DNA from: Alphaproteobacteria bacterium | GTDB lineage: Bacteria; Pseudomonadota; Alphaproteobacteria; Micropepsales; Micropepsaceae | Length of the DNA stretch: 64,000 bases | Direction of reading: 5' to 3' | Assembly: GCA_947467345.1 (NCBI GenBank) | Contig: CANIHD010000017.1 | Span: 1 to 64,000 of the forward strand | Part shown: piece after piece, positions 1-64,000 of the stretch | Position numbering within the stretch: the first letter of the stretch is position 1 | Layout: each line of letters starts with the position of its first letter | Notes under the pieces: generated by a model | What the model was told of the DNA's origin: nothing | Seen by the model: the letters and a program-made list of their open reading frames with translations, nothing else | Database searches by the model: none | Translations under genes and position numbers: made by a program

Positions 1-12
1 AGCGGAGTTCTA

Positions 13-36
13 TTTGTGGGATGATTTGTGGGATGA
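13..36. repeat. 12-bp tandem duplication in AT-rich DNA beside tRNA-Ser
   Basis: The 12-mer tttgtgggatga occurs twice, head to tail. It lies in about 85 bases of conspicuously AT-rich sequence that ends at the 3' terminus of the tRNA-Ser gene. The base composition contrasts with the GC-rich remainder. A short repeat plus AT-rich DNA touching a tRNA 3' end is typical of an integrase-made junction, but the window starts here and no integrase is visible. Confidence 0.5.
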
Positions 37-87
37 ATCGAGTTGTTCGATTAATATCTATAAATATCAATTACTTATAGACTTCTA

Positions 88-177
88 TGGCGGAAGAGGT
101 GAGATTCGAACTCACGGACGGGTTTCCCCGTCGCTGGTTTTCAAGACCAGTTCCTTAAACCACTCGGACACTCTTCC
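88..177 (-). tRNA. tRNA-Ser (anticodon TGA), CCA encoded
   Basis: On the minus strand the gene begins ggaagag at 177 and ends with the pairing strand ctcttcc, a G discriminator and an encoded CCA at 90-88. The anticodon loop is cttgaaa, giving anticodon TGA. A long variable arm with a stem (cgacggg/cccgtcc) is present, as expected for a class II serine tRNA of about 90 nt. Its 3' end abuts the AT-rich repeat-bearing DNA at 1-87. Confidence 0.95.
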
Positions 178-332
178 AACGGGCTGTCAGATAACATATT
201 TCGGGAAATGCGACAGGCGTTTAGCGCGCCGACGCTCCCAAATATTACCCGCCCTTTTGGGCATTTGGTGGCTCTTCTCAAGCCGTTTCGAGTCCCACGG
301 CTGCCGGCAGTCCCGACCTAGCTTAAGCTAAG

Positions 333-944
333 CTAGTTGACGATCGTCCACGTCCCGTCGGGCTGGCGGCAGGCGAGACCGCGCGCTGGGCGCGGGCGGC
401 CCTGGACATAGACGGTCTGGCTGTAATTGGCACAGCGGAAGCCGGCCGGATCGTCATAGTAATTATTGACCTCGAACTCGCCGCGGTGGTCGTTACGCGG
501 GTTACGCCATTCATAACGTGCGTTGGGGCGCCCCGCGTTGAAGCCGTCATAGTAGGTGCGGTAGGCGTAAGAGCGGTCTTCGCAATCCATATCCGTGGTC
601 AGCGCCGCGCCCAGCGCGCCGCCTACCACAACACCGGCAACGGTGGCGCCTGCGCGGCCGCGTCCCGCCGCATTGCCCAAAAGCCCAACGATCAGGGCGC
701 CACCGATCACGCCAGCCGGATCGGCCGTTTGGCGGCATTCGCGGTAGAAATTGTCGTCGTAGTAATTGTACGTGCGGGCATAACGCTGCCGCCAAACTTG
801 GTCGCGGTCGTTGCCCGGATATCCATCCTGGCGATAGCCGCCTTGCACATAGCCGCCCTGATAGCCTCCGCCCGTGTTGCCCCCGGCACATGATGCCGCC
901 ATCAAAGCTGCTGCAAGCGCGGCAAGCATTTTTCGATTCATCAT
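333..944 (-). CDS. Glycine-zipper surface lipoprotein (17-kDa antigen-like)
   Basis: A 203-residue predicted lipoprotein with a type II signal peptide ending at the lipobox-like A-A-S-C (Cys19). A Gly/Tyr-rich linker follows. Residues about 80-115 form a glycine-zipper hairpin (GGALIVGLLGNAAGRG, then GVVVGGALGAAL). The C-terminal domain has paired cysteines (DCEDRSYAY, GFRCANYSQ, ACRQPDGTW). Glycine zippers of this kind sit in the outer membrane of alphaproteobacteria; a specific function is not known. Two adjacent ATGs could start it, and AGGAAAT lies upstream of both. A close paralogue lies at the other end of the window (63676-64000). Confidence 0.8.
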   Translation of the reverse strand: MMNRKMLAALAAALMAASCAGGNTGGGYQGGYVQGGYRQDGYPGNDRDQVWRQRYARTYNYYDDNFYRECRQTADPAGVIGGALIVGLLGNAAGRGRAGATVAGVVVGGALGAALTTDMDCEDRSYAYRTYYDGFNAGRPNARYEWRNPRNDHRGEFEVNNYYDDPAGFRCANYSQTVYVQGRPRPARGLACRQPDGTWTIVN

Positions 945-1118
945 GGGGATTTCCTGGGGCTCTCTACACAGCAGAACGTGAATGGGCGCCGTTTGTTCCG
1001 CTCAGGAACAGTCGCCCCGCGCTTGGGCGTTAATGCTAATGCTGCGTAGTGCAGCCTGTGTTGCGTCGTTTGTCTAAACTTGCGGCTCGATGCGGGCATT
1101 GGGATTGGTCAGGAATCC

Positions 1119-2345
1119 ATGATTTCGGGGACACTATCGGCGGATGCGATGCCACCCGAGTTGCGTCTCCTTCTTGCCTGCGCGAAGCCCAGCACCGGTG
1201 CCGAGGATGACGCTCTCATCCGGCAATTGCTGAATACCGGCATCGATTGGGCGGCGTTTGCGCGCAAGGCGCTTGACCACAATCTTCTGGGATTGGCGGG
1301 ACGGACGCTGAGGCGCGTTGCTTCCGATGTGATTCCCGAAGAGCTGCTCGATGCCTTCCGAATACATTTGGAGGAAACGCGACTTCGAAACCGCGAACTC
1401 TTCGCCGAGCTCAACCTCATTGTTCAAACCCTTGCCGCTCAAGGCATTAACACCATTCCGTTCAAGGGGCCGGTGATCGCGGTTGAGGCCTATGGCGACA
1501 TAGGTTTGCGCGCATTTCGCGATCTCGATTTTCTCATTCGTGACAGCGACGTTCGCGCAACGCGGGCGGTGCTGCGCCGCCTCGGCTATGACCGCCCTGC
1601 GCCTCTCACTGAATCTCAAATCGATATGATTGAGTATTTGCAGGGCCAGGATCTGGTGATGAAGAATTCGGCCGGAATCGAGGTTGAACCGCACTCGCGA
1701 TTGATCTCCGCCAAGATGGCACTGGACATCGACTATGAGGGTCTATGGAGCCGCGCGCGGGTCTCTGTTGTCGAAGGACAATCGATGATGGTCTTCGCGC
1801 CGGAAGATCATCTCCAAATTCTCGCCATTCATGGCGGCAAGGAGATGTGGTGGCGCATCGGATGGGTCAGCGATATTGCCGCCTTTATTGGGTCGCATCC
1901 CTCTGTCGACTGGGATGCAATTCTTACGCGCGCGCGCCGGCAAGGCAGTCTGCGCATGCTTCTTTTGGCGACGGAATTGGCACGGCAATATTTCGGCGCA
2001 GCCATTCCCGCCGCTGTTATGGCGGCCGCAAAAGCCGATCGCGCTATTCCCGAAATGGTTCGAAACATTGCCGCTGGCTGGAGTGAAACCGCACCGCTTG
2101 GCCCGCCGAGCAATAAGACGGTCTCAATGGATCGGCTCCGCCTCCATGACGGCTTTGCGCGCCGGGCGCGCTACGTGGCGCGCACAATCTTCCTGCCGGG
2201 GCCGCATCATGTGGCATGGGTGGCGCTACCACGCCCCCTCGCTTTCGCCTATGTCCCGCTCAAACTGGTGCACGATCTGGCGTTGCTGCCATTGTGGCGT
2301 GCGCGCGGCTATGTGTTGAAGGCTTGGCCGTCTAATCCAAGCTGA
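1119..2345 (+). CDS. Nucleotidyltransferase family protein (NTP_transf_5-like)
   Basis: A roughly 408-residue protein. Its core resembles the NTP_transf_5 family: FKGP at residues 115-118, then YGDIGLRAFRDLDFLI with the acidic pair Asp135/Asp137 typical of the polymerase-beta fold. The family is known beside PqqD-like and HPr-kinase-like genes, including some RiPP clusters, but its substrate is unknown. The ATG at 1119 is preferred because AGGA precedes it; a TTG at 1080 is in frame and would add 13 residues. The gene converges with, and overlaps by 14 bp, the PqqD/HPr-kinase gene. That pairing supports a shared role, although the two are not co-transcribed. Confidence 0.75.
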   Translation: MISGTLSADAMPPELRLLLACAKPSTGAEDDALIRQLLNTGIDWAAFARKALDHNLLGLAGRTLRRVASDVIPEELLDAFRIHLEETRLRNRELFAELNLIVQTLAAQGINTIPFKGPVIAVEAYGDIGLRAFRDLDFLIRDSDVRATRAVLRRLGYDRPAPLTESQIDMIEYLQGQDLVMKNSAGIEVEPHSRLISAKMALDIDYEGLWSRARVSVVEGQSMMVFAPEDHLQILAIHGGKEMWWRIGWVSDIAAFIGSHPSVDWDAILTRARRQGSLRMLLLATELARQYFGAAIPAAVMAAAKADRAIPEMVRNIAAGWSETAPLGPPSNKTVSMDRLRLHDGFARRARYVARTIFLPGPHHVAWVALPRPLAFAYVPLKLVHDLALLPLWRARGYVLKAWPSNPS

Positions 2346-3546
2346 TCGATGTCGCCGCTTCTTGCGGCGTAGTCACTTGCTTCACCAGCTCCACCGCTTC
2401 ATCAAGCGACGACATGGTCAAAGCGTAGCACTCGATCCCGGCAATCCATTGCACCAAGGCTTTTACGTTCCCAAGATCAAGCCGCTGGCGCAGCGCCAAG
2501 CATTCGCCCATCAGCCGTCGCACCGCTTCGACACGCGGCAGCGGGTGAATCGCGGTTTCGCCATCCTTTTCATATATCGGGAAAATGATGTGGCTCACCG
2601 GCGCCGCGTTAGTCGCCGCATCCGGCGGCGGCGCGAGATAACGAATGGTTTTTCCATCCATCCGCTCGTGGGCCTGAAGCGTGGAAATTTCGGGGTAATA
2701 ACGCGCCATCAGATCCCAGCCGGTGCTTTTGGAGCACAGTGCCAGTGGCACCGGCGGAACCAGGAATGTTTCGCGCGTGATGAGAGCAACTTCATCGGTG
2801 AAATAGCGAAATCCGCTATGGCTGAGCGCGGCCGTGAGAGAAGACTTCCCGCTGCCTGCCGCAGCCGGGAGCAGAATGCAGCTTTCGCCAAGTCCCACCA
2901 CGCCAGCGTGGATGTAAAAGAGAAAATCGTAACTGTTCACGGCATCCTGCCACAGCAGGCCTTTGACGATAGGGCCAAGGCGTTGGAGTCCATTCGTGAC
3001 ATCCACCGGCACACCGTTTTTGTTGATGCCGCTGGAAATAGGCCCGTCCTCGTCGCGAGAGCCGAATATCTCCAAAGTTGTAGTCGGCACCGCGTCGTCG
3101 TCGATCGCCAGATGTCCGATCACCGTGTCGACGCGCTCCATTTGCTCTTTCATGCCGTAGCGGATCAACGCCACGGTTTTGAGCAGGCGATAGCGCTTTT
3201 CCAATTTGGATGACGAGAGTGAATTGAAACGGGGCGTGGTCGCCTCGTCGTGAGCGCCCTCGTCCCCGGCGAGCATGCCTTGCGAATGGAGACCGGCGAG
3301 CGTTGTTTCCACCCACGAGTCCGCGTCATCGCGGGCCACACCGCCTTCCGTCACCAGAAAGGCAACAATCTCGTCACCGGACTTTCCGTCTTTCAATTCC
3401 TGAACGACGAAGGCCGCCGTCGCGTTCAGCCCGACAAGGCGCTGCGCCTCCTCCGAGAAGAGAACGGTGTCGTCGCCCAGCGGCAACAGCACCAGATCGG
3501 GACGAAGTATCACGCGTGCCAAAGACTCACCTTTTCGCTCACTCAA
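2332..3546 (-). CDS. PqqD-like / HPr-kinase-like fusion protein
   Basis: A 404-residue two-domain protein. Residues about 11-92 resemble PqqD, the peptide-chaperone/RRE fold (RVILRPDLVLLPLGDDTVLF, then NATAAFVVQEL). Residues about 205-300 resemble the HPr kinase P-loop domain, with Walker A AAAGSGKSSL (Lys234) and FTDEVALI after it. TIGRFAM-type 'HPr-rel-A' systems usually encode PqqD and kinase separately, so a fusion is notable. No PTS HPr gene is nearby, so the phosphoryl acceptor is unknown. The start is taken as TTG because no in-frame ATG occurs before residue 91. A GTG at residue 12 is an alternative. The TTG overlaps the stop of a 28-codon ORF. Confidence 0.75.
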   Translation of the reverse strand: MSERKGESLARVILRPDLVLLPLGDDTVLFSEEAQRLVGLNATAAFVVQELKDGKSGDEIVAFLVTEGGVARDDADSWVETTLAGLHSQGMLAGDEGAHDEATTPRFNSLSSSKLEKRYRLLKTVALIRYGMKEQMERVDTVIGHLAIDDDAVPTTTLEIFGSRDEDGPISSGINKNGVPVDVTNGLQRLGPIVKGLLWQDAVNSYDFLFYIHAGVVGLGESCILLPAAAGSGKSSLTAALSHSGFRYFTDEVALITRETFLVPPVPLALCSKSTGWDLMARYYPEISTLQAHERMDGKTIRYLAPPPDAATNAAPVSHIIFPIYEKDGETAIHPLPRVEAVRRLMGECLALRQRLDLGNVKALVQWIAGIECYALTMSSLDEAVELVKQVTTPQEAATSISLD

Positions 3547-3629
3547 ATCGTTGCATAGAACGACGCCCGGCAGGCGCCCAGAACTGCCGTCGTTAAGAAT
3601 AAATGCCCGGCTCTTCTAGGCACGGTCAT
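3543..3629 (-). CDS. Possible 28-residue leader peptide coupled to the PqqD/HPr-kinase gene
   Basis: An ATG-initiated ORF of 28 codons. Its TGA overlaps the TTG start of the downstream gene (TTGA). The peptide has two arginines near the start, a hydrophobic stretch LFLTTAVLGAC with a lipobox-like L-G-A-C, and ends in SFYATI. No good Shine-Dalgarno precedes it. It could be a coupled leader, a tiny lipoprotein, a substrate peptide for the PqqD domain, or chance. The only support is position and overlap. Confidence 0.25.
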   Translation of the reverse strand: MTVPRRAGHLFLTTAVLGACRASFYATI

Positions 3630-3693
3630 TACCGGTTAGGCTTCGGAGGAAAGCGACGAAGAATCCTTCGCGCGTCACAACGGGGGAAATCTA

Positions 3694-4662
3694 ATGAGAA
3701 ATGTGCTGCTGGGCGCGTCGCTTGGGTTTTTCCTCTGTGCCGCCGCCGCGGCGCCGACATTCGATCCACCGAGTTGGGTCTATATGGTTGCTCCGCCCGG
3801 CGCGGACGCCAGACTGCAGGACCCGAAAATTTACACACGCCCGGGCAGCACTTTGGCACTCAAACAGAGCGTATTGCAGGACCCGTTCACGCCACCCGAT
3901 TGGTACCCGAACGAGCACCCGCCTTTGCCGGCTTTGGCCCAATTCGGGCGCGAGCCGATGGTGCAGCCCTGCATACGTTGCCATCTGCCGACCGGCACCG
4001 GCCATCCCGAATCCGCCAACATCGCCGGCCAGCCTTATGAGTACATGGTTCGCCAGATGCATGACTTCGCGAGCGGGGCCAGAAGAAGCTATGGCGAAGG
4101 TGCTGCCGCGCGCTCATTCAACATGGTCAGTATCGTTCGCGGCATGACGGACGAGGAAATCGCGGCAACTGCGCGCTATTATGCCGATCTCAAACCACGC
4201 AAATGGATTCATGTGGTGGAGACGGATACGACGCCGGAAACCCATATGCAGCCCACTAGCAATATGCGCCACATCAAACCGGGCGGCGGAATGGAGCCGA
4301 TCGGAAACCGCATCGTTGAAGTGCCGTTGGATAGTGTCGGTGCCGACATTCGCGATTCGCATGCGTCGTTCACGGCCTATGTTCCGCGTGGCAGTATCGC
4401 GCGTGGGTTAACGCTCGCGAATACAGGCGGCGGCGGAAAAACAATTGCGTGCAACATCTGTCACGGGCCCGACCTCAAGGGACTCGGTGATATACCGGGT
4501 ATCGCCGGCCGCTCCCCCACTTACATGATCCGGCAAATGTCCGACATTCAGCGCGGGCTGCGCGCGGGTTCATCGGCGCCCTTGATGCAGGGCGTGGTCG
4601 CGAAGCTCACCCTGACGGACATGATCGATGTTACGGCCTATGTCGGTTCGTTAGACCCGTAG
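3694..4662 (+). CDS. Exported diheme cytochrome c (c4/c553-like)
   Basis: A 322-residue protein with a signal peptide (hydrophobic through FFLCAAAAA) and two c-type haem sites: CIRCH at residues 93-97 and CNICH at 253-257. Each is followed by the same GIAGxxPxYMxRQM-type segment (IAGQPYEYMVRQM and IAGRSPTYMIRQM), so it is an internal duplication as in cytochrome c4. It should act in periplasmic electron transfer; no partner dehydrogenase or oxidase is adjacent. About 70 residues precede the first haem domain. GGGGGAA six bases before the ATG fixes the start. Its 3' end overlaps the next convergent gene by 32 bp. Confidence 0.85.
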   Translation: MRNVLLGASLGFFLCAAAAAPTFDPPSWVYMVAPPGADARLQDPKIYTRPGSTLALKQSVLQDPFTPPDWYPNEHPPLPALAQFGREPMVQPCIRCHLPTGTGHPESANIAGQPYEYMVRQMHDFASGARRSYGEGAAARSFNMVSIVRGMTDEEIAATARYYADLKPRKWIHVVETDTTPETHMQPTSNMRHIKPGGGMEPIGNRIVEVPLDSVGADIRDSHASFTAYVPRGSIARGLTLANTGGGGKTIACNICHGPDLKGLGDIPGIAGRSPTYMIRQMSDIQRGLRAGSSAPLMQGVVAKLTLTDMIDVTAYVGSLDP

Positions 4663-5089
4663 GCCACCAGCCTGTCCCGGTTTTCGCGTAGATGTCCGCG
4701 GCACGTTCGAACGGCGTCGGCGACGGCAGAATTTGCGTCAGCGCATAGACCGGCAAGAACAATGGCCCCAACACTTGATATTGATAGGTGTGCGCCTCTT
4801 CATGCCGCGCCAGCTCGACATATTCGAGCACCGCTGCATCACCGCAGCGGCGATACTGCGCGACGGAATGATAGGTTGGGCAATGGCCCGAGAATGTCTC
4901 GCGCGGGTTGAAGATGACATTGCCCAGCGTGAACGCGCGGTGAAGAAATCTGACCCGGCTGAATACGATCGCGTTGTTGGAAATTTCTGCGCGGGCGCCA
5001 AATGCCAAGGCGAAAAAGCCGATCAACAGCCCAGCGATTGTGTTGGGCAAGGTCCAGATCTTGCCCAACACATCAGCAATCGCGGTCAT
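4631..5089 (-). CDS. Small membrane protein with an HExxH motif, function unknown
   Basis: A 152-residue protein with a hydrophobic N-terminal segment (about residues 12-32) and the zinc-protease-like motif HEEAH in ARHEEAHTYQYQVLGPLF, followed by a second hydrophobic stretch and FERAADIYA. HExxH with a downstream Glu or Asp is the gluzincin signature, so a metallopeptidase-like fold is possible, but the protein is short and no family can be named firmly. It lies 10 bp downstream of the 5100-5942 gene and is probably co-transcribed with it. It overlaps the cytochrome gene tail to tail. Confidence 0.6.
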   Translation of the reverse strand: MTAIADVLGKIWTLPNTIAGLLIGFFALAFGARAEISNNAIVFSRVRFLHRAFTLGNVIFNPRETFSGHCPTYHSVAQYRRCGDAAVLEYVELARHEEAHTYQYQVLGPLFLPVYALTQILPSPTPFERAADIYAKTGTGWWPTGLTNRHRP

Positions 5090-5099
5090 GCTCTAAGGC

Positions 5100-5942
5100 T
5101 CAGAAATCCGGCGTGTTGTCGATCGGCTGATCGGCATACTCAACACCGGTAAAGGCGTCGCGATTATTCTCCGCGCAGACAACCTCTTCGAACGGACCTG
5201 CGGTGCGCCGGAATTTCTGTGTCGCGTTCCACGGCTGATGGAAATTTTTCGGATCGGTCACGGTGAAATCCACCTGCAGCGATTGCCCGTTGTCGGCCAA
5301 ATGATAACGCTCGACCACATGAATCTCCGGACTGCTGAAGCTGCCATAGCGATCAACGGGCGATTTGCCGTTCTGTCCGATCGTATCGACAACAAGCGTA
5401 TCGCCTTCGTAATGACCAACCGACTCGCCATACCAGCTGGGTTTAATGTCCTTGCTGTGGGGCACATTCATCCGAATGTGGCGAACCTGTTGATCGCGTT
5501 GAAACATGATCGTGACCAAATCCGGTTGCTGCAGCAGCTGCATGTTTTCACGCACCGTCAGGATCAATGGCACGCCGACGAGTCTGCACACTTGATAGGG
5601 CGCGAGATTAACCTGCCCCGCTAGCTCCACCTTATTCATGCGCTCAATCTCGGCCTTCACATGCGGCAGGACATTCGGATTGGTGGAATCGCCAACCCAT
5701 TCGCGCACCAGGAGGCCGGTCTTAGGACTTTTCTGTTGGTGCGGATAATCGGGATGATCCGTCACCGGACCGACACCGCCTCGTGCCGGCGGCATATAGA
5801 TCGACGTGTTCTGCGAGAAGGTGCCGCTGAGATCGGGGGCTTTTGGCGCCGCATTTTGCGCCGAGGCGAGACCAATGCCGGACGCGGCTATAACGCAAAC
5901 GACGCCGCACTGAAGTGTCCTTGCAGGCGACAGCACTGACAT
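5100..5942 (-). CDS. Exported conserved protein of unknown function
   Basis: A 280-residue protein with a signal peptide ending near ASAQN. It carries the segment HYEGDTLVVDTIGQNG, which recurs in a large uncharacterised family of secreted proteins in Alphaproteobacteria and Acidobacteria. FxRDQQVRHIRMNVPH-like text precedes it, and the C-terminal part is rich in polar beta-forming segments. An excellent ribosome-binding site (GGAAGGAAA) precedes the ATG. It heads a two-gene unit with the HExxH protein. No catalytic motif is recognised. Confidence 0.7.
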   Translation of the reverse strand: MSVLSPARTLQCGVVCVIAASGIGLASAQNAAPKAPDLSGTFSQNTSIYMPPARGGVGPVTDHPDYPHQQKSPKTGLLVREWVGDSTNPNVLPHVKAEIERMNKVELAGQVNLAPYQVCRLVGVPLILTVRENMQLLQQPDLVTIMFQRDQQVRHIRMNVPHSKDIKPSWYGESVGHYEGDTLVVDTIGQNGKSPVDRYGSFSSPEIHVVERYHLADNGQSLQVDFTVTDPKNFHQPWNATQKFRRTAGPFEEVVCAENNRDAFTGVEYADQPIDNTPDF

Positions 5943-6097
5943 TGGAGTTTCCTTCCATCCCGGGATTTATATTTTGGGGCAGACAATAGCCGATCAGAAA
6001 TAAATGCCAAAATTATCCCTGCGGCCATGAATTCGGCGTCAGATTGAACCCGCAATCTGGCAGGTGTATCAAGGCTTAAGCGACGGGGGCGGCAACA

Positions 6098-7288
6098 TTG
6101 GCAGGCGAAGCACGACGAAGGATTAAGCGTTACAGCGCGGTCGCCGCGCTCGCCCTATGTCTGTTCACGGCAGCGTGTTCGAACGAAGCCGCCACGGTCG
6201 CCGATTCCCGGGAAGCGGCCGCGACGGCTATTTCGGCGGGCCCCGAAGAATTGCTCGGCCTTGCCGAAAAAGGCGACGCAACCGCCGAATATTATTTAGG
6301 GCTCAACTACGAATTCGGCGAAGGCGTACCGCAGGATCACTTCCAGGCTGTCGATTGGTTCAGCAAGGCCGCCGCGCAAGATCACGTCGAAGCATCCTAC
6401 TGGCTTGGGCTCGCCTATAGCCGCGGGTTCGGCGCGGCCGCTGACAGAACGGAAGCCTTCAACTGGTTTCTGAAAGCGGCGAATAAAGATTACGCCGAAG
6501 CGCAATATTTCGTCGGCCTGGCGTACATGCATGGAACAGGCGTCGCGAAGAATGAAGCCGAGGGCGTGCGCTGGCTTCGCCGCGCCGCAAACCAAACCTC
6601 GAAGAACGCAAGCGATTCCGGCGTGAATCTTTCACAATACAATCTCGGCATCGCCTATCAGCAAGGCCTTGGCGTTGGGCAAGATTCCGACGAGGCGGTG
6701 AAATGGTTTCGACGCGCCGCGGATTCAGGAAACGTGGAAGCGCAATATAATCTCGCCCACGCCTATGACGAAGGTCTCGGCGTTTCGCGCGATCCCGAGC
6801 AGGCAGTGGGATGGTATCGCAAAGCCGCGGACATGAATTACGCGCCGGCGCAATATAATCTCGGCGTTGCCTATGAGAAGGGCTTGGGCGTCGCGCAAGA
6901 TTCTTCGCAAGCCCTAGAGTGGTATCGAAAGTCCGCGTCTGCTGGCTATCCGGAAGCGGAATATAATCTCGGTGTCGCCTATGCGTTTGGCCAAGGCGTG
7001 GAAGCGAATTTGCCGGAAGCTGTTTCGTGGTTTCGTAAAGCCGCAGATCACGGAAGCGCGCAGGCGCAATTCAACCTCGGCGTTCTGCACGTCCAGGGCG
7101 AAGGCGTGAAGCAAGATTCGGTCGAGGCAATGAAATGGTTCACGTTGGCGGCAAATGCCGGCGACGCTGAAGCCGCCGGCGCGCGCGATCAGATGGCGCT
7201 CGCGCTCACACCGGCTCAGCAGGCGGAAGCTAAGCGGCGCGTCGAGTCCTGGGTGGCAACATCGCAAGTCGATGCGCCACCCGAGTAG
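6098..7288 (+). CDS. Sel1-repeat (TPR-like) lipoprotein
   Basis: A 396-residue protein. Its signal peptide ends at the lipobox FTAAC (Cys27). About eight consecutive 36-residue Sel1-like repeats follow, each close to AQYNLGVAYEKGLGV, then DxxQAxxWYRKAA, ending near residue 365. Such alpha-solenoids scaffold protein interactions in the envelope. The third repeat has an eight-residue insertion (SKNASDSG region). The start is TTG, with GGGGGCGG just upstream; no in-frame ATG is available before the signal peptide. The neighbours (ilvD and valS, opposite strand) do not suggest a partner. Confidence 0.85.
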   Translation: MAGEARRRIKRYSAVAALALCLFTAACSNEAATVADSREAAATAISAGPEELLGLAEKGDATAEYYLGLNYEFGEGVPQDHFQAVDWFSKAAAQDHVEASYWLGLAYSRGFGAAADRTEAFNWFLKAANKDYAEAQYFVGLAYMHGTGVAKNEAEGVRWLRRAANQTSKNASDSGVNLSQYNLGIAYQQGLGVGQDSDEAVKWFRRAADSGNVEAQYNLAHAYDEGLGVSRDPEQAVGWYRKAADMNYAPAQYNLGVAYEKGLGVAQDSSQALEWYRKSASAGYPEAEYNLGVAYAFGQGVEANLPEAVSWFRKAADHGSAQAQFNLGVLHVQGEGVKQDSVEAMKWFTLAANAGDAEAAGARDQMALALTPAQQAEAKRRVESWVATSQVDAPPE

Positions 7289-7300
7289 AACTCAAATCGT

Positions 7301-9019
7301 TCAAATGTCGGCGTAGGTGCGAAGTTCTTTCGCGCCACCAGGATGCGTGACAGCGCCATCGCAGGCTTTGCCGACGTTCTGCGCATAGCGCCAGATCGCT
7401 CCGCTGCCGAAAGAGGTGGGCTTCGGCTTCCACGCCGCGCGGCGTTTTGCCAATTCAGCCTCCGACAGCTCGATATCGATCGTGCCCTTCTCAGCATCGA
7501 TGACGATGATGTCGCCGTCTTTGATCAAGCCGATCGGCCCGCCTTCGGCGGCTTCCGGACCAACATGACCGATGCAAAGCCCCCGCGTGGCGCCCGAGAA
7601 ACGTCCATCAGTGACAAGCGCGATTTTATCGGAAATGCCTTGGCCATAGATCGCGGCCGTCGTCGACAGCATCTCGCGCATGCCGGGCCCGCCTTTGGGC
7701 CCCTCATAGCGAATGACGATGACGTCGTTCTCTTTGTAGTCCCTCGCCTGCACCGCCGCGAACGCTTCTTCCTCGCAGTCGAACACGCGCGCCGGACCAC
7801 GATGATGCAAATGCTTCAACCCGGCCACTTTGACGATAGCCCCATCGGGCGCCAAAGACCCACGCAAACCAACCACGCCGCCGGTCGGTGCCAGCGGATT
7901 GGTGGCAGCGCGGATGACGTCTTGCTCGGTATTGAATGTCACGCCCGCGAGATTTTCACGTATCGTCTTTCCGGTGATGGTCATGCAGTCGCCATGGAGC
8001 AATCCGGCATCCAGCATGGTGCGCATCAGCACCGGCATACCGCCTGCTTCCCACATGTCCTTGGCGACGTAGCGGCCACCCGGCTTGAGATCGGCGAGGT
8101 AAGGCGTGCGCTTGAAAATAGCTGCAACGTCGAAGAGGTCGAATTTGATGCCTGCCTCATGCGCCATCGCCGGCAAATGCAGCGCGCCATTTGTCGAACC
8201 GCCAGTGGCGGCAACGACTGCCGCTGCGTTCTCGAACGCTTCGCGCGTGCAGATATCGCGCGGGCGAAGGTTTTTCTCGAGCAAATCCATGACCGTTTTG
8301 CCAGCCATCAGCGCGAAATCATCGCGCGCCAACACTGCCGCGGGCGGACCTGCCGAATAGGGCAAGGCGAGGCCGATGGCTTCGGACACGCACGCCATCG
8401 TGTTGGCAGTGAATTGTCCACCGCAGGCGCCCGCGCCGGGGCACGCCACGCATTCCAGCTCGTGCAACTCGTCCGTGTCCATCTTGCCAGCAGAATATTT
8501 GCCGACGCCTTCGAACACATCGACCACGGTCACGTCCTTGCCGCGGAAACGCCCGGGCATGATGGAGCCGCCATAGAGAAACACGCTCGGCACATTCAGG
8601 CGCAACATGGCCATCATCATGCCAGGCAGAGATTTATCGCAACCGGCAATGCCAACAAGTGCATCATAGGAATGGCCGCGCATGGTCAGTTCGACGGAAT
8701 CGGCGATGACTTCGCGCGACACCAGCGAAGATTTCATGCCCTCATGTCCCATCGCGATGCCGTCGGTGACGGTGATGGTGCAGAATTCGCGCGGCGTACC
8801 GCCGGCCTCCTTCACGCCCTTTTTGGCCGATTGCGCCTGGCGCATCAGCGCGATGTTGCAAGGCGCGGATTCATTCCAGCATGAAGCAACGCCGACAAAA
8901 GGTTGGTTGATCTCGGCCTCGGTCAGCCCCATCGCGTAATAATAAGAGCGGTGCGGTGCGCGCTCCGGCCCTTCGGTGACGTGGCGGGAGGGAAGTTTGG
9001 ATTTGTCGAATTTTCTCAT
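7301..9019 (-). CDS. ilvD: Dihydroxy-acid dehydratase
   Basis: A 572-residue member of the IlvD/EDD family. It dehydrates 2,3-dihydroxy-isovalerate and -methylvalerate to the 2-oxo acids of valine and isoleucine synthesis in the cytoplasm. The expected iron-sulfur cysteines are present: Cys54 (SAPCN), Cys127 (AGCDKS) and Cys199 (CPGAGACGG). Three cluster cysteines are typical of the [2Fe-2S] subclass. Length is normal. The gene starts 19 bp downstream of valS on the same strand, so the two may share a transcript. It converges with the Sel1 gene. Confidence 0.95.
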
Positions 9020-9038
9020 GACAGATGTTCCAGTCTTG

Positions 9039-11690
9039 TTACTGCAAACGCGCCAAGGATTCTTCCAATCGGCTTTTGAGAAGCACGGCTTCAGCCCGCT
9101 TCTCCTTCTGCTCCTCGATCACCTCTTCCGGCGCTTTGGAAACAAAAGTGGGGTTTGAAAGCTTGGAATCAAACCGTGCGATTTCGCCCTCGGCCTTTTT
9201 CACGTCCCTCTCCAGCCGCGCGCGCTCCTTGGCAAAGTCGATGACATCGCCAAGTGGCAGAGCGGCCACAGCTTCGCCGACCACGAATTGTGCCGAACCC
9301 TTGGGGAACGCATCGCCTTCCTGCACATCGGAGAGACGCGCGAGGGTAAGAACCAGATCGCGATGACGCGCCAGGCGTTCCTTCGATTGCGGGCTCGCAT
9401 CATTCAGAATAAGGGGCATGCGCGCCGATGGCGGAACGTTCATTTCCGCGCGCACGCTGCGTACACCGGAAATCAGCGCGATCAGCCACTCCATTTCGGC
9501 GCGCGCCGCTTCGTCGTTGGGAAGGCCCGAGACATCCGGCCATGACGATTCCATCAGAAGACCGTCGCGCGGCGCGGTCTCTTCCGCGGTCCGCGCCCAC
9601 AATTCCTCGGTGATGAACGGCATGAAGGGATGCAGAAGCGCGAGAATCTGATCGCGCACATAGGCGGCAGTCGCGCGCGATTCCGCTTTCGCCACCTCGT
9701 CGCTGCCGTTCAGGATCGGCTTGCTGAATTCCAGATACCAATCGCAAAACACGTCATAGACGAAATGGTAGATGGCACCCGCGGCGTCATTGAAGCGATA
9801 GGATTCCAGCCCGCGCGTCACCTCCCCCGCCACGCGCGCGGTTTCGCCCAGTATCCAGCGATTGACGTTCTGCTTCGCCGCAGCCGGATCGAAATCGGCG
9901 CGCCGCACGCATTGGTTTATTTCGCAGAAGCGCGAAGCATTCCACAATTTGGTTCCGAAATTGCGGCAGGTCTCGACGCGCGACAGGCCAAGGCGAATAT
10001 CCTTGCCCTGCCCGGCCGCGATCGACAACGCGAAGCGAAGCGCGTCAGTGCCGTATTCCGAGATGATGTCGAGGGGATCGACGACGTTCCCCTTCGTCTT
10101 CGACATTTTCTGGCCCTTCTCATCAAGGACCCGATTGTGAATGAAGACATCGCGGAACGGCACTTCGCCGGTGAAATGAATCCCCATCATCATCATCCGG
10201 GCCACCCAGAAGAAGATGATGTCAAACGCGGTGACCAGCACCGAAGTCGGATAAAACCGTGCCAGCTCCGGCGTCTTTTCGGGCCAGCCCATGGTCGAGA
10301 ACGGCCACAAAGCCGAGGAGAACCAGGTGTCGAGCACGTCTTCATCACGGCGAAGCGCAACGGCCTTGCCGTAATGCGCGGTGGCGGCTTCTATCGCTTC
10401 CGCCTCGGTTTCCTCGACAAACACGTATTTATCCGGCCCGTACCACGCCGGAATCTGATGACCCCACCAGAGCTGACGCGAAATGCACCAGGGCTGAATG
10501 TTGCGCATCCAGCTGTAATAGACATTGGTCCATTGCTCCGGCACGAAGCGCGTGCGGCCATCTTCCACCGCCTTGATCGCCTTGTCGGCTAGCGGCTGCA
10601 CGTTCAAATACCATTGCTCGGTCATATACGGCTCGAGCACGACCGACTTGCTTTTCTCGTCATGCGGCACCGCATGCGTGATGTCGTCGATCTTTTCGAT
10701 CAGACCCAGAGCTTCAAGATCGGCGACGATTTTCTTACGCGCGTCGAAACGGTCGAGCCCGCGATAGTCAGCGGGCACGTTGTCGTTCAACGCGGCTTCG
10801 GTCGTGAAAATATTAATCAGCTTCAGACCGTGACGCTTGCCGACTTCGAAATCGTTGAAATCGTGCGCCGGTGTGATCTTCACCGCGCCCGAACCTTTCT
10901 CGGGATCGGCATATTCGTCGGCGACAATCGGAATCAATCGATCCGACAATGGCAGGCGCACCTGCTTGCCGACCAGATGCTTGTAGCGCCCATCATCCGG
11001 ATGCACCGCCACGCCGGTATCGCCCAGCATCGTTTCCGGGCGCGATGTCGCGACCACAACGAAATCATCGGTGCCTTCGATCGGATATTTGAGATGCCAG
11101 AGCTTGCCCTTGATCTCGATGTTTTCCACTTCGAGATCGGACACCGCGGTTTGTAAACGCGGGTCCCAATTCACCAGCCGATTGTCTTTGTAGATCAGCC
11201 CTTCTTTATGCAGCCGGACGAAGACTTTCAGCACGGCACGCGACAGCCCTTCGTCCATCGTGAAACGTTCGCGGCTCCAATCCGCCGAGGAGCCGAGTTT
11301 GCGCAATTGGCGCATGATGGTGCCGCCGGATTCTTCCTTCCAGCTCCACACCGCCTCGAGAAATTTTTCCCGGCCCAGCCCTTTGCGGCTTTCCTGCCGC
11401 GCCGCCAATTGCCGTTCGACAACCATCTGCGTAGCGATGCCGGCATGGTCGGTGCCCGGCTGCCACAGAACATCCATGCCCTTCATGCGCGCGAAACGCG
11501 CAAGGGCATCCTGCAAACTATTGTTGAGCGCGTGGCCGACATGAAGACTGCCGGTCACGTTGGGCGGCGGAATGACGATGGAGTACGCGGGTGCGCCCGG
11601 GCGGCGGCCAGCGGCGAAAATGCCTGCCTTCTCCCACTGGGCATAGATGCGATCTTCGACCTCGTCCGGCCGAAATGTCTTGTCGAGCAT
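9039..11690 (-). CDS. valS: Valyl-tRNA synthetase
   Basis: An 883-residue class Ia aminoacyl-tRNA synthetase. It carries the HIGH-type motif HVGH (residues 50-53) in [13 protein letters not shown] and the KMSKS-type motif KMSKTKGN. The CP1 editing domain and the anticodon-binding region ([31 protein letters not shown]) are recognisable. The C-terminal coiled-coil arm ([19 protein letters not shown]) is typical of ValRS. It lies downstream of popZ with a 114-bp gap, the order seen in Caulobacter. Confidence 0.97.
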
Positions 11691-11804
11691 AGGAAAACCT
11701 GAAGAAACGGGAGACCTTAGGAAACCGGTTGGACAAGTACGTCAAGAGGGCCCTCGCCCTTCCGGACGCCCTCTACCAAACCGATTGGTGGGAAGTCCGG
11801 AGTC

Positions 11805-12428
11805 TTAACGCCTGCGTGCGGATACGGCGCGCGCAATTTCCTTTTGTACCGCGGCCTCAATGAGGGAAGGCAGATTGGAATCCATCCAGTCGCGGATCAG
11901 AGGGTTAAGCCTGTCAAAGACTTCGGCCTGATTGCTCAGGACCCATTCCTTCAGCACCGGATCGAACGAGCTCTGGATGGCGTGAATAAAGAGCGCGTCC
12001 AAGCCTCCGCCAGCCGGCGGCGCGGCGCGTTGGACCTCGGAACTGTCCTGATCGATCCCTTCCAGAACCCGCTCAACGGCGCTTCTGGTGCGGTCTGAAA
12101 TGAGGTCGTCTGCATCGGCCGTCATGGTCTGCTCCGGTACTTCCGGGACCTCATCGGCAGCCTGAAATTCAATGTCGTCGTCAATTGGTTCCGGAGCCGG
12201 CGGTGGGGGCGTATGCACTGGCGCGGGCGGCGCCACAAAATCGTCGGTAACTTCTTCCGTCAGCTCCAGCACTTCCGTGTCGAACACGGGCGCGGGTTCC
12301 GGCTCAGCCGCGGCTACCGGAGCTTTGTCGGGTTCGGACGCTTCCGGCTGGTCCTCGGAGATGATCTTCCGGATGGAGGCGAGAATTTCCTCAATGGTCG
12401 GCTCGTGTTGCGGTTCGGCAGCGGTCAT
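11805..12428 (-). CDS. popZ: PopZ-family polar organising protein (DUF2497)
   Basis: A 207-residue protein with the hallmark architecture of PopZ. A short N-terminal helix (TIEEILASIRKIISED) recruits client proteins. A long acidic Pro/Glu/Ala-rich linker (about residues 25-110) follows. The C-terminal helical oligomerisation domain contains DPVLKEWVLSNQAEVFDRL and ends in RRR. In Caulobacter, PopZ forms a polar matrix that anchors ParB/parS and recruits cell-cycle regulators. The synteny with valS supports the call. DivK and PleD, which are polar cell-cycle regulators, are also encoded in this window. Confidence 0.92.
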   Translation of the reverse strand: MTAAEPQHEPTIEEILASIRKIISEDQPEASEPDKAPVAAAEPEPAPVFDTEVLELTEEVTDDFVAPPAPVHTPPPPAPEPIDDDIEFQAADEVPEVPEQTMTADADDLISDRTRSAVERVLEGIDQDSSEVQRAAPPAGGGLDALFIHAIQSSFDPVLKEWVLSNQAEVFDRLNPLIRDWMDSNLPSLIEAAVQKEIARAVSARRR

Positions 12429-12571
12429 CGAGAACTTCCGGTCAGAGGCGGCTTGGGGCCGAATTTGTAGGGCTTCGAACCTAAGACAGCCACAATAGAA
12501 ACGCCAGATCGGGTTAAATTTGCCTTTCGACGCGCGCCAAAACCCCGGCGCCCGAAAGACGTGTCATGAAT

Positions 12572-13219
12572 TTAAAATACGAAACCCGCATCGCGCGCGA
12601 AGCCCGGCAGGACCGGCACTTGCGCATCGAACGCCGCGCGTTCGCTGAGCGAGCCTTCGGCCTTCACGTAAAGCCGCGCCCGCGCCGTTCCGCCTTCGCT
12701 GACGACACCGACCAGACGCCCGCCATCCTTCAACTGCCCAAGCAGCGTCTCAGGGCGTTTATAGGCGGCGCCGTTCAGGAAAATAACGTCATAGGGATCA
12801 CCCGCCGAATGGCCACCCGCTAACGCGCCCTGCACGACACGGACATTGGCCAAGCCTTGCAGATTCTCGCGCGCGGTTTTGACCAGGGCTTCGTCTTCTT
12901 CGAGGGCCACAACCCTGGCAGCCAGGCGCGCCAGAATGGCCGACGAATAGCCTGTGGTACAGCCGACATCGAGCACCGTATCGCTGGGTCGGATGCCCGC
13001 GAGCTGAACCAATTTGGCGAAGCAGCGTGGATCGAGCAAAAAGCGCCCGGTTTGGACCTCCGGGCAGCCTTCCATATAGGCCACAGTCTGGAGATGGGCG
13101 GGCACGAAGCGTTCGCGCGCGACATCCATCAGAGCGCCCTGCAGGCGAAGATCCGTGACATCATTGGGCCGCACCTGGCTGTCCACCATGGCGAGGCGCT
13201 GCGTGGCAAAATCCGACAT
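12572..13219 (-). CDS. Protein-L-isoaspartate O-methyltransferase family protein
   Basis: A roughly 215-residue protein of the Pcm family. DSQVRPNDV near the N-terminus is characteristic of the alphaproteobacterial branch. Motif I is VLDVGCTTGYSSA and binds S-adenosylmethionine; FLNGAA and GGRLVGVV follow. The family repairs isoaspartyl residues, but this branch differs from classical Pcm in motif I (GCTTGYSSA instead of GSGY), so the substrate is less certain. The ATG at 13219 gives the family's usual N-terminus; an upstream TTG adds 19 unlikely residues. It lies 143 bp upstream of popZ; tolC, which sits near here in Caulobacter, is absent. Confidence 0.85.
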   Translation of the reverse strand: MSDFATQRLAMVDSQVRPNDVTDLRLQGALMDVARERFVPAHLQTVAYMEGCPEVQTGRFLLDPRCFAKLVQLAGIRPSDTVLDVGCTTGYSSAILARLAARVVALEEDEALVKTARENLQGLANVRVVQGALAGGHSAGDPYDVIFLNGAAYKRPETLLGQLKDGGRLVGVVSEGGTARARLYVKAEGSLSERAAFDAQVPVLPGFARDAGFVF

Positions 13220-13422
13220 GTGAGCGCGCGGGTAAGATACGAAGCGGCTTATATCGGGCGGGCAAGGCCCTGACAACGCGGGGCATCGCCGCGCGGAGCG
13301 GTTCTCCCCCGTTCATTCTCCATCGGCCATTCTCGTTCGTCATTCTCTGGTCGGCTGAGCATTGTCCCGGCTTCCCGCCTTCTGTTATAGGCACCCACCA
13401 CCTGCGCTTCCGCGCAGCGGAC

Positions 13423-13496
13423 GGCCACGTGGCGGAGTGGTGACGCAACGGTCTGCAAAACCGTGAACCCCGGTTCAATTCCGGGCGTGGCCTCCA
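13423..13496 (+). tRNA. tRNA-Cys (anticodon GCA), CCA encoded
   Basis: Acceptor strands ggccacg (13423-13429) and cgtggcc (13486-13492) pair. The discriminator is T and CCA is encoded at 13494-13496. The anticodon stem-loop acggt-ctgcaaa-accgt gives GCA, and the T-arm is cccggttcaattccggg. The 74-nt length is normal. Confidence 0.96.
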
Positions 13497-13729
13497 GTCT
13501 TCTTCGGCACGTTTAGTCGACGCGATGCGTGATTCGGTAACCGATTTGAATCGAATCCGTTGAGTTGTGGCTTCCCCCACCCGCACACTCAAAGTCCGAA
13601 ACACCCGCGCATCCGGCGCGCAGCCGCCATTCTTGCAATACAAATCAATCTGTTAACCAATTCTTTACCTTAAGGGCGCAACTTCCCAGCGTCTTCCATT
13701 GAAGACACCCCACCATTACCCAATGACTT

Positions 13730-13759
13730 GAGGCCGGAGAAAATCCCGCCTCTTTTTTT
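13730..13759 (+). terminator. Probable intrinsic terminator
   Basis: An imperfect hairpin (gaggccgg at 13730-13737 with cccgcctc at 13745-13752, one mismatch) is followed by seven T residues on the plus strand. It is the only terminator-like element downstream of tRNA-Cys. The 230 bases between the tRNA and this hairpin (13497-13729) hold no recognisable gene. Confidence 0.5.
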
Positions 13760-13774
13760 GGGCGCGCGCCCGCG

Positions 13775-14113
13775 TCACTTGCTGGCCGCAGCTGCTTTGG
13801 CGGCACGACGCGCCGCCTGGCGCCGCCCCCACCAAACTTCCACACGGCGGCGAAATCTGCGCACGACTCCCAGATCGATCGACAGAATCAAAAGGCCAAG
13901 CGGCGCCATCCAAAGGCCAAGTATGGGAAGAAATCCCAAGATGGCGCCAATGACCAACGCAATGCCCATCAGGATTCGCACAGGCTTGGAACCCGGAACC
14001 GGCACGGAATAGCCCGCGAATTTTATGCGGCGGCCGGTTGGTTTGGGGTTTTGTTCAGGTTCTGCCAATGCCGGCTCCTGGAATGAATTTGCTATAGAAA
14101 TGGCTACGAGCAT
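13775..14113 (-). CDS. Small inner-membrane protein, conserved in alphaproteobacteria
   Basis: A 112-residue protein with two adjacent membrane segments (about residues 48-64 and 68-82, in ILMGIALVIGAILGFLPI and LGLWMAPLGLLILSID). An Arg-rich cytoplasmic tail (RRFRRRVEVWWGRRQAARR) follows. A PVPGSKPVR motif precedes the first membrane segment. This arrangement recurs in unnamed small membrane proteins of related genera; no activity is known. It is divergent from tRNA-Asn, 33 bp away. Confidence 0.65.
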   Translation of the reverse strand: MLVAISIANSFQEPALAEPEQNPKPTGRRIKFAGYSVPVPGSKPVRILMGIALVIGAILGFLPILGLWMAPLGLLILSIDLGVVRRFRRRVEVWWGRRQAARRAAKAAAASK

Positions 14114-14146
14114 GCGTTAGACAACCCGACCGATCAAGAATGCTGT

Positions 14147-14222
14147 TCCTCGGTAGCTCAGTCGGTAGAGCAAGCGGCTGTTAACCGCTGGGTCGCTGGT
14201 TCGAGTCCGGCCCGAGGAGCCA
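14147..14222 (+). tRNA. tRNA-Asn (anticodon GTT), CCA encoded
   Basis: Acceptor strands tcctcgg (14147-14153) and ccgagga (14212-14218) pair. The discriminator is G and CCA is at 14220-14222. The anticodon arm gcgg-ctgttaa-ccgc gives GTT; the T-loop ttcgagt is canonical. The DNA just downstream (14223-14374) shows no gene and leads into two truncated genes. Confidence 0.96.
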
Positions 14223-14374
14223 ACCTTATAATCAGCCACTAAAACCTTTGGTTCCGTCCGGACATCACAGTTCGGCGATGACGAGGCTGCGTGTGGAGTA
14301 GATGGGGTCTAAACGTCTCTGGAGTCCGGCTGCCTTGGCGTTCCCCAAGTCAGGCGGCGGCTCGCCCAATACTC

Positions 14375-14577
14375 TCACTTCAAATACACCGCCTCAAACC
14401 GCGCCAGGGGCGCCATGCGGGCGCGGTTGAGCGTCAGCTGGTCTCCGTTCAGCGAATAAATGTCGACCCCGCCCAAGACCTCAAAGAACGCCGTCTCCAC
14501 ATCCATGCCTTGCAGGCACGCCATCTTGGTGGAGGCAATCTGAGTGAACCTGATGCGCGAGGCAGCTTCCTCGACGG
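14375..14577 (-). pseudogene. C-terminal remnant of a META/HslJ-domain protein
   Basis: The last about 67 codons on the minus strand read as the end of a META (HslJ-like) domain: RIRFTQIASTKMAC, then ETAFFEVLGG and the strand pair DIYSLNGDQLTL, ending at a TGA at 14375. The STxMAC signature and the length to the stop fit the family. Upstream of about 14577 the similarity ends abruptly and the opposite strand becomes a sialidase-like reading frame. The N-terminal part, signal peptide and start are therefore missing. The boundary is approximate to within some ten bases. Confidence 0.6.
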
Positions 14578-15235
14578 ACCCAAAATGCATTCGGTCATTA
14601 TTGACCCGCGCGACCCGGCCCATATGTATTTCGCCATGTCCAGCGGCGGTGTGCACGAAACGCACGACAAAGGCCTTAACTGGACTCCGCTGGTGGAGGG
14701 GCTGGAGGTCGTCGACGGCTTCGACGCGTCCAATATCGCGTTTCATGATCCGCATTGCGTGCGGCTTTGCCCGAGCAATCCCGATCGCCTCAATCAGCAG
14801 AACCATTGCGGGATATATCGGCTGGATCGTCCGTCTACAGAGTGGATCCGCGTTGGCCGTAACATGCCGGCCGAGATCGGCGATATTGGATTTCCGATGG
14901 TCGTTCATCCGCGCGACGACCGCACGATCTGGGTCTTTCCGATGGACGGTTCAACCGTCTGGCCGCGCACCAGCCCGGACGGTATTCCAAATGTCTATGT
15001 GACGCATGACGCGGGCAGTACGTGGAAGGCGCAAGGCAGCGGCCTGCCGCAAGCGCAAGCCTGGTGGACGGTGAAACGCCAGGCCATGTCATCGGATACG
15101 CAAAGCCCGGTCGGCATCTATTTCGGAACGACAAGCGGCGAAGTCTGGATGAGCGACGACGAAGGGGCAGAATGGTCGCGTATCGCGGCACATCTGCCGG
15201 AAATCTACGCGGTCGAAACAGCAGCGCTCAGATAA
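14578..15235 (+). pseudogene. 5'-truncated sialidase/BNR-repeat (VPS10-like) protein
   Basis: The plus-strand reading begins abruptly at GPKMHSVIIDPRDP and runs through BNR/Asp-box-like repeats (HETHDKGLNWTPL, VTHDAGSTWKAQ, MSDDEGAEWSRI) to a stop at 15235. This is the C-terminal part of a family of exo-sialidase-like beta-propellers; the N-terminal blades are missing. An ATG at 14585 could still start a 216-residue fragment, but no ribosome-binding site is evident. In related genomes such genes precede a ThiS/MoaD-like gene, and that gene follows here intact. Confidence 0.6.
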
Positions 15236-15240
15236 AGGGT

Positions 15241-15489
15241 TTGATCCCGAGCCCTTTGCGCCCCTATACGCAGGCTCGCGAAGTCGATGCCGAGGGCACC
15301 ACGCTCGCCGAACTTCTTGCCGATCTCGACCGCCAGTTCCCGGGCCTGCGCTTTCGCGTGATCGACGAGCAAGATCATATGCGTCCGCATATGCGCTTTT
15401 TAGTCAATGGTGAGCAGGTGTTCGATATCAAGCATCGCCTTGGCGCCAATGATGCGGTGCATCTGGTGCAGGCGCTCAGCGGTGGATGA
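15241..15489 (+). CDS. ThiS/MoaD-family small sulfur-carrier-like protein
   Basis: An 82-residue beta-grasp protein ending in the carrier-type diglycine (QALSGG). Internal features LAELLADLDRQFPGLRFRV and NGEQVFD match the ThiS/MoaD fold. The C-terminal Gly-Gly suggests thiocarboxylation or adenylation, but no activating ThiF/MoeB gene is near. No ATG is available; TTG at 15241, six bases after the preceding stop, is the best start. AAAGGG is too close to it for a normal site, so coupling to the truncated upstream gene is possible. Confidence 0.65.
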   Translation: MIPSPLRPYTQAREVDAEGTTLAELLADLDRQFPGLRFRVIDEQDHMRPHMRFLVNGEQVFDIKHRLGANDAVHLVQALSGG

Positions 15490-15584
15490 GTTGAAGTGCG
15501 GGTGATTTGAAGTCCGGGCACGCGAATGGCATGATCGCGAGAACGATGCCGTCACGGCACACCGGGAAGATCAGGGAGAAAATC

Positions 15585-16040
15585 ATGAGACTAGCAATCG
15601 CCGCAGCGTTTGCGCTGCTGGCATCCATCGGCGCCGCGCAGGCTGCCGACGCCTCGTCCCTGAATCCTGCCGCGGTCACCTTCAAGCTTCCCGATAAATT
15701 GGTGTGGCGCGATCCGGAAAGCTCGCCGACCAACCAGGCGGTGCTGCATGGCGATCCCACGAAGCCCGGTCTTTATATTGTTGTGAACCGCTTCAAGCCT
15801 GGCAATTTCAGCCAGCCGCACTTTCATCCGAATGACCGTTACGTCACCGTGCTCAAAGGCACGTGGTGGGTGGGCACCGGCAATGTGTGGGATCCGGCCA
15901 CCACCGTCCCAATGCCAACGGGAAGTTTTGTCACTCATTTCGGCAAGCAGGTGCATTACGACGGCGCCAAGGACGAAGAGGTTTGGGTGTTGATCGTGGG
16001 CGAAGGTCCCGCCACGCGCACCGAAGTTGCAAAGCCCTAA
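15585..16040 (+). CDS. Exported cupin-domain protein
   Basis: A 151-residue protein with a signal peptide (ending AAQAAD) and one cupin barrel. Cupin motif 1 is visible as QPHFHPNDRYVTVLKGTWW, with metal-binding His residues; motif 2 is near GSFVTHFGKQVHYDGAK. Substrate unknown. AGGGAG six bases before the ATG decides the start against longer in-frame options. A bidirectional terminator follows 3 bp after the stop. Confidence 0.8.
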   Translation: MRLAIAAAFALLASIGAAQAADASSLNPAAVTFKLPDKLVWRDPESSPTNQAVLHGDPTKPGLYIVVNRFKPGNFSQPHFHPNDRYVTVLKGTWWVGTGNVWDPATTVPMPTGSFVTHFGKQVHYDGAKDEEVWVLIVGEGPATRTEVAKP

Positions 16041-16043
16041 ATA

Positions 16044-16070
16044 AAAACGGGGGCACTGCGCCCCCGTTTT
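16044..16070. terminator. Bidirectional intrinsic terminator
   Basis: A perfect GC-rich stem (cgggggc with gcccccg, loop of five) is flanked by AAAA on one side and TTTT on the other. It lies between the convergent cupin and methyltransferase-like genes and can serve both. Confidence 0.85.
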
Positions 16071-16088
16071 CACTTCAATAATTTTCGC

Positions 16089-16850
16089 TCAGCGCGGCTT
16101 GCGGAAACGCAGCACGTATTGGTCGGTGCGCCCCTGAATGGCATCCGCATTGTTCGGCGTCACATGATCGTCGGCCGGATTGCGCAGAAAATTCCCTTCG
16201 GCCTCGAGAACAAATCCTGCTGCCAGCACTTCCTTTTTCACCGCTTCAGGATCGGAGCGATGATGCGTCTGCGTTTGGGTGAAGCCCGCGCCCGGCGCCG
16301 TCGCGTGGTCGATGATGAGATAGACACCGCCCGGCTTCAACGCCGCGAAGAAGGCCTTGTTCAACGCAACCGTATCGGCGGCGTTGTTGTTCTTGAGGTC
16401 GTGGTAATTCAGGCTCGTCCAGATGATGTCGACCGGTTCGGGCGCAGTGAAATTCGCGTTCGGCGGATTGATGACGACCGTGTTGCCGGAATAGGCCGCT
16501 TCAGCGGCGATGGCTTTCACCGCGTCAGCCGCTTGCGGCCGGCGTGCCATATTCTCCGCCGGCACTGCCGCATAGACTTTGCCCGTCGGGCCTACTGTCT
16601 TCGAGAAGATGCGCGTGAAGTAACCGCCGCCGGGCAGATAATCGACAACCTTGTCGCCCGCCTTCATGGTCGAGAACGCGACCGACTCTCCTGGCTTGCG
16701 ATTGGCGTCACGCTGCTTGTCGGCGGCCGGACGGCTGGCATCGGCGATCGCCGCCTGAATACCGGCATACACTTGCGCCTGTGCATCAGCGGCAAAAACC
16801 GCGCCGGCTAGGCCGAGCGCAGCCACGAGGGCGAGCAAATACTTGATCAT
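16089..16850 (-). CDS. Predicted exported SAM-methyltransferase-fold protein
   Basis: A 253-residue protein with a clear signal peptide (IKYLLALVAALGLAGAVFA, then ADAQA). A Rossmann-type methyltransferase domain follows: VVDYLPGGGYFTRIFSKTVG is a diverged motif I, VDIIWTSLNYHDL resembles motif IV, and LKPGGVYLIIDH follows. Similar proteins are annotated as predicted methyltransferases (COG4798). A periplasmic location is odd, because S-adenosylmethionine is cytoplasmic. GGGAGAA precedes the ATG. It converges with the cupin gene. Confidence 0.75.
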   Translation of the reverse strand: MIKYLLALVAALGLAGAVFAADAQAQVYAGIQAAIADASRPAADKQRDANRKPGESVAFSTMKAGDKVVDYLPGGGYFTRIFSKTVGPTGKVYAAVPAENMARRPQAADAVKAIAAEAAYSGNTVVINPPNANFTAPEPVDIIWTSLNYHDLKNNNAADTVALNKAFFAALKPGGVYLIIDHATAPGAGFTQTQTHHRSDPEAVKKEVLAAGFVLEAEGNFLRNPADDHVTPNNADAIQGRTDQYVLRFRKPR

Positions 16851-17060
16851 GCGATTTCTCCCAAAAGCCGGTGCAGATCATGCGACTCGCCCGGCATTGT
16901 CGTTGCCCCGAGTTTAACCACAGCCACGGTGTAGATCACCTGGGGTGTCCCCAACACATTGACGTGACACCGGCGATTTGGACCCCTTCCGTTTGACTTG
17001 CCCGCATGAGGGTCGGTCGCATAATCATGCGGTCCCAATTCCTCCGACCTCCGGACGCCT

Positions 17061-18113
17061 ATGCCCCAACCCACCTCTGCTGTCCCGATACTGCCCGGCG
17101 TCCTCGCTGCTATCGGGAATACGCCCCTTATCCGCCTGCACGGCGCCTCGGAGCGGACAGGCTGCGAGATCCTGGGCAAGGCCGAGTTCCTGAATCCCGG
17201 ACAGTCCGTGAAGGACCGCGCGGCGCTCTTCATTATTAGGGATGCGATGGAGCGCGGGCTGATCGGCCCCGGGGGCACAATTGTGGAAGGCACCGCCGGC
17301 AATACCGGCGTCGGCCTCGCCATGGTCGGCAATGCGCTTGGCTTGAAATCCGTCATCGTGATTCCGAATACGCAGAGCCAAGAGAAGAAGGACGCGCTCC
17401 GTCTTCTTGGCGCGCAGCTCATCGAGGTGCCTGCCGTCCCCTATAAGAACCCGAATAATTACGTGAAAATTTCCGGACGCATCGCTGACCAACTGAAGAC
17501 GCAACCTGGTGGCGCCGTGTGGGCCAATCAATTCGACAACGTAGCCAATCGCCGTGCTCATATCGAAACCACGGGGCCGGAGATCTGGCGCGACACGGCC
17601 GGTAAAGTTGACGGCTTCACCTGTGCCGTCGGGACCGGCGGCACGCTGGCCGGAATCGCGATTGCCCTCAAAGCCCGCAACCCGAATATCGTCATCGCCG
17701 CCGCCGATCCGATGGGCGCCACCATCTATGATTGGATCAAGAATGGCACGCTGAATGCGACAGGTAGCTCCATCACCGAAGGCATCGGTCAGGGACGCGT
17801 CACCGGCAATCTCGAGGACGCCCCTATCGACGACGCGTTTCAGATTCCCGATGAGGAAGCAGTGCCCATCATATTCGAATTGCTCGAAAAAGAAGGCCTG
17901 TGCCTCGGCGGCTCAAGCGGCATCAATATCGCCGGCGCGATCCGTCTGGCGGAGAAATTGGGACCGGGGCACACGATCGTCACCATCCTCTGCGATTACG
18001 GCACGCGCTATCAGTCCAAGCTCTTCAATGCCGAATTTCTGAGATCCAAAAATCTACCGCTGCCGTCCTGGCTGGCCAATCCGCCGCCCCTTCCGCCGGT
18101 GCCTTTCGAATAA
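17061..18113 (+). CDS. cysK: Cysteine synthase A (O-acetylserine sulfhydrylase)
   Basis: A 350-residue fold-type II PLP enzyme that makes cysteine from O-acetylserine and sulfide in the cytoplasm. The PLP lysine is Lys51 in NPGQSVKDRAA. The asparagine loop EGTAGNTGVGLA and the phosphate-binding GTGGT are present. It carries an extended Pro-rich C-terminus (PPPLPPVPFE). It starts a same-strand run that continues with sseA, a GNAT, a peptide transporter and metC, so the locus looks devoted to sulfur amino acids. The Shine-Dalgarno is weak. Confidence 0.92.
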   Translation: MPQPTSAVPILPGVLAAIGNTPLIRLHGASERTGCEILGKAEFLNPGQSVKDRAALFIIRDAMERGLIGPGGTIVEGTAGNTGVGLAMVGNALGLKSVIVIPNTQSQEKKDALRLLGAQLIEVPAVPYKNPNNYVKISGRIADQLKTQPGGAVWANQFDNVANRRAHIETTGPEIWRDTAGKVDGFTCAVGTGGTLAGIAIALKARNPNIVIAAADPMGATIYDWIKNGTLNATGSSITEGIGQGRVTGNLEDAPIDDAFQIPDEEAVPIIFELLEKEGLCLGGSSGINIAGAIRLAEKLGPGHTIVTILCDYGTRYQSKLFNAEFLRSKNLPLPSWLANPPPLPPVPFE

Positions 18114-18157
18114 AAGCCCGGCCTCGACAAGAACGGGCCGGATGGTCAGCATAGGCC

Positions 18158-19021
18158 ATGCAGATGCCCTCTCCTCTTGTCGCAACTGACTGGCTTGCAA
18201 GCCATCCAGACGATGGAAACATCCATATTCTGGATGCCTCTTGGTACCTGCCGCAGGCAAAAAGCGATCCCAAATCGGAATACGAAGGGGCGCATATTCC
18301 GGGCGCTGTTTTCTTCGACATTGAGGCGCTGTCGGACAAGCAAACGAACCTGCCGCATATGATGCTGTTGCCCGATGCGTTTGCGGTAGAGATGGCAAAG
18401 CTAGGCATTGGCGACGACAATTTCGTCGTCTTCTACGATGGCGCTGGCATCTATTCCGCGCCTCGCGCGCTGTGGATGCTGAAGGCAATGGGACACATGA
18501 ACGTCGCCGTGCTCGATGGCGGCCTTCCCAAATGGCAGCGCGAGGGACGCCCCATTACTGCCGCGCCCTCATTGGTGCGCCCTGCTCGCTTCACTGCAAG
18601 GCCACAGGCCCATTTGGTGCGCGATTTCGATGCAATGATGAAAAATCTGACGACGAAGGGCGAGCAGGTTGTCGATGCACGCAGCCCGACGCGTTTTCGC
18701 GGCGAGGAAAAAGAGCCGCGCCCCGGCGTTCGAGCAGGGCACATCCCGTGCAGTGCCAATATATATTACGCCGCCGTCGTTGACGCGGACGGCACGATGC
18801 TTCCCGCCGATTGCCTGCGCACGCTGTTCGCGGCGCATCACGTCGATCTTGAGGAACCGATCGTAACGTCCTGTGGCTCCGGCATTACGGCAGCGATCTT
18901 ATCGCTCGCTCTTGAGATTGCGGGCGCCAAAAACACCTCGCTTTATGACGGCTCGTGGACCGAATGGGGTGGACGCGCCGACGCGCCCCTATCGACCGGG
19001 CCTCGAAGTCAGAGCATCTGA
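18158..19021 (+). CDS. sseA: 3-mercaptopyruvate sulfurtransferase (tandem rhodanese)
   Basis: A 287-residue protein with two rhodanese domains. The catalytic loop is CGSGIT with Cys239; the CGSG sequence is that of mercaptopyruvate sulfurtransferases rather than thiosulfate sulfurtransferases. The N-terminal inactive domain carries FYDGAGIYSAPRALWML. It transfers sulfur from 3-mercaptopyruvate, a cysteine breakdown product, which fits its place 44 bp after cysK. Confidence 0.92.
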   Translation: MQMPSPLVATDWLASHPDDGNIHILDASWYLPQAKSDPKSEYEGAHIPGAVFFDIEALSDKQTNLPHMMLLPDAFAVEMAKLGIGDDNFVVFYDGAGIYSAPRALWMLKAMGHMNVAVLDGGLPKWQREGRPITAAPSLVRPARFTARPQAHLVRDFDAMMKNLTTKGEQVVDARSPTRFRGEEKEPRPGVRAGHIPCSANIYYAAVVDADGTMLPADCLRTLFAAHHVDLEEPIVTSCGSGITAAILSLALEIAGAKNTSLYDGSWTEWGGRADAPLSTGPRSQSI

Positions 19022-19031
19022 GTTCACGATC

Positions 19032-19583
19032 TTGGACACAACGCGAACCATCCCCACGATTGTCACCTACCTCGCAACGGAGTCGCGCCCGAGTGCCCAT
19101 GCGCCGCCGAGGCCGTTGCTGAAAACGGCAATCATGCGCTGCCACGATGTGCCCATCCATTTTTACCGCTATCTCTACAACACGATCGGCGAGCCCTATC
19201 TGTGGCTCGAGCGGCGGCGATGGACGGACGAAAAGCTTGCCGAGCTGATCGCCGACCCGAGTGTGATGCTCTACGTTCTCTATATAGAAGGTGTTCCCGC
19301 CGGTATGTCGGAGCTGGATTTTCGGGTAGACGGCATTGGCCAGATTGCCTTTTTCGGTCTGATGCCGGAATTCACCGGGCGTCGCATCGGTCCGTGGTTT
19401 CTGCATCAAACGCTTGAAGTCGCCTGGGCTGAGCCGATCAACGAGGTGCAGGTCGAAACCTGCACGCTGGACCATCGCAAAGCGCTTTCGACCTATCAGC
19501 GCGCAGGTTTTGAGCCATACGCGCGCTCGGAAAAAACCATCTCCGTTCCGGAGGGCATTTCCTTGCCGCCCCACATGGCCTGA
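19032..19583 (+). CDS. GNAT-family N-acetyltransferase
   Basis: A roughly 183-residue acetyltransferase. The acetyl-CoA region reads FFGLMPEFTGRRIGPWFL, with ETCTLDHRKALSTYQRAGFEP after it (the GNAT C-terminal signature YxxxGF). Substrate unknown. No ATG or GTG is available between the sseA stop and the domain; TTG at 19032, 10 bp after that stop, is the best start. It is probably co-transcribed with sseA. A hairpin (ctgccc/gggcag, 19599-19614) lies just downstream without a T-run. Confidence 0.75.
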   Translation: MDTTRTIPTIVTYLATESRPSAHAPPRPLLKTAIMRCHDVPIHFYRYLYNTIGEPYLWLERRRWTDEKLAELIADPSVMLYVLYIEGVPAGMSELDFRVDGIGQIAFFGLMPEFTGRRIGPWFLHQTLEVAWAEPINEVQVETCTLDHRKALSTYQRAGFEPYARSEKTISVPEGISLPPHMA

Positions 19584-19651
19584 CAAGAATGCCCTAAGCT
19601 GCCCGAAAGGGCAGAGTCGTCGTCACCGCACCGCCACATTCGAGGCCTCGC

Positions 19652-21460
19652 ATGAATATCGTTCTGGTCATCGGCATCGCCATCACAGTTCTCACGATGA
19701 TTCCGGTGATTGCTCAGATGCGGCATCACCCCGCGGGGCTGAAGATCCTGTTCTTCGCGGAGATGTGGGAGCGGTTCTCCTATTACGGCATGCGGGCCAT
19801 TCTGATTTTTTATCTGACGCAGCATCTTCTGTTCGAAGATGACGTCGCGGCCAGCACATACGGCTCGTACACATCGCTGGTGTATCTGCTGCCGTTGATC
19901 GGCGGCGTTCTGGCGGACCGCTATCTCGGCACACGGAAAGCCATCGCTTACGGCGCGCTACTGCTTGTGGCGGGACATTTGCTGATGGGCGTTGAAGGCG
20001 CGCCCGCGCGCGAGACGCTGCAATATAACGGGCAAAACTACGCGTTCCAGATTACGGGACGCGGCGATGAGCGCCAGTCGCGATTGCTGGTGAACGAAAC
20101 GCCTTACGCCTTCCATTTCGAAGCCGATGGCGCGATGACCATCGAAGCCCTGCCCGTCGGAGGCGCGCTGCCGCAAACGCTCGCAGCCGGCAGCTATCAG
20201 ACCGTGAAGGAACGCGATCCGTTCTTCACAAACATCTTCTACTTCGCGCTGTCTCTGATCATTATGGGCGTAGGATTTCTCAAGCCCAATATCTCGACCA
20301 TTGTCGGGCAGCTTTATCCGCAAGGCGACCCGCGCCGCGATCCCGGTTTCACGCTCTATTATTACGGCATCAATCTCGGCGCGTTCTGGTCCACGGTACT
20401 GTGCGGATATCTGGGACAATCGGTCGGCTGGTGGGCGGGATTTGGCCTGGCCGGAATCGGCATGGCGGCGGGCTTTGTCGTTTTTCTCTGGGGCAAACCG
20501 CTTCTTGAAGGAAACGGCGAACCGCCAGACCCCAAGGCTCTTGCCACACGTGTCGCGGGGCCGCTCACACGCGAGCATCTGATTTACATCGGCGGCCTCC
20601 TGGCCGTCGGCGCCATCTGGTTTCTGGTGCAGCATTCGCCGGCCGTCGGCACGCTTTTGGTCGCGGGGTCGATCATCTCGGTCGGCTATGTCAGCTGGTT
20701 CATGGTCACAAAATGCACCAAGACCGAGCGCCAACGCATGATGCTAGCGCTGCTTCTGATCTTCGGAAGCGTGATCTTCTTTACGCTGTTCGAACAAGCG
20801 GGCTCATCGCTCAATCTTTTCGCCGAGCGAAACACGCAGCTTCCCAATAATGGCTTCTTCAGCATGACGGCGGCGCAGACGCAGTCGTTCAATCCGGGTT
20901 TCATTCTGATATTCGCGCCGATCTTCACCATCGTTTGGGTGAAGCTGGCTCAAGCAGGAAAGGATCCCGATCCCCTGTCGAAATTCGGCCTCGGACTCCT
21001 GCAAGCCGGATTGGGATTTCTGTTGCTGGTGTGGGGTGCCGGTTTCGCCGACGAAAATTATCGTCTGCCGTTGGTGTTTCTCGGGCTTGCCTACATGCTG
21101 CACACCACCGGGGAGCTTTGCCTCAGTCCGGTGGGACTTTCCGAAATGACGAAATTGTCGGTGCCGGCCCTCATCTCCACCATGATGGCGATTTGGTTTT
21201 TGGCTTCGTCGTGGGCGCAATATCTCGGCGGCTTCATCGCGCAGATGGCGGGAACTGAAACCGTGGGCGGGCAAGTTGTCGATCCCGCAGCAGCGCTTCG
21301 TACCTCTATTGAGGTGTTCAATTGGATTGGCTGGATCGGCGTCGCAAGCGGCATCGTCTTCTTCGTTCTCAGCACGTTGCTCCGGCACTGGGAGCACTCC
21401 GTAATGCAGGCGAAATCACCCAAGACGCACAACGCGCCAGCTGCGGATCGCCACCCCTGA
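19652..21460 (+). CDS. Proton-dependent oligopeptide transporter (POT/PTR family)
   Basis: A 602-residue multi-pass inner-membrane symporter. The signature ExxERFxYYGMRA-type motif is present (FAEMWERFSYYGMRAIL), as are GGVLADRYLGTRKAI and an FYxxINLGA-like segment (YYYGINLGAF). It imports di- or tripeptides with protons. About 75 polar residues are inserted between the third and fourth membrane segments (roughly residues 115-190), as in a bacterial subgroup with a soluble insert. Its stop is one base from the metC start, so peptide uptake and sulfur amino-acid use appear linked. Confidence 0.9.
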   Translation: MNIVLVIGIAITVLTMIPVIAQMRHHPAGLKILFFAEMWERFSYYGMRAILIFYLTQHLLFEDDVAASTYGSYTSLVYLLPLIGGVLADRYLGTRKAIAYGALLLVAGHLLMGVEGAPARETLQYNGQNYAFQITGRGDERQSRLLVNETPYAFHFEADGAMTIEALPVGGALPQTLAAGSYQTVKERDPFFTNIFYFALSLIIMGVGFLKPNISTIVGQLYPQGDPRRDPGFTLYYYGINLGAFWSTVLCGYLGQSVGWWAGFGLAGIGMAAGFVVFLWGKPLLEGNGEPPDPKALATRVAGPLTREHLIYIGGLLAVGAIWFLVQHSPAVGTLLVAGSIISVGYVSWFMVTKCTKTERQRMMLALLLIFGSVIFFTLFEQAGSSLNLFAERNTQLPNNGFFSMTAAQTQSFNPGFILIFAPIFTIVWVKLAQAGKDPDPLSKFGLGLLQAGLGFLLLVWGAGFADENYRLPLVFLGLAYMLHTTGELCLSPVGLSEMTKLSVPALISTMMAIWFLASSWAQYLGGFIAQMAGTETVGGQVVDPAAALRTSIEVFNWIGWIGVASGIVFFVLSTLLRHWEHSVMQAKSPKTHNAPAADRHP

Positions 21461-21461
21461 T

Positions 21462-22610
21462 ATGAGTCACAAAGATACAAAACTGATCACCGGCGGACGC
21501 GATCCGGCCCTGCATGCCGGCGCGGTCAACACGCCGGTCTATCGTGCCTCCACGATTCTGTTTCCGGATGTGGAGACAATGCATGACGGCAGCCAGCCTT
21601 ACACTTATGGGCGGCGCGCCACGCCATCGACGCGCGCGCTGGAAGACGCGGTGTGCGAATTGGAGGGCGGCGCGCGCACGGTGCTAACTCCCTCGGGACT
21701 TTCCGCCTGCAATCTTGCGATCATGACGGTGTGCGGCGCCGGCGACCATTTGATGGTTACGGATTCGGTCTATGGGCCGACACGATTGTTCTGTGATCGC
21801 ATCGGCAAGCGTTTCGGAATCACCACCAGCTATTTTCCGCCCACCGCAACAGCGGCAGAATTGGCGGCGGAGTTTCGGCCCAACACCAAAGCGATCTTCC
21901 TTGAAAGCCCGGGTTCTCTGACCTTCGAAGTGCAGGACGTTCCGGGAATTGCAGCGGCAGCGCACGAGAAAAACATCGCCATCATTTTGGATAACACGTG
22001 GGCGACGCCGCTTTATTTCAATGCCATCGGCCATGGTGTCGATTTGTCGGTGCAGGCGGCGACCAAATATCTGGGCGGACATGCCGATGCGAACGCCGGA
22101 ACCGTCACCGCCAACGCGGCTTACAAAGACTGTTTGGTTGAAACACATGGCACGATCGGTCTCACGCTTTCAGGCGACGAAGCCTTCCTAATCTCGCGCG
22201 GCTTACGCACACTGGGACTGCGCCTTGCGCGCCAGATGGAAAGCGCACTCGTCCTGGCGGAATGGCTGCAAGGGCGCCCCGAAATTGCGCGGGTGATTTA
22301 TCCCGCTTTGCGCGGCGATTCTGGATACAAATTGTGGAGGCGTGATTTCACCGGCGCGCCCGGGCTGTTCAGCCTGGTGCTCAACGAACCGGACGACAAA
22401 GCCGTAGCGCGTTTTGTGGACGCTCTAGAGCTTTTCGGCATTGGCTATTCCTGGGGCGGGTTCGAAAGCCTGGTGCTTCCGGTGCATTTCCACCGATCGT
22501 TCCAAAGCGCCAAGGAAGAAGGCCATATTGTACGGCTGCATATCGGGCTAGAAAGCGTCGAAGATTTGCGCGCCGATCTGGCGCAAGCGCTGGTACATTT
22601 GACCGCATAA
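21462..22610 (+). CDS. metC: Cystathionine beta-lyase
   Basis: A 382-residue Cys/Met-metabolism PLP enzyme. The PLP lysine is Lys202 in QAATKYLGGHADANAG. YGRRATPSTRALEDA and SGLSACNLAIM are typical of the MetC branch, which cleaves cystathionine to homocysteine. The related gamma-synthase and gamma-lyase families cannot be completely excluded. The TGATATG arrangement with the upstream transporter implies translational coupling. Confidence 0.88.
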   Translation: MSHKDTKLITGGRDPALHAGAVNTPVYRASTILFPDVETMHDGSQPYTYGRRATPSTRALEDAVCELEGGARTVLTPSGLSACNLAIMTVCGAGDHLMVTDSVYGPTRLFCDRIGKRFGITTSYFPPTATAAELAAEFRPNTKAIFLESPGSLTFEVQDVPGIAAAAHEKNIAIILDNTWATPLYFNAIGHGVDLSVQAATKYLGGHADANAGTVTANAAYKDCLVETHGTIGLTLSGDEAFLISRGLRTLGLRLARQMESALVLAEWLQGRPEIARVIYPALRGDSGYKLWRRDFTGAPGLFSLVLNEPDDKAVARFVDALELFGIGYSWGGFESLVLPVHFHRSFQSAKEEGHIVRLHIGLESVEDLRADLAQALVHLTA

Positions 22611-22647
22611 GATCACTGTGCGCCGACGCAATTCAAAGGAGACAGAC

Positions 22648-22947
22648 ATGGCTGTGGACGGCACCTGGAAACTGACGATCGACACACCGATGGGCGTGCA
22701 GGAAAGCACGTTGACGCTGGCGACGTCCGGCAATCAGCTGACCGGCACACAGACGGCGCCCAATGGCGGCAGCAAAGCCATCGAGGAAGGCAGCGTCGAT
22801 GGTCACGACGTTTCGTGGGAAGCGTCGATCTCCAAGCCGATGCCCATCACGCTGAAATTCTCCGGCACGGTGGAAGGCGACAAGATCTCCGGCAAAGTGA
22901 AGCTCGGCATGTTCGGCTCGGCGAGTTTCACCGGCACGCGGGCTTAA
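22648..22947 (+). CDS. Small conserved beta-rich protein of unknown function
   Basis: A 99-residue cytoplasmic protein without signal peptide. It is made of alternating short strands ([32 protein letters not shown]) and ends FTGTRA. The repeated G-x-(V/I)-x-G pattern suggests a small beta-barrel or lipocalin-like fold. Proteins with this pattern are widespread but uncharacterised. A strong AAAGGAG lies before the ATG. Confidence 0.7.
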
Positions 22948-22961
22948 GCATCAAACCAGAC

Positions 22962-23318
22962 ATGGCTCCAAAACCCACTCTAGAAAGACTTTCGACGGAA
23001 GCTTTCATCGCGGGCGTTAAATTCGACGCAGGCGGATTGGTCCCGGCCGTCGCGCAAGACGCAGACGATGGGCGCGTGCTCATGCTCGCATGGATGAACG
23101 ATGAATCCTTACGGCGCACACTGACGAGCAGAGAGGTGACCTATTGGTCGCGCTCGCGCACCAATCTATGGCGCAAGGGCGAAAGCTCAGGCCACACGCA
23201 ACATCTCGTCGAGGCCTGGCTGGATTGCGACGGCGACACGATCCTGCTCAAGGTGAAACAGAACGGACCCGCCTGCCACACCGGCGCGCCGACCTGCTTT
23301 TTCCGGCGGATGGAATAG
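22962..23318 (+). CDS. hisI: Phosphoribosyl-AMP cyclohydrolase
   Basis: A 118-residue HisI, which opens the adenine ring of phosphoribosyl-AMP in the third step of histidine synthesis. Diagnostic parts are [29 protein letters not shown] and the metal-binding DCDGD and CHTGAPTCF segments. It is not fused to HisE and stands apart from other his genes. It starts 14 bp after the preceding gene and has no clear Shine-Dalgarno, so coupling is likely. Confidence 0.92.
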
Positions 23319-23400
23319 TGCGGCGCAGCATCAGCGCAGCGCGCGAAGAACACACCAACATCGGCTTGACAGAAGTGAGCGCGGCAGAGAACGTCGAACC

Positions 23401-23604
23401 ATGACGACAAAAAGCAAACCGAAACCGAATCGTAAAGCGTGGCTATGCCTTCTGGCGCTGCCGTTTTTGGCGCTGTGCTGGCCGCCTTTCTACAATTCCG
23501 TCGAGCCGGATTTCTTCGGCCTGCCGTTCTTCTACTGGTACCAATTCCTTTGGGTGTTCATAACACCCGCTCTGACCTATCTGGTCTTCATCAAGACCGA
23601 GTGA
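23401..23604 (+). CDS. DUF3311 small membrane protein
   Basis: A 67-residue protein with two membrane segments (LCLLALPFLALCWPPFYN and FYWYQFLWVFITPALTYLVF), matching DUF3311. Members are almost always encoded directly before a sodium:solute symporter, as here with a 20-bp gap, and are thought to be an accessory subunit. Confidence 0.85.
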   Translation: MTTKSKPKPNRKAWLCLLALPFLALCWPPFYNSVEPDFFGLPFFYWYQFLWVFITPALTYLVFIKTE

Positions 23605-23624
23605 CCACTGCCTAGGGGGGCGGC

Positions 23625-25193
23625 GTGAACACCACAGCCATTACCGTATTCGTTCTGCTGTTCGGATTTATCACCGTGCTCGGCTTCGCCGCTGGGCGCT
23701 GGCGCCGTGGCGATCTCGATCAGCTTCATGAATGGGGTCTCGGTGGGCGGCGCTTCGGCACCATCGTCACCTGGTTCCTTCTCGGCGGCGACCTCTATAC
23801 CGCCTACACATTCGTCGCCGTTCCGGCGCTGATCTTTGGTGGAGGCGCCATCGGCTTTTTCGCCCTGCCCTACACCATTGTCGCTTATCCGCTGCTGTTC
23901 CTATTCTTTCCACGCCTCTGGGCGGTCGCGCATAAGCATGGCTACATCACCGCCGCGGATTTCGTGCAAGGGCGCTACGGCAATCAATGGTTGGCGTTGG
24001 CAGTCGCGGTAACCGGCATCGTCGCCACCATGCCCTACATCGCGTTGCAGCTGGTTGGACTCGAAGTCGTCATCAGCGCCATGGGCATCAACGTTGCCGG
24101 CCAGATCGGCCATATACCTTTGGTCGTCGCGTTCATTGTGCTGGCCCTGTTCACTTACAATAGCGGCTTGCGCGCGCCGGCCCTCATCGCGGTCGTAAAG
24201 GATATTCTGATCTGGATCACCGTGCTCTCCATGCTGATCTTCATTCCGATTCAGCTCGGCGGCTATGAGAACATTTTCAACACCGTGCCGCCGGAACGCG
24301 TGCTCCTCGCAACGCCGCCGCCAAATTCACTCGGGCAATATTCCGCCTATGTGACGCTGGCCTTCGGTTCGGCGCTTGCTCTCTTTCTCTATCCGCATAG
24401 CGTCACCGGCATTTTGAGCGCTTCAAGCGCCAAGGCAGTGCAGCGCAATGCGGTGTTCCTGCCGGCTTACTCGCTGATGCTTGGCCTGCTCGCGCTCACT
24501 GGCTTCATGGCGCTCGCGTCTGGCGTCGACAAGATGCCCGAATACGCCGCCGGCTTCGCGCAGCACAGAAATAATTTCGCCATCCCTGCGCTCATTCTGC
24601 ACAGCTTCCCCGATTGGTTTGTCGGCGTGGCTTTCGCCGCCATCGGCATCGGCGCATTGGTACCGGCGGCGATCATGTCGATCGCAGCGGCAAATCTCTA
24701 CACGCGCAGCATCCATGCCCGTTTCATCAATCCGAACCTCACGCCGGCGCAGGAAGCGCGCAACGCCAAGATTGTGTCGTTGGTGGTGAAGCTGGGCGCG
24801 CTGGTGTTCATCTTCCTGGTGCAAACACAGCAGGCCATCGAACTGCAGCTTCTGGGCGGCATCTGGATGTGTCAGACGGTGCCCGCAATATTTTTCGGCC
24901 TCTATACCAACCGGCTGAATCCCACCGCGCTTCTCATCGGCTGGGCCGGCGGCATTTCTGTTGGCACCTGGATGGCAGTGACGAACAATTACCAGGCCGC
25001 GTTCCCGCTCCCCGTGGGCGATCTCACCGTACCTGGATATGCCGCGCTTTATGCGCTAGGGATCAATCTCACGCTCAGCCTCGTTCTAACGCTCTTTTTC
25101 GGTACCAGAGGCAAGGATGAAACCAAGCCCAGCGACTACAATTTCCGCACGCACGGCACGGACGACGCGCCGTTGCCGGTGACGGTAGCCTGA
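23625..25193 (+). CDS. Sodium:solute symporter (MctP-like, SSS family)
   Basis: A 522-residue inner-membrane transporter with about 13 helices. LHEWGLGGRRFGTIVTWFLLGGDLYTAYTF near the N-terminus and the paired DUF3311 gene resemble the monocarboxylate (MctP) branch. The actual substrate cannot be read from the sequence. The start is GTG, preceded by a G-rich stretch (AGGGGGG). It forms a two-gene operon with DUF3311. Confidence 0.88.
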   Translation: MNTTAITVFVLLFGFITVLGFAAGRWRRGDLDQLHEWGLGGRRFGTIVTWFLLGGDLYTAYTFVAVPALIFGGGAIGFFALPYTIVAYPLLFLFFPRLWAVAHKHGYITAADFVQGRYGNQWLALAVAVTGIVATMPYIALQLVGLEVVISAMGINVAGQIGHIPLVVAFIVLALFTYNSGLRAPALIAVVKDILIWITVLSMLIFIPIQLGGYENIFNTVPPERVLLATPPPNSLGQYSAYVTLAFGSALALFLYPHSVTGILSASSAKAVQRNAVFLPAYSLMLGLLALTGFMALASGVDKMPEYAAGFAQHRNNFAIPALILHSFPDWFVGVAFAAIGIGALVPAAIMSIAAANLYTRSIHARFINPNLTPAQEARNAKIVSLVVKLGALVFIFLVQTQQAIELQLLGGIWMCQTVPAIFFGLYTNRLNPTALLIGWAGGISVGTWMAVTNNYQAAFPLPVGDLTVPGYAALYALGINLTLSLVLTLFFGTRGKDETKPSDYNFRTHGTDDAPLPVTVA

Positions 25194-25243
25194 GACGCGA
25201 CGCATTCTTTGCGCTCCGTTGACGGCGCTAAGGTATCACGAGA

Positions 25244-26161
25244 ATGACCGCCGACAACTCGGGCAATCCGTTCAACCCAGAACTCTTCGTCTACGATCCG
25301 GCAAAATCCTATCGCTGGCAGGCTTTCGACCACATCACGATTGCCACGATCACCTGGAACCGGCTCGAGTTCACCAAACGCTTTCTCGGCAGCGTACTGA
25401 AATATTCTCATCTGCCGTTTCGGCTGCTCATCATCGACAATGCCAGTACCGATGGTACGTCCGAGTATTTGCGCAACCTCGCGGCAAACGCTCCGAATAT
25501 TACGCTGGTGGAGAATCCAAAGAATGTCGGCAAGGTGCGCGCCCTGCGTCAGATACAGGGCATGGTCGACGACGGCCTCCTCGTCTATTGCGACAATGAT
25601 GTCGAAGTTCTGACTAACTACTGGCTGTTGCTGCTGATGAAGGCATTCCACGCCGCACGCGTGACGCGCGGTAGCAGCGATGCGCTTCTCGGCATGCGTC
25701 TCATCAATCTCGATGAATACGGTTTCCGCCACGCAACCAGGCGCGAAATTCTTCGCATCCCAACGGCACAGAACGACGAGCCGCGGACAAGTTACGCCGC
25801 TACGAGCAAGGACGATCCCAATCCGTCGATTCGTCTGGACGAAGAGGTCGTTATCGGCTGGAGCGAATTCGTTATCGGCTGCGTGCAGGCCATGCCGGCC
25901 TCATTGTTTCATCGCATCCCTTTAGACGACGCGTACCCGCTCTTCGTGGGTGCCGATGACGGCTTCATCTGCGCGGAACTGCGGCGGCTGGGCGTACCAA
26001 TCGGATACGTGGAAAACGGCCCCGTCGTTCGCCACAATGATTGGCCGTACACGGAAGAAAAAATCCAGCTCTACGAAAAGCTGACAAAGACGCGTGCCGT
26101 CAGCGATTTCACCTATGTGAAATGGAAATTGCTGCGCCTGCTCGGCCTGCGCCGCAACTAA
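25244..26161 (+). CDS. Family 2 glycosyltransferase
   Basis: A 305-residue GT-A enzyme. TIATITWNRLEFTKRFLGSV, LLIIDNASTDGTSEYLR and the DxD-like YCDNDVEV mark the nucleotide-sugar domain. There is no signal peptide or membrane segment, so it should act on the cytoplasmic face. It is isolated from other polysaccharide genes, so the acceptor is unknown. A bidirectional terminator follows the stop by about 10 bp. Confidence 0.85.
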   Translation: MTADNSGNPFNPELFVYDPAKSYRWQAFDHITIATITWNRLEFTKRFLGSVLKYSHLPFRLLIIDNASTDGTSEYLRNLAANAPNITLVENPKNVGKVRALRQIQGMVDDGLLVYCDNDVEVLTNYWLLLLMKAFHAARVTRGSSDALLGMRLINLDEYGFRHATRREILRIPTAQNDEPRTSYAATSKDDPNPSIRLDEEVVIGWSEFVIGCVQAMPASLFHRIPLDDAYPLFVGADDGFICAELRRLGVPIGYVENGPVVRHNDWPYTEEKIQLYEKLTKTRAVSDFTYVKWKLLRLLGLRRN

Positions 26162-26171
26162 GCATCCAAAA

Positions 26172-26201
26172 AAAAGAGCGCTCATTTCGGAGCGCTCTTT
26201 T
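26172..26201. terminator. Bidirectional intrinsic terminator
   Basis: The stem gagcgctc (26176-26183) pairs with gagcgctc (26190-26197) around a six-base loop. AAAA before and TTTT after make it functional for both the glycosyltransferase and the TonB receptor transcripts. Confidence 0.85.
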
Positions 26202-26210
26202 GATTCGATG

Positions 26211-26234
26211 AACCGGCCGCTTGCGCGGCCGGTT
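26211..26234 (-). terminator. Second hairpin at the 3' end of the TonB receptor transcript
   Basis: A perfect ten-base stem (aaccggccgc with gcggccggtt) closes a four-base loop (ttgc on the plus strand). It begins 12 bp past the receptor stop. It lacks its own T-run and may protect the mRNA 3' end or act with the neighbouring terminator. Confidence 0.55.
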
Positions 26235-26246
26235 CTCGGGAAATGC

Positions 26247-29200
26247 TTACCAGTTCTTCGTGACCGTGACGCTAACCGTGCGCTGCAGTTCGTTCCAACG
26301 GTTGTCATAAGCGCGAATTTCACGAGCCTGACCACGCGAAGCGAATTGGAACGGCGGCTTGCGATCAAGGACGTTCGCGACGTTCAACGTGAACGTCATG
26401 TTCTGCAGGTACGGATTAGCCGGCGTTTCTCCCGTGTTGTATCCGACGTTTAAGTCGAATTCGACGTGCGACGGCGCACCATCATAATAAACAGAAGGCG
26501 AGCCGGGGACTTGCGCATAGTACGGCGAACCGGCGTAGCAGGAACCCGGACCGAAGCCAGGCGCCCAATAGCAATTCGGCAGGTTCAAATTGGCGCCACC
26601 GGAATCCGTGGTGTGCCCCTTGTAGTTCGCGAAGAGTGACGCGTTCCACGTGCCGTCGGTCCAACCCAGGCGATAGCGAACGCGTTGCAGACGCGCGCCG
26701 TGACCACGTTGGTCGTTTTCCGCATCGTCATAGAGCGAAACGCTCGGCGAATCCGACGTCGCCTGCTCACGGCGATCAACCTCGTAGTACCCTGTAGCGC
26801 CGATGTTCCACTGGCCGTACTCGCCCGTGTCCCAATCGTAACGCCAGTCGAAGTCGATACCCTGAAGCTGCGCAGAACCGAGGTTGGTGTTGGCGTTATC
26901 GCGAATCCACTTAATGCTCGCGACGTCCGCCGTCGGAATTTCCCAACGCAGGAAACCCGAGAGTTCGTCAAGTATCGCCCGGAATTCCGCGTTCTCAGGC
27001 GCTGTAAACGGCAGGTCTGGACGCGGGATTACGAGATATTGACGACGTGCCGCGGCTAGGTTGATGTTGCCTGCGGCTGTCGTATCCGCACGAATTTCGT
27101 CATCGATCTTGATGTCGAAATAGGTCATGTCGAGGTTGAGGCCCGACAGGAACCCAAACGGTCCGTCAGCGGTCGGCGAGAAATTACCGCCGATCATGAA
27201 CTGCTTGGCCGTTTCCGGCTTCAGGCCCCTCGGAACGTCCGAACGCAAAGGAACACCTCTGACCGGAGCGGCAATACCCGAACCGCCCTGAATGTCAGCA
27301 CCGTTGAAAACCGTCGTTCCGGTAGAACCTCTGCAGAGCAATGCCGCGGCAGATCCAGCTTCAAATCCGCCGCCGCAAAGTGCCGACGGCTGGGTCGACG
27401 CGTAGATAACGCGTGAGCCGGAAACTTCCGACGTCTGGCCGAAGGCCGGAGCGCGGAAACTCTTGCCCCAGGCGCCGCGCAGCACGAGGCCCGCGCCGAC
27501 ATCCCAGTTCGCCGCGATTTTCGGCGTCTTCACATAGCCCGACTGAAAGTCGAAATGGTCTAAACGATAACCCAGTTCAAGGTTCAGTGCCTGCATGCCC
27601 GGGAAGCTCATGTCGCCGCCAACCAGCGGAACATTCAACTGTCCGAAGAATGCATGCGCAACGCGCTTGCCGACATTGACCGCTTTACCGATGACTGCCT
27701 TGCTGTTACCGCGGACGTTGTCTTCGTCTGAAAAGACGTAGTGCTGCGACGTCAATTCAACACTGAGAGCGCCTTGGATCGGGCCGGCCGGCAGATCGAA
27801 GATCGGGCCGCTGAAATTGGCGCCGGTCTGGCGAATCTTCCAGCTTTCGTCCTGATTGCGATAACCGGTGATGTAGTTGAGCGTTTGCTGCGAGTTACAA
27901 ACATAGACCGAGGCATCGCAGAACACGTTCAAGAACGGGATCGACGACGGCTTCACATAGGCCGCAAAGCCCGGCTGCGTGTCGGTGCTGGCAACCGAAG
28001 CGATTGTGTTGCCGAGCGCCGCGCGCGCCGCGTTGACGTTGATCATGTTGGAAGTGTGAGCGAAGTTATTATCGTCCGTGAACGAATAAAACACGTCGCC
28101 GCGCCAGCCGAACGGAAGCTCGTCAAAGCGGAGAGCGAATTCCGCGCGGCTGGCAATTTCAGCGCCCGTGATGCGCGCGCCGCCGCCGAGTTCCGGCGAG
28201 AAATTGTAGTGCACAAGAATGTTCGCCGGAGCGCCCGTCGGGAAATAGGGGTTGATGGTTGGCACGGTGAAGCCGCGACCGCCACGTGCCAAGGACACAT
28301 GCTCGCGCGTGTTACCGCTGCCTGCCGTGCCGGGATAGTGGGCTTGCGCGCGACGGTTCGACCAGAAGCCTGCGCCTTCCAACTCAACCGAACCGAGGCC
28401 GAAGAAATCTTCGGTCAACATCTGGTTGAACGTGCCGGCGAAGGCGCTCTTGTCCATCGCGGGCTGGAGATCCGAATCTTGGTACGGATCACGCTGGTTC
28501 TGTTCGTTGCGTTGGCCGACCACGAATTGGTTGGCAACCATTGCGGCCCAGGTGGTGGTCGCTTGCGTCGGCAGTTGTTGAGCCACCCTTTGGGCGGCAG
28601 TGAGAAGACCCGAACCGGCAACATAATCCATGCCGGCGCCATGCGGGACTGCAAAGCAGTTAGAACAGAAGCGCGTGCCGTATTCCGCCTGGTTGCGGGT
28701 ATTCGGCGGGATGCCGCCCAACGTCGTGTCAAAGACCGGAACGCCAAGCTGGACCGCGGTCGGGAAGCTCGGGCCGCCGATGGAGACAACTGCCGGGTTG
28801 CTGTTGCCGAGCGGCGTCGTATCCATAAGGCCGTACGGCTCAAAATTCGTGGTGTAGTAGTCGCGCTTGCTGGCTTTGATCGCGTTTTGCTTCAACACTT
28901 CGGCGGTCAGCGTGATGTTGCCCGTATCCCAGCTCCGGCCCCATTGTTGAGCGCCGTTAACGCTGAGACCGCCGATTTCCGGGGAAATCGAGAAGCTGCC
29001 TTGTGTAATAGCGCCGTCGAAACCGCGCTTCATGATGACGTTGATGACGCCGGTGACCGCGTCCGCACCGTAAACCGCCGAGGCGCCGGCGGTCAGAATG
29101 TCGACGCGCTGCACGGCCAGCTGGGGAACGATCGATGGGTCGATCGTGTCACCGCCATGGCCCTGAATCGGCCAGCGATGGCCATTGATCAGGAGAAGGG

Positions 29201-29567
29201 TCTTGGGGTCGCCGCCCGATCCAGTGAAGCCGTGAATGGAAACATTCTGGCCGAAGCTGATGTTACCGCCACCGGCGAGCGGGCTAACCGTCGTCCTCAC
29301 TTCGAGGGCCGGAACGGTGCGCAACATTTCGGTCGTCGTGAACGAACCCGTCTCTTGGTAGGCTTCTGCGCCGAGCGTCGTAACCGGCACACCGATGGCC
29401 GGAGCGCCGCGAATGAGCGAGCCCGTTACCAATATTTCTTCTGCCGGGGCTGCGGCTGCTGCCGGCACTTCAGCGGCATTGGCTTGCGCGCCAATGGCGA
29501 AGAACGAGGCGGTTCCGAGAAGGACGGAATAGGTACGGCTGCGCGAATAGGACTTGGAGCGGTTCAT
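26247..29567 (-). CDS. TonB-dependent outer-membrane receptor
   Basis: A 1106-residue receptor. A signal peptide (to about NANAAE) precedes an Ala/Pro linker, the TonB-box region EEILVTGSLIRG, and a plug domain with NVSIHGFTGSGGDPKTLLLINGHRWP-like text and DILTAGASAVYGADAVTGVINVI. The beta-barrel ends in an aromatic residue (VTVTKNW). The size and the plug match the carbohydrate- or peptide-type receptors expanded in Caulobacterales and sphingomonads; the ligand cannot be told. The ATG at 29567 is chosen because GGGGGA precedes it and the signal peptide begins there. No regulator or transporter partner is adjacent. Confidence 0.92.
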   Translation of the reverse strand: MNRSKSYSRSRTYSVLLGTASFFAIGAQANAAEVPAAAAAPAEEILVTGSLIRGAPAIGVPVTTLGAEAYQETGSFTTTEMLRTVPALEVRTTVSPLAGGGNISFGQNVSIHGFTGSGGDPKTLLLINGHRWPIQGHGGDTIDPSIVPQLAVQRVDILTAGASAVYGADAVTGVINVIMKRGFDGAITQGSFSISPEIGGLSVNGAQQWGRSWDTGNITLTAEVLKQNAIKASKRDYYTTNFEPYGLMDTTPLGNSNPAVVSIGGPSFPTAVQLGVPVFDTTLGGIPPNTRNQAEYGTRFCSNCFAVPHGAGMDYVAGSGLLTAAQRVAQQLPTQATTTWAAMVANQFVVGQRNEQNQRDPYQDSDLQPAMDKSAFAGTFNQMLTEDFFGLGSVELEGAGFWSNRRAQAHYPGTAGSGNTREHVSLARGGRGFTVPTINPYFPTGAPANILVHYNFSPELGGGARITGAEIASRAEFALRFDELPFGWRGDVFYSFTDDNNFAHTSNMINVNAARAALGNTIASVASTDTQPGFAAYVKPSSIPFLNVFCDASVYVCNSQQTLNYITGYRNQDESWKIRQTGANFSGPIFDLPAGPIQGALSVELTSQHYVFSDEDNVRGNSKAVIGKAVNVGKRVAHAFFGQLNVPLVGGDMSFPGMQALNLELGYRLDHFDFQSGYVKTPKIAANWDVGAGLVLRGAWGKSFRAPAFGQTSEVSGSRVIYASTQPSALCGGGFEAGSAAALLCRGSTGTTVFNGADIQGGSGIAAPVRGVPLRSDVPRGLKPETAKQFMIGGNFSPTADGPFGFLSGLNLDMTYFDIKIDDEIRADTTAAGNINLAAARRQYLVIPRPDLPFTAPENAEFRAILDELSGFLRWEIPTADVASIKWIRDNANTNLGSAQLQGIDFDWRYDWDTGEYGQWNIGATGYYEVDRREQATSDSPSVSLYDDAENDQRGHGARLQRVRYRLGWTDGTWNASLFANYKGHTTDSGGANLNLPNCYWAPGFGPGSCYAGSPYYAQVPGSPSVYYDGAPSHVEFDLNVGYNTGETPANPYLQNMTFTLNVANVLDRKPPFQFASRGQAREIRAYDNRWNELQRTVSVTVTKNW

Positions 29568-30219
29568 GCGATCCCCCGAGGTAAGCCGGCCTTGACCGGC
29601 CGGAAAATTATCAAACCCTCTGATCAACCCCGCTTCTTTTGACAAGGCGGGTCTGCCATTCGGGTCCATAGGCGTACTCACGACAAAGCCCACAACCCGT
29701 GGTGCTCACCGAGAGCCCGTACCTTTAGCCGAACAATTTGGGGACGTAAAGACACCGGATGGCGCCCTGTTACGGACCTAACAAAATTCCTAAGTAAATG
29801 AAATCACACAGAAATTTTCGATTGCGCGGCGCAGTAACCCTGCTCCGCGCCTGCCGAATCCGCCAGCGCTATGGAGCGCGTCGTTGCCAAAAAGTCACAG
29901 AATGAACCTCCGACGGGTCCCAAGGGACGCGATTCCGAAGCTCAGGAATCAGTGCGCTGACTAAGCCTGCCGACAAGTTGTCGCTCGATCGCCGCCCCGG
30001 CGTCGTAAGGCCGGCGGGCGGCAATATATGCGGCGGATGACAATATATAACGTGATCTAAGTAAAGTGCACCGCCCTCTAAGTATCGGCGCGAAAGACTT
30101 TTACAACCTACGATCTGCGAACGCTCGCTGAGATGCCTTTGAGACGTATTTGCACTGCATGTTCCCAAAATCTTACGTTTAGGCGCTTAAGGAACGCTGT
30201 CGAAGATGCGGATTTCATC
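29568..30219. other. Long intergenic region upstream of the TonB receptor
   Basis: About 650 bases without a convincing gene. Open frames here do not resemble any protein. Two copies of a caatatat motif (around 30023 and 30043) and an AT-rich stretch near 29779-29820 could belong to promoter or regulatory DNA for the receptor. This is a guess. The length is unusual for the compact window and may reflect a decayed gene. Confidence 0.3.
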
Positions 30220-30335
30220 TCAGTAACGTGTCTGATTGCCCAGCGTGCCGGGGTGCTCGTTGGCCCACGTCTTCCCATCGGCTGAGACGGTGATCTCGCC
30301 GATACGATGTTCTGGATGTATTCTTAGCTGCGCGT
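30220..30335 (-). pseudogene. Possible C-terminal remnant of a lost gene
   Basis: A minus-strand frame of about 36 codons ends at a TGA (30222-30220) and reads like a real protein C-terminus: RIHPEHRIGEITVSADGK, then TWANEHPGTLGNQTRY. It has no start codon and is interrupted by a stop about 12 codons further upstream. No family is assigned. It suggests a deletion between the receptor and the substrate-binding protein. Confidence 0.3.
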
Positions 30336-30421
30336 GTGGGCACTTTGCCTTCTAAGTTCTCCGTCGCAGGAGTATCGTTCTTTCTGGCGATCTCGAGGAT
30401 CGACCGCGGGGATAAAAGTTC

Positions 30422-31426
30422 ATGCGACTTGCCGTTTGCGCTCTCCTGGCGTCACTGGTGTTCGCGCCTTCCGCGCATGCGGCCAAACCTTTGGCATCCG
30501 TGGATGTCGCGCTCGGCGATGTCACGATCAACAAAATCCCGTTCCTGATTGCGGCCGATAGCGGCATCTATCAGAGCAATGGGCTCGATGTTCATCAATT
30601 CATCACGCGTGATGCGGCTGAGCTTGCACGAAAGTCAGGCGTTGTCGTGCCACCGGAGATGGTGCGGCAGGATATCGACCGCGCCCCGATCTCTATCGGC
30701 GGCGGGTCGCCGGCCATCTACAACGCGGTGTATAGCGGCGGCACCGATTATGTAGTGCTGGCGACGCTGGAAAGCGTGTTCAAAAGCCACATCATCGCGG
30801 CGCCCAGAATTCGCACCGTTGAGGATTTACGCGGCAAGCGGCTGGGATATGCCGCCGCCGGCCGCGCCAACCACATTGGATTGCTGTCCTTCGCGCGTGT
30901 CATGGGATGGACTCCAGGGCGCGATATCATTTTGGTGGACCGCGCCAGCACGATTGCCGACATCAAGAGCGGCCGCGCCGATGCCACAGCGGCAGGCGCC
31001 GTGATTGTGGCGCTGGCTCCCGAGGCCGGCCTCAGCGACGTCGTAGATTTGTACCAATACAAAATGCCGTTCGCAGGTTCGGGAATTATGGCAGAGCGCA
31101 CATGGCTTGGCGCCAACCGCTCCGTTGCGGCGTGCTTTGTCAAAGCTTCGGTCGAAGCATTGGCGCTCATGAAGCGCAACCGCGCGGCGTTCGACGCCAC
31201 GGTCGCCAAATGGATGAATATCAAAGACAAAGCGGCGCAGGACAGGCTTTACGCAGAGGTGGCAGATTTTCCTGTCAAACCCTACCCCGCCATCGAAGGA
31301 ATTCGCATCGTGATGGAGATCTACGACTCCCCTGAAATGCGTGAGCGCAAAGCGGAAGATTTCTACGATACGAGTTTCATCACTGAGCTCGATCGCTTAG
31401 GCCAGCTCGACGCGCTGTATCGCTAG
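30422..31426 (+). CDS. Periplasmic substrate-binding protein (NMT1/SsuA-like)
   Basis: A 334-residue exported protein. The signal peptide ends AHAAK. The type II periplasmic binding fold is shown by KIPFLIAADSGIYQSNGLDV and IRTVEDLRGKRLGYAAAGR. This family usually serves ABC importers of sulfonates, nitrate or thiamine precursors, but no permease or ATPase gene is nearby. It may supply a distant transporter. Its stop overlaps the convergent next gene by 4 bp. Confidence 0.8.
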   Translation: MRLAVCALLASLVFAPSAHAAKPLASVDVALGDVTINKIPFLIAADSGIYQSNGLDVHQFITRDAAELARKSGVVVPPEMVRQDIDRAPISIGGGSPAIYNAVYSGGTDYVVLATLESVFKSHIIAAPRIRTVEDLRGKRLGYAAAGRANHIGLLSFARVMGWTPGRDIILVDRASTIADIKSGRADATAAGAVIVALAPEAGLSDVVDLYQYKMPFAGSGIMAERTWLGANRSVAACFVKASVEALALMKRNRAAFDATVAKWMNIKDKAAQDRLYAEVADFPVKPYPAIEGIRIVMEIYDSPEMRERKAEDFYDTSFITELDRLGQLDALYR

Positions 31427-31659
31427 TTTTGCGGAGTCGTTGTGTCCGCCGGTTTGGCGCGAGAGCTTTTCAGCCACCACCAACCGAGAGCGGACAACAC
31501 GACGCCTGGCGCTATGAACCACCAGACATTGAACATGATCGCTTCGCCGACATGGTTCGCAACGGCCGGATGCGCGTAATCCAACAACCCGATATTCGCG
31601 ACACCGAGCATCACCCAAAGAATCCCCGATACTATTACGATGATTGCGCTCGCGTTCAT
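31423..31659 (-). CDS. Small membrane protein, unknown function
   Basis: A 78-residue protein with two hydrophobic segments (ASAIIVIVSGILWVMLGVAN and MFNVWWFIAPGVVLSALGWW) and a short polar tail. GTGAGGT lies seven bases before the ATG. It overlaps the substrate-binding protein gene tail to tail. No family recognised. Confidence 0.55.
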   Translation of the reverse strand: MNASAIIVIVSGILWVMLGVANIGLLDYAHPAVANHVGEAIMFNVWWFIAPGVVLSALGWWWLKSSRAKPADTTTPQN

Positions 31660-31684
31660 GCGTCAGACCTCACGGGTAGTTTGG

Positions 31685-31760
31685 TGGCGACCCCGGCAGG
31701 AATTGAACCTGCGACCCATTGCTTAGAAGGCAATTGCTCTATCCGCTGAGCTACGGGGTC
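31685..31760 (-). tRNA. tRNA-Arg (anticodon TCT), CCA encoded
   Basis: On the minus strand the acceptor gaccccg (31760-31754) pairs with cggggtc (31695-31689). The discriminator is G and CCA is encoded at 31687-31685. The anticodon arm attgc-cttctaa-gcaat gives TCT, and the T-loop ttcaatt is canonical. Confidence 0.96.
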
Positions 31761-31830
31761 GTTGCGATGCCGAGCCGGGAATATACATGTCCCCTTTGGC
31801 AAAGACGCGGAAGGTCTAAGTACAACCAAG

Positions 31831-32136
31831 TCAGTGCGACCAGGGGACCTTACGATCAAACTTGAAATTGTCGGAATAAGACTTTGATTTTGCCTGGGGA
31901 AGATGCGGCTCGAACACCTGGCAGGGAATGCCGTTCTTCTCGGCATAGGCGACCGCCTCTTCCTTCGTATCGAACTCCACCCAAAGCTGCTGCTTCATGT
32001 CGTCCGAGCTGGTCCAGCCCATAAGCGGATCGACCACCCGAGGGGTGGCGGGCTCATATTCCAGCACCCAATATTTGCTGCGGGCACGGCCCGATTGAGT
32101 GGCGCTTCGTGCCGGTACGTAGATGCGGGCCAACAT
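31831..32136 (-). CDS. ETC complex I subunit (NDUFS4-like)
   Basis: A 101-residue protein of the family 'ETC complex I subunit conserved region', the bacterial counterpart of the mitochondrial NDUFS4 accessory subunit. It shows YWVLEYEP, GWTSSDDMKQQLWVEF and TKEEAVAYAEKNGI. It is typical of Alphaproteobacteria and should bind the peripheral arm of NADH dehydrogenase. The ATG at 32136, with AAGGA six bases upstream, is preferred over a longer in-frame start. Confidence 0.9.
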   Translation of the reverse strand: MLARIYVPARSATQSGRARSKYWVLEYEPATPRVVDPLMGWTSSDDMKQQLWVEFDTKEEAVAYAEKNGIPCQVFEPHLPQAKSKSYSDNFKFDRKVPWSH

Positions 32137-32213
32137 ATGCGGTCCTTCGTGATTGGTCGGGGTACTTCTATCCAATCCATCGCCTAGGTGCAAAACCGGC
32201 GGAATTCAACCCG

Positions 32214-33083
32214 TCAATGCGCCGGTTCGTGCACGATGCGCGGTGCGACGCCCACCGAAACGAGCAGACCGGCTTTCTCCAGCGACGCTTTGAGAAAGCC
32301 CTGTTCCCGCAACTCGTCGGTGAATTGGATCAGGGCCGCCACTTTCTCCGGCTGACCTTTCGCCACCACGAATTCCTGCGGCGGGCTAAAGAAGCTGTCG
32401 TCGACCACCCGCAGACTGGGAAGCGCCCGTGCGATATCGAGGGAGGTTTGGCGGTTGAAGCCGAACGCATCCAATTCGCCGCTGGTAAGAAGCCGCTCCA
32501 GCTCCTCGTTGGGGGGCGCTTCGTCATACACAACGACCTTGCCCTTACCGATGTTACCATTCAGAAAAATCTGCTGCGAACGTGCTTTCACCGCGCCGAT
32601 GGTGACGCCTTCGCTGTCCGCCTCCGCCGAATTTTTCATGGGCGAGTTGGTGGGCACGAGATAGGAACTGTACATCAGCGCATAGGCGCCGGCGAAATCC
32701 GCTTCCGCGGCGCGCGCTTCTTCATAAGCGAGAAAGCCGACATCCGCCGTCTTTGCATTGATCGCGTCGATGATGCAGCGCGCGACCTGACACGGAACGA
32801 GCTTGTAAGGAACGCCGATCCGCCGGCTCAATTCCACGGCCAGATCCACGATGGGTCCCGTCACTTCGCCGGTCGCTTCGTCGGTGCGCGCGTGCACCGG
32901 ATTGGCGCCGAGATATGTGACACGCAGCGTACCCGTTGGCGCGAAATTGGCCGCGACAAGCGCGGCATCCAGCTCTGAAGCTTGCTGCACCTCGGCCGGC
33001 GTCACATTTGCTTCCTGCTGGCCGCAGGCCGCCAGAAGCATCGCCCCAATGAGCGAACCGAAACGCAATCCCCGCATTGGCAT
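32214..33083 (-). CDS. Lipoprotein substrate-binding protein (SBP family 3)
   Basis: A 289-residue lipoprotein (lipobox LAAC, Cys20) of the bacterial extracellular solute-binding family 3. The domain includes GTLRVTYLGANPVHARTDE, GPIVDLAVELSRRIGVPYKLV and FAYEEARAA-like text. Family 3 usually binds amino acids, but no permease or ATPase accompanies it. It is the last gene of a three-gene minus-strand run of exported proteins (34180 to 32214) with gaps of 15 and 26 bp. Confidence 0.8.
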   Translation of the reverse strand: MPMRGLRFGSLIGAMLLAACGQQEANVTPAEVQQASELDAALVAANFAPTGTLRVTYLGANPVHARTDEATGEVTGPIVDLAVELSRRIGVPYKLVPCQVARCIIDAINAKTADVGFLAYEEARAAEADFAGAYALMYSSYLVPTNSPMKNSAEADSEGVTIGAVKARSQQIFLNGNIGKGKVVVYDEAPPNEELERLLTSGELDAFGFNRQTSLDIARALPSLRVVDDSFFSPPQEFVVAKGQPEKVAALIQFTDELREQGFLKASLEKAGLLVSVGVAPRIVHEPAH

Positions 33084-33109
33084 CGTCGCCCTCTTAGTGG
33101 TGTTTCGGA

Positions 33110-33526
33110 TCAGCGGACCGCAGGCAGGCCGCCGGCGTCATTGCCCGGCGCGGCGTTCGCCGTGCCCTTCGTGGTGCCGTCGGGGAGCGTAATGATCATG
33201 AACTGGCCGCCGCGCGTCCCGTCGCGCAAGGGGTGAACGAGCGCGCTCACCTTCATGCCGGGTGTCAGCGTGTTCACGCGCCAGCCATCGCGCGCAAGAC
33301 CGGCGGGTCCGCCCATTTCGATGGACCACTGCTCCTCTACGCCTTGCGCGTTCTTGGCCATCATCACGATCCACGAGTGCGGATTGGTCCAGAGGAACTG
33401 CTTCACCGTTCCTTCAAGCTTGACCGTCTTTTCCGCATCGAACATCGCGAAGGAATGGTGGGCGAAAGCCGCGCTGCCGGTGAGACACAGCGCGACAACA
33501 GCAAAGCCCAATGCTGAGAATTTCAT
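33110..33526 (-). CDS. DUF6152 family exported protein
   Basis: A 138-residue periplasmic protein. The signal peptide ends AAFAHH, and the family hallmark follows at once (HHSFAMFDAEKTVKLEGTV, then WTNPHSWI). The two histidines at the mature N-terminus could bind metal; function unknown. GGAG six bases before the ATG at 33526 rules out the longer TTG start. It is the middle gene of the exported-protein run. Confidence 0.8.
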   Translation of the reverse strand: MKFSALGFAVVALCLTGSAAFAHHSFAMFDAEKTVKLEGTVKQFLWTNPHSWIVMMAKNAQGVEEQWSIEMGGPAGLARDGWRVNTLTPGMKVSALVHPLRDGTRGGQFMIITLPDGTTKGTANAAPGNDAGGLPAVR

Positions 33527-33541
33527 GGCAATCTCCAAGCG

Positions 33542-34180
33542 CTATTTAACGCGGTTAATGCGTGAACAATCGTAACGGCGCACCGGCAAGCCCGCGCTCG
33601 TGCCCGGCGCACCGCTCGACAGCGTTACGGGGTTGGTGTCCTGATCGGTCCCGTCTGGCTTGATCAGCGATATCGATTCCGAGAACAGCAGCGCCCTGAA
33701 ATCATTCTGATCGGCATCGGCTTCGGTGATGTAGAGGCGGTGATCCACATTGTAGAGGCTGGCGCGCAGCAAATGCCCATTCGGCAAAGTGATGTGGAAT
33801 TGCCGCCCGCCCAGATAGGGCTCGTCGTACCAGACATTCATTTCTTCGGCGACCTTGCCTTTACTTCGCAACATCACCGACGCGCGCTCGACAATGGCGG
33901 GATCGCGTTTCGGACCGTTCGCGAAATGCACGACTGTCACGCTGAGCCGGGTGCCATTCTCCCCATCGAGATAGAATTGCCGCGCCGGAAAATTGTTGTT
34001 GCCGTCGCGATATTGAATGTCGCGGAATTTCGGCTCGCCCGAGAAATTGGCGGCAAGCTGATATTGGCAATTCACATAGACATCGTCGCCGATGAACTCG
34101 GAGCCTTCGGTGGCCGCGCCCTGCAGCATGGGCATCAGCGCACACGCGGCCAATGCAAAAGAGAAACGCCTGCGAAACAT
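33542..34180 (-). CDS. Exported protein of unknown function
   Basis: A 212-residue protein with a signal peptide (FRRRFSFALAACALMPMLQG) and a mature part of mixed strands containing two cysteines (VNCQYQ near the N-terminus and RYDCSR near the C-terminus), which could form a disulfide. No family recognised. GGGGAGGA precedes the ATG. It is the first gene of the run with DUF6152 and the binding protein, so all three products probably work in the envelope. Confidence 0.65.
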   Translation of the reverse strand: MFRRRFSFALAACALMPMLQGAATEGSEFIGDDVYVNCQYQLAANFSGEPKFRDIQYRDGNNNFPARQFYLDGENGTRLSVTVVHFANGPKRDPAIVERASVMLRSKGKVAEEMNVWYDEPYLGGRQFHITLPNGHLLRASLYNVDHRLYITEADADQNDFRALLFSESISLIKPDGTDQDTNPVTLSSGAPGTSAGLPVRRYDCSRINRVK

Positions 34181-34297
34181 CCCGTCCTCCCCGACGCACG
34201 TGTGTGTTCTTCAGCCTACCGTACGTTCATACAGCGAACATGCCAATGCTTTCCCACATGGAGGGATTTTAAGCGGCTGCGTAAGGATGTCGATTGC

Positions 34298-34374
34298 TGG
34301 TCGGGGCGGCGTGATTCGAACACGCGACCCTCTGCTCCCAAAGCAGATGCGCTACCAGGCTGCGCCACGCCCCG
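34298..34374 (-). tRNA. tRNA-Pro (anticodon TGG), CCA encoded
   Basis: On the minus strand the acceptor cggggcg (34374-34368) pairs with cgccccg (34308-34302). The discriminator is A and CCA is encoded at 34300-34298. The anticodon arm tctgc-tttggga-gcaga gives TGG. Confidence 0.96.
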
Positions 34375-34433
34375 TCCAGGAAGGTCTGGTACACGCTCGC
34401 CGATATTGCTTCAAGGCGAACGGGGTGGCCGCG

Positions 34434-35231
34434 TCAATTGCGGGCCGGAACCAGCTTGATTTCAAACAATTTGGGCCAAAGCTTGCCGGTGACGAAGAGG
34501 CGGTCTTTGCCTGCGTCATAGGCGATGCCGTTGAGAACGCCGCCGAACGGAACATCGTCCTCCGGGCTGAGCAGCCCCTTCAAATCGATCCAGCCGGTTA
34601 CTTCGCCGGTTTCCGGATTGATGCGCGCGATGCGATCGGTCTGCCAGATATTGGCGTAGATCTCGCCGCGCACGAATTCGAGTTCGTTGAGATAGAAAAC
34701 CGCCGCGCCTTTGTCCTTCACCGCGATGCGGCCGATCTCTTTGAAACTCGCAGGATCGAGAAAGCGGATCGTCGCCGTTCCGTCACTGAGGATCAGGCGC
34801 TTGCCATCATTGGCGAGGCCCCACCCTTCGCCACGATAGGGGAAATTGCTTTTCATTTGAAACGTAGCGCGGTCGTACACAAAGCCGACATTAGACTGCC
34901 ATGTCAGCTGCACCAGATCATTGCCCGACAGCGTCAGGCCTTCGGCGAAATGCTGTTTCGGCACTTGCTGGATTTGCAAAACCTTACCGGTCTCAAGCTG
35001 AACCTTGCGTAAGGACGAACGGCCATTCAGCCCGGTCGATTCATAAAGAACACCGTCAAGATAGATCAGTCCTTGCGTGAACGCGTCCTTGTCATGCGGA
35101 AATGTGTTGACGATCTGATAGCCATAGGTCGGCGCTGGGCGCGTTGCAGGCGCCGGCGCGGCGGCGCATGGCAGCGCTGCCGAAACAGCGAATACAAACA
35201 GCAAAACCAGATTTCGAAATGCGTGGACCAC
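34434..35231 (-). CDS. Glutaminyl-peptide cyclotransferase
   Basis: A 265-residue exported beta-propeller of the plant/bacterial glutaminyl cyclase type, which converts N-terminal glutamine to pyroglutamate. Family signatures are FPHDKDAFTQGLIYLDGVLYESTG, EGWGLANDGKRLILSDGTATI and FVRGEIYANIWQTDRIARI. The GTG at 35231 is chosen because the signal peptide (NLVLLFVFAVSAALPCAAA) starts there. A longer frame to 35465 runs into the cold-shock gene region and is not protein-like. Confidence 0.85.
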   Translation of the reverse strand: MVHAFRNLVLLFVFAVSAALPCAAAPAPATRPAPTYGYQIVNTFPHDKDAFTQGLIYLDGVLYESTGLNGRSSLRKVQLETGKVLQIQQVPKQHFAEGLTLSGNDLVQLTWQSNVGFVYDRATFQMKSNFPYRGEGWGLANDGKRLILSDGTATIRFLDPASFKEIGRIAVKDKGAAVFYLNELEFVRGEIYANIWQTDRIARINPETGEVTGWIDLKGLLSPEDDVPFGGVLNGIAYDAGKDRLFVTGKLWPKLFEIKLVPARN

Positions 35232-35331
35232 GTCAGACTCGCAAAAATTCAGCGCGCCACTATGGGACGCGGCAGCACTCCGCCGCAACAGAGTGGCGGG
35301 ATTGTGTCGCCGAATTATTGCTGGCGCAGCT

Positions 35332-35862
35332 TCAGTTCTCGACCACGATGATTTCGGCGGCGAGCTGACCTTTCGGTCCGTCCCCTGCCCGCACGCGCAC
35401 CTTCTGGCCGGGATGCAATTCCCGAATGCCGGAGCGCCGCAACGTCTCCATATGAACGAAGACATCCGGCGCCGAAGGATCGCTGCTTAAGAAGCCGTAG
35501 CCTTTGCCGCGATTGAACCACTTCACCGTTGCATCGAACGCAGGACCACTTGGGTCCGCGACGTAGCGCGGCTCAGGTGTCATTTCCATGGGTTGCTCCG
35601 CCGTGCTGTTGTCGAGTTCCAACACGCGCAAAGCTTGAAATCCCTTCGCGCGTTTCACCGCTTCGCAGGTGACACTTGCCCCTTCCTGCGCTGCCTTGAA
35701 ACCGGATTGGCGAATGCAGGACTGATGCAAAAGAATGTCGCCCTGCTGTCCGTTCAATGGTCTTATGAATCCATAACCCTTCACCGAATCGAACCACTTG
35801 ATCCGACCCGTGACTTGCACTGCTGCGCTATCGCTCGAGAGCGCGACGATTTGCGTTTCCAT
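35332..35862 (-). CDS. Double cold-shock-domain protein
   Basis: A 176-residue protein with two cold-shock (OB-fold) domains. The first, about residues 17-83, has [17 protein letters not shown]. The second, about 108-174, has [18 protein letters not shown] and [12 protein letters not shown]1/RNP2 aromatics are kept in both, so single-stranded nucleic-acid binding is expected. Tandem CSD proteins of this size are usual in alphaproteobacteria. GGGGGA lies upstream of the ATG. Confidence 0.92.
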
Positions 35863-36024
35863 GAGAGTCCCCCAACCCCCTACCCAACTGTATTAAGATT
35901 ACGTTAACAGAAAACATTGCGCAGACCAATCGACTGATTCGTTTTGGTGCAGCGCAATACGTCGATAGTTGTAAGGGCTGTAGATCTGCTTCCGTTCGTA
36001 TCGCCCTGGAGGGGCAGTAGACCG

Positions 36025-36636
36025 ATGGACTTCAAAGGCCGTTACGCAATTCCCGCACCCTCGTCCGAAGTTTGGGCCGCATTGCACGATCCAAAAGTGC
36101 TCCAGGCCTGTATTCCCGGCGCCGAGGACGTAACCCGGACGTCGGATACCGATTACCGCGCGGTGGCCACGGTGAAGGTCGGCCCGGTCAAAGCGCGCTT
36201 TCAGGCGAAGGTGACCTGGGCGGATGCGCCGCCCCCCGAAGGCGCAACCCATGCGGGTGTTCTTTCCGGCGAAGGCCAGGGCGGCGCGGTAGGCTTCGCC
36301 CGGGGCGACGCCAAAGTGATGCTCACGCCCGGCGGCGCCGACGTCACCATTCTTACCTATGAAGCTAAGGCGACGATCGGCGGAAAACTGGCGCAGATCG
36401 GCCAGCGCTTGATCGACAGCACGGCCAAAGCCTTAGCCGACGAATTCTTCTCGGCCTTCGCGACATTGATGCGCGAAAAGAACACGGCGCAAACGCCCGA
36501 AGCGGCGGGCGATGCAGTGATCACGCCCGAACGCACCGCGCCCGCCGAGGGCCAGGGCTTCAAAGCGCAGATATGGGTCGCAGGCCTCATCGGTATCGTG
36601 TTTATTCTATTGCTTTTGTTCAGCCTGGTTCTCTGA
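36025..36636 (+). CDS. CoxG-like SRPBCC protein with C-terminal membrane anchor
   Basis: A 203-residue protein. The N-terminal about 150 residues are an SRPBCC lipid/ligand-binding domain of the carbon monoxide dehydrogenase subunit G type (FKGRYAIPAPSSEVWAAL, ACIPGAED, VTWADAPPPEG). The C-terminus is a membrane segment (IWVAGLIGIVFILLLLFSL). CoxG is needed to recruit molybdenum hydroxylases to the membrane. The adjacent XdhC and the MocA-type gene support a maturation role. A GGAGGGG site precedes the ATG at a longish distance. Confidence 0.85.
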   Translation: MDFKGRYAIPAPSSEVWAALHDPKVLQACIPGAEDVTRTSDTDYRAVATVKVGPVKARFQAKVTWADAPPPEGATHAGVLSGEGQGGAVGFARGDAKVMLTPGGADVTILTYEAKATIGGKLAQIGQRLIDSTAKALADEFFSAFATLMREKNTAQTPEAAGDAVITPERTAPAEGQGFKAQIWVAGLIGIVFILLLLFSLVL

Positions 36637-36692
36637 CGCGGGAAGCCGCACGAACACTGACAACCATCGAGATATCGATGGAAAGGTCGAGC

Positions 36693-37694
36693 ATGGATAG
36701 CGACGAACAAAACCCTCTTGCTGCCGCGAAATCGTGGCTGCAGAGCGGCGCGAATGTCGCGATTGCCACCGTCACCAAAACATGGGGTTCGGCGCCCCGC
36801 CCTGTCGGCAGTCAAATGGCGGTGCGCGGCGACGGCGCTTTCGCGGGATCGGTTTCAGGCGGCTGCGTTGAAACCGCCGTCATCGCGGAGTCGCAAGACG
36901 CCATTGCGGATGGCAAAATTCGCAATCTCAGTTTCGGCGTTTCAAATGACGATGCTTGGGCGGTCGGCCTCGCCTGCGGCGGTACGATCGACGTGCATGT
37001 CGCGCCGATCACCGCGTTCACGCGCACAATAGTGGACGCGCTTGCCGACGCTGAGCGCACGCACCGCGCTGCGGTTCTGGCATCCAATGTGTCGAACGGT
37101 GAGGCGCGCCTTTTTTATCCGGATGCGGGCGCCGAGACCGCGCTTGCCAAGGCTGCTGCTGAAGCGGCGCGGCGCGATACCAGCAGCGCTACCGAGATCG
37201 ATGGACAGAATTGGTTTCTCAATGTGTTCAATCCGCCGGTCGATCTCGTGGTGATCGGCGCGGTCCATATCGCTCAGCCTTTGGTGGCGATGGCAAAGCT
37301 TGCCGGCTATGCCGTGCGCGTCGTCGATCCGCGCACGCGCTTCGCGACCGCCGAGCGCTTTCCCGGTGTCACGCTCGTTCATGCCTGGCCCGACGAAGCG
37401 CTGGCCACGCAAGGCCTCATTCCGCGCAGCGCGGTCATTGCACTTACGCACGATCCCAAACTCGACGACCCGGCGCTCGCCGCCGCGTTGAAATCCGACG
37501 CGTTCTACATCGGCGCGCTCGGTTCCCGTCAGACTCATAAAAGGCGCTTGGATCGCCTCAATGGACTGGGTTTTTCGGACGCAGATGTCGCGCGCATCAA
37601 AGGCCCCATCGGCCTCGATATCGGCGCGCGTTCGCCGGCGGAAATCGCGATTTCGATTTTGGCGGAGATCACGAAGGAACTGCGCAGCGCTTAA
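36693..37694 (+). CDS. XdhC/CoxF-family molybdoenzyme maturation factor
   Basis: A roughly 333-residue protein with both XdhC domains. The N-terminal one has TWGSAPRPVGSQM and GSVSGGCVE. The C-terminal Rossmann domain has DLVVIGAVHIAQPL and YIGALGSRQTHKRRL. XdhC binds sulfurated molybdenum cofactor and inserts it into xanthine dehydrogenase-type enzymes. The ATG at 36693 (with AAGG before it) is preferred; one at 36678 adds five residues. It lies 56 bp after the CoxG gene. Confidence 0.9.
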   Translation: MDSDEQNPLAAAKSWLQSGANVAIATVTKTWGSAPRPVGSQMAVRGDGAFAGSVSGGCVETAVIAESQDAIADGKIRNLSFGVSNDDAWAVGLACGGTIDVHVAPITAFTRTIVDALADAERTHRAAVLASNVSNGEARLFYPDAGAETALAKAAAEAARRDTSSATEIDGQNWFLNVFNPPVDLVVIGAVHIAQPLVAMAKLAGYAVRVVDPRTRFATAERFPGVTLVHAWPDEALATQGLIPRSAVIALTHDPKLDDPALAAALKSDAFYIGALGSRQTHKRRLDRLNGLGFSDADVARIKGPIGLDIGARSPAEIAISILAEITKELRSA

Positions 37695-37974
37695 GAAAAT
37701 GCCGAGCAGCGAAGGGGGCGCCAACCCGGCAAGTCTCTCGGGTACGTTCCCCCGTGGAGGCCACGGAAGAAGGCGAAACGCCGGAAAGCCTGGCAGCGCT
37801 GCACCACAGCAAAGCAGACATCCGCGCCATACCGGGGCTTTGGCAGAACAGCCTGAATGCGCATCCGCTCTTGTCGCTGCTGCCAGGTGACATAGTTTGC
37901 GACACGTCTAACTTTGCCGGGACACGTTCCTCTGCCATGGTGCCCCCGATTTTGGACCGGCACATGCCAAGCAT
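37695..37974 (+). other. Structured leader region, riboswitch-like, upstream of the two-component system
   Basis: Two perfect hairpins (ccgtgg/ccacgg at 37752-37766 and ggcg-aaa-cgcc at 37772-37782) sit in a GC-rich unannotated stretch. Segments gcgaaggggg (37709 on) and tctctcgggta (37734 on) recall the gaaggggcaa and ctctcaggta blocks of glycine-riboswitch aptamers, and a second gaagaaggcgaaacgccggaa block follows as in a tandem aptamer. The usual gagag strand of P1 is not seen and the downstream genes are not glycine genes. No open frame here resembles a protein. Confidence 0.3.
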
Positions 37975-38703
37975 ATGACTGACGACGGAACACAGCCTCA
38001 TATATTGGTGGTCGACGATGCGCGCGATATTCGCGAGCTGTTGACGCGATATTTGAAGGAGAATGGCTATCGCGCAACCTCGGCTGAGAACGCGGCGGCG
38101 GCGCGGCGCGCTTTGCGCACAGCCGGCATCGATCTTGTCATTCTCGATATTATGATGCCCGGTGAAGATGGGCTTTCACTTTGCCGGCACATTCGCGAAA
38201 GCTCCGGCATTCCCGTCATCATGTTGACCGCGCGCGGCGAGGAATTGGACCGCATCGTCGGGCTGGAGATCGGCGCCGATGATTATGTCGGAAAGCCGTT
38301 CAACCCGCGCGAACTATTGGCGCGTGTAGCCGCTGTTTTGCGCCGCACCAACACTTTGCCGCCGCGCCTGCGCGGGCCCGCTGCGGAGCGCTACCGCTTC
38401 GGCGAATGGACGTTCAATGCTAGCCAGCGGGAAATTTCCGGTCCCGATGGGCTTGCGCTTCCGTTGTCCAGCGGCGAATTCAAATTGCTGATGGCTTTTC
38501 TGGAGCGGCCGAAAGTTGCGCTTTCGCGCGAGCAGCTTCTCGATCTAACCAAGGGACGCGACGCCGAAGTGTTTGACCGCTCGATTGACAATCAAGTGAG
38601 TCGCTTGCGGCGTAAAATTGAATTGGACCCTAAAAATCCGCGCTACATAAAGACCGTCTGGGGCGGCGGCTATATGTTTACCTCGGATGTGGATATCGTC
38701 TGA
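37975..38703 (+). CDS. OmpR-family response regulator
   Basis: A 242-residue DNA-binding regulator. The receiver domain (residues about 9-122) has the acidic pair DD, the phosphoacceptor Asp58 in LVILDIMMPG, and KPFNPRELLAR. The winged-helix output has LPLSSGEFKLLMAFL and NQVSRLRRKIE, with the C-terminal hairpin YIKTVWGGGYMF. Its stop overlaps the start of the histidine kinase (TGATG). The pair sits between XdhC and a MocA-type gene on the same strand. Confidence 0.93.
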   Translation: MTDDGTQPHILVVDDARDIRELLTRYLKENGYRATSAENAAAARRALRTAGIDLVILDIMMPGEDGLSLCRHIRESSGIPVIMLTARGEELDRIVGLEIGADDYVGKPFNPRELLARVAAVLRRTNTLPPRLRGPAAERYRFGEWTFNASQREISGPDGLALPLSSGEFKLLMAFLERPKVALSREQLLDLTKGRDAEVFDRSIDNQVSRLRRKIELDPKNPRYIKTVWGGGYMFTSDVDIV

Positions 38704-40145
38704 TGAATTGGCCAGGAACTTTACGCACGCAATTTGTAGTTACTGCGGCTGCGGCGGTGATCCTCGCCAGCCTGATCGTTATTGCGATTCTGGAAACTGC
38801 GCGTCAAAGCGAGATTCAGCGCGTGCGGATCGCCGGGTTGGCCGACCGTGTCGCGGCCTCTTTCGAACTCATTGCCGACCTTGAGCCTTCGCAACGCGAC
38901 GGCGCCGTGCGCGCGCTGAACACAGTTCGCTTCCGTTATCGCATCGTGGATGAGAATCCCTTTGGCGATCACAAGATGAGCGCGGAAGAAACGCGCATGG
39001 CGGAAGCCGTGAAGATGGCGCAAGAGGAAACCAGATTGGGACCTATCCTCGTGCGGCTTCCACCCGACACGGCCATCCGCGAACGGCCAAGCAGCGAAGG
39101 CGGCGATGCCGCTGTCCCCACCGACGCAATAGCCGGTACCGAGAACTTACCGCCCGGCTTTGAGGACAACGCCGACCGTGCCGGCGAACGCTTGCGCTTT
39201 CGCGGCAATGACGACATCGAAATGGCGCAGGGCCTCGACTCCGGACGCTGGCTGTTTGTGAACTTCGATCCGCCCGCAGCCGAGCCGCGCACCTACGAAA
39301 TGCTGATCGCAGCTTTGTTGGCGGCCATTTTCACGTCCGCTGCCGCAGCGTGGCTTGGCGGGCGTGTGTCGCGCCCGCTCTCAGCGCTGGAAGCCGCAGC
39401 TGGCGAAATCGCACGCGGAAATCTTACCACGCGCGTCGAGCCGCGCGGGCCGCGTGACGTGCGTAAAGCGGCCGAAGCCTTCAACACCATGAGCGAGCGC
39501 GTCGCGCGTACCATTCAAAGCCATCATCAATTGCTGTCCGCCGTCGGTCATGATTTACGCACGCCCTTGGCGGCCATGCGTATCACCGCCGAATTCGTCA
39601 CCGATCCGGAAAGCAAGATGCGGCTGACGCGGAATATCGACGAACTGAATTCACTGACCGAAGCGGTGTTGTCCGCTGCGCGTGCCGGCCCCGGCGAAGA
39701 AATGTACCGCGTCGAACTTGGCGCGCTGATCGAAAGCGTCTGCGACGATCTGATCGATCTCGGTCAGCCGATGGAAGTTGCGATCGAGGGGTCGTTCCCA
39801 TGTCTCTGCCGTTCCAATGAAGTCCGGCGCGCGGTGCGCAATCTGGTCGAAAACGCTGTCCGCTATGGCGGCTCGGCTCAGGTCAGCCTGCGGGCGGAAC
39901 CGGAATTCTACGCCGTTGTGATCGACGATAAGGGTCCGGGAATCCCGGAGGACAAGCTTGAGAGCGTTTTTCAGCCCTTCATGCGGCTTGAGGCCTCTCG
40001 CAGCAGCGACACTGGCGGTTTCGGCTTGGGCTTAACCATTGCCCGCACCATTGCCCGAGAAAACGGCGGGGATATAAATTTGGAAAACCGTCGCCAGGGC
40101 GGGCTCCGGGCGACCTTGCGTCTGCCCCGGGAAAAGCGCACCTAA
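38703..40145 (+). CDS. Membrane sensor histidine kinase (EnvZ-like)
   Basis: A 480-residue kinase. The first membrane helix is about residues 12-30. A periplasmic sensor part of about 165 residues is rich in Glu/Pro and resembles no named domain. The second helix is about 200-220, followed by a HAMP linker. HisKA carries the phospho-histidine His283 (AVGHDLRTPLAAM). The ATPase domain has RNLVENAVRYGG, DDKGPGIPEDK and GGFGLGLTIA. It should phosphorylate the overlapping regulator. The signal sensed is unknown. Confidence 0.92.
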   Translation: MNWPGTLRTQFVVTAAAAVILASLIVIAILETARQSEIQRVRIAGLADRVAASFELIADLEPSQRDGAVRALNTVRFRYRIVDENPFGDHKMSAEETRMAEAVKMAQEETRLGPILVRLPPDTAIRERPSSEGGDAAVPTDAIAGTENLPPGFEDNADRAGERLRFRGNDDIEMAQGLDSGRWLFVNFDPPAAEPRTYEMLIAALLAAIFTSAAAAWLGGRVSRPLSALEAAAGEIARGNLTTRVEPRGPRDVRKAAEAFNTMSERVARTIQSHHQLLSAVGHDLRTPLAAMRITAEFVTDPESKMRLTRNIDELNSLTEAVLSAARAGPGEEMYRVELGALIESVCDDLIDLGQPMEVAIEGSFPCLCRSNEVRRAVRNLVENAVRYGGSAQVSLRAEPEFYAVVIDDKGPGIPEDKLESVFQPFMRLEASRSSDTGGFGLGLTIARTIARENGGDINLENRRQGGLRATLRLPREKRT

Positions 40146-40154
40146 TTTGCCGTC

Positions 40155-41780
40155 ATGATCTTCGAAACCGTTCCCGTCGCGGCTGCCGAAGGCGCGATAT
40201 TGGTGCACAGCGCGCGCGCCGATGATCGCGTTCTCAAGAAAGGCCGCGTGCTGACGGCGGATGATCTAAGGCGTCTTGCAGCGGCGGGAACTGCCGAAGT
40301 CACCATTGTGCGTCTCGAACCCACCGATGTCGGCGAAGACGAAGCGGCGCGCACCATTGCCGAAGGCTTTGCCGGCGCACATGTTCGCATCGGCGCGCCC
40401 TTCACCGGCCGTGCGAATCTCTATGCCCGCACCAATGGCCTCCTGATGTTGAATGCGGATGCGATCAACGCAGCAAATCGCGTGCACGAGGCGGTGACCA
40501 TTGCCACGTTGCCGGAATTCGCGCGTGTGTCTGAAGGCGACATGATCGCCACCGTAAAGATCATCCCTTATGCCGCGCCGAAATCCGCAGTGACGACCGC
40601 CACGAATCTCGGTGCGGCCGCGCAAATTTCCGTGGCGCCGTTCCGCGAACTTTCCGTCGCGATTGTTTCAACGCGGCTTCCTTCGAGCAAGGCGAGCGTG
40701 ACAGAGAAGACCCGCGCCTCCCTCGAAGCGCGCATTACGCCACTTGGCGGCCGACTGTTTCACGATTCTGTTGTCGCTCACGATTCCATTAGCGTGGCAG
40801 CGGCTTTGAGCGCGGCGCGGAAGACCAACGCCGATCTTTATTTGGTGATGGGCGCATCCGCGATTTCCGACCGCCGTGACGTCATCCCGGCAGGCATCGA
40901 AGAAGCGGGTGGAAATGTTTTGCATTTCGGCATGCCGGTCGATCCCGGCAATCTTCTTCTCTATGCGGAGATGGACAACAAGCCGGTGATCGGATTGCCG
41001 GGCTGCGCGCGTTCGCCGAAATTGAACGGCTTCGATTTTGTCCTGCAACGCCTATTCGCAGGATTAGCGATCAAGAATAGCGATATTACGGGCATGGGTG
41101 TCGGTGGCCTTTTAGCAGAAATCTCAAGCCGGCCGCAGCCGCGCGAAAAAGAAGACATCGCGCGTCCGCGCGCACCGCGCATCGCAGCGCTCGTTTTGGC
41201 GGCGGGACTTTCCTCGCGCATGGGAAGCAATAAATTGCTGGCGCGCATCGGTGACTCGACGCTCATTCGCCGCACGGTTGAAGCGACATTGGCCGCGCAT
41301 GCGCGGCCCGTAATCGTTGTCACTGGCAATGAAGCTGCGGGCATTCAATCCGCGCTTTCCGGTTTGGATTTGCAATTCGCGCATAATCCGCATTTTGCAG
41401 ACGGGCTAAGCGCATCGTTGCGCGCCGGATTGAAAGCCGTGCCCGATGATTGCGACGGCGTGCTCGTGCTCTTGGGCGACATGCCGGAAATCAGCGCGAA
41501 GCTGTTGGACCGCATGCTGGCTGCGTTTTCGCCGGCCGATGGACGCGCCATCTGCGTTGCCAGTTTTGCCGGTAAGCGAGGTAACCCGGTTCTATGGGCG
41601 CGCCGCTTCTTCGCCGAGATGGAATCCGTCAGCGGCGACACCGGCGCCAAACATTTGATTGGCACCTATGAGGATCTCGTCTGCGAGATCGAGGCCGACG
41701 AATCCGTGCTCAACGATATCGACACGCAAGACGCTTTGGCTGCGCTCAGAACCCGCATGTCCGCCCAGGTGCATCAATGA
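40155..41780 (+). CDS. Molybdopterin-binding / molybdenum-cofactor cytidylyltransferase (MocA-like) fusion
   Basis: A 541-residue fusion. Residues about 1-330 form a MoeA/CinA-like molybdopterin-binding module (VPVAAAEGAILVHSARADDR, YLVMGASAISDRRDVIPAGI, GMPVDPGNLLLYAEM, VIGLPGCARSPK). Residues about 343-535 are a MobA/MocA-type nucleotidyltransferase (LVLAAGLSSRMGSNKLL, VLLGDMPEIS, GKRGNPVLW). MocA adds CMP to molybdenum cofactor for xanthine-dehydrogenase-family enzymes. The neighbouring XdhC and CoxG agree. It starts 9 bp after the kinase stop. Confidence 0.88.
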   Translation: MIFETVPVAAAEGAILVHSARADDRVLKKGRVLTADDLRRLAAAGTAEVTIVRLEPTDVGEDEAARTIAEGFAGAHVRIGAPFTGRANLYARTNGLLMLNADAINAANRVHEAVTIATLPEFARVSEGDMIATVKIIPYAAPKSAVTTATNLGAAAQISVAPFRELSVAIVSTRLPSSKASVTEKTRASLEARITPLGGRLFHDSVVAHDSISVAAALSAARKTNADLYLVMGASAISDRRDVIPAGIEEAGGNVLHFGMPVDPGNLLLYAEMDNKPVIGLPGCARSPKLNGFDFVLQRLFAGLAIKNSDITGMGVGGLLAEISSRPQPREKEDIARPRAPRIAALVLAAGLSSRMGSNKLLARIGDSTLIRRTVEATLAAHARPVIVVTGNEAAGIQSALSGLDLQFAHNPHFADGLSASLRAGLKAVPDDCDGVLVLLGDMPEISAKLLDRMLAAFSPADGRAICVASFAGKRGNPVLWARRFFAEMESVSGDTGAKHLIGTYEDLVCEIEADESVLNDIDTQDALAALRTRMSAQVHQ

Positions 41781-41790
41781 GCACGCATCC

Positions 41791-42210
41791 GTGACTGATC
41801 CCCTCTACGCGCGCGAACTTCTGCGACTGGCGGCCTCCGCAACGGGCGCCGGCAAACTCGACCTTTGCGACGTGCAAGGCGAAGCCAGCAATCCGATTTG
41901 CGGCGACCGCGTCACGGTCACGCTCAATTTCGACGGCGACGGGCATATCGCGGAACTGGCGCACGAAACGCGCGCCTGTGTTCTGGCACAGGCCTCCGCG
42001 GCGATTCTGAGCGCCCATCTTCCTGGCGCGAGCCGTGAGGAGGTCATTGCCTTGCGTGCCGATGTACAGGCGATGCTGGGCGGCGCGAAGGAGCCGCGGG
42101 CGCCCTACTCCGATTACGGCGCGTTACGCGGCGCGGCAGAGCACCGCAATCGCCATACATGCGTTTTGCTGCCGCTCGACGCCGTGCTGAATGCATTGAA
42201 CAAAGACTGA
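41791..42210 (+). CDS. NifU/IscU-like iron-sulfur cluster scaffold
   Basis: A 139-residue protein with the IscU/NifU-N fold. Three scaffold cysteines are placed as in the family: NPICGDRV, ETRACVLAQAS and HTCVLLPLDAV. Its role is assembly and transfer of Fe-S clusters, here perhaps to a molybdenum hydroxylase. GTG at 41791 is the start; it follows the previous stop by 10 bp, so the gene probably belongs to the same transcript. No IscS or SufS is near. Confidence 0.82.
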   Translation: MTDPLYARELLRLAASATGAGKLDLCDVQGEASNPICGDRVTVTLNFDGDGHIAELAHETRACVLAQASAAILSAHLPGASREEVIALRADVQAMLGGAKEPRAPYSDYGALRGAAEHRNRHTCVLLPLDAVLNALNKD

Positions 42211-42524
42211 TTGCTGCGCGTCGTCATGGTTCGCACTCTCCGTGTCATGGCCCGCCCGGCGCGCCTTGCGCGCCAACTGTTGGATTTGCGTGCGAAGCAC
42301 GCTGGCGAGGCCATCCAGGCGATCGCAAACTCTATTGCTCATGCGGACGCAGGAGCGCTGGATGGCCCGGTCAAGCCGGGCCATGACAATGAGAAAGAGA
42401 ACACGTCACATGGTTGGAGACGGTCGCTTCGCAGCCTCCTCACCATGAGGATTGGAGGTAAGTCCTCATCCTGAGGAGCGCGCGAAGCGCGCGTCTCGAA
42501 GGATGAGGCTGCAAGCGCAGTCGT
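42211..42524. repeat. Dispersed-type palindromic repeats between genes
   Basis: There is no gene in these 314 bases. Two imperfect inverted elements are visible. One carries catggcccgcccggc early and gatggcccggtcaagccggg later (about 42245-42390). The other carries cctcatcctgaggagcgcgc, a gcgcgcgaagcgcgcg hairpin, and tcgaaggatgaggctgc (about 42466-42515). Such GC-rich cctgagga...ggatgagg units are common multicopy elements in alphaproteobacterial chromosomes. They also separate the plus-strand Mo-cofactor genes from the convergent ClpP gene. Confidence 0.6.
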
Positions 42525-43142
42525 TCACACGTCTTCGGCGCGGTTCACGACTTTGGTGACAAGACCGTAGGCAACCGCTTGGTCGGCGCCGATCCAGAAA
42601 TTGCGGTCCGTGTCCGTGACCACCTTCTCATAGCTCTGGCCGGTTTCGCGCGCGATGATGCGGTTGATCCGTTCCTGCATTTTGAGAATTTCTTCGGCCT
42701 CGATGGTGATGTCGGATGCTTGGCCGCCGACGCCGCCCATCGGCTGGTGCAGCAAGAAGCGCGTGTTCGGTAGGCAGAAGCGGTTCTGCTTTTCGGCGCC
42801 GAGGAAAATATGCGCGCCGGCTGAAGCCACCCAGCCGGTGCCGATGATCTTCACGCGCGGTCCGCAGAACCGGATCATGTCGTGGATCGTGTCGCCGGAC
42901 TCTACGTGACCGCCAGGCGAATTGATAACGATGCGAATGTCGCCGGTGCCTTCCGACGCGTAGGCCAGAAGCTGCGCCGTCACGCGCTCGGCCATTTTCA
43001 TATCGACTTCGCCGAAGATCAGAACGGTGCGCGATTTGTAGAGCGCTTGCGCGACCGGGGATGACGCCGGCTCGGCCTTCGCCTCTTCCTTCTTCTCGTT
43101 TTCTTCGGGGTCGTCGAGGCGCGGCGTCACAATCGGCTTCAT
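42525..43142 (-). CDS. clpP: ATP-dependent Clp protease proteolytic subunit
   Basis: A 205-residue ClpP. The catalytic triad is complete: Ser108 in GWVASAGAH, His132 in LLHQPMGG, and Asp in DTDRNFW. VINSPGGHVESGDTIHDMI and GQASDITIEAEEIL match the family. It differs from housekeeping ClpP in motif spelling (VASAGA for AASMGA) and has a charged N-terminal tail (about residues 8-26) with no clpX beside it, so it may be a second paralogue. The ATG at 43142 is preferred over a longer frame. Confidence 0.85.
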   Translation of the reverse strand: MKPIVTPRLDDPEENEKKEEAKAEPASSPVAQALYKSRTVLIFGEVDMKMAERVTAQLLAYASEGTGDIRIVINSPGGHVESGDTIHDMIRFCGPRVKIIGTGWVASAGAHIFLGAEKQNRFCLPNTRFLLHQPMGGVGGQASDITIEAEEILKMQERINRIIARETGQSYEKVVTDTDRNFWIGADQAVAYGLVTKVVNRAEDV

Positions 43143-43313
43143 GGAATGATCCTTATTGTCGGGCGGACAGTAATGAGGGGGCGAAACGCGGCCTTGGCAC
43201 CCCATTTGGGCGGATGAACTGGAAAAGTGGCGTTAATGGGTCTGGGCGGCCAGTGCAAGCCGCTCCAGAACAACGGCCAGCAGCAGGAACAGATAGGCAG
43301 CGGCCAAAAACCC

Positions 43314-44720
43314 TTAGCCGGGATTGGGCAGATAGCGGGATTTCACGGGGACTCGCTGCAAAATAGGTTTCAAAAGCTCCGGCCGCACAGCGAAGATCGT
43401 GCCCGCCAGGCCGAAAACAAGGGCCAGCCAGGCGTAAATCGTCGGGCGCGCGATCAGGCGAAACCGCCCATAGACCGTGTCGCCGAGATGGAAAACACCG
43501 TTCTCAAGGGCTGCAACCAGCTGGGCCTCGTCGGAATGCCAATAGCCCCCTTCTTCGGGCATCAGAACCGCCTCGACCGCCCCGGACAGGATAAGCGCCC
43601 CGTCCCCCCTACCGTCCACTTTGAGCATGCCCTGCGGGGTCTTGAGGAAGACAGCCTCGGATCGCAAATCGGGCGCCGGCAGATAGAGCCCGGCCACGCG
43701 GTGTCCCTCTTCCGCTGTCGGCGCTGGCCGCGCATTGCCAATCGGCTCGGTGTTCTGGCGAGGGGGCGCCAATTGATCAAACAGCGAATCATCCAGCACG
43801 CGCCAGAACTCCGGGCCGGCCTCCGCATTGAGCGCGATGAAATAGCCGCGCTTCGCCTCAGGCACGAGAACAAGCCGCGCCTCGATCGTCACCCGATCCA
43901 CAGCATCGCGCCCGTCATATTGCAAGCCGCGCCACCCGCCACGCAGATGCTCCGCCAAAACATAACCCCAGCCGGGAACCGCCTGATGCGGACCGGCATT
44001 GGCGCGAAACATCAACTCCACGGTTTCGGGCGCAAGCACGCGCGCATCCTCGATACCGCCGCCATTGAGCAGTGCCAGAAGCAACCGCCCCATATCGGAT
44101 GCCGAGGTGGAAAACCGCCCGGCTTCGAAGTGGCTGTGAGTCATCCCGAGCGGGAGCAGCACATGCGTTTGCACATAGGCATCGACCGTCTGCCCCGAGA
44201 CATGCGCCAGCAGACGCGCCATGATTGCAGAAGAATGCGGGACTTGGTGCGAAAGCACCTGCGTGACGACGATGCCGCTGAGGCTGGAATCTTCAAGAAC
44301 CTCGCCGACATCGCGCGACGTCAGAAGCTTCGCCTGCTCGATCTGCTGCATCAACGCGATGCCCACCAGCACATCGCCGATGCCGCCGACTGGAAACACG
44401 CTGTCGATATTGACCGGCGCCTTGGTTGCCGGATCCGCAACACCTTCAGCTTTGCGCACCATGATCCGGTCGGAATCAACCGCGATCAGCGCAAGGCCGT
44501 TGATGCGATGGGCGTTTACGAGGCCGCGCACCAAACCATTGGCGTAGTCCTCAACCTGCTGACTTTGCGAACGCACCACCGGCAATGGCGCGATATCGAC
44601 GCTCGTTACGGGCGCCGCGACGGGCGGCAATCCCGCCCCGCCTAAAGGCTCCTGCGCCAAAGCGGAGCCCGCGAACAGCGCGGCAAGAACCAAAGATGCG
44701 CCGAACTTGCCGCGATTCAC
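43314..44720 (-). CDS. Beta-lactamase-fold protein lacking catalytic residues, membrane-anchored
   Basis: A 468-residue exported protein with the class C beta-lactamase/PBP4* fold: a signal peptide, then DSVFPVGGIGDVLVGIALMQ, LLPLGMTHSHF and GWGYVLAEHLRGG. In active members the helix start reads SxxK; here those positions are Gly113 and Asp116. The YxN motif is His162-Ser-Ser164. Both catalytic motifs are lost, so it is predicted to be a pseudoenzyme. The C-terminus has one membrane helix (YAWLALVFGLAGTIFAV). Start is GTG, directly after the DUF3617 stop (TAAGTG), implying coupling. Confidence 0.75.
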   Translation of the reverse strand: MNRGKFGASLVLAALFAGSALAQEPLGGAGLPPVAAPVTSVDIAPLPVVRSQSQQVEDYANGLVRGLVNAHRINGLALIAVDSDRIMVRKAEGVADPATKAPVNIDSVFPVGGIGDVLVGIALMQQIEQAKLLTSRDVGEVLEDSSLSGIVVTQVLSHQVPHSSAIMARLLAHVSGQTVDAYVQTHVLLPLGMTHSHFEAGRFSTSASDMGRLLLALLNGGGIEDARVLAPETVELMFRANAGPHQAVPGWGYVLAEHLRGGWRGLQYDGRDAVDRVTIEARLVLVPEAKRGYFIALNAEAGPEFWRVLDDSLFDQLAPPRQNTEPIGNARPAPTAEEGHRVAGLYLPAPDLRSEAVFLKTPQGMLKVDGRGDGALILSGAVEAVLMPEEGGYWHSDEAQLVAALENGVFHLGDTVYGRFRLIARPTIYAWLALVFGLAGTIFAVRPELLKPILQRVPVKSRYLPNPG

Positions 44721-45215
44721 TTAGGGCTCGACCGGCTTCACACTGCCGCAATTGGGACCTGCATAGGTGCCGTCAATGTCGATGGTCATGGTTCCCGGCG
44801 TGCTGGCCCGTTGCATCGTTATTTTCTGGGTGACATGCGTGTCGGATTCGAAATTCGCCTCGAACGTTCCCGTACCCGCCAACTCGCCAGTGCAACCGAC
44901 GTCGCCGGAAACGCGCCGTCCGGTCACGCGCTGATTCTGAACACGGCAATCCTTATTGGGCGGGGGCGCTTCCGTGCGCGCCGCTTGAGCCGGCGTAATG
45001 CAAACCTAGGTCGTGATGGGTGCGCCGCCCATACCAGGCAGCTTGATTCCCATGGCCTGCATCTGCGCCATCATCTCCGGCGTGATGGCGGGCATACCGG
45101 GCATTTGAATTCTCAAATTGTAATTCCACAGGCCGGGTGTGGTGGCGGCAAAAGCGCTGGAGCCAGCAGAAACAGCGGCAACCAAAAGCCCGCAAAACAA
45201 AACAGAAATTTTCAT
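44721..45215 (-). pseudogene. DUF3617 exported protein interrupted by one in-frame TAG
   Basis: The frame from ATG 45215 (GGAGAG upstream) encodes a signal peptide and the DUF3617 start TTPGLWNYNLRIQMPGMP. It hits TAG at 45008-45006 just after GGAPITT. Beyond that codon the same frame continues without any stop through VCITPAQAARTEAPP, GCTGELAGTGTFEANF and DGTYAGPNCGS to TAA at 44721. Both halves fit the family, where the interrupted position reads like TT(Q/K)VCITP. Either a nonsense mutation or read-through explains it. It abuts the next gene without a gap. Confidence 0.75.
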
Positions 45216-45345
45216 CGAACTCTCCAGGGTTTCAGCCATCGGCACGGCGCGCGAACATGTGCGCAATGGTGGCACGAACGGGGGCGAGGGAGAACCCGCC
45301 AGGGCGCCGGCGCAATACAAAAAATGGGGCGATCCTGCGGGAAAC

Positions 45346-45666
45346 CTAGCCGTTCGCTTCTTCAGAGCACTTTTGGGGCTCTAATTTGAGAAGCGCTTCG
45401 AGCGAAGGCTGAGCCTGCCCGGACGTGAATTGCAGGATCGCCACCTGATCGAGGCGCACGGAGATGAATCCTTCCGGCGTCTTCTGATCGAACTGCACGT
45501 AGAGGCAGCCCTCAACCGCGATTAGCTTTCCCAAAAACGGACCGCCCACACCGGGCACTTGAACGCGCACCGGCGTGTTCATCAGCGCGGTGTTATCGGC
45601 GGCGAGAAGGTTGTCGGTGAGAAGAAAAGATGAAGCCGCCACCAAGACCGCAAGTCGAAGTCTCAT
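45346..45666 (-). CDS. Small exported protein of unknown function
   Basis: A 106-residue protein with a signal peptide (LRLAVLVAASSFLLTDNLLA). Short strands follow (RVQVPGVGGPFLGKLIAVEG, LYVQFD) and a single pair of cysteines (GCLYV, QKCSEE). AAGGGC precedes the ATG. It lies upstream of the DUF3617 gene on the same strand, with a 130-bp gap. No family assigned. Confidence 0.6.
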   Translation of the reverse strand: MRLRLAVLVAASSFLLTDNLLAADNTALMNTPVRVQVPGVGGPFLGKLIAVEGCLYVQFDQKTPEGFISVRLDQVAILQFTSGQAQPSLEALLKLEPQKCSEEANG

Positions 45667-45684
45667 GGCTCTGCCCTTAGTGTT

Positions 45685-45759
45685 TGGTGCGCCCTACGGG
45701 AGTCGAACCCGTCTTGCAAGATTGAAAATCTTGAGTCCTAACCGATAGACGAAGGGCGC
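45685..45759 (-). tRNA. tRNA-Glu (anticodon TTC), CCA encoded
   Basis: On the minus strand the acceptor gcgccct (45759-45753) pairs with agggcgc (45695-45689). The discriminator is A and CCA is encoded at 45687-45685. The anticodon arm caaga-ttttcaa-tcttg gives TTC. Confidence 0.96.
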
Positions 45760-45828
45760 ATCAGGGCGTGGGTCATAATCGGCGGCGGCGCCTCTGGCAA
45801 GCGCTTCGGCATGCATCCGTTCCGGGCG

Positions 45829-47658
45829 TCACGCTAGGCCGGGTGCGGCATCCTCGATCTGGAGCTGAACGCGCGGCGTTCCGCCATAAATGTCCCGCCT
45901 GAGCTTGCCCGCCACATGGATGCGGCTACCGCGCGATTTCACGAGGGCGCGGCCCAGCGGGGTGTCCCCGGCCCGGAATGCGATGGCGTCGAGGGTCGCC
46001 CCGTCCCGTCCCACCAGGCGCAGTTTGACATGGGAGCTGCCGACGATCCCGGCATAGGCCACGGCGACGTCGGCAAAGGCAAAAATGGGTTCCGGATTGC
46101 CCGAGCCAAACGGCCCGGCGCGCTCCAGATCGGCGATCAGGGGTAGCGTGGCGCCGGAGGGCGAGAGCATCACGTCGAGCGCGAGGTCGCGGGCACCCTC
46201 GATAAGGCCGGCTTGCGGAACCAAGCGCGTCTCCAGGAAGGCGGTTAGCGCGGCAAGATTGGCGCGGCGGACGGCAAACCCGACCGCCATGGCGTGGCCA
46301 CCGCCGCTATCGAGAAGGCCTTCCGAATAGGCGGCGCGGATGGCGGCGCCGAGATCGACACCCGGCACCGAACGGCCCGAACCGCGCGCGATGGAATCGG
46401 GCGCGGTACTTCCGAACCCTGCGACGAGCGTCGGCTTGTTGAAGCGCTCTTTCAGCCGCGAGGCCACGATGCCGACCACACCGGGGTGCCAACCGTCGCC
46501 GGTGCAAAAGAGAAACGGGTTGTCGGATTGCGCCAGCGCTTTTGCTTCCGCCGATTCCAAAATCGACGCCTCGACGCTTTGCCGTTCACGGTTGTTACGG
46601 TCGAGAGTCGCGGCCAAGGAGTCGGCTTCCGCGGCATCGTCGCTCGACAAAAGCCGGGCGCCCAAATCGCATTGCCCGACGCGGCCGCCGGCATTGACGC
46701 GCGGGCCCATAACAAAGCCGAGCGTGTGGGTGGAAAACGGCGGCGCTGCGCCGGCAACTTTCGCCAAAGCTGCGAAGCCCGGGCGCTCCAGCCGCTCCAT
46801 CATCTTCAGGCCTTGGCGCACGAAGGCGCGATTGACGCCAGTCAGCGGCACAACGTCCGCCACTGTCGCCAGCGCGACAATGTCGAGCTGCTGCAGGAGA
46901 TCGATTTCAGCGATGCCGTTTGCCGCGTACCAGCCGCGTTGGCGCAGCAGGCGCTGCACGGCAATCAGAAAGAGAAACACGATGCCCGCCGCGCATACAT
47001 AAGTGAGCCCCGAGCGATCGTCCGGCCCGTTGGGATTCACATGCGCGAAGGCCGGCGGATTGGTTTCCACCGCATGGTGATCCAGCACAACGACATCGAG
47101 ATTTTCCGCGCGCGCAACGGTGAGCGCAGCAACTGCAGCTGCGCCGCAATCGACGGTCACGACCAGAGTGGCGCCGCGCGCTTTCAGCGTCCGCATGGCG
47201 CCTTCGGAAGGCCCGTAGCCTTCCGTCATGCGGTCGGGGATGTAGAGCAGCGGTTCAAGCTTGCAGGCGCGCAGGAAGCGCAGCAGCAGAGCGCTGGAGC
47301 AGGCGCCGTCGACATCGTAATCGCCCAGAATGGCGATGGTTTCGCCGCGCGAAATCGCATCGACAAACCGCGTTGCCGCCGTTTCCATGCCCGCGAGCGC
47401 GTATGGATCGGACAGCAGAAGCTTCAGCCGTGGCTCCAGAAAATTTGTCGCGTCAGCTGGCGTCAGCCCGCGCGATGACAACAGCCGCGACAGCGGCGCC
47501 GACAATCCGCTGAGCTCTAATGCTCGCGCAGTCTCCGCGTCGAATTTTTGAAAATGCCACGCGCGCGAGGAGAAGGACTCGCGAACATTGAAGGCGTAGC
47601 CGCGCGCATCGCCTGAAACTGGTTCGATTGCAAAGGCCCGGATGGCGTCAGATGGCAT
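45829..47658 (-). CDS. recJ: Single-stranded-DNA-specific exonuclease RecJ
   Basis: A 609-residue DHH-superfamily 5'-3' exonuclease for recombination and mismatch repair. Motif I is ILGDYDVDGACSSALLLRFL, motif III is VVLDHHAVE, and GPRVNAGGRVG and GGHAMAVGFAV are present. The C-terminal OB-like part (GKLRRDIYGGTPRVQLQIED) is typical. It overlaps the upstream glpX gene by 11 bp, an order common in alphaproteobacteria after hom. Confidence 0.95.
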   Translation of the reverse strand: MPSDAIRAFAIEPVSGDARGYAFNVRESFSSRAWHFQKFDAETARALELSGLSAPLSRLLSSRGLTPADATNFLEPRLKLLLSDPYALAGMETAATRFVDAISRGETIAILGDYDVDGACSSALLLRFLRACKLEPLLYIPDRMTEGYGPSEGAMRTLKARGATLVVTVDCGAAAVAALTVARAENLDVVVLDHHAVETNPPAFAHVNPNGPDDRSGLTYVCAAGIVFLFLIAVQRLLRQRGWYAANGIAEIDLLQQLDIVALATVADVVPLTGVNRAFVRQGLKMMERLERPGFAALAKVAGAAPPFSTHTLGFVMGPRVNAGGRVGQCDLGARLLSSDDAAEADSLAATLDRNNRERQSVEASILESAEAKALAQSDNPFLFCTGDGWHPGVVGIVASRLKERFNKPTLVAGFGSTAPDSIARGSGRSVPGVDLGAAIRAAYSEGLLDSGGGHAMAVGFAVRRANLAALTAFLETRLVPQAGLIEGARDLALDVMLSPSGATLPLIADLERAGPFGSGNPEPIFAFADVAVAYAGIVGSSHVKLRLVGRDGATLDAIAFRAGDTPLGRALVKSRGSRIHVAGKLRRDIYGGTPRVQLQIEDAAPGLA

Positions 47659-48610
47659 TCGTCTTGGGATGGCGCATCTTGATCCAGCGCACCGTGCGTG
47701 TCGCCGAACGCATCACGATGGAATGCGTCGTGACATAGGCCCCATGAACTTTCACGCCCTCGAGCATAGTGCCGTTGGTAACGCCTGTGGCGGCGAAGAC
47801 AACGTCTCCCGACGCGAGATCTTCCAGCAAATATTTGCGGTTGAAATCACGCACGCCCATGCGTTCGGCGCGCTGCCGTTCATTGTCCGTGCGAAACACC
47901 AGCCGCGTCTGCAATTGCCCGCCGACACAGCGCAAAGCCGCCGCCGCAAGAACGCCTTCAGGCGCCCCCCCCTGCCCGATATAAATATCGACACCCGTGA
48001 TGTCGGGATCGGTGGTGGCAATCACGCCGGCCACGTCGCCGTCCGTGATGAGCTGAACCGACGCCCCGGTGCTGCGAATGCTGGCGATGATTTTCTCGTG
48101 GCGCGGACGATCAAGCACCAACGCCTTGATCAAAGACGGCTTCACGCCCTTTGCTTTGGCAAGCGAGATAATATTGTCCGCCGGCTCCGCATCGAGATCG
48201 ACGACGCCATCCGCGTAGCCCGGACCAATGCCGATTTTGTCCATGTAAACATCTGGCGCGTTAAGCAGCGTGCCGGCCTCCGCCATGGCCATGACGGCCA
48301 GCGCGTTGGGCAATGCTTTAGCCGCTAATGTCGTGCCTTCCAGCGGATCGAGCGCGATATCGACCTTGATGCCGCCGGCGCCGACCTTCTCGCCGATAAA
48401 GAGCATAGGCGCTTCGTCGCGCTCGCCCTCGCCGATCACGACGGTGCCGTCGATCGGCAGCGCGTTGAACGCTTCGCGCATCGCTTCGACGGCAGCCTGG
48501 TCGGCACCGCGTTCATCGCCGCGGCCAATAAGATGCGCGGCTCTGATGGCGGCAGCTTCGGTAACGCGCACCGCTTCCAGCGCGAGAATGCGGTCCAACG
48601 GACGTGACAT
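47648..48610 (-). CDS. glpX: Class II fructose-1,6-bisphosphatase
   Basis: A 320-residue GlpX-type phosphatase of gluconeogenesis. VVIGEGERDEAPMLFIGE and DIALDPLEGTTLAAK carry the metal-binding acids; GVTNGTMLEGV near the C-terminus is also typical. It lies between hom and recJ on the same strand, 59 bp after hom. A role with sedoheptulose bisphosphate cannot be excluded. Confidence 0.94.
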   Translation of the reverse strand: MSRPLDRILALEAVRVTEAAAIRAAHLIGRGDERGADQAAVEAMREAFNALPIDGTVVIGEGERDEAPMLFIGEKVGAGGIKVDIALDPLEGTTLAAKALPNALAVMAMAEAGTLLNAPDVYMDKIGIGPGYADGVVDLDAEPADNIISLAKAKGVKPSLIKALVLDRPRHEKIIASIRSTGASVQLITDGDVAGVIATTDPDITGVDIYIGQGGAPEGVLAAAALRCVGGQLQTRLVFRTDNERQRAERMGVRDFNRKYLLEDLASGDVVFAATGVTNGTMLEGVKVHGAYVTTHSIVMRSATRTVRWIKMRHPKTNAI

Positions 48611-48669
48611 CTGAAGTTTTCCTTCCAGGCGATTATAAATGAACGATATTCCGCTGCATTGCCTGGGCC

Positions 48670-49956
48670 CTACACAGGTTCCATTGGAATCATGCAGGGT
48701 GCTTCCGACACCTTGTCGGAAGCGGCAATCGCCTTCAAGGCACGAACCACGGCGCTGTGAGATGCATCGTGGGTAATCATGACAATTGCAACCGGTTCGC
48801 CAGGCGCTCGGCCCCGCTGCAACATGCTTTCGATAGAGATTTTCTCATTCGCCAGATGCCGAGATATCTCAGCCATCACACCGGGCACATCCAAAACCTG
48901 AAAACGTAGATAATAGGCGCTGCTGCGGATGTCCGAGCCAAGGCGACGCGGTGCCACCAATTCAGCGGCCGGACGGCCGAAAGCCGGGCCAAGCGCGCCG
49001 CGCGCGACATCCACCAGATCCGAAACCACCGCCGAGGCGGTCGGGCTTTGCCCTGCCCCGCGCCCTTCAAAGAAGAACGGTCCCGCCTCGCCGGCGTCCG
49101 CGACCACCGCATTGAAGCTGCTGCCGACCGCCGCTAGAGGCGTACCGGCGCGGACCATCGCCGGGTGAACGCGCTGCTCGATACCGTCTTTGGTGCGACG
49201 GGCTACACCGAGTAACTTGATGCGAAAACCAAACTCGCGCGCAAACGCGATGTCAGCGGGCCGCACGCCCTGAATGCCGGTAAGCTCGATGCCGTCGAGA
49301 TCTGGCTCCGTGCCGAATGCGAGGCTCGCGAGCAGGCACAATTTATGCGCCGTGTCGCCGCCGCCCACATCCAGCGTAGGGTCAGCTTCGGCATAACCGA
49401 GCGCTTGCGCTTCCGTGAGCACGTCCGCGAATGCGCGGCCCGTGCTTTCCATCTGCGTCAAAATGAAATTGCAGGTGCCATTGAGAATGCCGCGCACCGC
49501 GCCGATGTCGTACGAGATCAGACTCTCACGCAGCGCTTTGACGATCGGAATGCCGCCGCAAATCGCAGCTTCGAATTTTAACGCCACGCCATTGCGCTCC
49601 GACGATGCCGCGAGCGCTTTGCCGTGATGGGCGAGAAGCGCTTTGTTCGCCGTGACGACATGCTTGTGCGCGTTCAGCGCGCGCTCGACCAATTGACGCG
49701 CCACGCCTTCTTCGCCGCCAACGAGTTCGACAACCACATCGACGTCGCTGCGTGCCGCTAAGCTAAGCGCGTCTTTCTCCCAGGCGATGCCGGAAAGATC
49801 GATGCCGCGATCCTTTGCGGAATCGCGCGCGCTCGCTGCGACGATTTCAATGTCGCGGCCGGCACGCGCCACCAGCTCGCGGCGCTTGCTGCGCAGAACC
49901 TTCACAACCCCGGCGCCGACAGTGCCGAGGCCGGCTATGCCTACGCGCAAGGTCAT
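48670..49956 (-). CDS. hom: Homoserine dehydrogenase
   Basis: A 428-residue enzyme that reduces aspartate semialdehyde to homoserine for threonine and methionine. The NAD(P) site is VGIAGLGTVGAGVVKVL. The catalytic region has TANKALLAHHG, GGIPIVKALRESL, GILNGTCNFILT and EADPTLDVGGGDTAHKL. The C-terminal ACT domain (YYLRFQVLDVPGVMAEISRH) allows feedback control, probably by threonine. Its ATG overlaps the aminotransferase stop by 4 bp. Confidence 0.96.
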   Translation of the reverse strand: MTLRVGIAGLGTVGAGVVKVLRSKRRELVARAGRDIEIVAASARDSAKDRGIDLSGIAWEKDALSLAARSDVDVVVELVGGEEGVARQLVERALNAHKHVVTANKALLAHHGKALAASSERNGVALKFEAAICGGIPIVKALRESLISYDIGAVRGILNGTCNFILTQMESTGRAFADVLTEAQALGYAEADPTLDVGGGDTAHKLCLLASLAFGTEPDLDGIELTGIQGVRPADIAFAREFGFRIKLLGVARRTKDGIEQRVHPAMVRAGTPLAAVGSSFNAVVADAGEAGPFFFEGRGAGQSPTASAVVSDLVDVARGALGPAFGRPAAELVAPRRLGSDIRSSAYYLRFQVLDVPGVMAEISRHLANEKISIESMLQRGRAPGEPVAIVMITHDASHSAVVRALKAIAASDKVSEAPCMIPMEPV

Positions 49957-51167
49957 TTCGCGGCTTCCATCGGCTGAGCGTTGCGGCCGATATCGCCGAG
50001 GAAGCGGCGAACATTGCGCGCGGCCTGGCGCACGCGCTGTTCGTTTTCCACCAGCGCGATACGCACATAGCCTTCGCCGTGTTCGCCGAAGCCGATACCG
50101 GGAGAAACCGCGACCTTGGCTTCAACCAGCAATTGCTTGGCGAATTCCATCGAACCCAAATCGCGGAACGAGTCAGGGATCGGCACCCAAGCGAACATCG
50201 TGGCGGGCGGGCTCGGAATATTCCAACCGGCGCGGCCCATGCTTTCCACCAGCACGTCGCGGCGCGAGCGATAGATGGCGCGAATTTCGGCGGCGCAATC
50301 CTGCGGGCCGTTGAGCGCGGCGGTGGCGGCGACCTGGATCGGCGTGTACGCGCCGTAATCGAGATAGGATTTGATGCGCGCTAACGCTGCGATCAGCGTC
50401 GCATTGCCGGCGGCAAAACCCATGCGCCAGCCCGGCATCGCATAGGTCTTGCTCAGTGACTGGAATTCGATGGCGAGGTCTTTCGCGCCTTCCACCTGCA
50501 GGATGGAGGGCGGCGGTCTGTCCTCATCGAAATAGGTGTCGGCATAAGCGAGATCCGACAGCACCCAGATTTCATGTTTCTTCGCGAGGGCCACGACCTC
50601 TTTGTAGAAATCGAGATCGACCATCTGCGCCGTCGGATTGGACGGGTAGTTGACGACAAGCGCCAGCGGCTTCGGCTGAGAATCGCCAATAGCCTGCGTA
50701 GCACTGCGCAAAAATTCCTCAGGTGTGTTCGCCGGTACGTGGCGTATCGCCGCGCCTGCCATGATGAAGCCATAGGCGTGGATCGGATAGGCGGGGTTAG
50801 GCACCAGCACCACATCGCCCGGCGACGTGATGGCCTGCGCGAGATTGGCGAAGCCCTCTTTGGAGCCCAGCGTCGCGATGATCTCTGTGTCGGGATTGAG
50901 CGAGATGCCGAAGCGGCGTTGGTAGTAGCCCGCCATGGCACGGCGCAAGCCTTTGATGCCACGCGAGGCCGAATAGCGATTGGCGCGCGGATCGCGCGCA
51001 GTCTCGACCAGCTTGTCGACAATATGGGTTGGCGTCGGCATGTCGGGATTGCCCATACCGAAATCGATGATGTCGTCACCGCGGGCGCGCGCTTCCGCCT
51101 TCAGCTTGTTGACTTGCTCGAAGACATAGGTCGGCAGGCGTTTGATGCGTTGGAAGTCGGTATGCAT
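49953..51167 (-). CDS. Class I/II aminotransferase (AlaC / LL-diaminopimelate aminotransferase-like)
   Basis: A 404-residue PLP enzyme. NYPSNPTAQ, LSDLAYADTYF and the lysine segment SLSKTYAMPGWRMGF fit the class I fold. In alphaproteobacteria the homologue next to hom is annotated as alanine transaminase or LL-diaminopimelate aminotransferase; its position before hom suggests an aspartate-family role. ATGA overlap with hom implies coupling, and a lipoprotein gene ends 4 bp upstream. Confidence 0.85.
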   Translation of the reverse strand: MHTDFQRIKRLPTYVFEQVNKLKAEARARGDDIIDFGMGNPDMPTPTHIVDKLVETARDPRANRYSASRGIKGLRRAMAGYYQRRFGISLNPDTEIIATLGSKEGFANLAQAITSPGDVVLVPNPAYPIHAYGFIMAGAAIRHVPANTPEEFLRSATQAIGDSQPKPLALVVNYPSNPTAQMVDLDFYKEVVALAKKHEIWVLSDLAYADTYFDEDRPPPSILQVEGAKDLAIEFQSLSKTYAMPGWRMGFAAGNATLIAALARIKSYLDYGAYTPIQVAATAALNGPQDCAAEIRAIYRSRRDVLVESMGRAGWNIPSPPATMFAWVPIPDSFRDLGSMEFAKQLLVEAKVAVSPGIGFGEHGEGYVRIALVENEQRVRQAARNVRRFLGDIGRNAQPMEAAK

Positions 51168-51171
51168 GGTG

Positions 51172-51471
51172 TCACCGTTCAGGTTCTGGCGTGGTAAAAC
51201 TCGTCTCGATCTCCTGGCGCAGGCTTGCTCCAGCCTGCGCGGTAAGAGCTCGATCCGCCGCCAGCGACCGAACGATGTCCGCGGTGACCTCCGGTGTCGC
51301 CGCCGCTGCCGGACGCGCCGGAATATCCGCGAGATTTGGGAAGTTATCCGTTTCCCCGGGGCCTAACGCCCCTTCTGGGTTCAGCCCGGTCCGTTGCGGC
51401 AGCGTCGAGCAGCCGGCCGCGCCAAAGGCGGCGGCAAACCCCACAACAAGCGCTTTAAACCGGTAACCCAC
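51172..51471 (-). CDS. Small lipoprotein of unknown function
   Basis: A 99-residue predicted lipoprotein. GTG at 51471 starts a signal peptide (FKALVVGFAAAFGAAGC) with lipobox AAGC. The mature part is Pro/Ala-rich with a conserved-looking NFPNLADIPARP stretch. The longer frame to 51693 would overlap phaC and lacks a proper signal peptide. It precedes the aminotransferase by 4 bp, so it leads the hom-glpX-recJ transcript. 51472-51664 is the divergent promoter region with phaC. Confidence 0.7.
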   Translation of the reverse strand: MGYRFKALVVGFAAAFGAAGCSTLPQRTGLNPEGALGPGETDNFPNLADIPARPAAAATPEVTADIVRSLAADRALTAQAGASLRQEIETSFTTPEPER

Positions 51472-51664
51472 GCTGTAAATCCCGCTAAACCCACGAGGAC
51501 ACACCAGATTCGCCGTGCCTCGCCGGCGCAGCATATACCGGTGGTGATGCCATCTTCCAAGCGCGGCGGCCATTTCTTCGGCCATTTGGAGCTTTCGTTT
51601 AACCCGTAAGGGCATCATATTTCGCAGTAGCGAAATGAACGCGTTTGCGAAAAGCAGGTGAGCA

Positions 51665-53707
51665 ATGCCCATGGTGGCGTCCAAATCCGTCAAATCGGCA
51701 ACGAAGTCGAAGCAAAAGCCCGCTGTGAAACCTCAAGCCAAGGCGAAACCCCAAGCCAAGGCGAAAGCTGCGCCCAAACCCAAAATTGAGGCGAAGCCGG
51801 AGCCAGCGCCGAAGGCGGCGCCCAAACCCGCCCCTGCGCCCGAGCTCAAAGTCGAAACCGCACCCAGAATCGAAGCCAAACCCGAACCCGGCCCCAAGCC
51901 GGAGAAACCGGCAAAGCTGGAGGCCGCGGCGCAGACCGCATATCAGATGAACGATCCGGCGGAATTTGGGCGCAACATGGCCCAAGTCGCGGCGAAGAGC
52001 CAAAAACTGGTAGGCGATTTCCTGCGCTCGCAAGCGGGAAAAGTGGGATCCGAACCGCTCGACCCGCTGAATATCAGCGGCGCGTTTTTCGAGTTGCTCG
52101 GCCAGATGGCGACGCATCCCGACCAAATCTTCCGCGCGCAATATGCGCTGTGGAACGATTACGCCACGCTGTGGCAGCGTTCGGCGCAGCGCCTTATGGG
52201 CCAAACGGTCGAACCAGTGGTGGCGCCGGCGGCAGGAGACCGCCGCTTTCGCGACTCCGATTGGCACGAAAACCAGATCTTTGATTTCATCAAGCAATCC
52301 TATTTGCTGACGACCAATTGGGTGCAACGCACTGTCGCCGAAGTCGACGGCATGGATCCGAAAGCGCGGGCACGCGCCGCCTTTTATGCCAAGCAATTCG
52401 CCGATGCGCTTTCGCCGACGAATTTCGTCTTCACCAATCCCGAAGTCTTGCGCGAGACGTTGAGCAGCAATGGCGAAAACCTGGTCAAGGGACTGGACCA
52501 TTTGCTGAGCGATCTCGAGCGCGGCAAGGGCATCCGTCAGACCACGGATAATTTCGTGTTGGGCCGCGATGTCGCGACGACACCTGGCAAAGTTGTGTTC
52601 CGCAACATTCTGTTTGAGCTGATCCAATATACGCCGACGACCGCCGAAGTTCACGAAACGCCGCTGCTCATTTTCCCGCCGTGGATCAACAAGTTTTACA
52701 TTCTCGATTTGCAGCCGAAGAATTCGTTCGTCCGGTGGGCCGTTGAGCGCGGCTACACCGTGTTTGTCGTGTCGTGGGTCAACCCTGACGCCAAATTGGC
52801 GACCAAGGGTTTCGACGACTACATGCGCGACGGCATTTTTGCAGCGCTCGACGCTGTGGAAAAAGCGACCGGCCAGCGCGAAGTGAACACGATCGGCTAT
52901 TGCATCGCGGGCACGCTTCTCTCCGCCACCCTCGCGTATGTCGCGGCCAGCGGCGAATATAAGAACCGCATCAAATCCGCGACCTTCCTTGCGGCGCAGG
53001 TGGATTTCTCGCTTGCCGGCGATTTGCAGGTGTTCGTCGATGACGAGCAGCTCGACGCCATGGAACAGCAAATGATCAAGGCCGGCGGCGTTCTTGAAGG
53101 CTCCAAGATGGCGATGACCTTCAACATGCTGCGCGCCAACGATTTGATCTGGTCGTTTGTCGTGAACAATTATCTCATGGGTCGCGAACCCATCCCGTTC
53201 GATCTTCTCTATTGGAATTCCGACACCACGCGCATGCCGCTGAAGCTGCATCTTTCCTATTTGCGCCAATGCTATCGCGACAACGCGCTAGCGGGCGCAC
53301 AGATGGTGCTGGGCGGGCGGAAGCTGGAGCTCTCCAAGATCAAGACACCGGTCTATTTCCAGGCTGCCAAGGAAGACCACATCGCGCCCGCGATCTCGGT
53401 GTTCAAAGGCGCGAAACTTTTCGGCGGTCCGGTGACCTATATGCTGGCCGGTTCCGGCCACATTGCCGGCGTCGTCAATCCGCCGAGCTCCGGCAAGTAT
53501 CAGCATTGGATCAACGACAAACTGCCGGACACTCTGGAAGAGTGGCAGAAGGGTGCGACAGAACATCCCGGTTCGTGGTGGCCGACATGGGACAAATGGC
53601 TGGCCGCGCGTTCAGGTCCCATGATCCCGGCGTTGAAGCCCGGCGACGGTGAACTCAAACTGCTCGGCGACGCACCCGGAACATATGTAATGGTCAAAGG
53701 CGGCTGA
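51665..53707 (+). CDS. phaC: Class I poly(3-hydroxyalkanoate) synthase with basic N-terminal tail
   Basis: A 680-residue PHA synthase that polymerises hydroxyacyl-CoA into storage granules. The lipase-like box is GYCIAGT with nucleophile Cys413; Asp571 (KEDHIAP) and His599 (GSGHIAG) complete the triad. Residues about 5-90 are a low-complexity tail of Lys, Ala, Pro and Glu (KPQAKAKPQAKAKAAPKP and similar), which makes the protein about 90 residues longer than usual. Such basic tails resemble histone H1/AlgP-type nucleic-acid-binding regions. AGGTGAG precedes the ATG; an ATG two codons later is possible. Confidence 0.93.
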   Translation: MPMVASKSVKSATKSKQKPAVKPQAKAKPQAKAKAAPKPKIEAKPEPAPKAAPKPAPAPELKVETAPRIEAKPEPGPKPEKPAKLEAAAQTAYQMNDPAEFGRNMAQVAAKSQKLVGDFLRSQAGKVGSEPLDPLNISGAFFELLGQMATHPDQIFRAQYALWNDYATLWQRSAQRLMGQTVEPVVAPAAGDRRFRDSDWHENQIFDFIKQSYLLTTNWVQRTVAEVDGMDPKARARAAFYAKQFADALSPTNFVFTNPEVLRETLSSNGENLVKGLDHLLSDLERGKGIRQTTDNFVLGRDVATTPGKVVFRNILFELIQYTPTTAEVHETPLLIFPPWINKFYILDLQPKNSFVRWAVERGYTVFVVSWVNPDAKLATKGFDDYMRDGIFAALDAVEKATGQREVNTIGYCIAGTLLSATLAYVAASGEYKNRIKSATFLAAQVDFSLAGDLQVFVDDEQLDAMEQQMIKAGGVLEGSKMAMTFNMLRANDLIWSFVVNNYLMGREPIPFDLLYWNSDTTRMPLKLHLSYLRQCYRDNALAGAQMVLGGRKLELSKIKTPVYFQAAKEDHIAPAISVFKGAKLFGGPVTYMLAGSGHIAGVVNPPSSGKYQHWINDKLPDTLEEWQKGATEHPGSWWPTWDKWLAARSGPMIPALKPGDGELKLLGDAPGTYVMVKGG

Positions 53708-53722
53708 CGGTCGGATCACGCG

Positions 53723-54505
53723 ATGAGAATTGCCACCTGGAATGTGAACTCGGTCAAAGCGCGCTTAGAGTCGGTGCAAGCCTGGATCAAAGAGACGTCG
53801 CCCGACGTCATCTGCTTGCAGGAAATCAAGACGACGACCGAAACCTTCCCGGCCGCTGTGTTCGAAGATCTTGGCTACAACTGCGCCATCCACGGGCAGA
53901 AGAGCTATAACGGCGTCGCCATTCTTTCGAAGCGCCCACTCGAAGACGTGCGTCGCGGATTGCCTGAAATTGAAGGCGACGATCACGCCCGTTACATCGA
54001 GGCCGTCGTGCCAGGCGACAAGGGCATGGTGCGAATCGCTTCCATTTATGCACCGAACGGTAACCCGCCAGGGACTGATCGCTTCGCTTACAAGCTTGCT
54101 TGGCTGGAGCGCTTGCGGGCGCATGCGTTAACGATATTGCCACGCGAAGAGTGCGTCGTTTTGGCCGGCGACTTCAACGTTATTCCCACTGATTTGGACT
54201 GCCATGATCCCAAGGCGTGGGCCGGTGACGCGCTCTTCCAACCGGAGACGAAAGCTGCCCTCCGCCGCCTTGCAAACCTTGGATTTACCGATGTTTTTCG
54301 CGCCTGCCATGGCGATGAGCGCGCCTATACATTCTGGGACTATTTCGCCGGAACCTGGCAGAAGGATCGCGGGATCCGGATCGACCATATGTTGTTAACG
54401 CCGCAGGCCGCAGACCGCATAGAAGGCAGCGGAATCGACCGTCATGTGCGCGCATGGGAACGCCCTTCCGATCATGTTCCAGTTTGGTGCGAATTGACAA
54501 TTTGA
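53723..54505 (+). CDS. xthA: Exodeoxyribonuclease III
   Basis: A 260-residue AP endonuclease/exonuclease of base-excision repair. IATWNVNSVKARL, VICLQEIKT, VLAGDFNVIPT, GIRIDHMLLTP and SDHVPVW carry the catalytic Asn, Glu, Asp and His residues of the EEP fold. It follows phaC by 15 bp and may be co-transcribed, though the functions are unrelated. Confidence 0.95.
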   Translation: MRIATWNVNSVKARLESVQAWIKETSPDVICLQEIKTTTETFPAAVFEDLGYNCAIHGQKSYNGVAILSKRPLEDVRRGLPEIEGDDHARYIEAVVPGDKGMVRIASIYAPNGNPPGTDRFAYKLAWLERLRAHALTILPREECVVLAGDFNVIPTDLDCHDPKAWAGDALFQPETKAALRRLANLGFTDVFRACHGDERAYTFWDYFAGTWQKDRGIRIDHMLLTPQAADRIEGSGIDRHVRAWERPSDHVPVWCELTI

Positions 54506-54592
54506 GTGGTGAGATTAGAAACCATTCATTACAGCTTCATTTGGTCCACCCCTGAAGCCTTATTTGCCAACTCTCTAAGAGGAGCTCTCAAA

Positions 54593-54820
54593 GTGAAATC
54601 TCTCAATATTCTGGCCGCGCTCGCAACAGCGACGCTGCTCATCGGTTGCAACCAGACCGCCGAAGCACCGGCCGCCGATGTAGCGCCGGTCGTGGAGGCT
54701 CCTGCCGAGGCTCCGCCGGCTGAAGGCGCTCCCCCTGCGGAAGAAGTTCCGCCGGCTGAAGTTCCTGCCGAGGGCGCGCCTGTTGACGCCGCCCCGCCGG
54801 CCGAAGCTCCGGCTCAGTAA
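54593..54820 (+). CDS. Small Pro/Ala/Glu-rich lipoprotein
   Basis: A 75-residue lipoprotein: signal peptide SLNILAALATATLLIGC (lipobox LIGC) followed only by a low-complexity repeat of A/P/E (EAPAEAPPAEGAPPAEE and so on). No folded domain. It may act as a flexible envelope tether; function unknown. GTG start, with AGAGGAG eight bases upstream. A strong terminator follows. Confidence 0.65.
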   Translation: MKSLNILAALATATLLIGCNQTAEAPAADVAPVVEAPAEAPPAEGAPPAEEVPPAEVPAEGAPVDAAPPAEAPAQ

Positions 54821-54844
54821 GCCTAGTTTCGGTTATGACATGAA

Positions 54845-54875
54845 ACACCCTGCTGCTTGGGCAGCAGGGTGTTTT
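54845..54875 (+). terminator. Intrinsic terminator
   Basis: A perfect 12-base stem (acaccctgctgc with gcagcagggtgt) and a four-base loop are followed by a T-run. It ends the lipoprotein transcript. Confidence 0.9.
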
Positions 54876-55061
54876 GTCTTGTCGAAAGCATGGATCGACG
54901 TGTCGAAATGTGTGTTCAATGGCAGCAACACCGTGGCACAAATGCCGCGCTAACGCGGTCTATTAAGTAAAGGCCCTTATTCAAGCCGACACTTGAACCG
55001 AGCGGTTCTAATATAAATCTCGAACCTGACATTCCCGGATGTGGAAGAGTTGCAGACTGCA

Positions 55062-55526
55062 ATGACGAAGGCCGTTTATTCCAAGATGCTTCTGGCGATC
55101 ACGATGTGTATCGCGGTTGCGGCATGTGGACGCGACGCGGCCGCGCCTGAAGCGTCAACTACGCCGGCGCCGGATGCGGCACCCGCGGTACCGGGCATCG
55201 TTCCGCCTGCAACCGAAACAGCGGTTGCTCGGGTCGAAAGCGTGATGGTCTCGCGGCCGCAAGAAGCGCCACATTCCATTCGCATTCAGGCCTCGGGAAT
55301 TGTCGGTACGCGCGGCTGGAGCGGCGCACGCCTTGTGCCCATCGAAAACGTCGAGGGTGGCAAAACGAGAAGCTTCAATCTGGTGGCAATGTCTCCTGCC
55401 ACCGGCCAAGGCGCCGGCCCGACAGAGATTGTGGAAGCCGAGCTTCAGCTCGACATGCTTCCGAACGGCACGGAGATGATTCGTGTTGTCGGCGCCACCA
55501 ACGAGGTTTCGGCTTTTATGCCGTAA
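55062..55526 (+). CDS. Lipoprotein of unknown function
   Basis: A roughly 154-residue lipoprotein. The signal peptide ends at VAACG, with an Ala/Pro/Thr-rich linker to about residue 60. The folded C-terminal part has strands HSIRIQASGIVGTRGWSGARLVP and ETELQLDM-like text, with no cysteines. No family recognised. Starts at 55041 (GTG), 55062 or 55086 (ATG) are all in frame. 55062 gives the best signal peptide, but the Shine-Dalgarno spacing is poor. Confidence 0.6.
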   Translation: MTKAVYSKMLLAITMCIAVAACGRDAAAPEASTTPAPDAAPAVPGIVPPATETAVARVESVMVSRPQEAPHSIRIQASGIVGTRGWSGARLVPIENVEGGKTRSFNLVAMSPATGQGAGPTEIVEAELQLDMLPNGTEMIRVVGATNEVSAFMP

Positions 55527-55538
55527 CGCGCGAAACGG

Positions 55539-56906
55539 CTAAGCCGCTTCGGCGATAACCCGGTTACGCCCCTCCCGCTTGGCGCGGTAGAGCGCCTGGT
55601 CAGCGCGGTACAGCAGATTGTCCGCCGTATCGTCGCCGCCCAAAGAGCAAGCCAACCCAACGCTGACGGTCACGCGAATGCTGCCGGGCGGGCGCGCCAA
55701 GGGAAACGGCGTTTGTTCCACGCTTTCGCGGAGACGCTCAGCCACCGTGTAAGCGAAGGTCGTATCCGTATCGGGCATGACCACGACGAATTCCTCGCCG
55801 CCGTAACGGCATGCGAGATCGATCCCGCGAACATTGGCCGCAATGCGGCCCGCAAACTCCTTCAGGACGCTGTCGCCAGAATCATGACCGTGCGTGTCGT
55901 TGGCCGACTTGAAATAATCGATGTCCAGAACCAGGAACGAGATCGGCTTGGTGGGGGACGCGTTCTTCATCAGCGTGTCGAGATGACGCGCCATATAGCG
56001 GCGGTTGTGCAGGCTGGTCAGCTGATCGGTGATCGCCATTTCCAGGCTGAGCTGAACGTTATGACGAAGACGGTCCGCGTAGCGCTTTTTGCGCAGCTGG
56101 GTGCGAACGCGCGCCTGCAATTCGTTACGGTCCACCGGCCGCATCAGATAGTCGTTCACGCCCATGTCCAGAGCCTGGGCAAGCTTGCGTGTTTCACCTT
56201 CGCTGACCACGACCAGAATCGGGGCGCCGCGCGCTTCCGGAATAGAGCGCAGATGCGAACACAGGCGTAGGCCGTCAAAAGCGCGAATGCCGAGGCTCAC
56301 GACAATGAGGTCGAAATCGTCGCCGCGCGCGCGCAGCAAGGCTTCGTCGAAGGTCTCGATCGTCGTGACTTTGTTTTTGGGCTCAAGCGCGGTGCGATAC
56401 CACGCCACCGATTCCGGGCGGTCATCGACCACAAGAATACGGCCCGGCGAGTCGGAATCGACCATGGCTTCGCCAGGATCGACCAGGCCCATGCTCTGAC
56501 CGGTTTCTTCGCGCATGCGAAGTTCGTCGGTCATCATTTTCAAGCGCACCAGGCTGTGCACGCGCGCGAAGAGCGCGGTGTCGTCCACCGGTTTGGTGAG
56601 AAAATCATCGGCCCCTGCTTCGAGGCCCGTAATGCGATCGGACGGCTGATCTAGCGCCGTCACCATCACGATGGGAACATGCGCGGTCTTAGGATTGGCT
56701 TTGATGCGGCGGCAGACTTCGAAGCCGTCCATGCCCGGCATCATGACGTCCAGGAGGATGATGTCCGGAATCTCCGCGGCAACGCGCGCAAGCGCCTGCT
56801 CGCCATTGAGTGCGCTGACGACCTCAAAATATTCCGCCGCCAACTTCGCTTCGAGAAGTTTGACGTTGGAAATGATGTCGTCGACGACGAGTACCCGTGC
56901 AGTCAT
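55539..56906 (-). CDS. pleD: PleD-type diguanylate cyclase response regulator
   Basis: A 455-residue protein with two receiver domains (the first intact with Asp in ILLDVMMPG; the second degenerate, SLGIRAFDG) and a GGDEF domain. The active loop is GGEEF near residues 369-373, and the inhibitory I-site RGID lies five residues before it, so product feedback is expected. In Caulobacter, PleD makes c-di-GMP during the swarmer-to-stalked transition. It lies 11 bp downstream of divK, as in Caulobacter. Confidence 0.94.
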   Translation of the reverse strand: MTARVLVVDDIISNVKLLEAKLAAEYFEVVSALNGEQALARVAAEIPDIILLDVMMPGMDGFEVCRRIKANPKTAHVPIVMVTALDQPSDRITGLEAGADDFLTKPVDDTALFARVHSLVRLKMMTDELRMREETGQSMGLVDPGEAMVDSDSPGRILVVDDRPESVAWYRTALEPKNKVTTIETFDEALLRARGDDFDLIVVSLGIRAFDGLRLCSHLRSIPEARGAPILVVVSEGETRKLAQALDMGVNDYLMRPVDRNELQARVRTQLRKKRYADRLRHNVQLSLEMAITDQLTSLHNRRYMARHLDTLMKNASPTKPISFLVLDIDYFKSANDTHGHDSGDSVLKEFAGRIAANVRGIDLACRYGGEEFVVVMPDTDTTFAYTVAERLRESVEQTPFPLARPPGSIRVTVSVGLACSLGGDDTADNLLYRADQALYRAKREGRNRVIAEAA

Positions 56907-56917
56907 GATGCGAAATC

Positions 56918-57292
56918 TCAGCCCAGAAAGCGGCGGACAGTATCGAGAAAGTTGGTCACGGAGATCGGCTTGGAGATATAGGCTTCGCACCCGCCCTGAC
57001 GAATCGTCTCTTCATCGCCCTTCATGGCGAAGGCAGTTACCGCGACGACCGGAATCGAACGCAGGCTGGAATCTTCCTTCAGCCATTTGGTGACTTCGAG
57101 CCCGGAAACCTCCGGCAGCTTGATGTCCATCAAAATCAAATCGGGACGATGCTCGCGCGCGATATCCAGCGCTTCCATGCCGTCCTTCGTTTGAAGAATG
57201 TTGTAGCCGTGCGCATCCAAGAGGTCGTGGAAAAGCTTCATGTTCAGCTCGTTGTCTTCAACGATCAGAACCGTTTTGGCTTTAACGTCCAT
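56918..57292 (-). CDS. divK: Single-domain response regulator DivK
   Basis: A 124-residue lone receiver domain. Phosphoacceptor Asp56 in [13 protein letters not shown], the acidic pair ED in [14 protein letters not shown], and AYISKPISV. DivK with PleD controls cell polarity and CtrA activity through DivJ/PleC kinases. The ATG at 57292 is chosen from the conserved N-terminus. The gene is divergent from a DUF3572 gene, an order conserved in alphaproteobacteria. Confidence 0.93.
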
Positions 57293-57447
57293 CACTTGAC
57301 ACTCCGATCGCAGCGGCGCCGAATGGACGCCTGCCGTCACGAACAAACCCACCCGACCCGCTCGGTTGGTTAACGAAATGTTCGCAACCTGCTTGTGCTG
57401 CTTTTGTCTCATGTTCTTTGTAGGCTTTATCCCTTAACGCCCCATTG

Positions 57448-57720
57448 ATGATGCAACGCTCGGATGCAGAAACCATGGCTTTGGGCGTGCTCGCGTGGGC
57501 CGCCGCCGAAGGCGATGCCTTGAATGATTTCCTCGGTTTTTCAGGTCTGGACATCGACGAGCTCCGGGCTCGGGCGGCGGAACCCGAACTTCTGGCGGCG
57601 CTCATGGATTTTATTCTTGGGCATGAGAAATATGCCGCGGCGGTTTGCGCTGCCGAAGGTTTGGGCGCCGAGACCTTGCACGCCGTCCGCCGGGCCCTGC
57701 CCGGATCGGCGTTGGAATAG
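57448..57720 (+). CDS. DUF3572 family protein
   Basis: A 90-residue soluble, helical protein: ETMALGVLAWAAAEGDALNDFL, DIDELRARAAEPELLAALMDFIL and DEEYAAAVCAAEG-like text match DUF3572, often found divergent from divK. Function unknown. Two adjacent ATGs (57448, 57451) may start it. It precedes the ROK kinase by 9 bp. Confidence 0.82.
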   Translation: MMQRSDAETMALGVLAWAAAEGDALNDFLGFSGLDIDELRARAAEPELLAALMDFILGHEKYAAAVCAAEGLGAETLHAVRRALPGSALE

Positions 57721-57729
57721 GAATCGGAC

Positions 57730-58644
57730 ATGCGGATCGGCGTTGATCTCGGTGGTACCAAGATCGAAATCGCGCTTCTGGAGGCCGATGGAACGATCAG
57801 CCTGCGGCGGCGCGAATGGGCGCCCTCGGGCGACTATCAGGCCACTGTGCGCGCCATCGCAAAGCTGGTGGAAGGTGTGGAATCCGAACGTGGAATTTTC
57901 GCGTCGGTTGGCGTCGGCATTCCCGGCAGCATCAGTCCGAGCACGGGGCTGGTGCAAAACGCCAACTCAACCTGGCTGATCGGCAAGCCTTTCGACATCG
58001 ATCTGGGCAAAGCTTTGAGACGCACCGTGCGCGTGGCCAATGACGCGAATTGTTTCGCGCTGTCTGAAGCGGTGGACGGCGCCGGAAGCGGGTACGATAG
58101 CGTGTTCGGCGTCATTCTCGGCACTGGCGCGGGATCCGGCATCGTGTTCGGGCGTAAAGTCCATGTAGGCCGTCATGCCATTGCCGGCGAATGGGGACAC
58201 AATCCACTGCCATGGCCGAACGATAACGAGCGCCCCGGCTTTGAGTGCTATTGCGGCAGACGCGGCTGCATCGAAACATTCATCAGCGGCCCAGGAATCG
58301 CACGCGATCATGGCGGCAGCGATGCAGCCAGTATTGCGGCAGCGGCGCGCGCCGGCGATCCACGCGCTGTCGCCACCATGGAGCGCTATTTCGACCGTGC
58401 CGCGCGCAGCCTGGCGCATGTGATCAACCTGATCGATCCGGATGCGATCGTTCTCGGTGGCGGTCTTTCCAATATCGACGCGCTTTACACCGAACTGCCA
58501 AGGCGTCTGCCGGCCTATATTTTTTCCGGTGCCGACAGTCCGCCGATCCTAAAAAATCAGCATGGCGATTCCAGCGGTGTGCGCGGCGCCGCCTGGCTGT
58601 GGCCAGATCAATCGTCGCCGTCGAGCGTCAGCAGCGCACCGTAA
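57730..58644 (+). CDS. ROK-family sugar kinase
   Basis: A 304-residue kinase (fructokinase/N-acetylglucosamine kinase type). IGVDLGGTKIEIAL binds ATP phosphate, NDANCFALSEA carries the catalytic Asp, and CYCGRRGCIE is the ROK zinc motif. The sugar cannot be told with certainty. Its last 37 bp overlap the 3' end of the convergent aguB. Confidence 0.85.
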   Translation: MRIGVDLGGTKIEIALLEADGTISLRRREWAPSGDYQATVRAIAKLVEGVESERGIFASVGVGIPGSISPSTGLVQNANSTWLIGKPFDIDLGKALRRTVRVANDANCFALSEAVDGAGSGYDSVFGVILGTGAGSGIVFGRKVHVGRHAIAGEWGHNPLPWPNDNERPGFECYCGRRGCIETFISGPGIARDHGGSDAASIAAAARAGDPRAVATMERYFDRAARSLAHVINLIDPDAIVLGGGLSNIDALYTELPRRLPAYIFSGADSPPILKNQHGDSSGVRGAAWLWPDQSSPSSVSSAP

Positions 58645-59480
58645 AGCTCTGGACGGCGGTCGCGAAACAGACCCCACGCCTTACGCGACTTGGCAATGGC
58701 AGTCAGATCGAATGTCGCGGTGATGATTCCTTCTGCATCTTGCGGCAGCTCGGCGACAATTTCGCCCGCCGGCCCCGCAATGAACGACGATCCGTAAAAT
58801 GTAATTTCGCTCGCGGCGCCCTCTTCGCGGCCAATGCGGTTAGAGGCCACCAGCGGCATGCAATTGGCGGCAGCGTGGCCTTGCATCACGCGGCGCCATT
58901 GATCACGCGAATTCACCGGGGCCGCCGGCGGAGGCTCACTGCCGATCGCGGTGGGATAAAAGAGAATTTCCGCACCTTTCAGGGCCATGATGCGCGCCGA
59001 TTCGGGAAACCACTGGTCCCAACAGATGCCGCACCCCAACGTGCCATAGCGCGTATGCCAGGCCTGAAATCCCGTATCGCCCGGGCTGAAATAATATTTC
59101 TCCTGATAGCCCGGCCCATCCGGAATATGCGATTTGCGATAGTGACCAATGACATCGCCGTCGGCATCGATCATCGCAAGAGAATTGAAACAGGCCACGT
59201 TTGCGTGCTCGAAGAAGCTGAGGGGCAACACCACGGACAATTCCCGCGCCAGCGCCGAAAACTCGGCAATCAGCGGATTACCGGCAAAGGGCTGCGCCAG
59301 TGCGAAATGCTTCTCGCTTTGGTCCAGGCAGAAGTAGGGCGTCGCGAAAAATTCCGGCAGCAGAACGACCTGCGCGCCGCGCGAAGCCGCCTCACGCACC
59401 ACGGCTTTCGCTTTGGTGATATTCGCCGGCAAATCCCAAGAACAGGCAAATTGTGTGGCGGCGAGTGTAATGCCTGTCAC
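58608..59480 (-). CDS. aguB: N-carbamoylputrescine amidase
   Basis: A 290-residue nitrilase-superfamily amidase. The Glu-Lys-Cys triad is Glu43 (LPEFF), Lys116 (YRKSHIPDGPGYQEKYYF) and Cys153 (GCGICWDQWFPE). It converts N-carbamoylputrescine to putrescine. The GTG at 59480 overlaps the aguA stop (GTGA) and is preceded by AGGAG, so it is preferred over a longer frame. With aguA it makes putrescine from agmatine. Confidence 0.92.
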   Translation of the reverse strand: MTGITLAATQFACSWDLPANITKAKAVVREAASRGAQVVLLPEFFATPYFCLDQSEKHFALAQPFAGNPLIAEFSALARELSVVLPLSFFEHANVACFNSLAMIDADGDVIGHYRKSHIPDGPGYQEKYYFSPGDTGFQAWHTRYGTLGCGICWDQWFPESARIMALKGAEILFYPTAIGSEPPPAAPVNSRDQWRRVMQGHAAANCMPLVASNRIGREEGAASEITFYGSSFIAGPAGEIVAELPQDAEGIITATFDLTAIAKSRKAWGLFRDRRPELYGALLTLDGDD

Positions 59481-60523
59481 GGCAAAGGCTCCTGTTGCGT
59501 GATGCAATGAATGCCGCCGCCGCCTTCAACGATATCGAGAGCGTCGATTTGCATGATATCGCGGTCGGGAAAACAATCGGTCAAAATCGAGCGTGCCTCT
59601 TCATCGTGGGCGTCATCGAATGCCGGCATGATGACGGCACCCTTGGCGAGATAAAAGTTCACGTAGGATGCCGCCATTAACTTGCCGGTCCATGCGTTCC
59701 GCGTTTTAGCTGGCTGCGGCAGCTCAACAATCTCGATTCTATCGCCGTTTTGCACATGCGCCGCCCGTAAGACGCGCAGAGCACCCTGCACCGGCTCCCA
59801 ATCCAGATGATCTTTCGGCGGAATACCAACCAGCACACGCGCATGGGCAATAAAACAGGCGATATTGTCGATATGTCCGTCGGTCTCGTCGTCTGAAAAA
59901 ACACCCCCCAGCCAGATGATTTTTTGCGCGCCGAGATAGTCGCGCAAGCATGCCTCGATCTCGCTTCTAGAGAGATCTGGATTACGGTTGGGATTAAGAA
60001 GGCATTGTTCCGTGGTCAATATGGTCCTATGGCCATTGCTGTGCAGCGCACCGCCTTCGCAAGTTAATGGCGCCTCATACGCCTGAACATTCTGCCGCGT
60101 GAGTATCCGCCCAGCCAGAGCAGCATCATTCGTATACGGATGATATTTCTCGCCCCAAGCATTGAAGCGCCACTTCACGCCAGCGAGACGGCCCTTCCCG
60201 TCCTTCAAAAAGGTGGGGCCGGTATCGCGCGCCCAGCTATCATCGATCGCCATGTCCACAATTTCGGCCTTGCCGCCGGTTGCGAGCTTGGCCTCGGCGG
60301 CATCTTCGGCACACGCGACCATCGACACGGGTTCAAAGGCGGCAATCGCACGCGCGACACGCGCATAAGCCTGCTTGGCGCGCAAAAACCGTTCCTGATT
60401 GCCAAACGCTTCCAACCGCGACGGCCAGCACATCCAGGTGCGTGTGTGGGCATCCCATTCCGCGGGCATGCCAAAGCCTTCACTGGCTGGCAAAGGCATA
60501 ACGGCGTCGTGGGTCTTGGTCAT
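59477..60523 (-). CDS. aguA: Agmatine deiminase
   Basis: A 348-residue guanidino-group-modifying enzyme. DDSWARDTGPTF, ETDGHIDNIACF and the catalytic Cys340 in GGGGIHCITQQEP are typical. It hydrolyses agmatine to N-carbamoylputrescine. ATG at 60523 is chosen for family length; one at 60553 with a GAGGGG site is also possible. A longer frame to 60712 is unlikely because it overlaps the divergent RidA gene. Confidence 0.93.
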   Translation of the reverse strand: MTKTHDAVMPLPASEGFGMPAEWDAHTRTWMCWPSRLEAFGNQERFLRAKQAYARVARAIAAFEPVSMVACAEDAAEAKLATGGKAEIVDMAIDDSWARDTGPTFLKDGKGRLAGVKWRFNAWGEKYHPYTNDAALAGRILTRQNVQAYEAPLTCEGGALHSNGHRTILTTEQCLLNPNRNPDLSRSEIEACLRDYLGAQKIIWLGGVFSDDETDGHIDNIACFIAHARVLVGIPPKDHLDWEPVQGALRVLRAAHVQNGDRIEIVELPQPAKTRNAWTGKLMAASYVNFYLAKGAVIMPAFDDAHDEEARSILTDCFPDRDIMQIDALDIVEGGGGIHCITQQEPLP

Positions 60524-60612
60524 GGCCCACCCTAAACCGTTTTTCTGCAGCATGGGGAGCCCCTCGCGAACGCGCGCGCGTAGCGCTAGACTCAAGAAAA
60601 GGAGAACCCCGA

Positions 60613-61080
60613 ATGGGACGTATCGACGATCGCTTGAGACAATTGGGCCTTGAATTGCCGAATGTGACTGTACCTGTGGCGAACTATGTTCCGTGGGTTC
60701 GAACCGGCGCACTGCTGTTCATCTCCGGACAAATCACATTGGGCCCGGACAAATCTCTGCAATATGTCGGAACCATTGGAAAAGAATTTGGTGTCGAAGA
60801 GGGCCGCCAAGCGGCACGACTCGCCGCCATCAATGTGCTGGCAGCCGCGCGCAACGCGCTTGATGGCGATCTCGCCCGCGTCGTTCGCGTCGTGAAGGTC
60901 ACCGGATTTGTGAATGCGATCCCCGGCTTCGCTCAACATCCGGAAGTCGTAAACGGCGCCTCGGATTTGTTCGTCGAAGTATTCGGCGATGCCGGCCGTC
61001 ATGCCCGCGCAGCAGTTGGCGCTTCTTCTTTGCCGCGCGGCGTCGCCGTGGAGGTTGAGGCGATTTTCGAGGTCATGTGA
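60613..61080 (+). CDS. RidA/YjgF-family protein
   Basis: A 155-residue protein of the RidA branch that has an extended N-terminus. LFISGQITLGPD, RQAARLAAINVLAAARNALDG and ASSLPRGVAVEVEAIFEV match. RidA deaminates reactive enamine/imine intermediates; this longer subgroup may differ. AAAGGAGA precedes the ATG. It is divergent from aguA. Confidence 0.88.
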   Translation: MGRIDDRLRQLGLELPNVTVPVANYVPWVRTGALLFISGQITLGPDKSLQYVGTIGKEFGVEEGRQAARLAAINVLAAARNALDGDLARVVRVVKVTGFVNAIPGFAQHPEVVNGASDLFVEVFGDAGRHARAAVGASSLPRGVAVEVEAIFEVM

Positions 61081-62237
61081 GCGAGATTGCCGCCGCCTTC
61101 ATTGGACCAGCGAAATCCATGCCCGCCTCGCAGTGGGACCGTCTCGCCAATCCGAATGGGGATGCGCTGCCGCATCCGTTTACACGCCATGCGTTTTTTG
61201 TGGCGCTCGAAGAATCCGGCTCGGCCGATGCCAAAACCGGCTGGAAACCGACGCACCTCATCCTTCAGCGCGGGGACACACCCATTGCGCTGCTGCCGCT
61301 CTATTTGAAGTCGCACTCTTACGGCGAATATGTTTTTGATCATGGCTGGGCCGAAGCCTTCGCCCGCGCCGGTGGAAAATATTATCCCAAGCTGCAAGCG
61401 TCCGTTCCGTTCACGCCTGTCACCGGCCCGCGCCTCATGATCGCCGTCGGCGAAGACCGAGACAGAATCCGCGACCTGCTTGTGGAGACTTGCGCCACCG
61501 CAGTGGTGGAGACGCGCGCGTCCTCGCTGCACATCACTTTTATGCCCGAAGACGATTGGAGCGCCGTCGGCAAAGCTGGGTTTCTCTTACGCACCAACCA
61601 GCAATTTCATTGGGAAAATCGCGGCTATTCAAGTTTCGGCGAATTCCTCGGAGAACTCGCTTCCGCCAAGCGCAAGAATTTGCGCAAAGAACGTGCCGCC
61701 ATCGCGGCCGAAGGCGTTACGTTCGATCTTCTCTCCGGTAGCGACCTCAGCGAAAACGCGTGGGACGCATTCTTCGAAGGATATATCGAGACGGGAAACA
61801 CCAAGTGGAATCCGCCCTATCTGACGCGGGAATTCTTCAGCCGCATCGGCCAAACCATGAGCGAGCAAATTCTACTGGTGATGGCGAAGAAAGACGGCCG
61901 GTACATCGCCGGCGCTCTCAATCTTTTCGATGGCGACGCCATCTATGGCCGCAATTGGGGCGCCACAACGTACATGCCCTTCCTGCATTTCGAGACGTGC
62001 TATTACCAAGCCATCGATTTCGCCATTGCGCGCAAATTGGCGCGCGTCGAAGCCGGCGCGCAAGGCGGTCATAAGCTCCTTCGCGGCTATCAACCCCGTC
62101 CCACATTCTCCGCGCATTATGTCGTCCACGAAGGATTGCGCCGCGCGGTCGGCGATTATCTGGTGCATGAGCGCCAAGAAGTTCTGGAGAACATGGAGAT
62201 GCTGGCCGCGCGGGCACCGTTTAAGAAGAACGGGTGA
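61077..62237 (+). CDS. GNAT/FemAB-like protein (DUF482)
   Basis: A 386-residue protein resembling the FemAB-like peptidogalycan family (COG3146). It shows DALPHPFTRHAFFVALEES, TPVTGPRLMI, LASAKRKNLRKERAAI, GNTKWNPPYLTREFF and EAGAQGGHKLLRGYQP. Members have a doubled acyltransferase fold; substrate unknown. Start is GTG, overlapping the RidA stop by 4 bp (GTGA), so the two are coupled. Confidence 0.82.
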   Translation: MSEIAAAFIGPAKSMPASQWDRLANPNGDALPHPFTRHAFFVALEESGSADAKTGWKPTHLILQRGDTPIALLPLYLKSHSYGEYVFDHGWAEAFARAGGKYYPKLQASVPFTPVTGPRLMIAVGEDRDRIRDLLVETCATAVVETRASSLHITFMPEDDWSAVGKAGFLLRTNQQFHWENRGYSSFGEFLGELASAKRKNLRKERAAIAAEGVTFDLLSGSDLSENAWDAFFEGYIETGNTKWNPPYLTREFFSRIGQTMSEQILLVMAKKDGRYIAGALNLFDGDAIYGRNWGATTYMPFLHFETCYYQAIDFAIARKLARVEAGAQGGHKLLRGYQPRPTFSAHYVVHEGLRRAVGDYLVHERQEVLENMEMLAARAPFKKNG

Positions 62238-62304
62238 TGATCGCCTGCGCTAAAGTCTGGACGAAGAAACTATCGCCGGCCGGAAATATATATCGGAGAT
62301 TCGC

Positions 62305-62721
62305 ATGGCCTATGACCGCAACAATATCTTTGCCAAAATTCTGCGCGGCGAGATTCCATCCTTCAAAGTGTTCGAGGATACGCACACCCTGGCTATCATG
62401 GACGTCATGCCGCAAGCCGATGGTCACGTTCTGGTTATCCCCAAAGAAGAGGCGGAGAATATTTTCGAACTGTCTGCGGATGGCGCCGCGCATTTGATCG
62501 CGACCACGCAAAAAGTCGCGAATGCGGTGAAGAAGGCAATGAGCAGCGACATCATGCTGACGCAGCTCAACGGCGCGGGTGCGGGGCAATCCGTCTTCCA
62601 CGTCCATTTCCATATTATTCCGCGTCACGCTGGCGCCGATCTTCGATTCCATGCGCGCGGGATAGCCGATTTTGACGAATTGCGCGGCACCGCCGAAAAA
62701 ATCCGCGCAGCGCTGGATTAA
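62305..62721 (+). CDS. HIT-family hydrolase
   Basis: A 138-residue histidine-triad protein. The active site is HVHFHIIPR, with GHVLVIPKEEAENIFEL before it. It acts on nucleoside phosphoramidates or related nucleotides. GGAGA lies five bases before the ATG. It precedes an ABM protein by 4 bp. Confidence 0.93.
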   Translation: MAYDRNNIFAKILRGEIPSFKVFEDTHTLAIMDVMPQADGHVLVIPKEEAENIFELSADGAAHLIATTQKVANAVKKAMSSDIMLTQLNGAGAGQSVFHVHFHIIPRHAGADLRFHARGIADFDELRGTAEKIRAALD

Positions 62722-62725
62722 CCCA

Positions 62726-63013
62726 ATGCTGGAAGCCGCCCTGCTCGACATAAAACCCGGCCAAGAAGCGTCGTTCGAATCCGCGATTGTCCAGGCGCGG
62801 CCTTTGATCGAAGCCTCTCCCGGTTTCCAGCGCATGGAAATCCGCCCCTGTGTCGAGAACGCCAGCCGCTATCTGCTTCTCGTTTGGTGGGATCGTCTTG
62901 AGGATCACACTGAAGGCTTTCGCACATCAGACCGCTATGCGAGATGGCGGGACTTGCTGCATCATTTCTACGAACCCTTCCCCACGGTTCAATATTTCGA
63001 CCAGCCCCTCTAA
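62726..63013 (+). CDS. Antibiotic-biosynthesis-monooxygenase (ABM)-fold protein
   Basis: A 95-residue dimeric alpha/beta-barrel-type protein. PGQEASFESAIVQARPLIEASPGF and YLLLVWWDRLEDHTEGFR are characteristic of the ABM fold. Catalytic function not shown. It is 4 bp after the HIT gene and 18 bp before the channel gene. Confidence 0.75.
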   Translation: MLEAALLDIKPGQEASFESAIVQARPLIEASPGFQRMEIRPCVENASRYLLLVWWDRLEDHTEGFRTSDRYARWRDLLHHFYEPFPTVQYFDQPL

Positions 63014-63031
63014 CTCTTTTCGGCAGGCACC

Positions 63032-63613
<582 letters not shown>

Positions 63614-63620
63614 GGCAATA

Positions 63621-63659
63621 AAAAACCGCCGGCTGCTGTTAAGCGAACCGGCGGTTTTT
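63621..63659. terminator. Bidirectional intrinsic terminator
   Basis: Stem ccgccgg with ccggcgg around a 15-base loop, flanked by AAAAA and TTTTT. It separates the plus-strand channel gene from the convergent lipoprotein gene. Confidence 0.8.
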
Positions 63660-63675
63660 ATGCTGCAATCAATGC

Positions 63676-64000
63676 CTAGCTGACGACCACCCAGGTGCCG
63701 TCCGGCTGCTGGCAGGCGCGGCCGACCGCTGTCTGCGGGCGGTTGTTGATGTAGATGCGCTGCGAATAATTGGCGCAGCGGAAACCGCCACCGTCATTGT
63801 AGTAATCGGCAATGCGGATATCGCCGTAATTGCCGTTGCGCGGGTTGCGCCATTGATACGAAGTGTTCGGGCGGCCTGCGCTGAATCCGTCGGAATAGGC
63901 CTTGTAGGCGTAGCCGCGATCCTCGCAATCGAGCCCGCGCGTAAGCACCGCGCCAAGCGCGCCGCCGACAACAACGCCTGCGATTGTCGTGCCCGCGCGG
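63676..64000 (-). CDS. Glycine-zipper lipoprotein, N-terminus outside window
   Basis: The last 107 codons of a protein closely similar to the gene at 333-944. The end of the glycine zipper is seen (RAGTTIAGVVVGGALGA), then LDCEDRGYAYKAYSDGF, NTSYQWRNPRNGNYGD, GFRCANYSQRIY and ACQQPDGTWVVV. The cysteine pattern and the C-terminal QPDGTW are shared with the paralogue. The start, signal peptide and first half lie beyond the window edge. Confidence 0.8.
   Translation of the reverse strand, partial: RAGTTIAGVVVGGALGAVLTRGLDCEDRGYAYKAYSDGFSAGRPNTSYQWRNPRNGNYGDIRIADYYNDGGGFRCANYSQRIYINNRPQTAVGRACQQPDGTWVVVS

Follow-up and report, generated by a model that had tools for sequence, protein, structure and literature searches.

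A PqqD–HprK kinase fusion paired with an NTP_transf_5 protein in an alphaproteobacterium: a candidate route to phosphorylated small peptides

Linear Polyphosphorylated Peptides (LPP) of Bacillota are encoded by a precursor gene together with genes for an RRE (RiPP recognition element), an HprK-like kinase, an NTP transferase, a SpI-like peptidase (LppS) and an MsbA-like exporter (LppD) (Popov 2026, PMC13381572). According to the main text of that paper, the kinase LppK phosphorylates the precursor LppA, which is bound by the RRE LppB, and the site is Ser3 of the core. Deletion of the transferase gene (LppN) left the detected products unchanged, and the authors assume that its partner lies outside the cluster. 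The lasso peptide kinases PadeK, ThcoK and PsmK are likewise HprK-like peptide kinases; they carry a His-Lys-Asp-Asp set and target a C-terminal Ser, and the nucleotidyltransferase PsmN acts after the kinase and adds hexoses to the phospho-Ser (PMC9266682, PMC8498205). As LppA and PadeA are now known substrates (PMC13381572, PMC9266682), the statement in the initial annotation of our locus that the substrates of such kinases are all unknown is out of date. Our literature search, with most subscription journals and preprints outside its scope, found no paper pairing an HprK-related kinase with PqqD, none on HPr-rel-A or SynChlorMet and none on a RiPP precursor peptide with twin-arginine and PqqD; the main text of the LPP paper (PMC13381572) does not mention "proteobacteri", "tat" or "PqqD".

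The window analysed here is the first 64 kb (64,000 nucleotides) of contig 17 in a draft genome of 2.49 Mb from the family Micropepsaceae (Alphaproteobacteria). It encodes a PqqD (RRE) domain and an HprK-related kinase in a single protein of 404 aa (2332..3546, minus strand), the start codon of which is uncertain (TTG 3546 or an internal GTG). This protein is the only PqqD match of the genome. Its residues 27-92 (3271..3468, minus strand) match Pfam PF05402 with 35.0 bits, above the gathering threshold of 23.4. A profile built from three fusions matched only two sequences in the PDB, both over the PqqD part, namely the lasso-peptide leader-binding proteins TfuB1 (6.6e-9) and TbiB1 (0.12), and the PqqD part of the fusion is closest to these two. 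When residues 11-99 were modelled alone, the mean pLDDT was 66.5 (best blocks 74-86), and the top five Foldseek matches were leader complexes of the TfuB1/TbiB1 type (probability 0.84-0.99, E 0.056-0.41). With a best E of 0.056, we take this low-confidence fold match as weak support; it agrees with the PqqD fold that had been predicted for residues 11-92. Structure prediction of the whole fusion, proposed in the initial annotation, failed: the AlphaFold2 model, based on an alignment of the window protein with its relative L011, had a mean pLDDT of 34 and was left unused.

The kinase domain (residues 198-390; 2377..2955, minus strand) matches NCBIfam TIGR04352 (HprK_rel_A) with E 7.4e-29. Its score of 100.7 bits lies under the cut-off of 200, so we treat it as a relative of HprK_rel_A and no formal member. 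The Walker A motif PAAAGSGKSS (2839..2868, minus strand), with GSGKS at residues 231-235, includes K234, which together with H213 (2908-2910), D251 and E252 (2791-2796, all minus strand) makes up a complete His-Lys-Asp-Asp/Glu set with Glu as the fourth residue. The His-Lys-Asp-Asp motif was named for the lasso kinases (PMC9266682), and its mapping onto the window kinase is our own. In an alignment of 22 kinases, the first Asp is present in 22/22, and the His and the P-loop Lys are found in 20 of the 21 that have residues there. The PF05402 and TIGR04352 matches and the GSGKS motif bear out the initial description of a PqqD domain fused to an HPr-kinase-type P-loop kinase.

The convergent neighbour was also described correctly. 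It is an NTP_transf_5 nucleotidyltransferase-like protein (1119..2345 in ORF 1080-2345, plus strand; PF14907, E 3.1e-54) that probably starts at ATG 1119 or at about 1149, and the ends of the two genes overlap by 14 bp (2332..2345). Its KGP...DLD motif (1464..1529, plus strand) is intact, as is the E-x-H motif (VEPH) downstream. To the left of the pair lie a tRNA-Ser and a 203-aa gene with weak glycine-zipper matches; to the right lies a cytochrome c gene.

A search for the same fusion elsewhere, as initially suggested, returned full-length relatives with 51-52% identity in genome G053, which belongs to the same family, and in the alphaproteobacterial MAG L011, the one relative found by a single-protein scan of a sequence collection. 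Because domain order and this identity are kept in two other genomes, the fusion is not a product of chance. With the three-fusion profile, 17 of 385 genomes of the class gave a match at E <=1e-20. An N-terminal PqqD-like stretch is present in 12 of the 22 aligned kinases (window, G053, L011, G405, G181, G474, G173, G279, G326a, G439, G452 and G014). The kinase of G461, cut by a contig end, is counted as the 13th fused-kinase locus, and G006, where the gene runs off the contig end, was excluded. The Pfam PqqD gathering threshold is passed by four of six fusions scanned (the window protein, G053 with 33.6, G474 with 41 and G405 with 30.1 bits) and missed by L011 (19.2 bits) and G439 (16.1 bits). 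None of 15 genomes exceeds the TIGR04352 cut-off of 200 bits; secondary matches to this model about 60 positions long were rejected as ordinary short HPr kinases. In genome G326, one PqqD-kinase relative has lost its P-loop (G326a, L081:9000-10282), and another kinase adjoins a Tat-like peptide (L141). Near a fused kinase or an NTP-GT41 gene lie methyltransferases that match CARME (L011:1980-3410, L043:3-1067); their C-termini look PqqD-like by eye and have no Pfam PqqD match. Neighbour genes in several high-GC loci were read by eye from mechanical ORF calls, which give many false frames there, so genes missing from these loci are weak evidence.

Co-occurrence of the fusion with NTP_transf_5 extends to other genomes. 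Of the 13 fused-kinase loci, 10 also contain NTP_transf_5 (window, G053, G181, G474, G173, G279, G326a, G439, G452 and G014), mostly in the same direction, so the convergent arrangement described initially holds for the window and not for most related loci. A same-locus copy is missing from G405, which has one on another contig, from L011, which is a 4.2-kb contig, and from G461. In G053, five proteins 869-1017 aa in length begin with the NTP_transf_5 domain (L039:3061-6114; L041:3165-6143; L042:6590-9589 and 12171-15200; L043:1106-3715). One of them was scanned and consists of NTP_transf_5, TPR and Glyco_transf_41 (GT41) parts, and the remaining four show homology to it along their length; the DxD of the NTP domain is lost in two of the five. 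Among the matches to NTP_transf_5 in the class at E 1e-25, no frame exceeds 530 aa, so the GT41 fusion looks rare. The clusters of G053 also encode JmjC_2 and 2OG-Fe(II) oxygenases, FkbM and other methyltransferases, a sulfotransferase and a YdjC-like protein. In the window genome, GT41 genes stand alone: three tandem TPR-GT41 genes, O-GlcNAc-transferase-like, lie on contig 13 (L057:9417-15954). A fourth, short GT41 frame is found at L058:9829-10635.

Looking for a substrate, we found precursor-like peptides of 58-108 aa that combine a conserved twin-arginine-like leader with a variable core. One of them is a small ORF next to the G474 pair; its leader reads RRRFL...TPP...LML, and its tail is Gly-rich. 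A tblastn search with this peptide returned relatives next to the kinases of G181 (two), G279, G461 and G439. A profile of six peptides, run against the 96 genomes of the order, had its best match in the window's own genome, a 58-aa peptide on another contig (G000:C5:59579-59752, E 2.2e-5), the leader of which does not fit a regular expression for TPP-type leaders and was recovered by the profile. Used as a query, the 58-aa peptide matches G053:C5:7921-8070 (E 5.8e-9), which lies roughly 0.3 kb away from the fusion kinase of that genome, as well as G053:C93:382-519 (E 4.8e-5), on a contig carrying another NTP-TPR-GT41 gene. These two peptides, from the second genome with a full-length fusion, are its sole convincing relatives among the 96 genomes. 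A match in G060 is the Tat signal that opens a 473-aa frame and one in G041 belongs to a 235-aa frame, and both were dropped; further matches with E of 3e-5 or higher, located in frames of roughly 315-660 aa, as well as a 46-aa frame with stops in G467, were taken as generic Tat signals or chance.

A leader profile from 18 peptides was run on 50 loci (789 kb, overlapping loci included). It found a non-seed match beside the kinase of G405 (E 1.5e-6, peptide cut by the contig end), and matches without peptide-like context begin near E 0.01. Altogether, 7 of the 13 fused-kinase loci have a family peptide within 1.3 kb (G053, G405, G181, G474, G279, G461 and G439), and in G000, G173 and G452, one occurs elsewhere in the genome. 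No family peptide was detected with the leader profile near the kinases of L011, G014 and G326a, and neither the window nor the rest of its contig has a match below E 1. A small conserved peptide near the fusion, which the initial annotation had proposed to look for, therefore exists at related loci and not on the window's contig. Peptide and kinase are both present in 8 of 385 genomes (hypergeometric 3e-10); since most of these peptides are seeds found via kinase loci, we put the weight on non-seed genomes, where two of the four with peptides have the kinase (G173 and G452, not G208 and G216) versus 12/380 (P 0.005). With seeds removed, the association by genome is thus modest.

The mean pairwise identity of the 18 peptides (153 pairs) is 0.36 in the leader and 0.15 in the core. 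Arg-Arg is present in 18/18 leaders, and the 18 cores have no acceptor residue in common. Five peptides scanned against Pfam matched nothing better than E 0.016, and against NCBIfam only below-threshold matches were obtained, chiefly to TIGR04117 (best 5.1e-5) and to Tat signals. Some of the profile signal is generic, since the leader looks like an ordinary Tat signal. Three tandem peptides in G173 (L133:10430-11266) share 84-92% of their leader bases, differ in their Cys-rich cores and have no adjoining kinase. A tandem pair of nearly identical family peptides lies beside a class V aminotransferase in G386 (L195:6028-6456), and in two genomes, the neighbour of a family peptide is no kinase but a conserved protein of some 600 aa that looks secreted (L135:9772-10071, L137:9489-9785).

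From these sequence data, we propose that the fusion is a leader-guided peptide kinase and that NTP_transf_5 acts after it on small twin-arginine-like precursors, a reading to which we assign a probability of roughly 55%. The precursor would be made up of some 41-55 leader residues followed by a variable core. The leader would be held by the PqqD (RRE) domain, as the fold and the gene association suggest, and the fused HprK-like domain may then phosphorylate a hydroxyl residue, most likely a Ser, in the C-terminal part of the peptide. The motifs point to this step, and its chemistry is adopted by analogy from LppK and PadeK. Subsequently, NTP_transf_5 would work on the phosphate, probably by adding a sugar or a nucleotide, and in one genome with a fused GT41 glycosyltransferase; here the GT41 fusion is our guide, and the glycosylation role is adopted from PsmN. 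The Tat-like character of the leader suggests that it also directs export by a secretory route and is cut off after an A-x-A-like site. In the window genome, the likeliest precursor is the 58-aa peptide, with a core of about TISYCGRTCAP. That the PqqD domain delivers the kinase its substrate, as claimed initially, finds indirect support in the fusion itself and in the leader-bearing peptides beside related kinases, but the window's contig lacks a peptide gene.

Alternatively, kinase and transferase could act on a polysaccharide, a lipid carrier or a larger surface protein, and the Tat-like peptides would be unrelated neighbours or merely co-secreted. GalU and glycosyltransferases, seen by eye in L078, fit such a role, as do the sulfotransferase, deacetylase, GT41 and FkbM methyltransferases of G053. 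Family peptides also occur without a kinase: no fused kinase was detected in G208, G216 and G386 (the last 83% complete), and several copies lie far from any kinase. Yet a kinase-fused leader-binding fold has no obvious use on a glycan, and the adjacency of peptides to seven of the 13 fused loci has a counterpart at stand-alone kinases of the HprK_rel_A type. All seven of these have a different Tat-like small secreted protein nearby, at 4-259 bp in six cases and at 1.36 kb in G101. They were picked by eye from 16 rows of a loose-pattern search, one per stand-alone kinase locus and with a signal-like start, and nine rows were dropped; in three of the seven, a PqqD-like ORF lies between the two genes (pattern and eye). 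We consider a glycan or surface-protein substrate unlikely.

The pair in the window might also be a remnant that lost its substrate, in which case the 58-aa peptide belongs elsewhere. It is a solitary convergent pair without adjoining related genes, the peptide and GT41 genes are on other contigs, and the fusion is missing from most of the order (any match in 9/96 genomes, full length in two including the window). Both frames are intact and their motifs complete, though, and the peptide gene has a terminator-like hairpin downstream (seen, unscored) as well as a relative beside the G053 kinase, which makes decay rather improbable. A further alternative is a lasso tailoring module of the paeninodin or pseudomycoidin type, in which the pair would act on the C-terminal Ser of a lasso precursor, and the genes for the cyclase and the B2 peptidase would lie at another site. 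Lasso B1 proteins are the closest matches of the PqqD domain, and such a pair of kinase and nucleotidyltransferase is known from lasso tailoring (PMC9266682, PMC8498205), but no ORF with the SGGxDS motif of an asparagine-synthetase-type lasso cyclase was found in 505 kb of 32 loci, none of the 18 cores ends in Ser and none of the 18 peptides has [YW]xxP in its leader; we regard this reading as very doubtful. That the kinase is a regulatory HPr kinase homologue in sugar or nitrogen control, as its HprK-related P-loop domain might suggest, is highly improbable, since its best match is HprK_rel_A with HPr kinase proper (NF003883) at 12.6 bits against a cut-off of 252, it is fused to PqqD, and G053, G405 and others have an additional, short HprK-like frame (166-169 aa) apart from it.

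Under the leader-guided kinase reading, relatives of the pair beside tiny peptides with a shared export-type leader suggest a little-known route to phosphorylated small peptides. PqqD/HprK/NTP_transf_5 sets of Proteobacteria would gain a concrete candidate substrate, for example the 58-aa peptide of the window genome, and a Tat-signal-like leader, if true, would be unusual for a RiPP. The NTP_transf_5-TPR-GT41 fusion suggests that NTP_transf_5 enzymes cooperate with glycosyltransferases, and this has a bearing on what LppN and PsmN do. More tentatively, and with more doubt than trust, we consider a class of exported phospho-glyco-peptides in Alphaproteobacteria, in which one leader would serve as both RRE handle and Tat signal, the RRE-kinase fusion would set the phosphate and NTP_transf_5, alone or GT41-fused, would build the sugar. 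Should this be true, the NTP_transf_5-GT41 fusion would name the kind of partner that, in their main text, Popov et al. suppose to be missing for LppN (PMC13381572).

Among known systems, LPP resemble the window system in encoding an RRE, an HprK-like kinase and an NTP transferase together, and in a short precursor with conserved N-terminus and variable C-terminus and no macrolactam cyclase (main text of PMC13381572). The LPP RRE is discrete, whereas that of the window is fused to the kinase; the LPP leader reads YxxPxVLxHQxIxFETxxS, whereas the candidate leaders here are twin-arginine-like; LPP occur in Bacillota and the window system in Alphaproteobacteria. An MsbA-like exporter belongs to the LPP cluster; here no transporter gene was recognised nearby, and ORFs >180 aa lying up to 6 kb from 13 kinases (several contigs short) showed no ABC signature. 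As the enzymes are LPP-like but the leader, discrete-RRE and transporter features differ, we file the system outside LPP. Paeninodin and pseudomycoidin share with it an HprK-like kinase with the His-Lys-Asp-Asp set and a nucleotidyltransferase; their C-terminal Ser target and lasso cyclization are not seen here (18 cores, 32 loci), and with no sign of a lasso cyclase in the 32 loci, we place the system outside lasso peptides as well. The resemblance to HPr-rel-A noted initially holds for the kinds of domain and for the Tat-like small secreted proteins near the seven stand-alone kinases of that type. It does not extend to the curated models, as the domains are separate there (TIGR04352 kinase, TIGR04353 PqqD) and fused in the window protein, which reaches 100.7 of 200 and 13.1 of 35 bits, respectively. 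Likeness to SynChlorMet ScmC/ScmD (TIGR04249, TIGR04248; G474 kinase) and to the Syntroph_Cxxx radical SAM target TIGR04117 is weak, with all matches below the cut-offs. Judged by its sequence, the window system is best read as a phosphopeptide RiPP-like system of Alphaproteobacteria.

Follow-up and report, generated by a model that had tools for sequence, protein, structure and literature searches.

The DUF3617 gene on the reverse strand of the window (the 64,000-nucleotide stretch of DNA analysed here) matches a curated protein family from end to end and is interrupted once, by an in-frame amber codon; this match is no chance effect. The best reading of the interruption, and in our judgement probably the correct one, is that this accessory gene is present as an ordinary nonsense allele. 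One substitution would have turned a sense codon into a stop, the simplest case being a Gln codon changed from CAG to TAG, and so knocked the gene out: normal RF1 would terminate translation at codon 70, the product made would consist of the export signal and about 45 further residues, and so short a product would be unable to build the fold or the cysteine pairs. Loss would be tolerated because DUF3617 is accessory in the genus. We infer that the TAG base is real and not an error, that no useful amount of DUF3617 protein is read through it, and that the 69-aa product has no activity. In bacterial genes, in-frame stops are frequent, and most of them persist only briefly (Belinky et al. 2021, PMC7918605).

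The interrupted gene and its predicted product

The coordinates of the gene, its parts, and its neighbours are collected in Table 1. The original prediction had described a DUF3617 frame split by a single amber codon, with both halves matching the family and with conserved cysteines after the stop. Exactly one internal stop, a TAG, is present in the 165-codon frame. When read through, the frame matches PF12276 from position 2 to position 106 of the 106-position profile, scoring 58.7 bits (E 1.2e-15), and the post-stop part alone matches with 45.6 bits (1.4e-11); both scores exceed the curated cut-off of 24.5 bits. The claim for the first half was not sustained in the same way: the first 69 codons alone reached no Pfam match, and their assignment comes from a 13-bit extension of the PF12276 match and from alignment to relatives. 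All four conserved cysteines held in common with relatives (C72, C90, C108, C156) do lie after the stop, where the codon pattern stays protein-like in frame. Like other members of the DUF3617 family, the protein has a full-profile match, an N-terminal export signal, a GLW motif and the four cysteines; unlike them, it is interrupted, by the TAG at codon 70.

A whole-genome search for DUF3617, which marks "1 TAG" inside the window gene, found this gene as the sole DUF3617 gene of its own genome. Its best relatives are 20-42% identical to it. A scan of named genomes with a single protein query found nothing, and a literature search for DUF3617 found no paper mentioning the family.

Table 1. Features of the interrupted DUF3617 gene and its surroundings (window coordinates)
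Feature	Position	Strand	Remarks
DUF3617 gene, 165 codons, one internal stop	44721..45215	-	ATG at 45215, TAA at 44723-44721
In-frame TAG, codon 70	45006..45008	-	Relatives' column: Gln in 12/29 (8 CAG, 4 CAA)
Pre-stop part, 69 aa	45009..45215	-	Export signal, first strand and helix of predicted fold
Post-stop part, 94 codons	44724..45005	-	Own PF12276 match; all four conserved cysteines
GGAGAG, plausible ribosome-binding site	45220..45225	-	Few bases 5' of DUF3617 ATG; read from sequence
GTG-started internal frame, 68 aa	44721..44927	-	Post-stop; without export signal
Serine beta-lactamase-like protein (PF00144)	43314..44720	-	Intact; GTG start at 44720
106-aa ORF, apparently exported	45346..45666	-	5' of DUF3617; without Pfam match

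What the stop costs the protein can be read from an AlphaFold2 model of the read-through protein with 16 relatives (mean pLDDT 80, pTM 0.67). In the model DUF3617, a small exported protein, is mostly beta, with seven predicted strands (E28-37, E67-73, E90-98, E101-108, E114-124, E127-136 and E142-153). The stop falls within the second of these, leaving a single strand ahead of it; the other six, and the four cysteines, are at the stop or beyond. A sequence search found no solved relative of DUF3617, and a fold search with the model gave weak matches of beta-barrel or lipocalin-like type, none at E 0.001 or better. Since the pre-stop product has none of the four cysteines and little of the predicted fold, the window gene is almost certainly a null allele.

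Origin, age and setting of the stop

In 12 of the 29 relatives that could be aligned, Gln occupies the column of the TAG; the rest are mixed. The sole alignable copy from a congener (G004, locus L025), which is cut by a contig end, also has Gln there, with the motif VQVCIT against T*VCIT in the window. A single transition, CAG to TAG, would be the simplest, and so the likeliest, origin of the stop. A TAG in the same gene of relatives, which the original prediction had suggested as a check, was seen at this column in none of the 29; a TAG position common to relatives was rejected as a candidate, the in-frame TAG of one relative (G024) lying at another column. The in-frame stops of bacterial genes compiled by Belinky et al. 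(2021, PMC7918605) include a TAG/CAG site in a sulfotransferase family of Paenibacillus. The window gene resembles such cases in having a single TAG, most simply derived from CAG, in a frame that is otherwise intact, and in being expected to be short-lived. It differs from the Paenibacillus case, where the same TAG occurs in several genomes (PMC7918605), in that its TAG was seen once.

The absence of other damage had been taken to indicate a very recent mutation, a conclusion that proved too strong. In a neutral simulation of the window frame with few indels, the chance that it stayed free of further damage was 53% when divergence reached 2% and 22% when it reached 5%; with more indels, the corresponding chances were 26% and 3%. 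Given a 22% chance of a clean frame at 5% divergence with few indels, lack of damage does not imply that the stop is very recent; the clean flanks cap its age, roughly, below about 5-10% neutral divergence.

The next gene does begin at once, as had been pointed out: the GTG of the serine hydrolase gene stands on the base directly after the DUF3617 TAA. The congener G002 retains the order recJ - tRNA-Glu - serine hydrolase - ClpP-like but has no DUF3617 gene within it, and no DUF3617 was seen beside the serine hydrolase in G003 or G006. Because G002 lacks it at the syntenic site, DUF3617 is accessory in the genus and, since the arrangement is not conserved, coupling between DUF3617 and the hydrolase is a local feature at most. 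Lower expression of the hydrolase through loss of this coupling is putative, though possible. The interval from tRNA-Glu to the hydrolase (window 44721-45759) holds the 106-aa ORF and DUF3617, while G002 has other sequence there; it is a variable spot adjoining a tRNA gene. The case suggests that some members of the bacterial family can do without DUF3617 proteins.

Competing explanations

The original prediction left three origins for the stop. Recent mutation and sequencing error both remain, whereas functional read-through is disfavoured by the tRNAs, RF1, the use of TAG as a terminator, the relatives, and the mixture of stops found elsewhere in the genome. If the TAG is a mistake in the consensus, or if assembly picked an allele carried by a minority, the gene would be intact in the living population. 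We regard this as unlikely, but it is the main rival explanation. An error would have an appearance identical to that of a real TAG. The genome is a draft in 25 contigs, and the named records of related genomes are mostly metagenome assemblies. UPF0102, a widely kept gene, also carries an isolated interruption, and one C-to-T change explains its stop and that of DUF3617 alike; C-to-T is the commonest kind of mutation and also of DNA damage. However, the window DUF3617 gene shows no other stops or frameshifts, and interruptions were few in the approximately 84,000 codons aligned to G002, with a similar result in the reverse comparison, so that nothing points to a consensus of low overall quality.

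Read-through of in-frame stop codons has been proposed as frequent in bacteria (PMC7918605). Applied here, low-level near-cognate decoding (for example, by an ordinary tRNA inserting Gln) would yield a reduced but useful dose of the full-length protein. The intact frame after the stop, its conserved cysteines, and its protein-like codon pattern are consistent with this, but a young nonsense allele would show the same codon pattern and, by the few-indel simulation above, would be expected to have an intact frame anyway. TAG occurs at this column in no aligned relative, RF1 is intact (483.7 bits), and the amber suppressor tRNA that was sought, following the original prediction, did not emerge: none of the 37 tRNAs found by a tRNA family search, all with anticodons assigned by ARAGORN, carries a CTA anticodon. 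The assembly is incomplete, with some tRNAs (e.g. those for Ala and Ile) going undetected, and a suppressor tRNA may, formally, lie in an unassembled stretch. Useful read-through is improbable, and no result of the analysis speaks for it over a nonsense allele. A shade more doubtful again is that the TAG acts as a tolerated dosage setting, whereby near-cognate decoding would allow a little full-length DUF3617 to be made and would lower translation into the adjoining serine hydrolase.

We give very little credence to the production of two separate polypeptides by re-initiation after the stop (e.g. at the GTG at 44927). A GTG-started frame of 68 aa is indeed present, but this second piece would be without the export signal, the first strands, and both C72 and C90, which precede the GTG, and no relative has a split gene with two starts.

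Some phages and eukaryotes read TAG as Gln, and pyrrolysine represents another use of the amber codon. The window gene is like such systems in having TAG where many relatives have Gln; it is unlike them in that a suppressor tRNA was not found, RF1 is present, TAG is a regular terminator, and no pyrrolysine enzyme scored above cut-off, the model for pyrrolysyl-tRNA synthetase (PylS) giving sub-cut-off matches only, as in most control genomes. In 141 kb of sampled sequence, 29 of 111 long ORFs terminate in TAG, an approximate figure resting on a mechanical ORF call. When frames were joined over a TAG and searched with Pfam, most proved to be a pair of separate domains, each complete and unrelated to the other (PGK/aldolase, EF-P/inositol phosphatase, DUF3572/ROK, and 5-FTHF cyclo-ligase/YmdB), and TAG is therefore a normal terminator. 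Known bacterial stop reassignments involve UGA (PMC8629427). Wide reassignment of TAG (to Gln) in this organism is thus scarcely credible, even though TAG interrupts two conserved domains in the sampled 38% of the genome, the first of them aligning to Gln: about a quarter of long ORFs end in TAG, joined frames resolve as just described, RF1 is present without a detected CTA tRNA, and another interruption is a TGA. Genome-wide amber recoding was rejected on the tRNA set, RF1, TAG terminator use, joined-frame domains, mixed stops, and PylS.

The case is mainly a matter for annotation, as an automatic pipeline would report either a pair of short genes at this place or no gene. What separates a single amber codon from recoding is which tRNAs are present, the state of the release factor, how TAG is used as a terminator, what relatives have at the column, and which other in-frame stops occur.

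Other interrupted genes in the genome and family

Interruptions elsewhere were surveyed by comparing the open frames of G002 with 0.94 Mb of the window genome (about 84,000 aligned codons) under a best-frame filter; the unfiltered homology survey was dominated by antisense shadow frames. The scope was 38% of the genome and, within it, genes with a Pfam match or a counterpart among the stretches sampled from G002, so that the result is an undercount. A survey by coding potential was insensitive: it missed the window DUF3617 gene and returned mostly neighbouring genes, with equal numbers for TAG, TAA, and TGA.

The Pfam search of frames joined over TAG brought up an N-acylglucosamine 2-epimerase-like gene (PF07221; G000:C2:17519-18841, + strand, L118). 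It has one in-frame TAG at 17756-17758, in the context ...EFQTR*TWAYARAA..., and its frame is otherwise open. In the nearest solved relative, Ser occupies this position. The comparison with G002 gave one further clear case, the UPF0102/YraN gene (G000:C1:144672-145124, - strand, L150), confirmed with PF02021. Its in-frame TGA (144741-144743) lies 23 codons from the end of the gene, where the congener G002 has Arg. Both TAG and TGA thus occur, in few genes; this pattern agrees with nonsense changes arising sporadically, or with consensus errors here and there, but not with an amber code.

Across the family, 96 genomes yielded 73 DUF3617 genes. Apart from the window gene, one of these (G024:C1:143678-144148, - strand, L004/L143; CAMAPL010000001.1) has a single in-frame TAG at a column other than that of the window gene, within a variable loop, and another (G053:C71:108598-109075, - strand) is frameshifted, giving two matches in adjoining frames. 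No stops were seen in DUF3617 copies from other families of the class. As a control, DUF6152, a small secreted family of comparable size, was searched in the same 96 genomes and yielded 0 interrupted genes among about 129 matches; a DUF3617-specific tendency to stops (2 of 73 versus 0 of about 129) was rejected, the numbers being too few to mean anything. DUF6152 itself is encoded in the window at 33206-33484 (- strand) and at 18 further places in the genome. Genomes of the genus carry about 20 copies each, compared with 0-1 in the other genera of the family; this small secreted protein has undergone a lineage-specific expansion.
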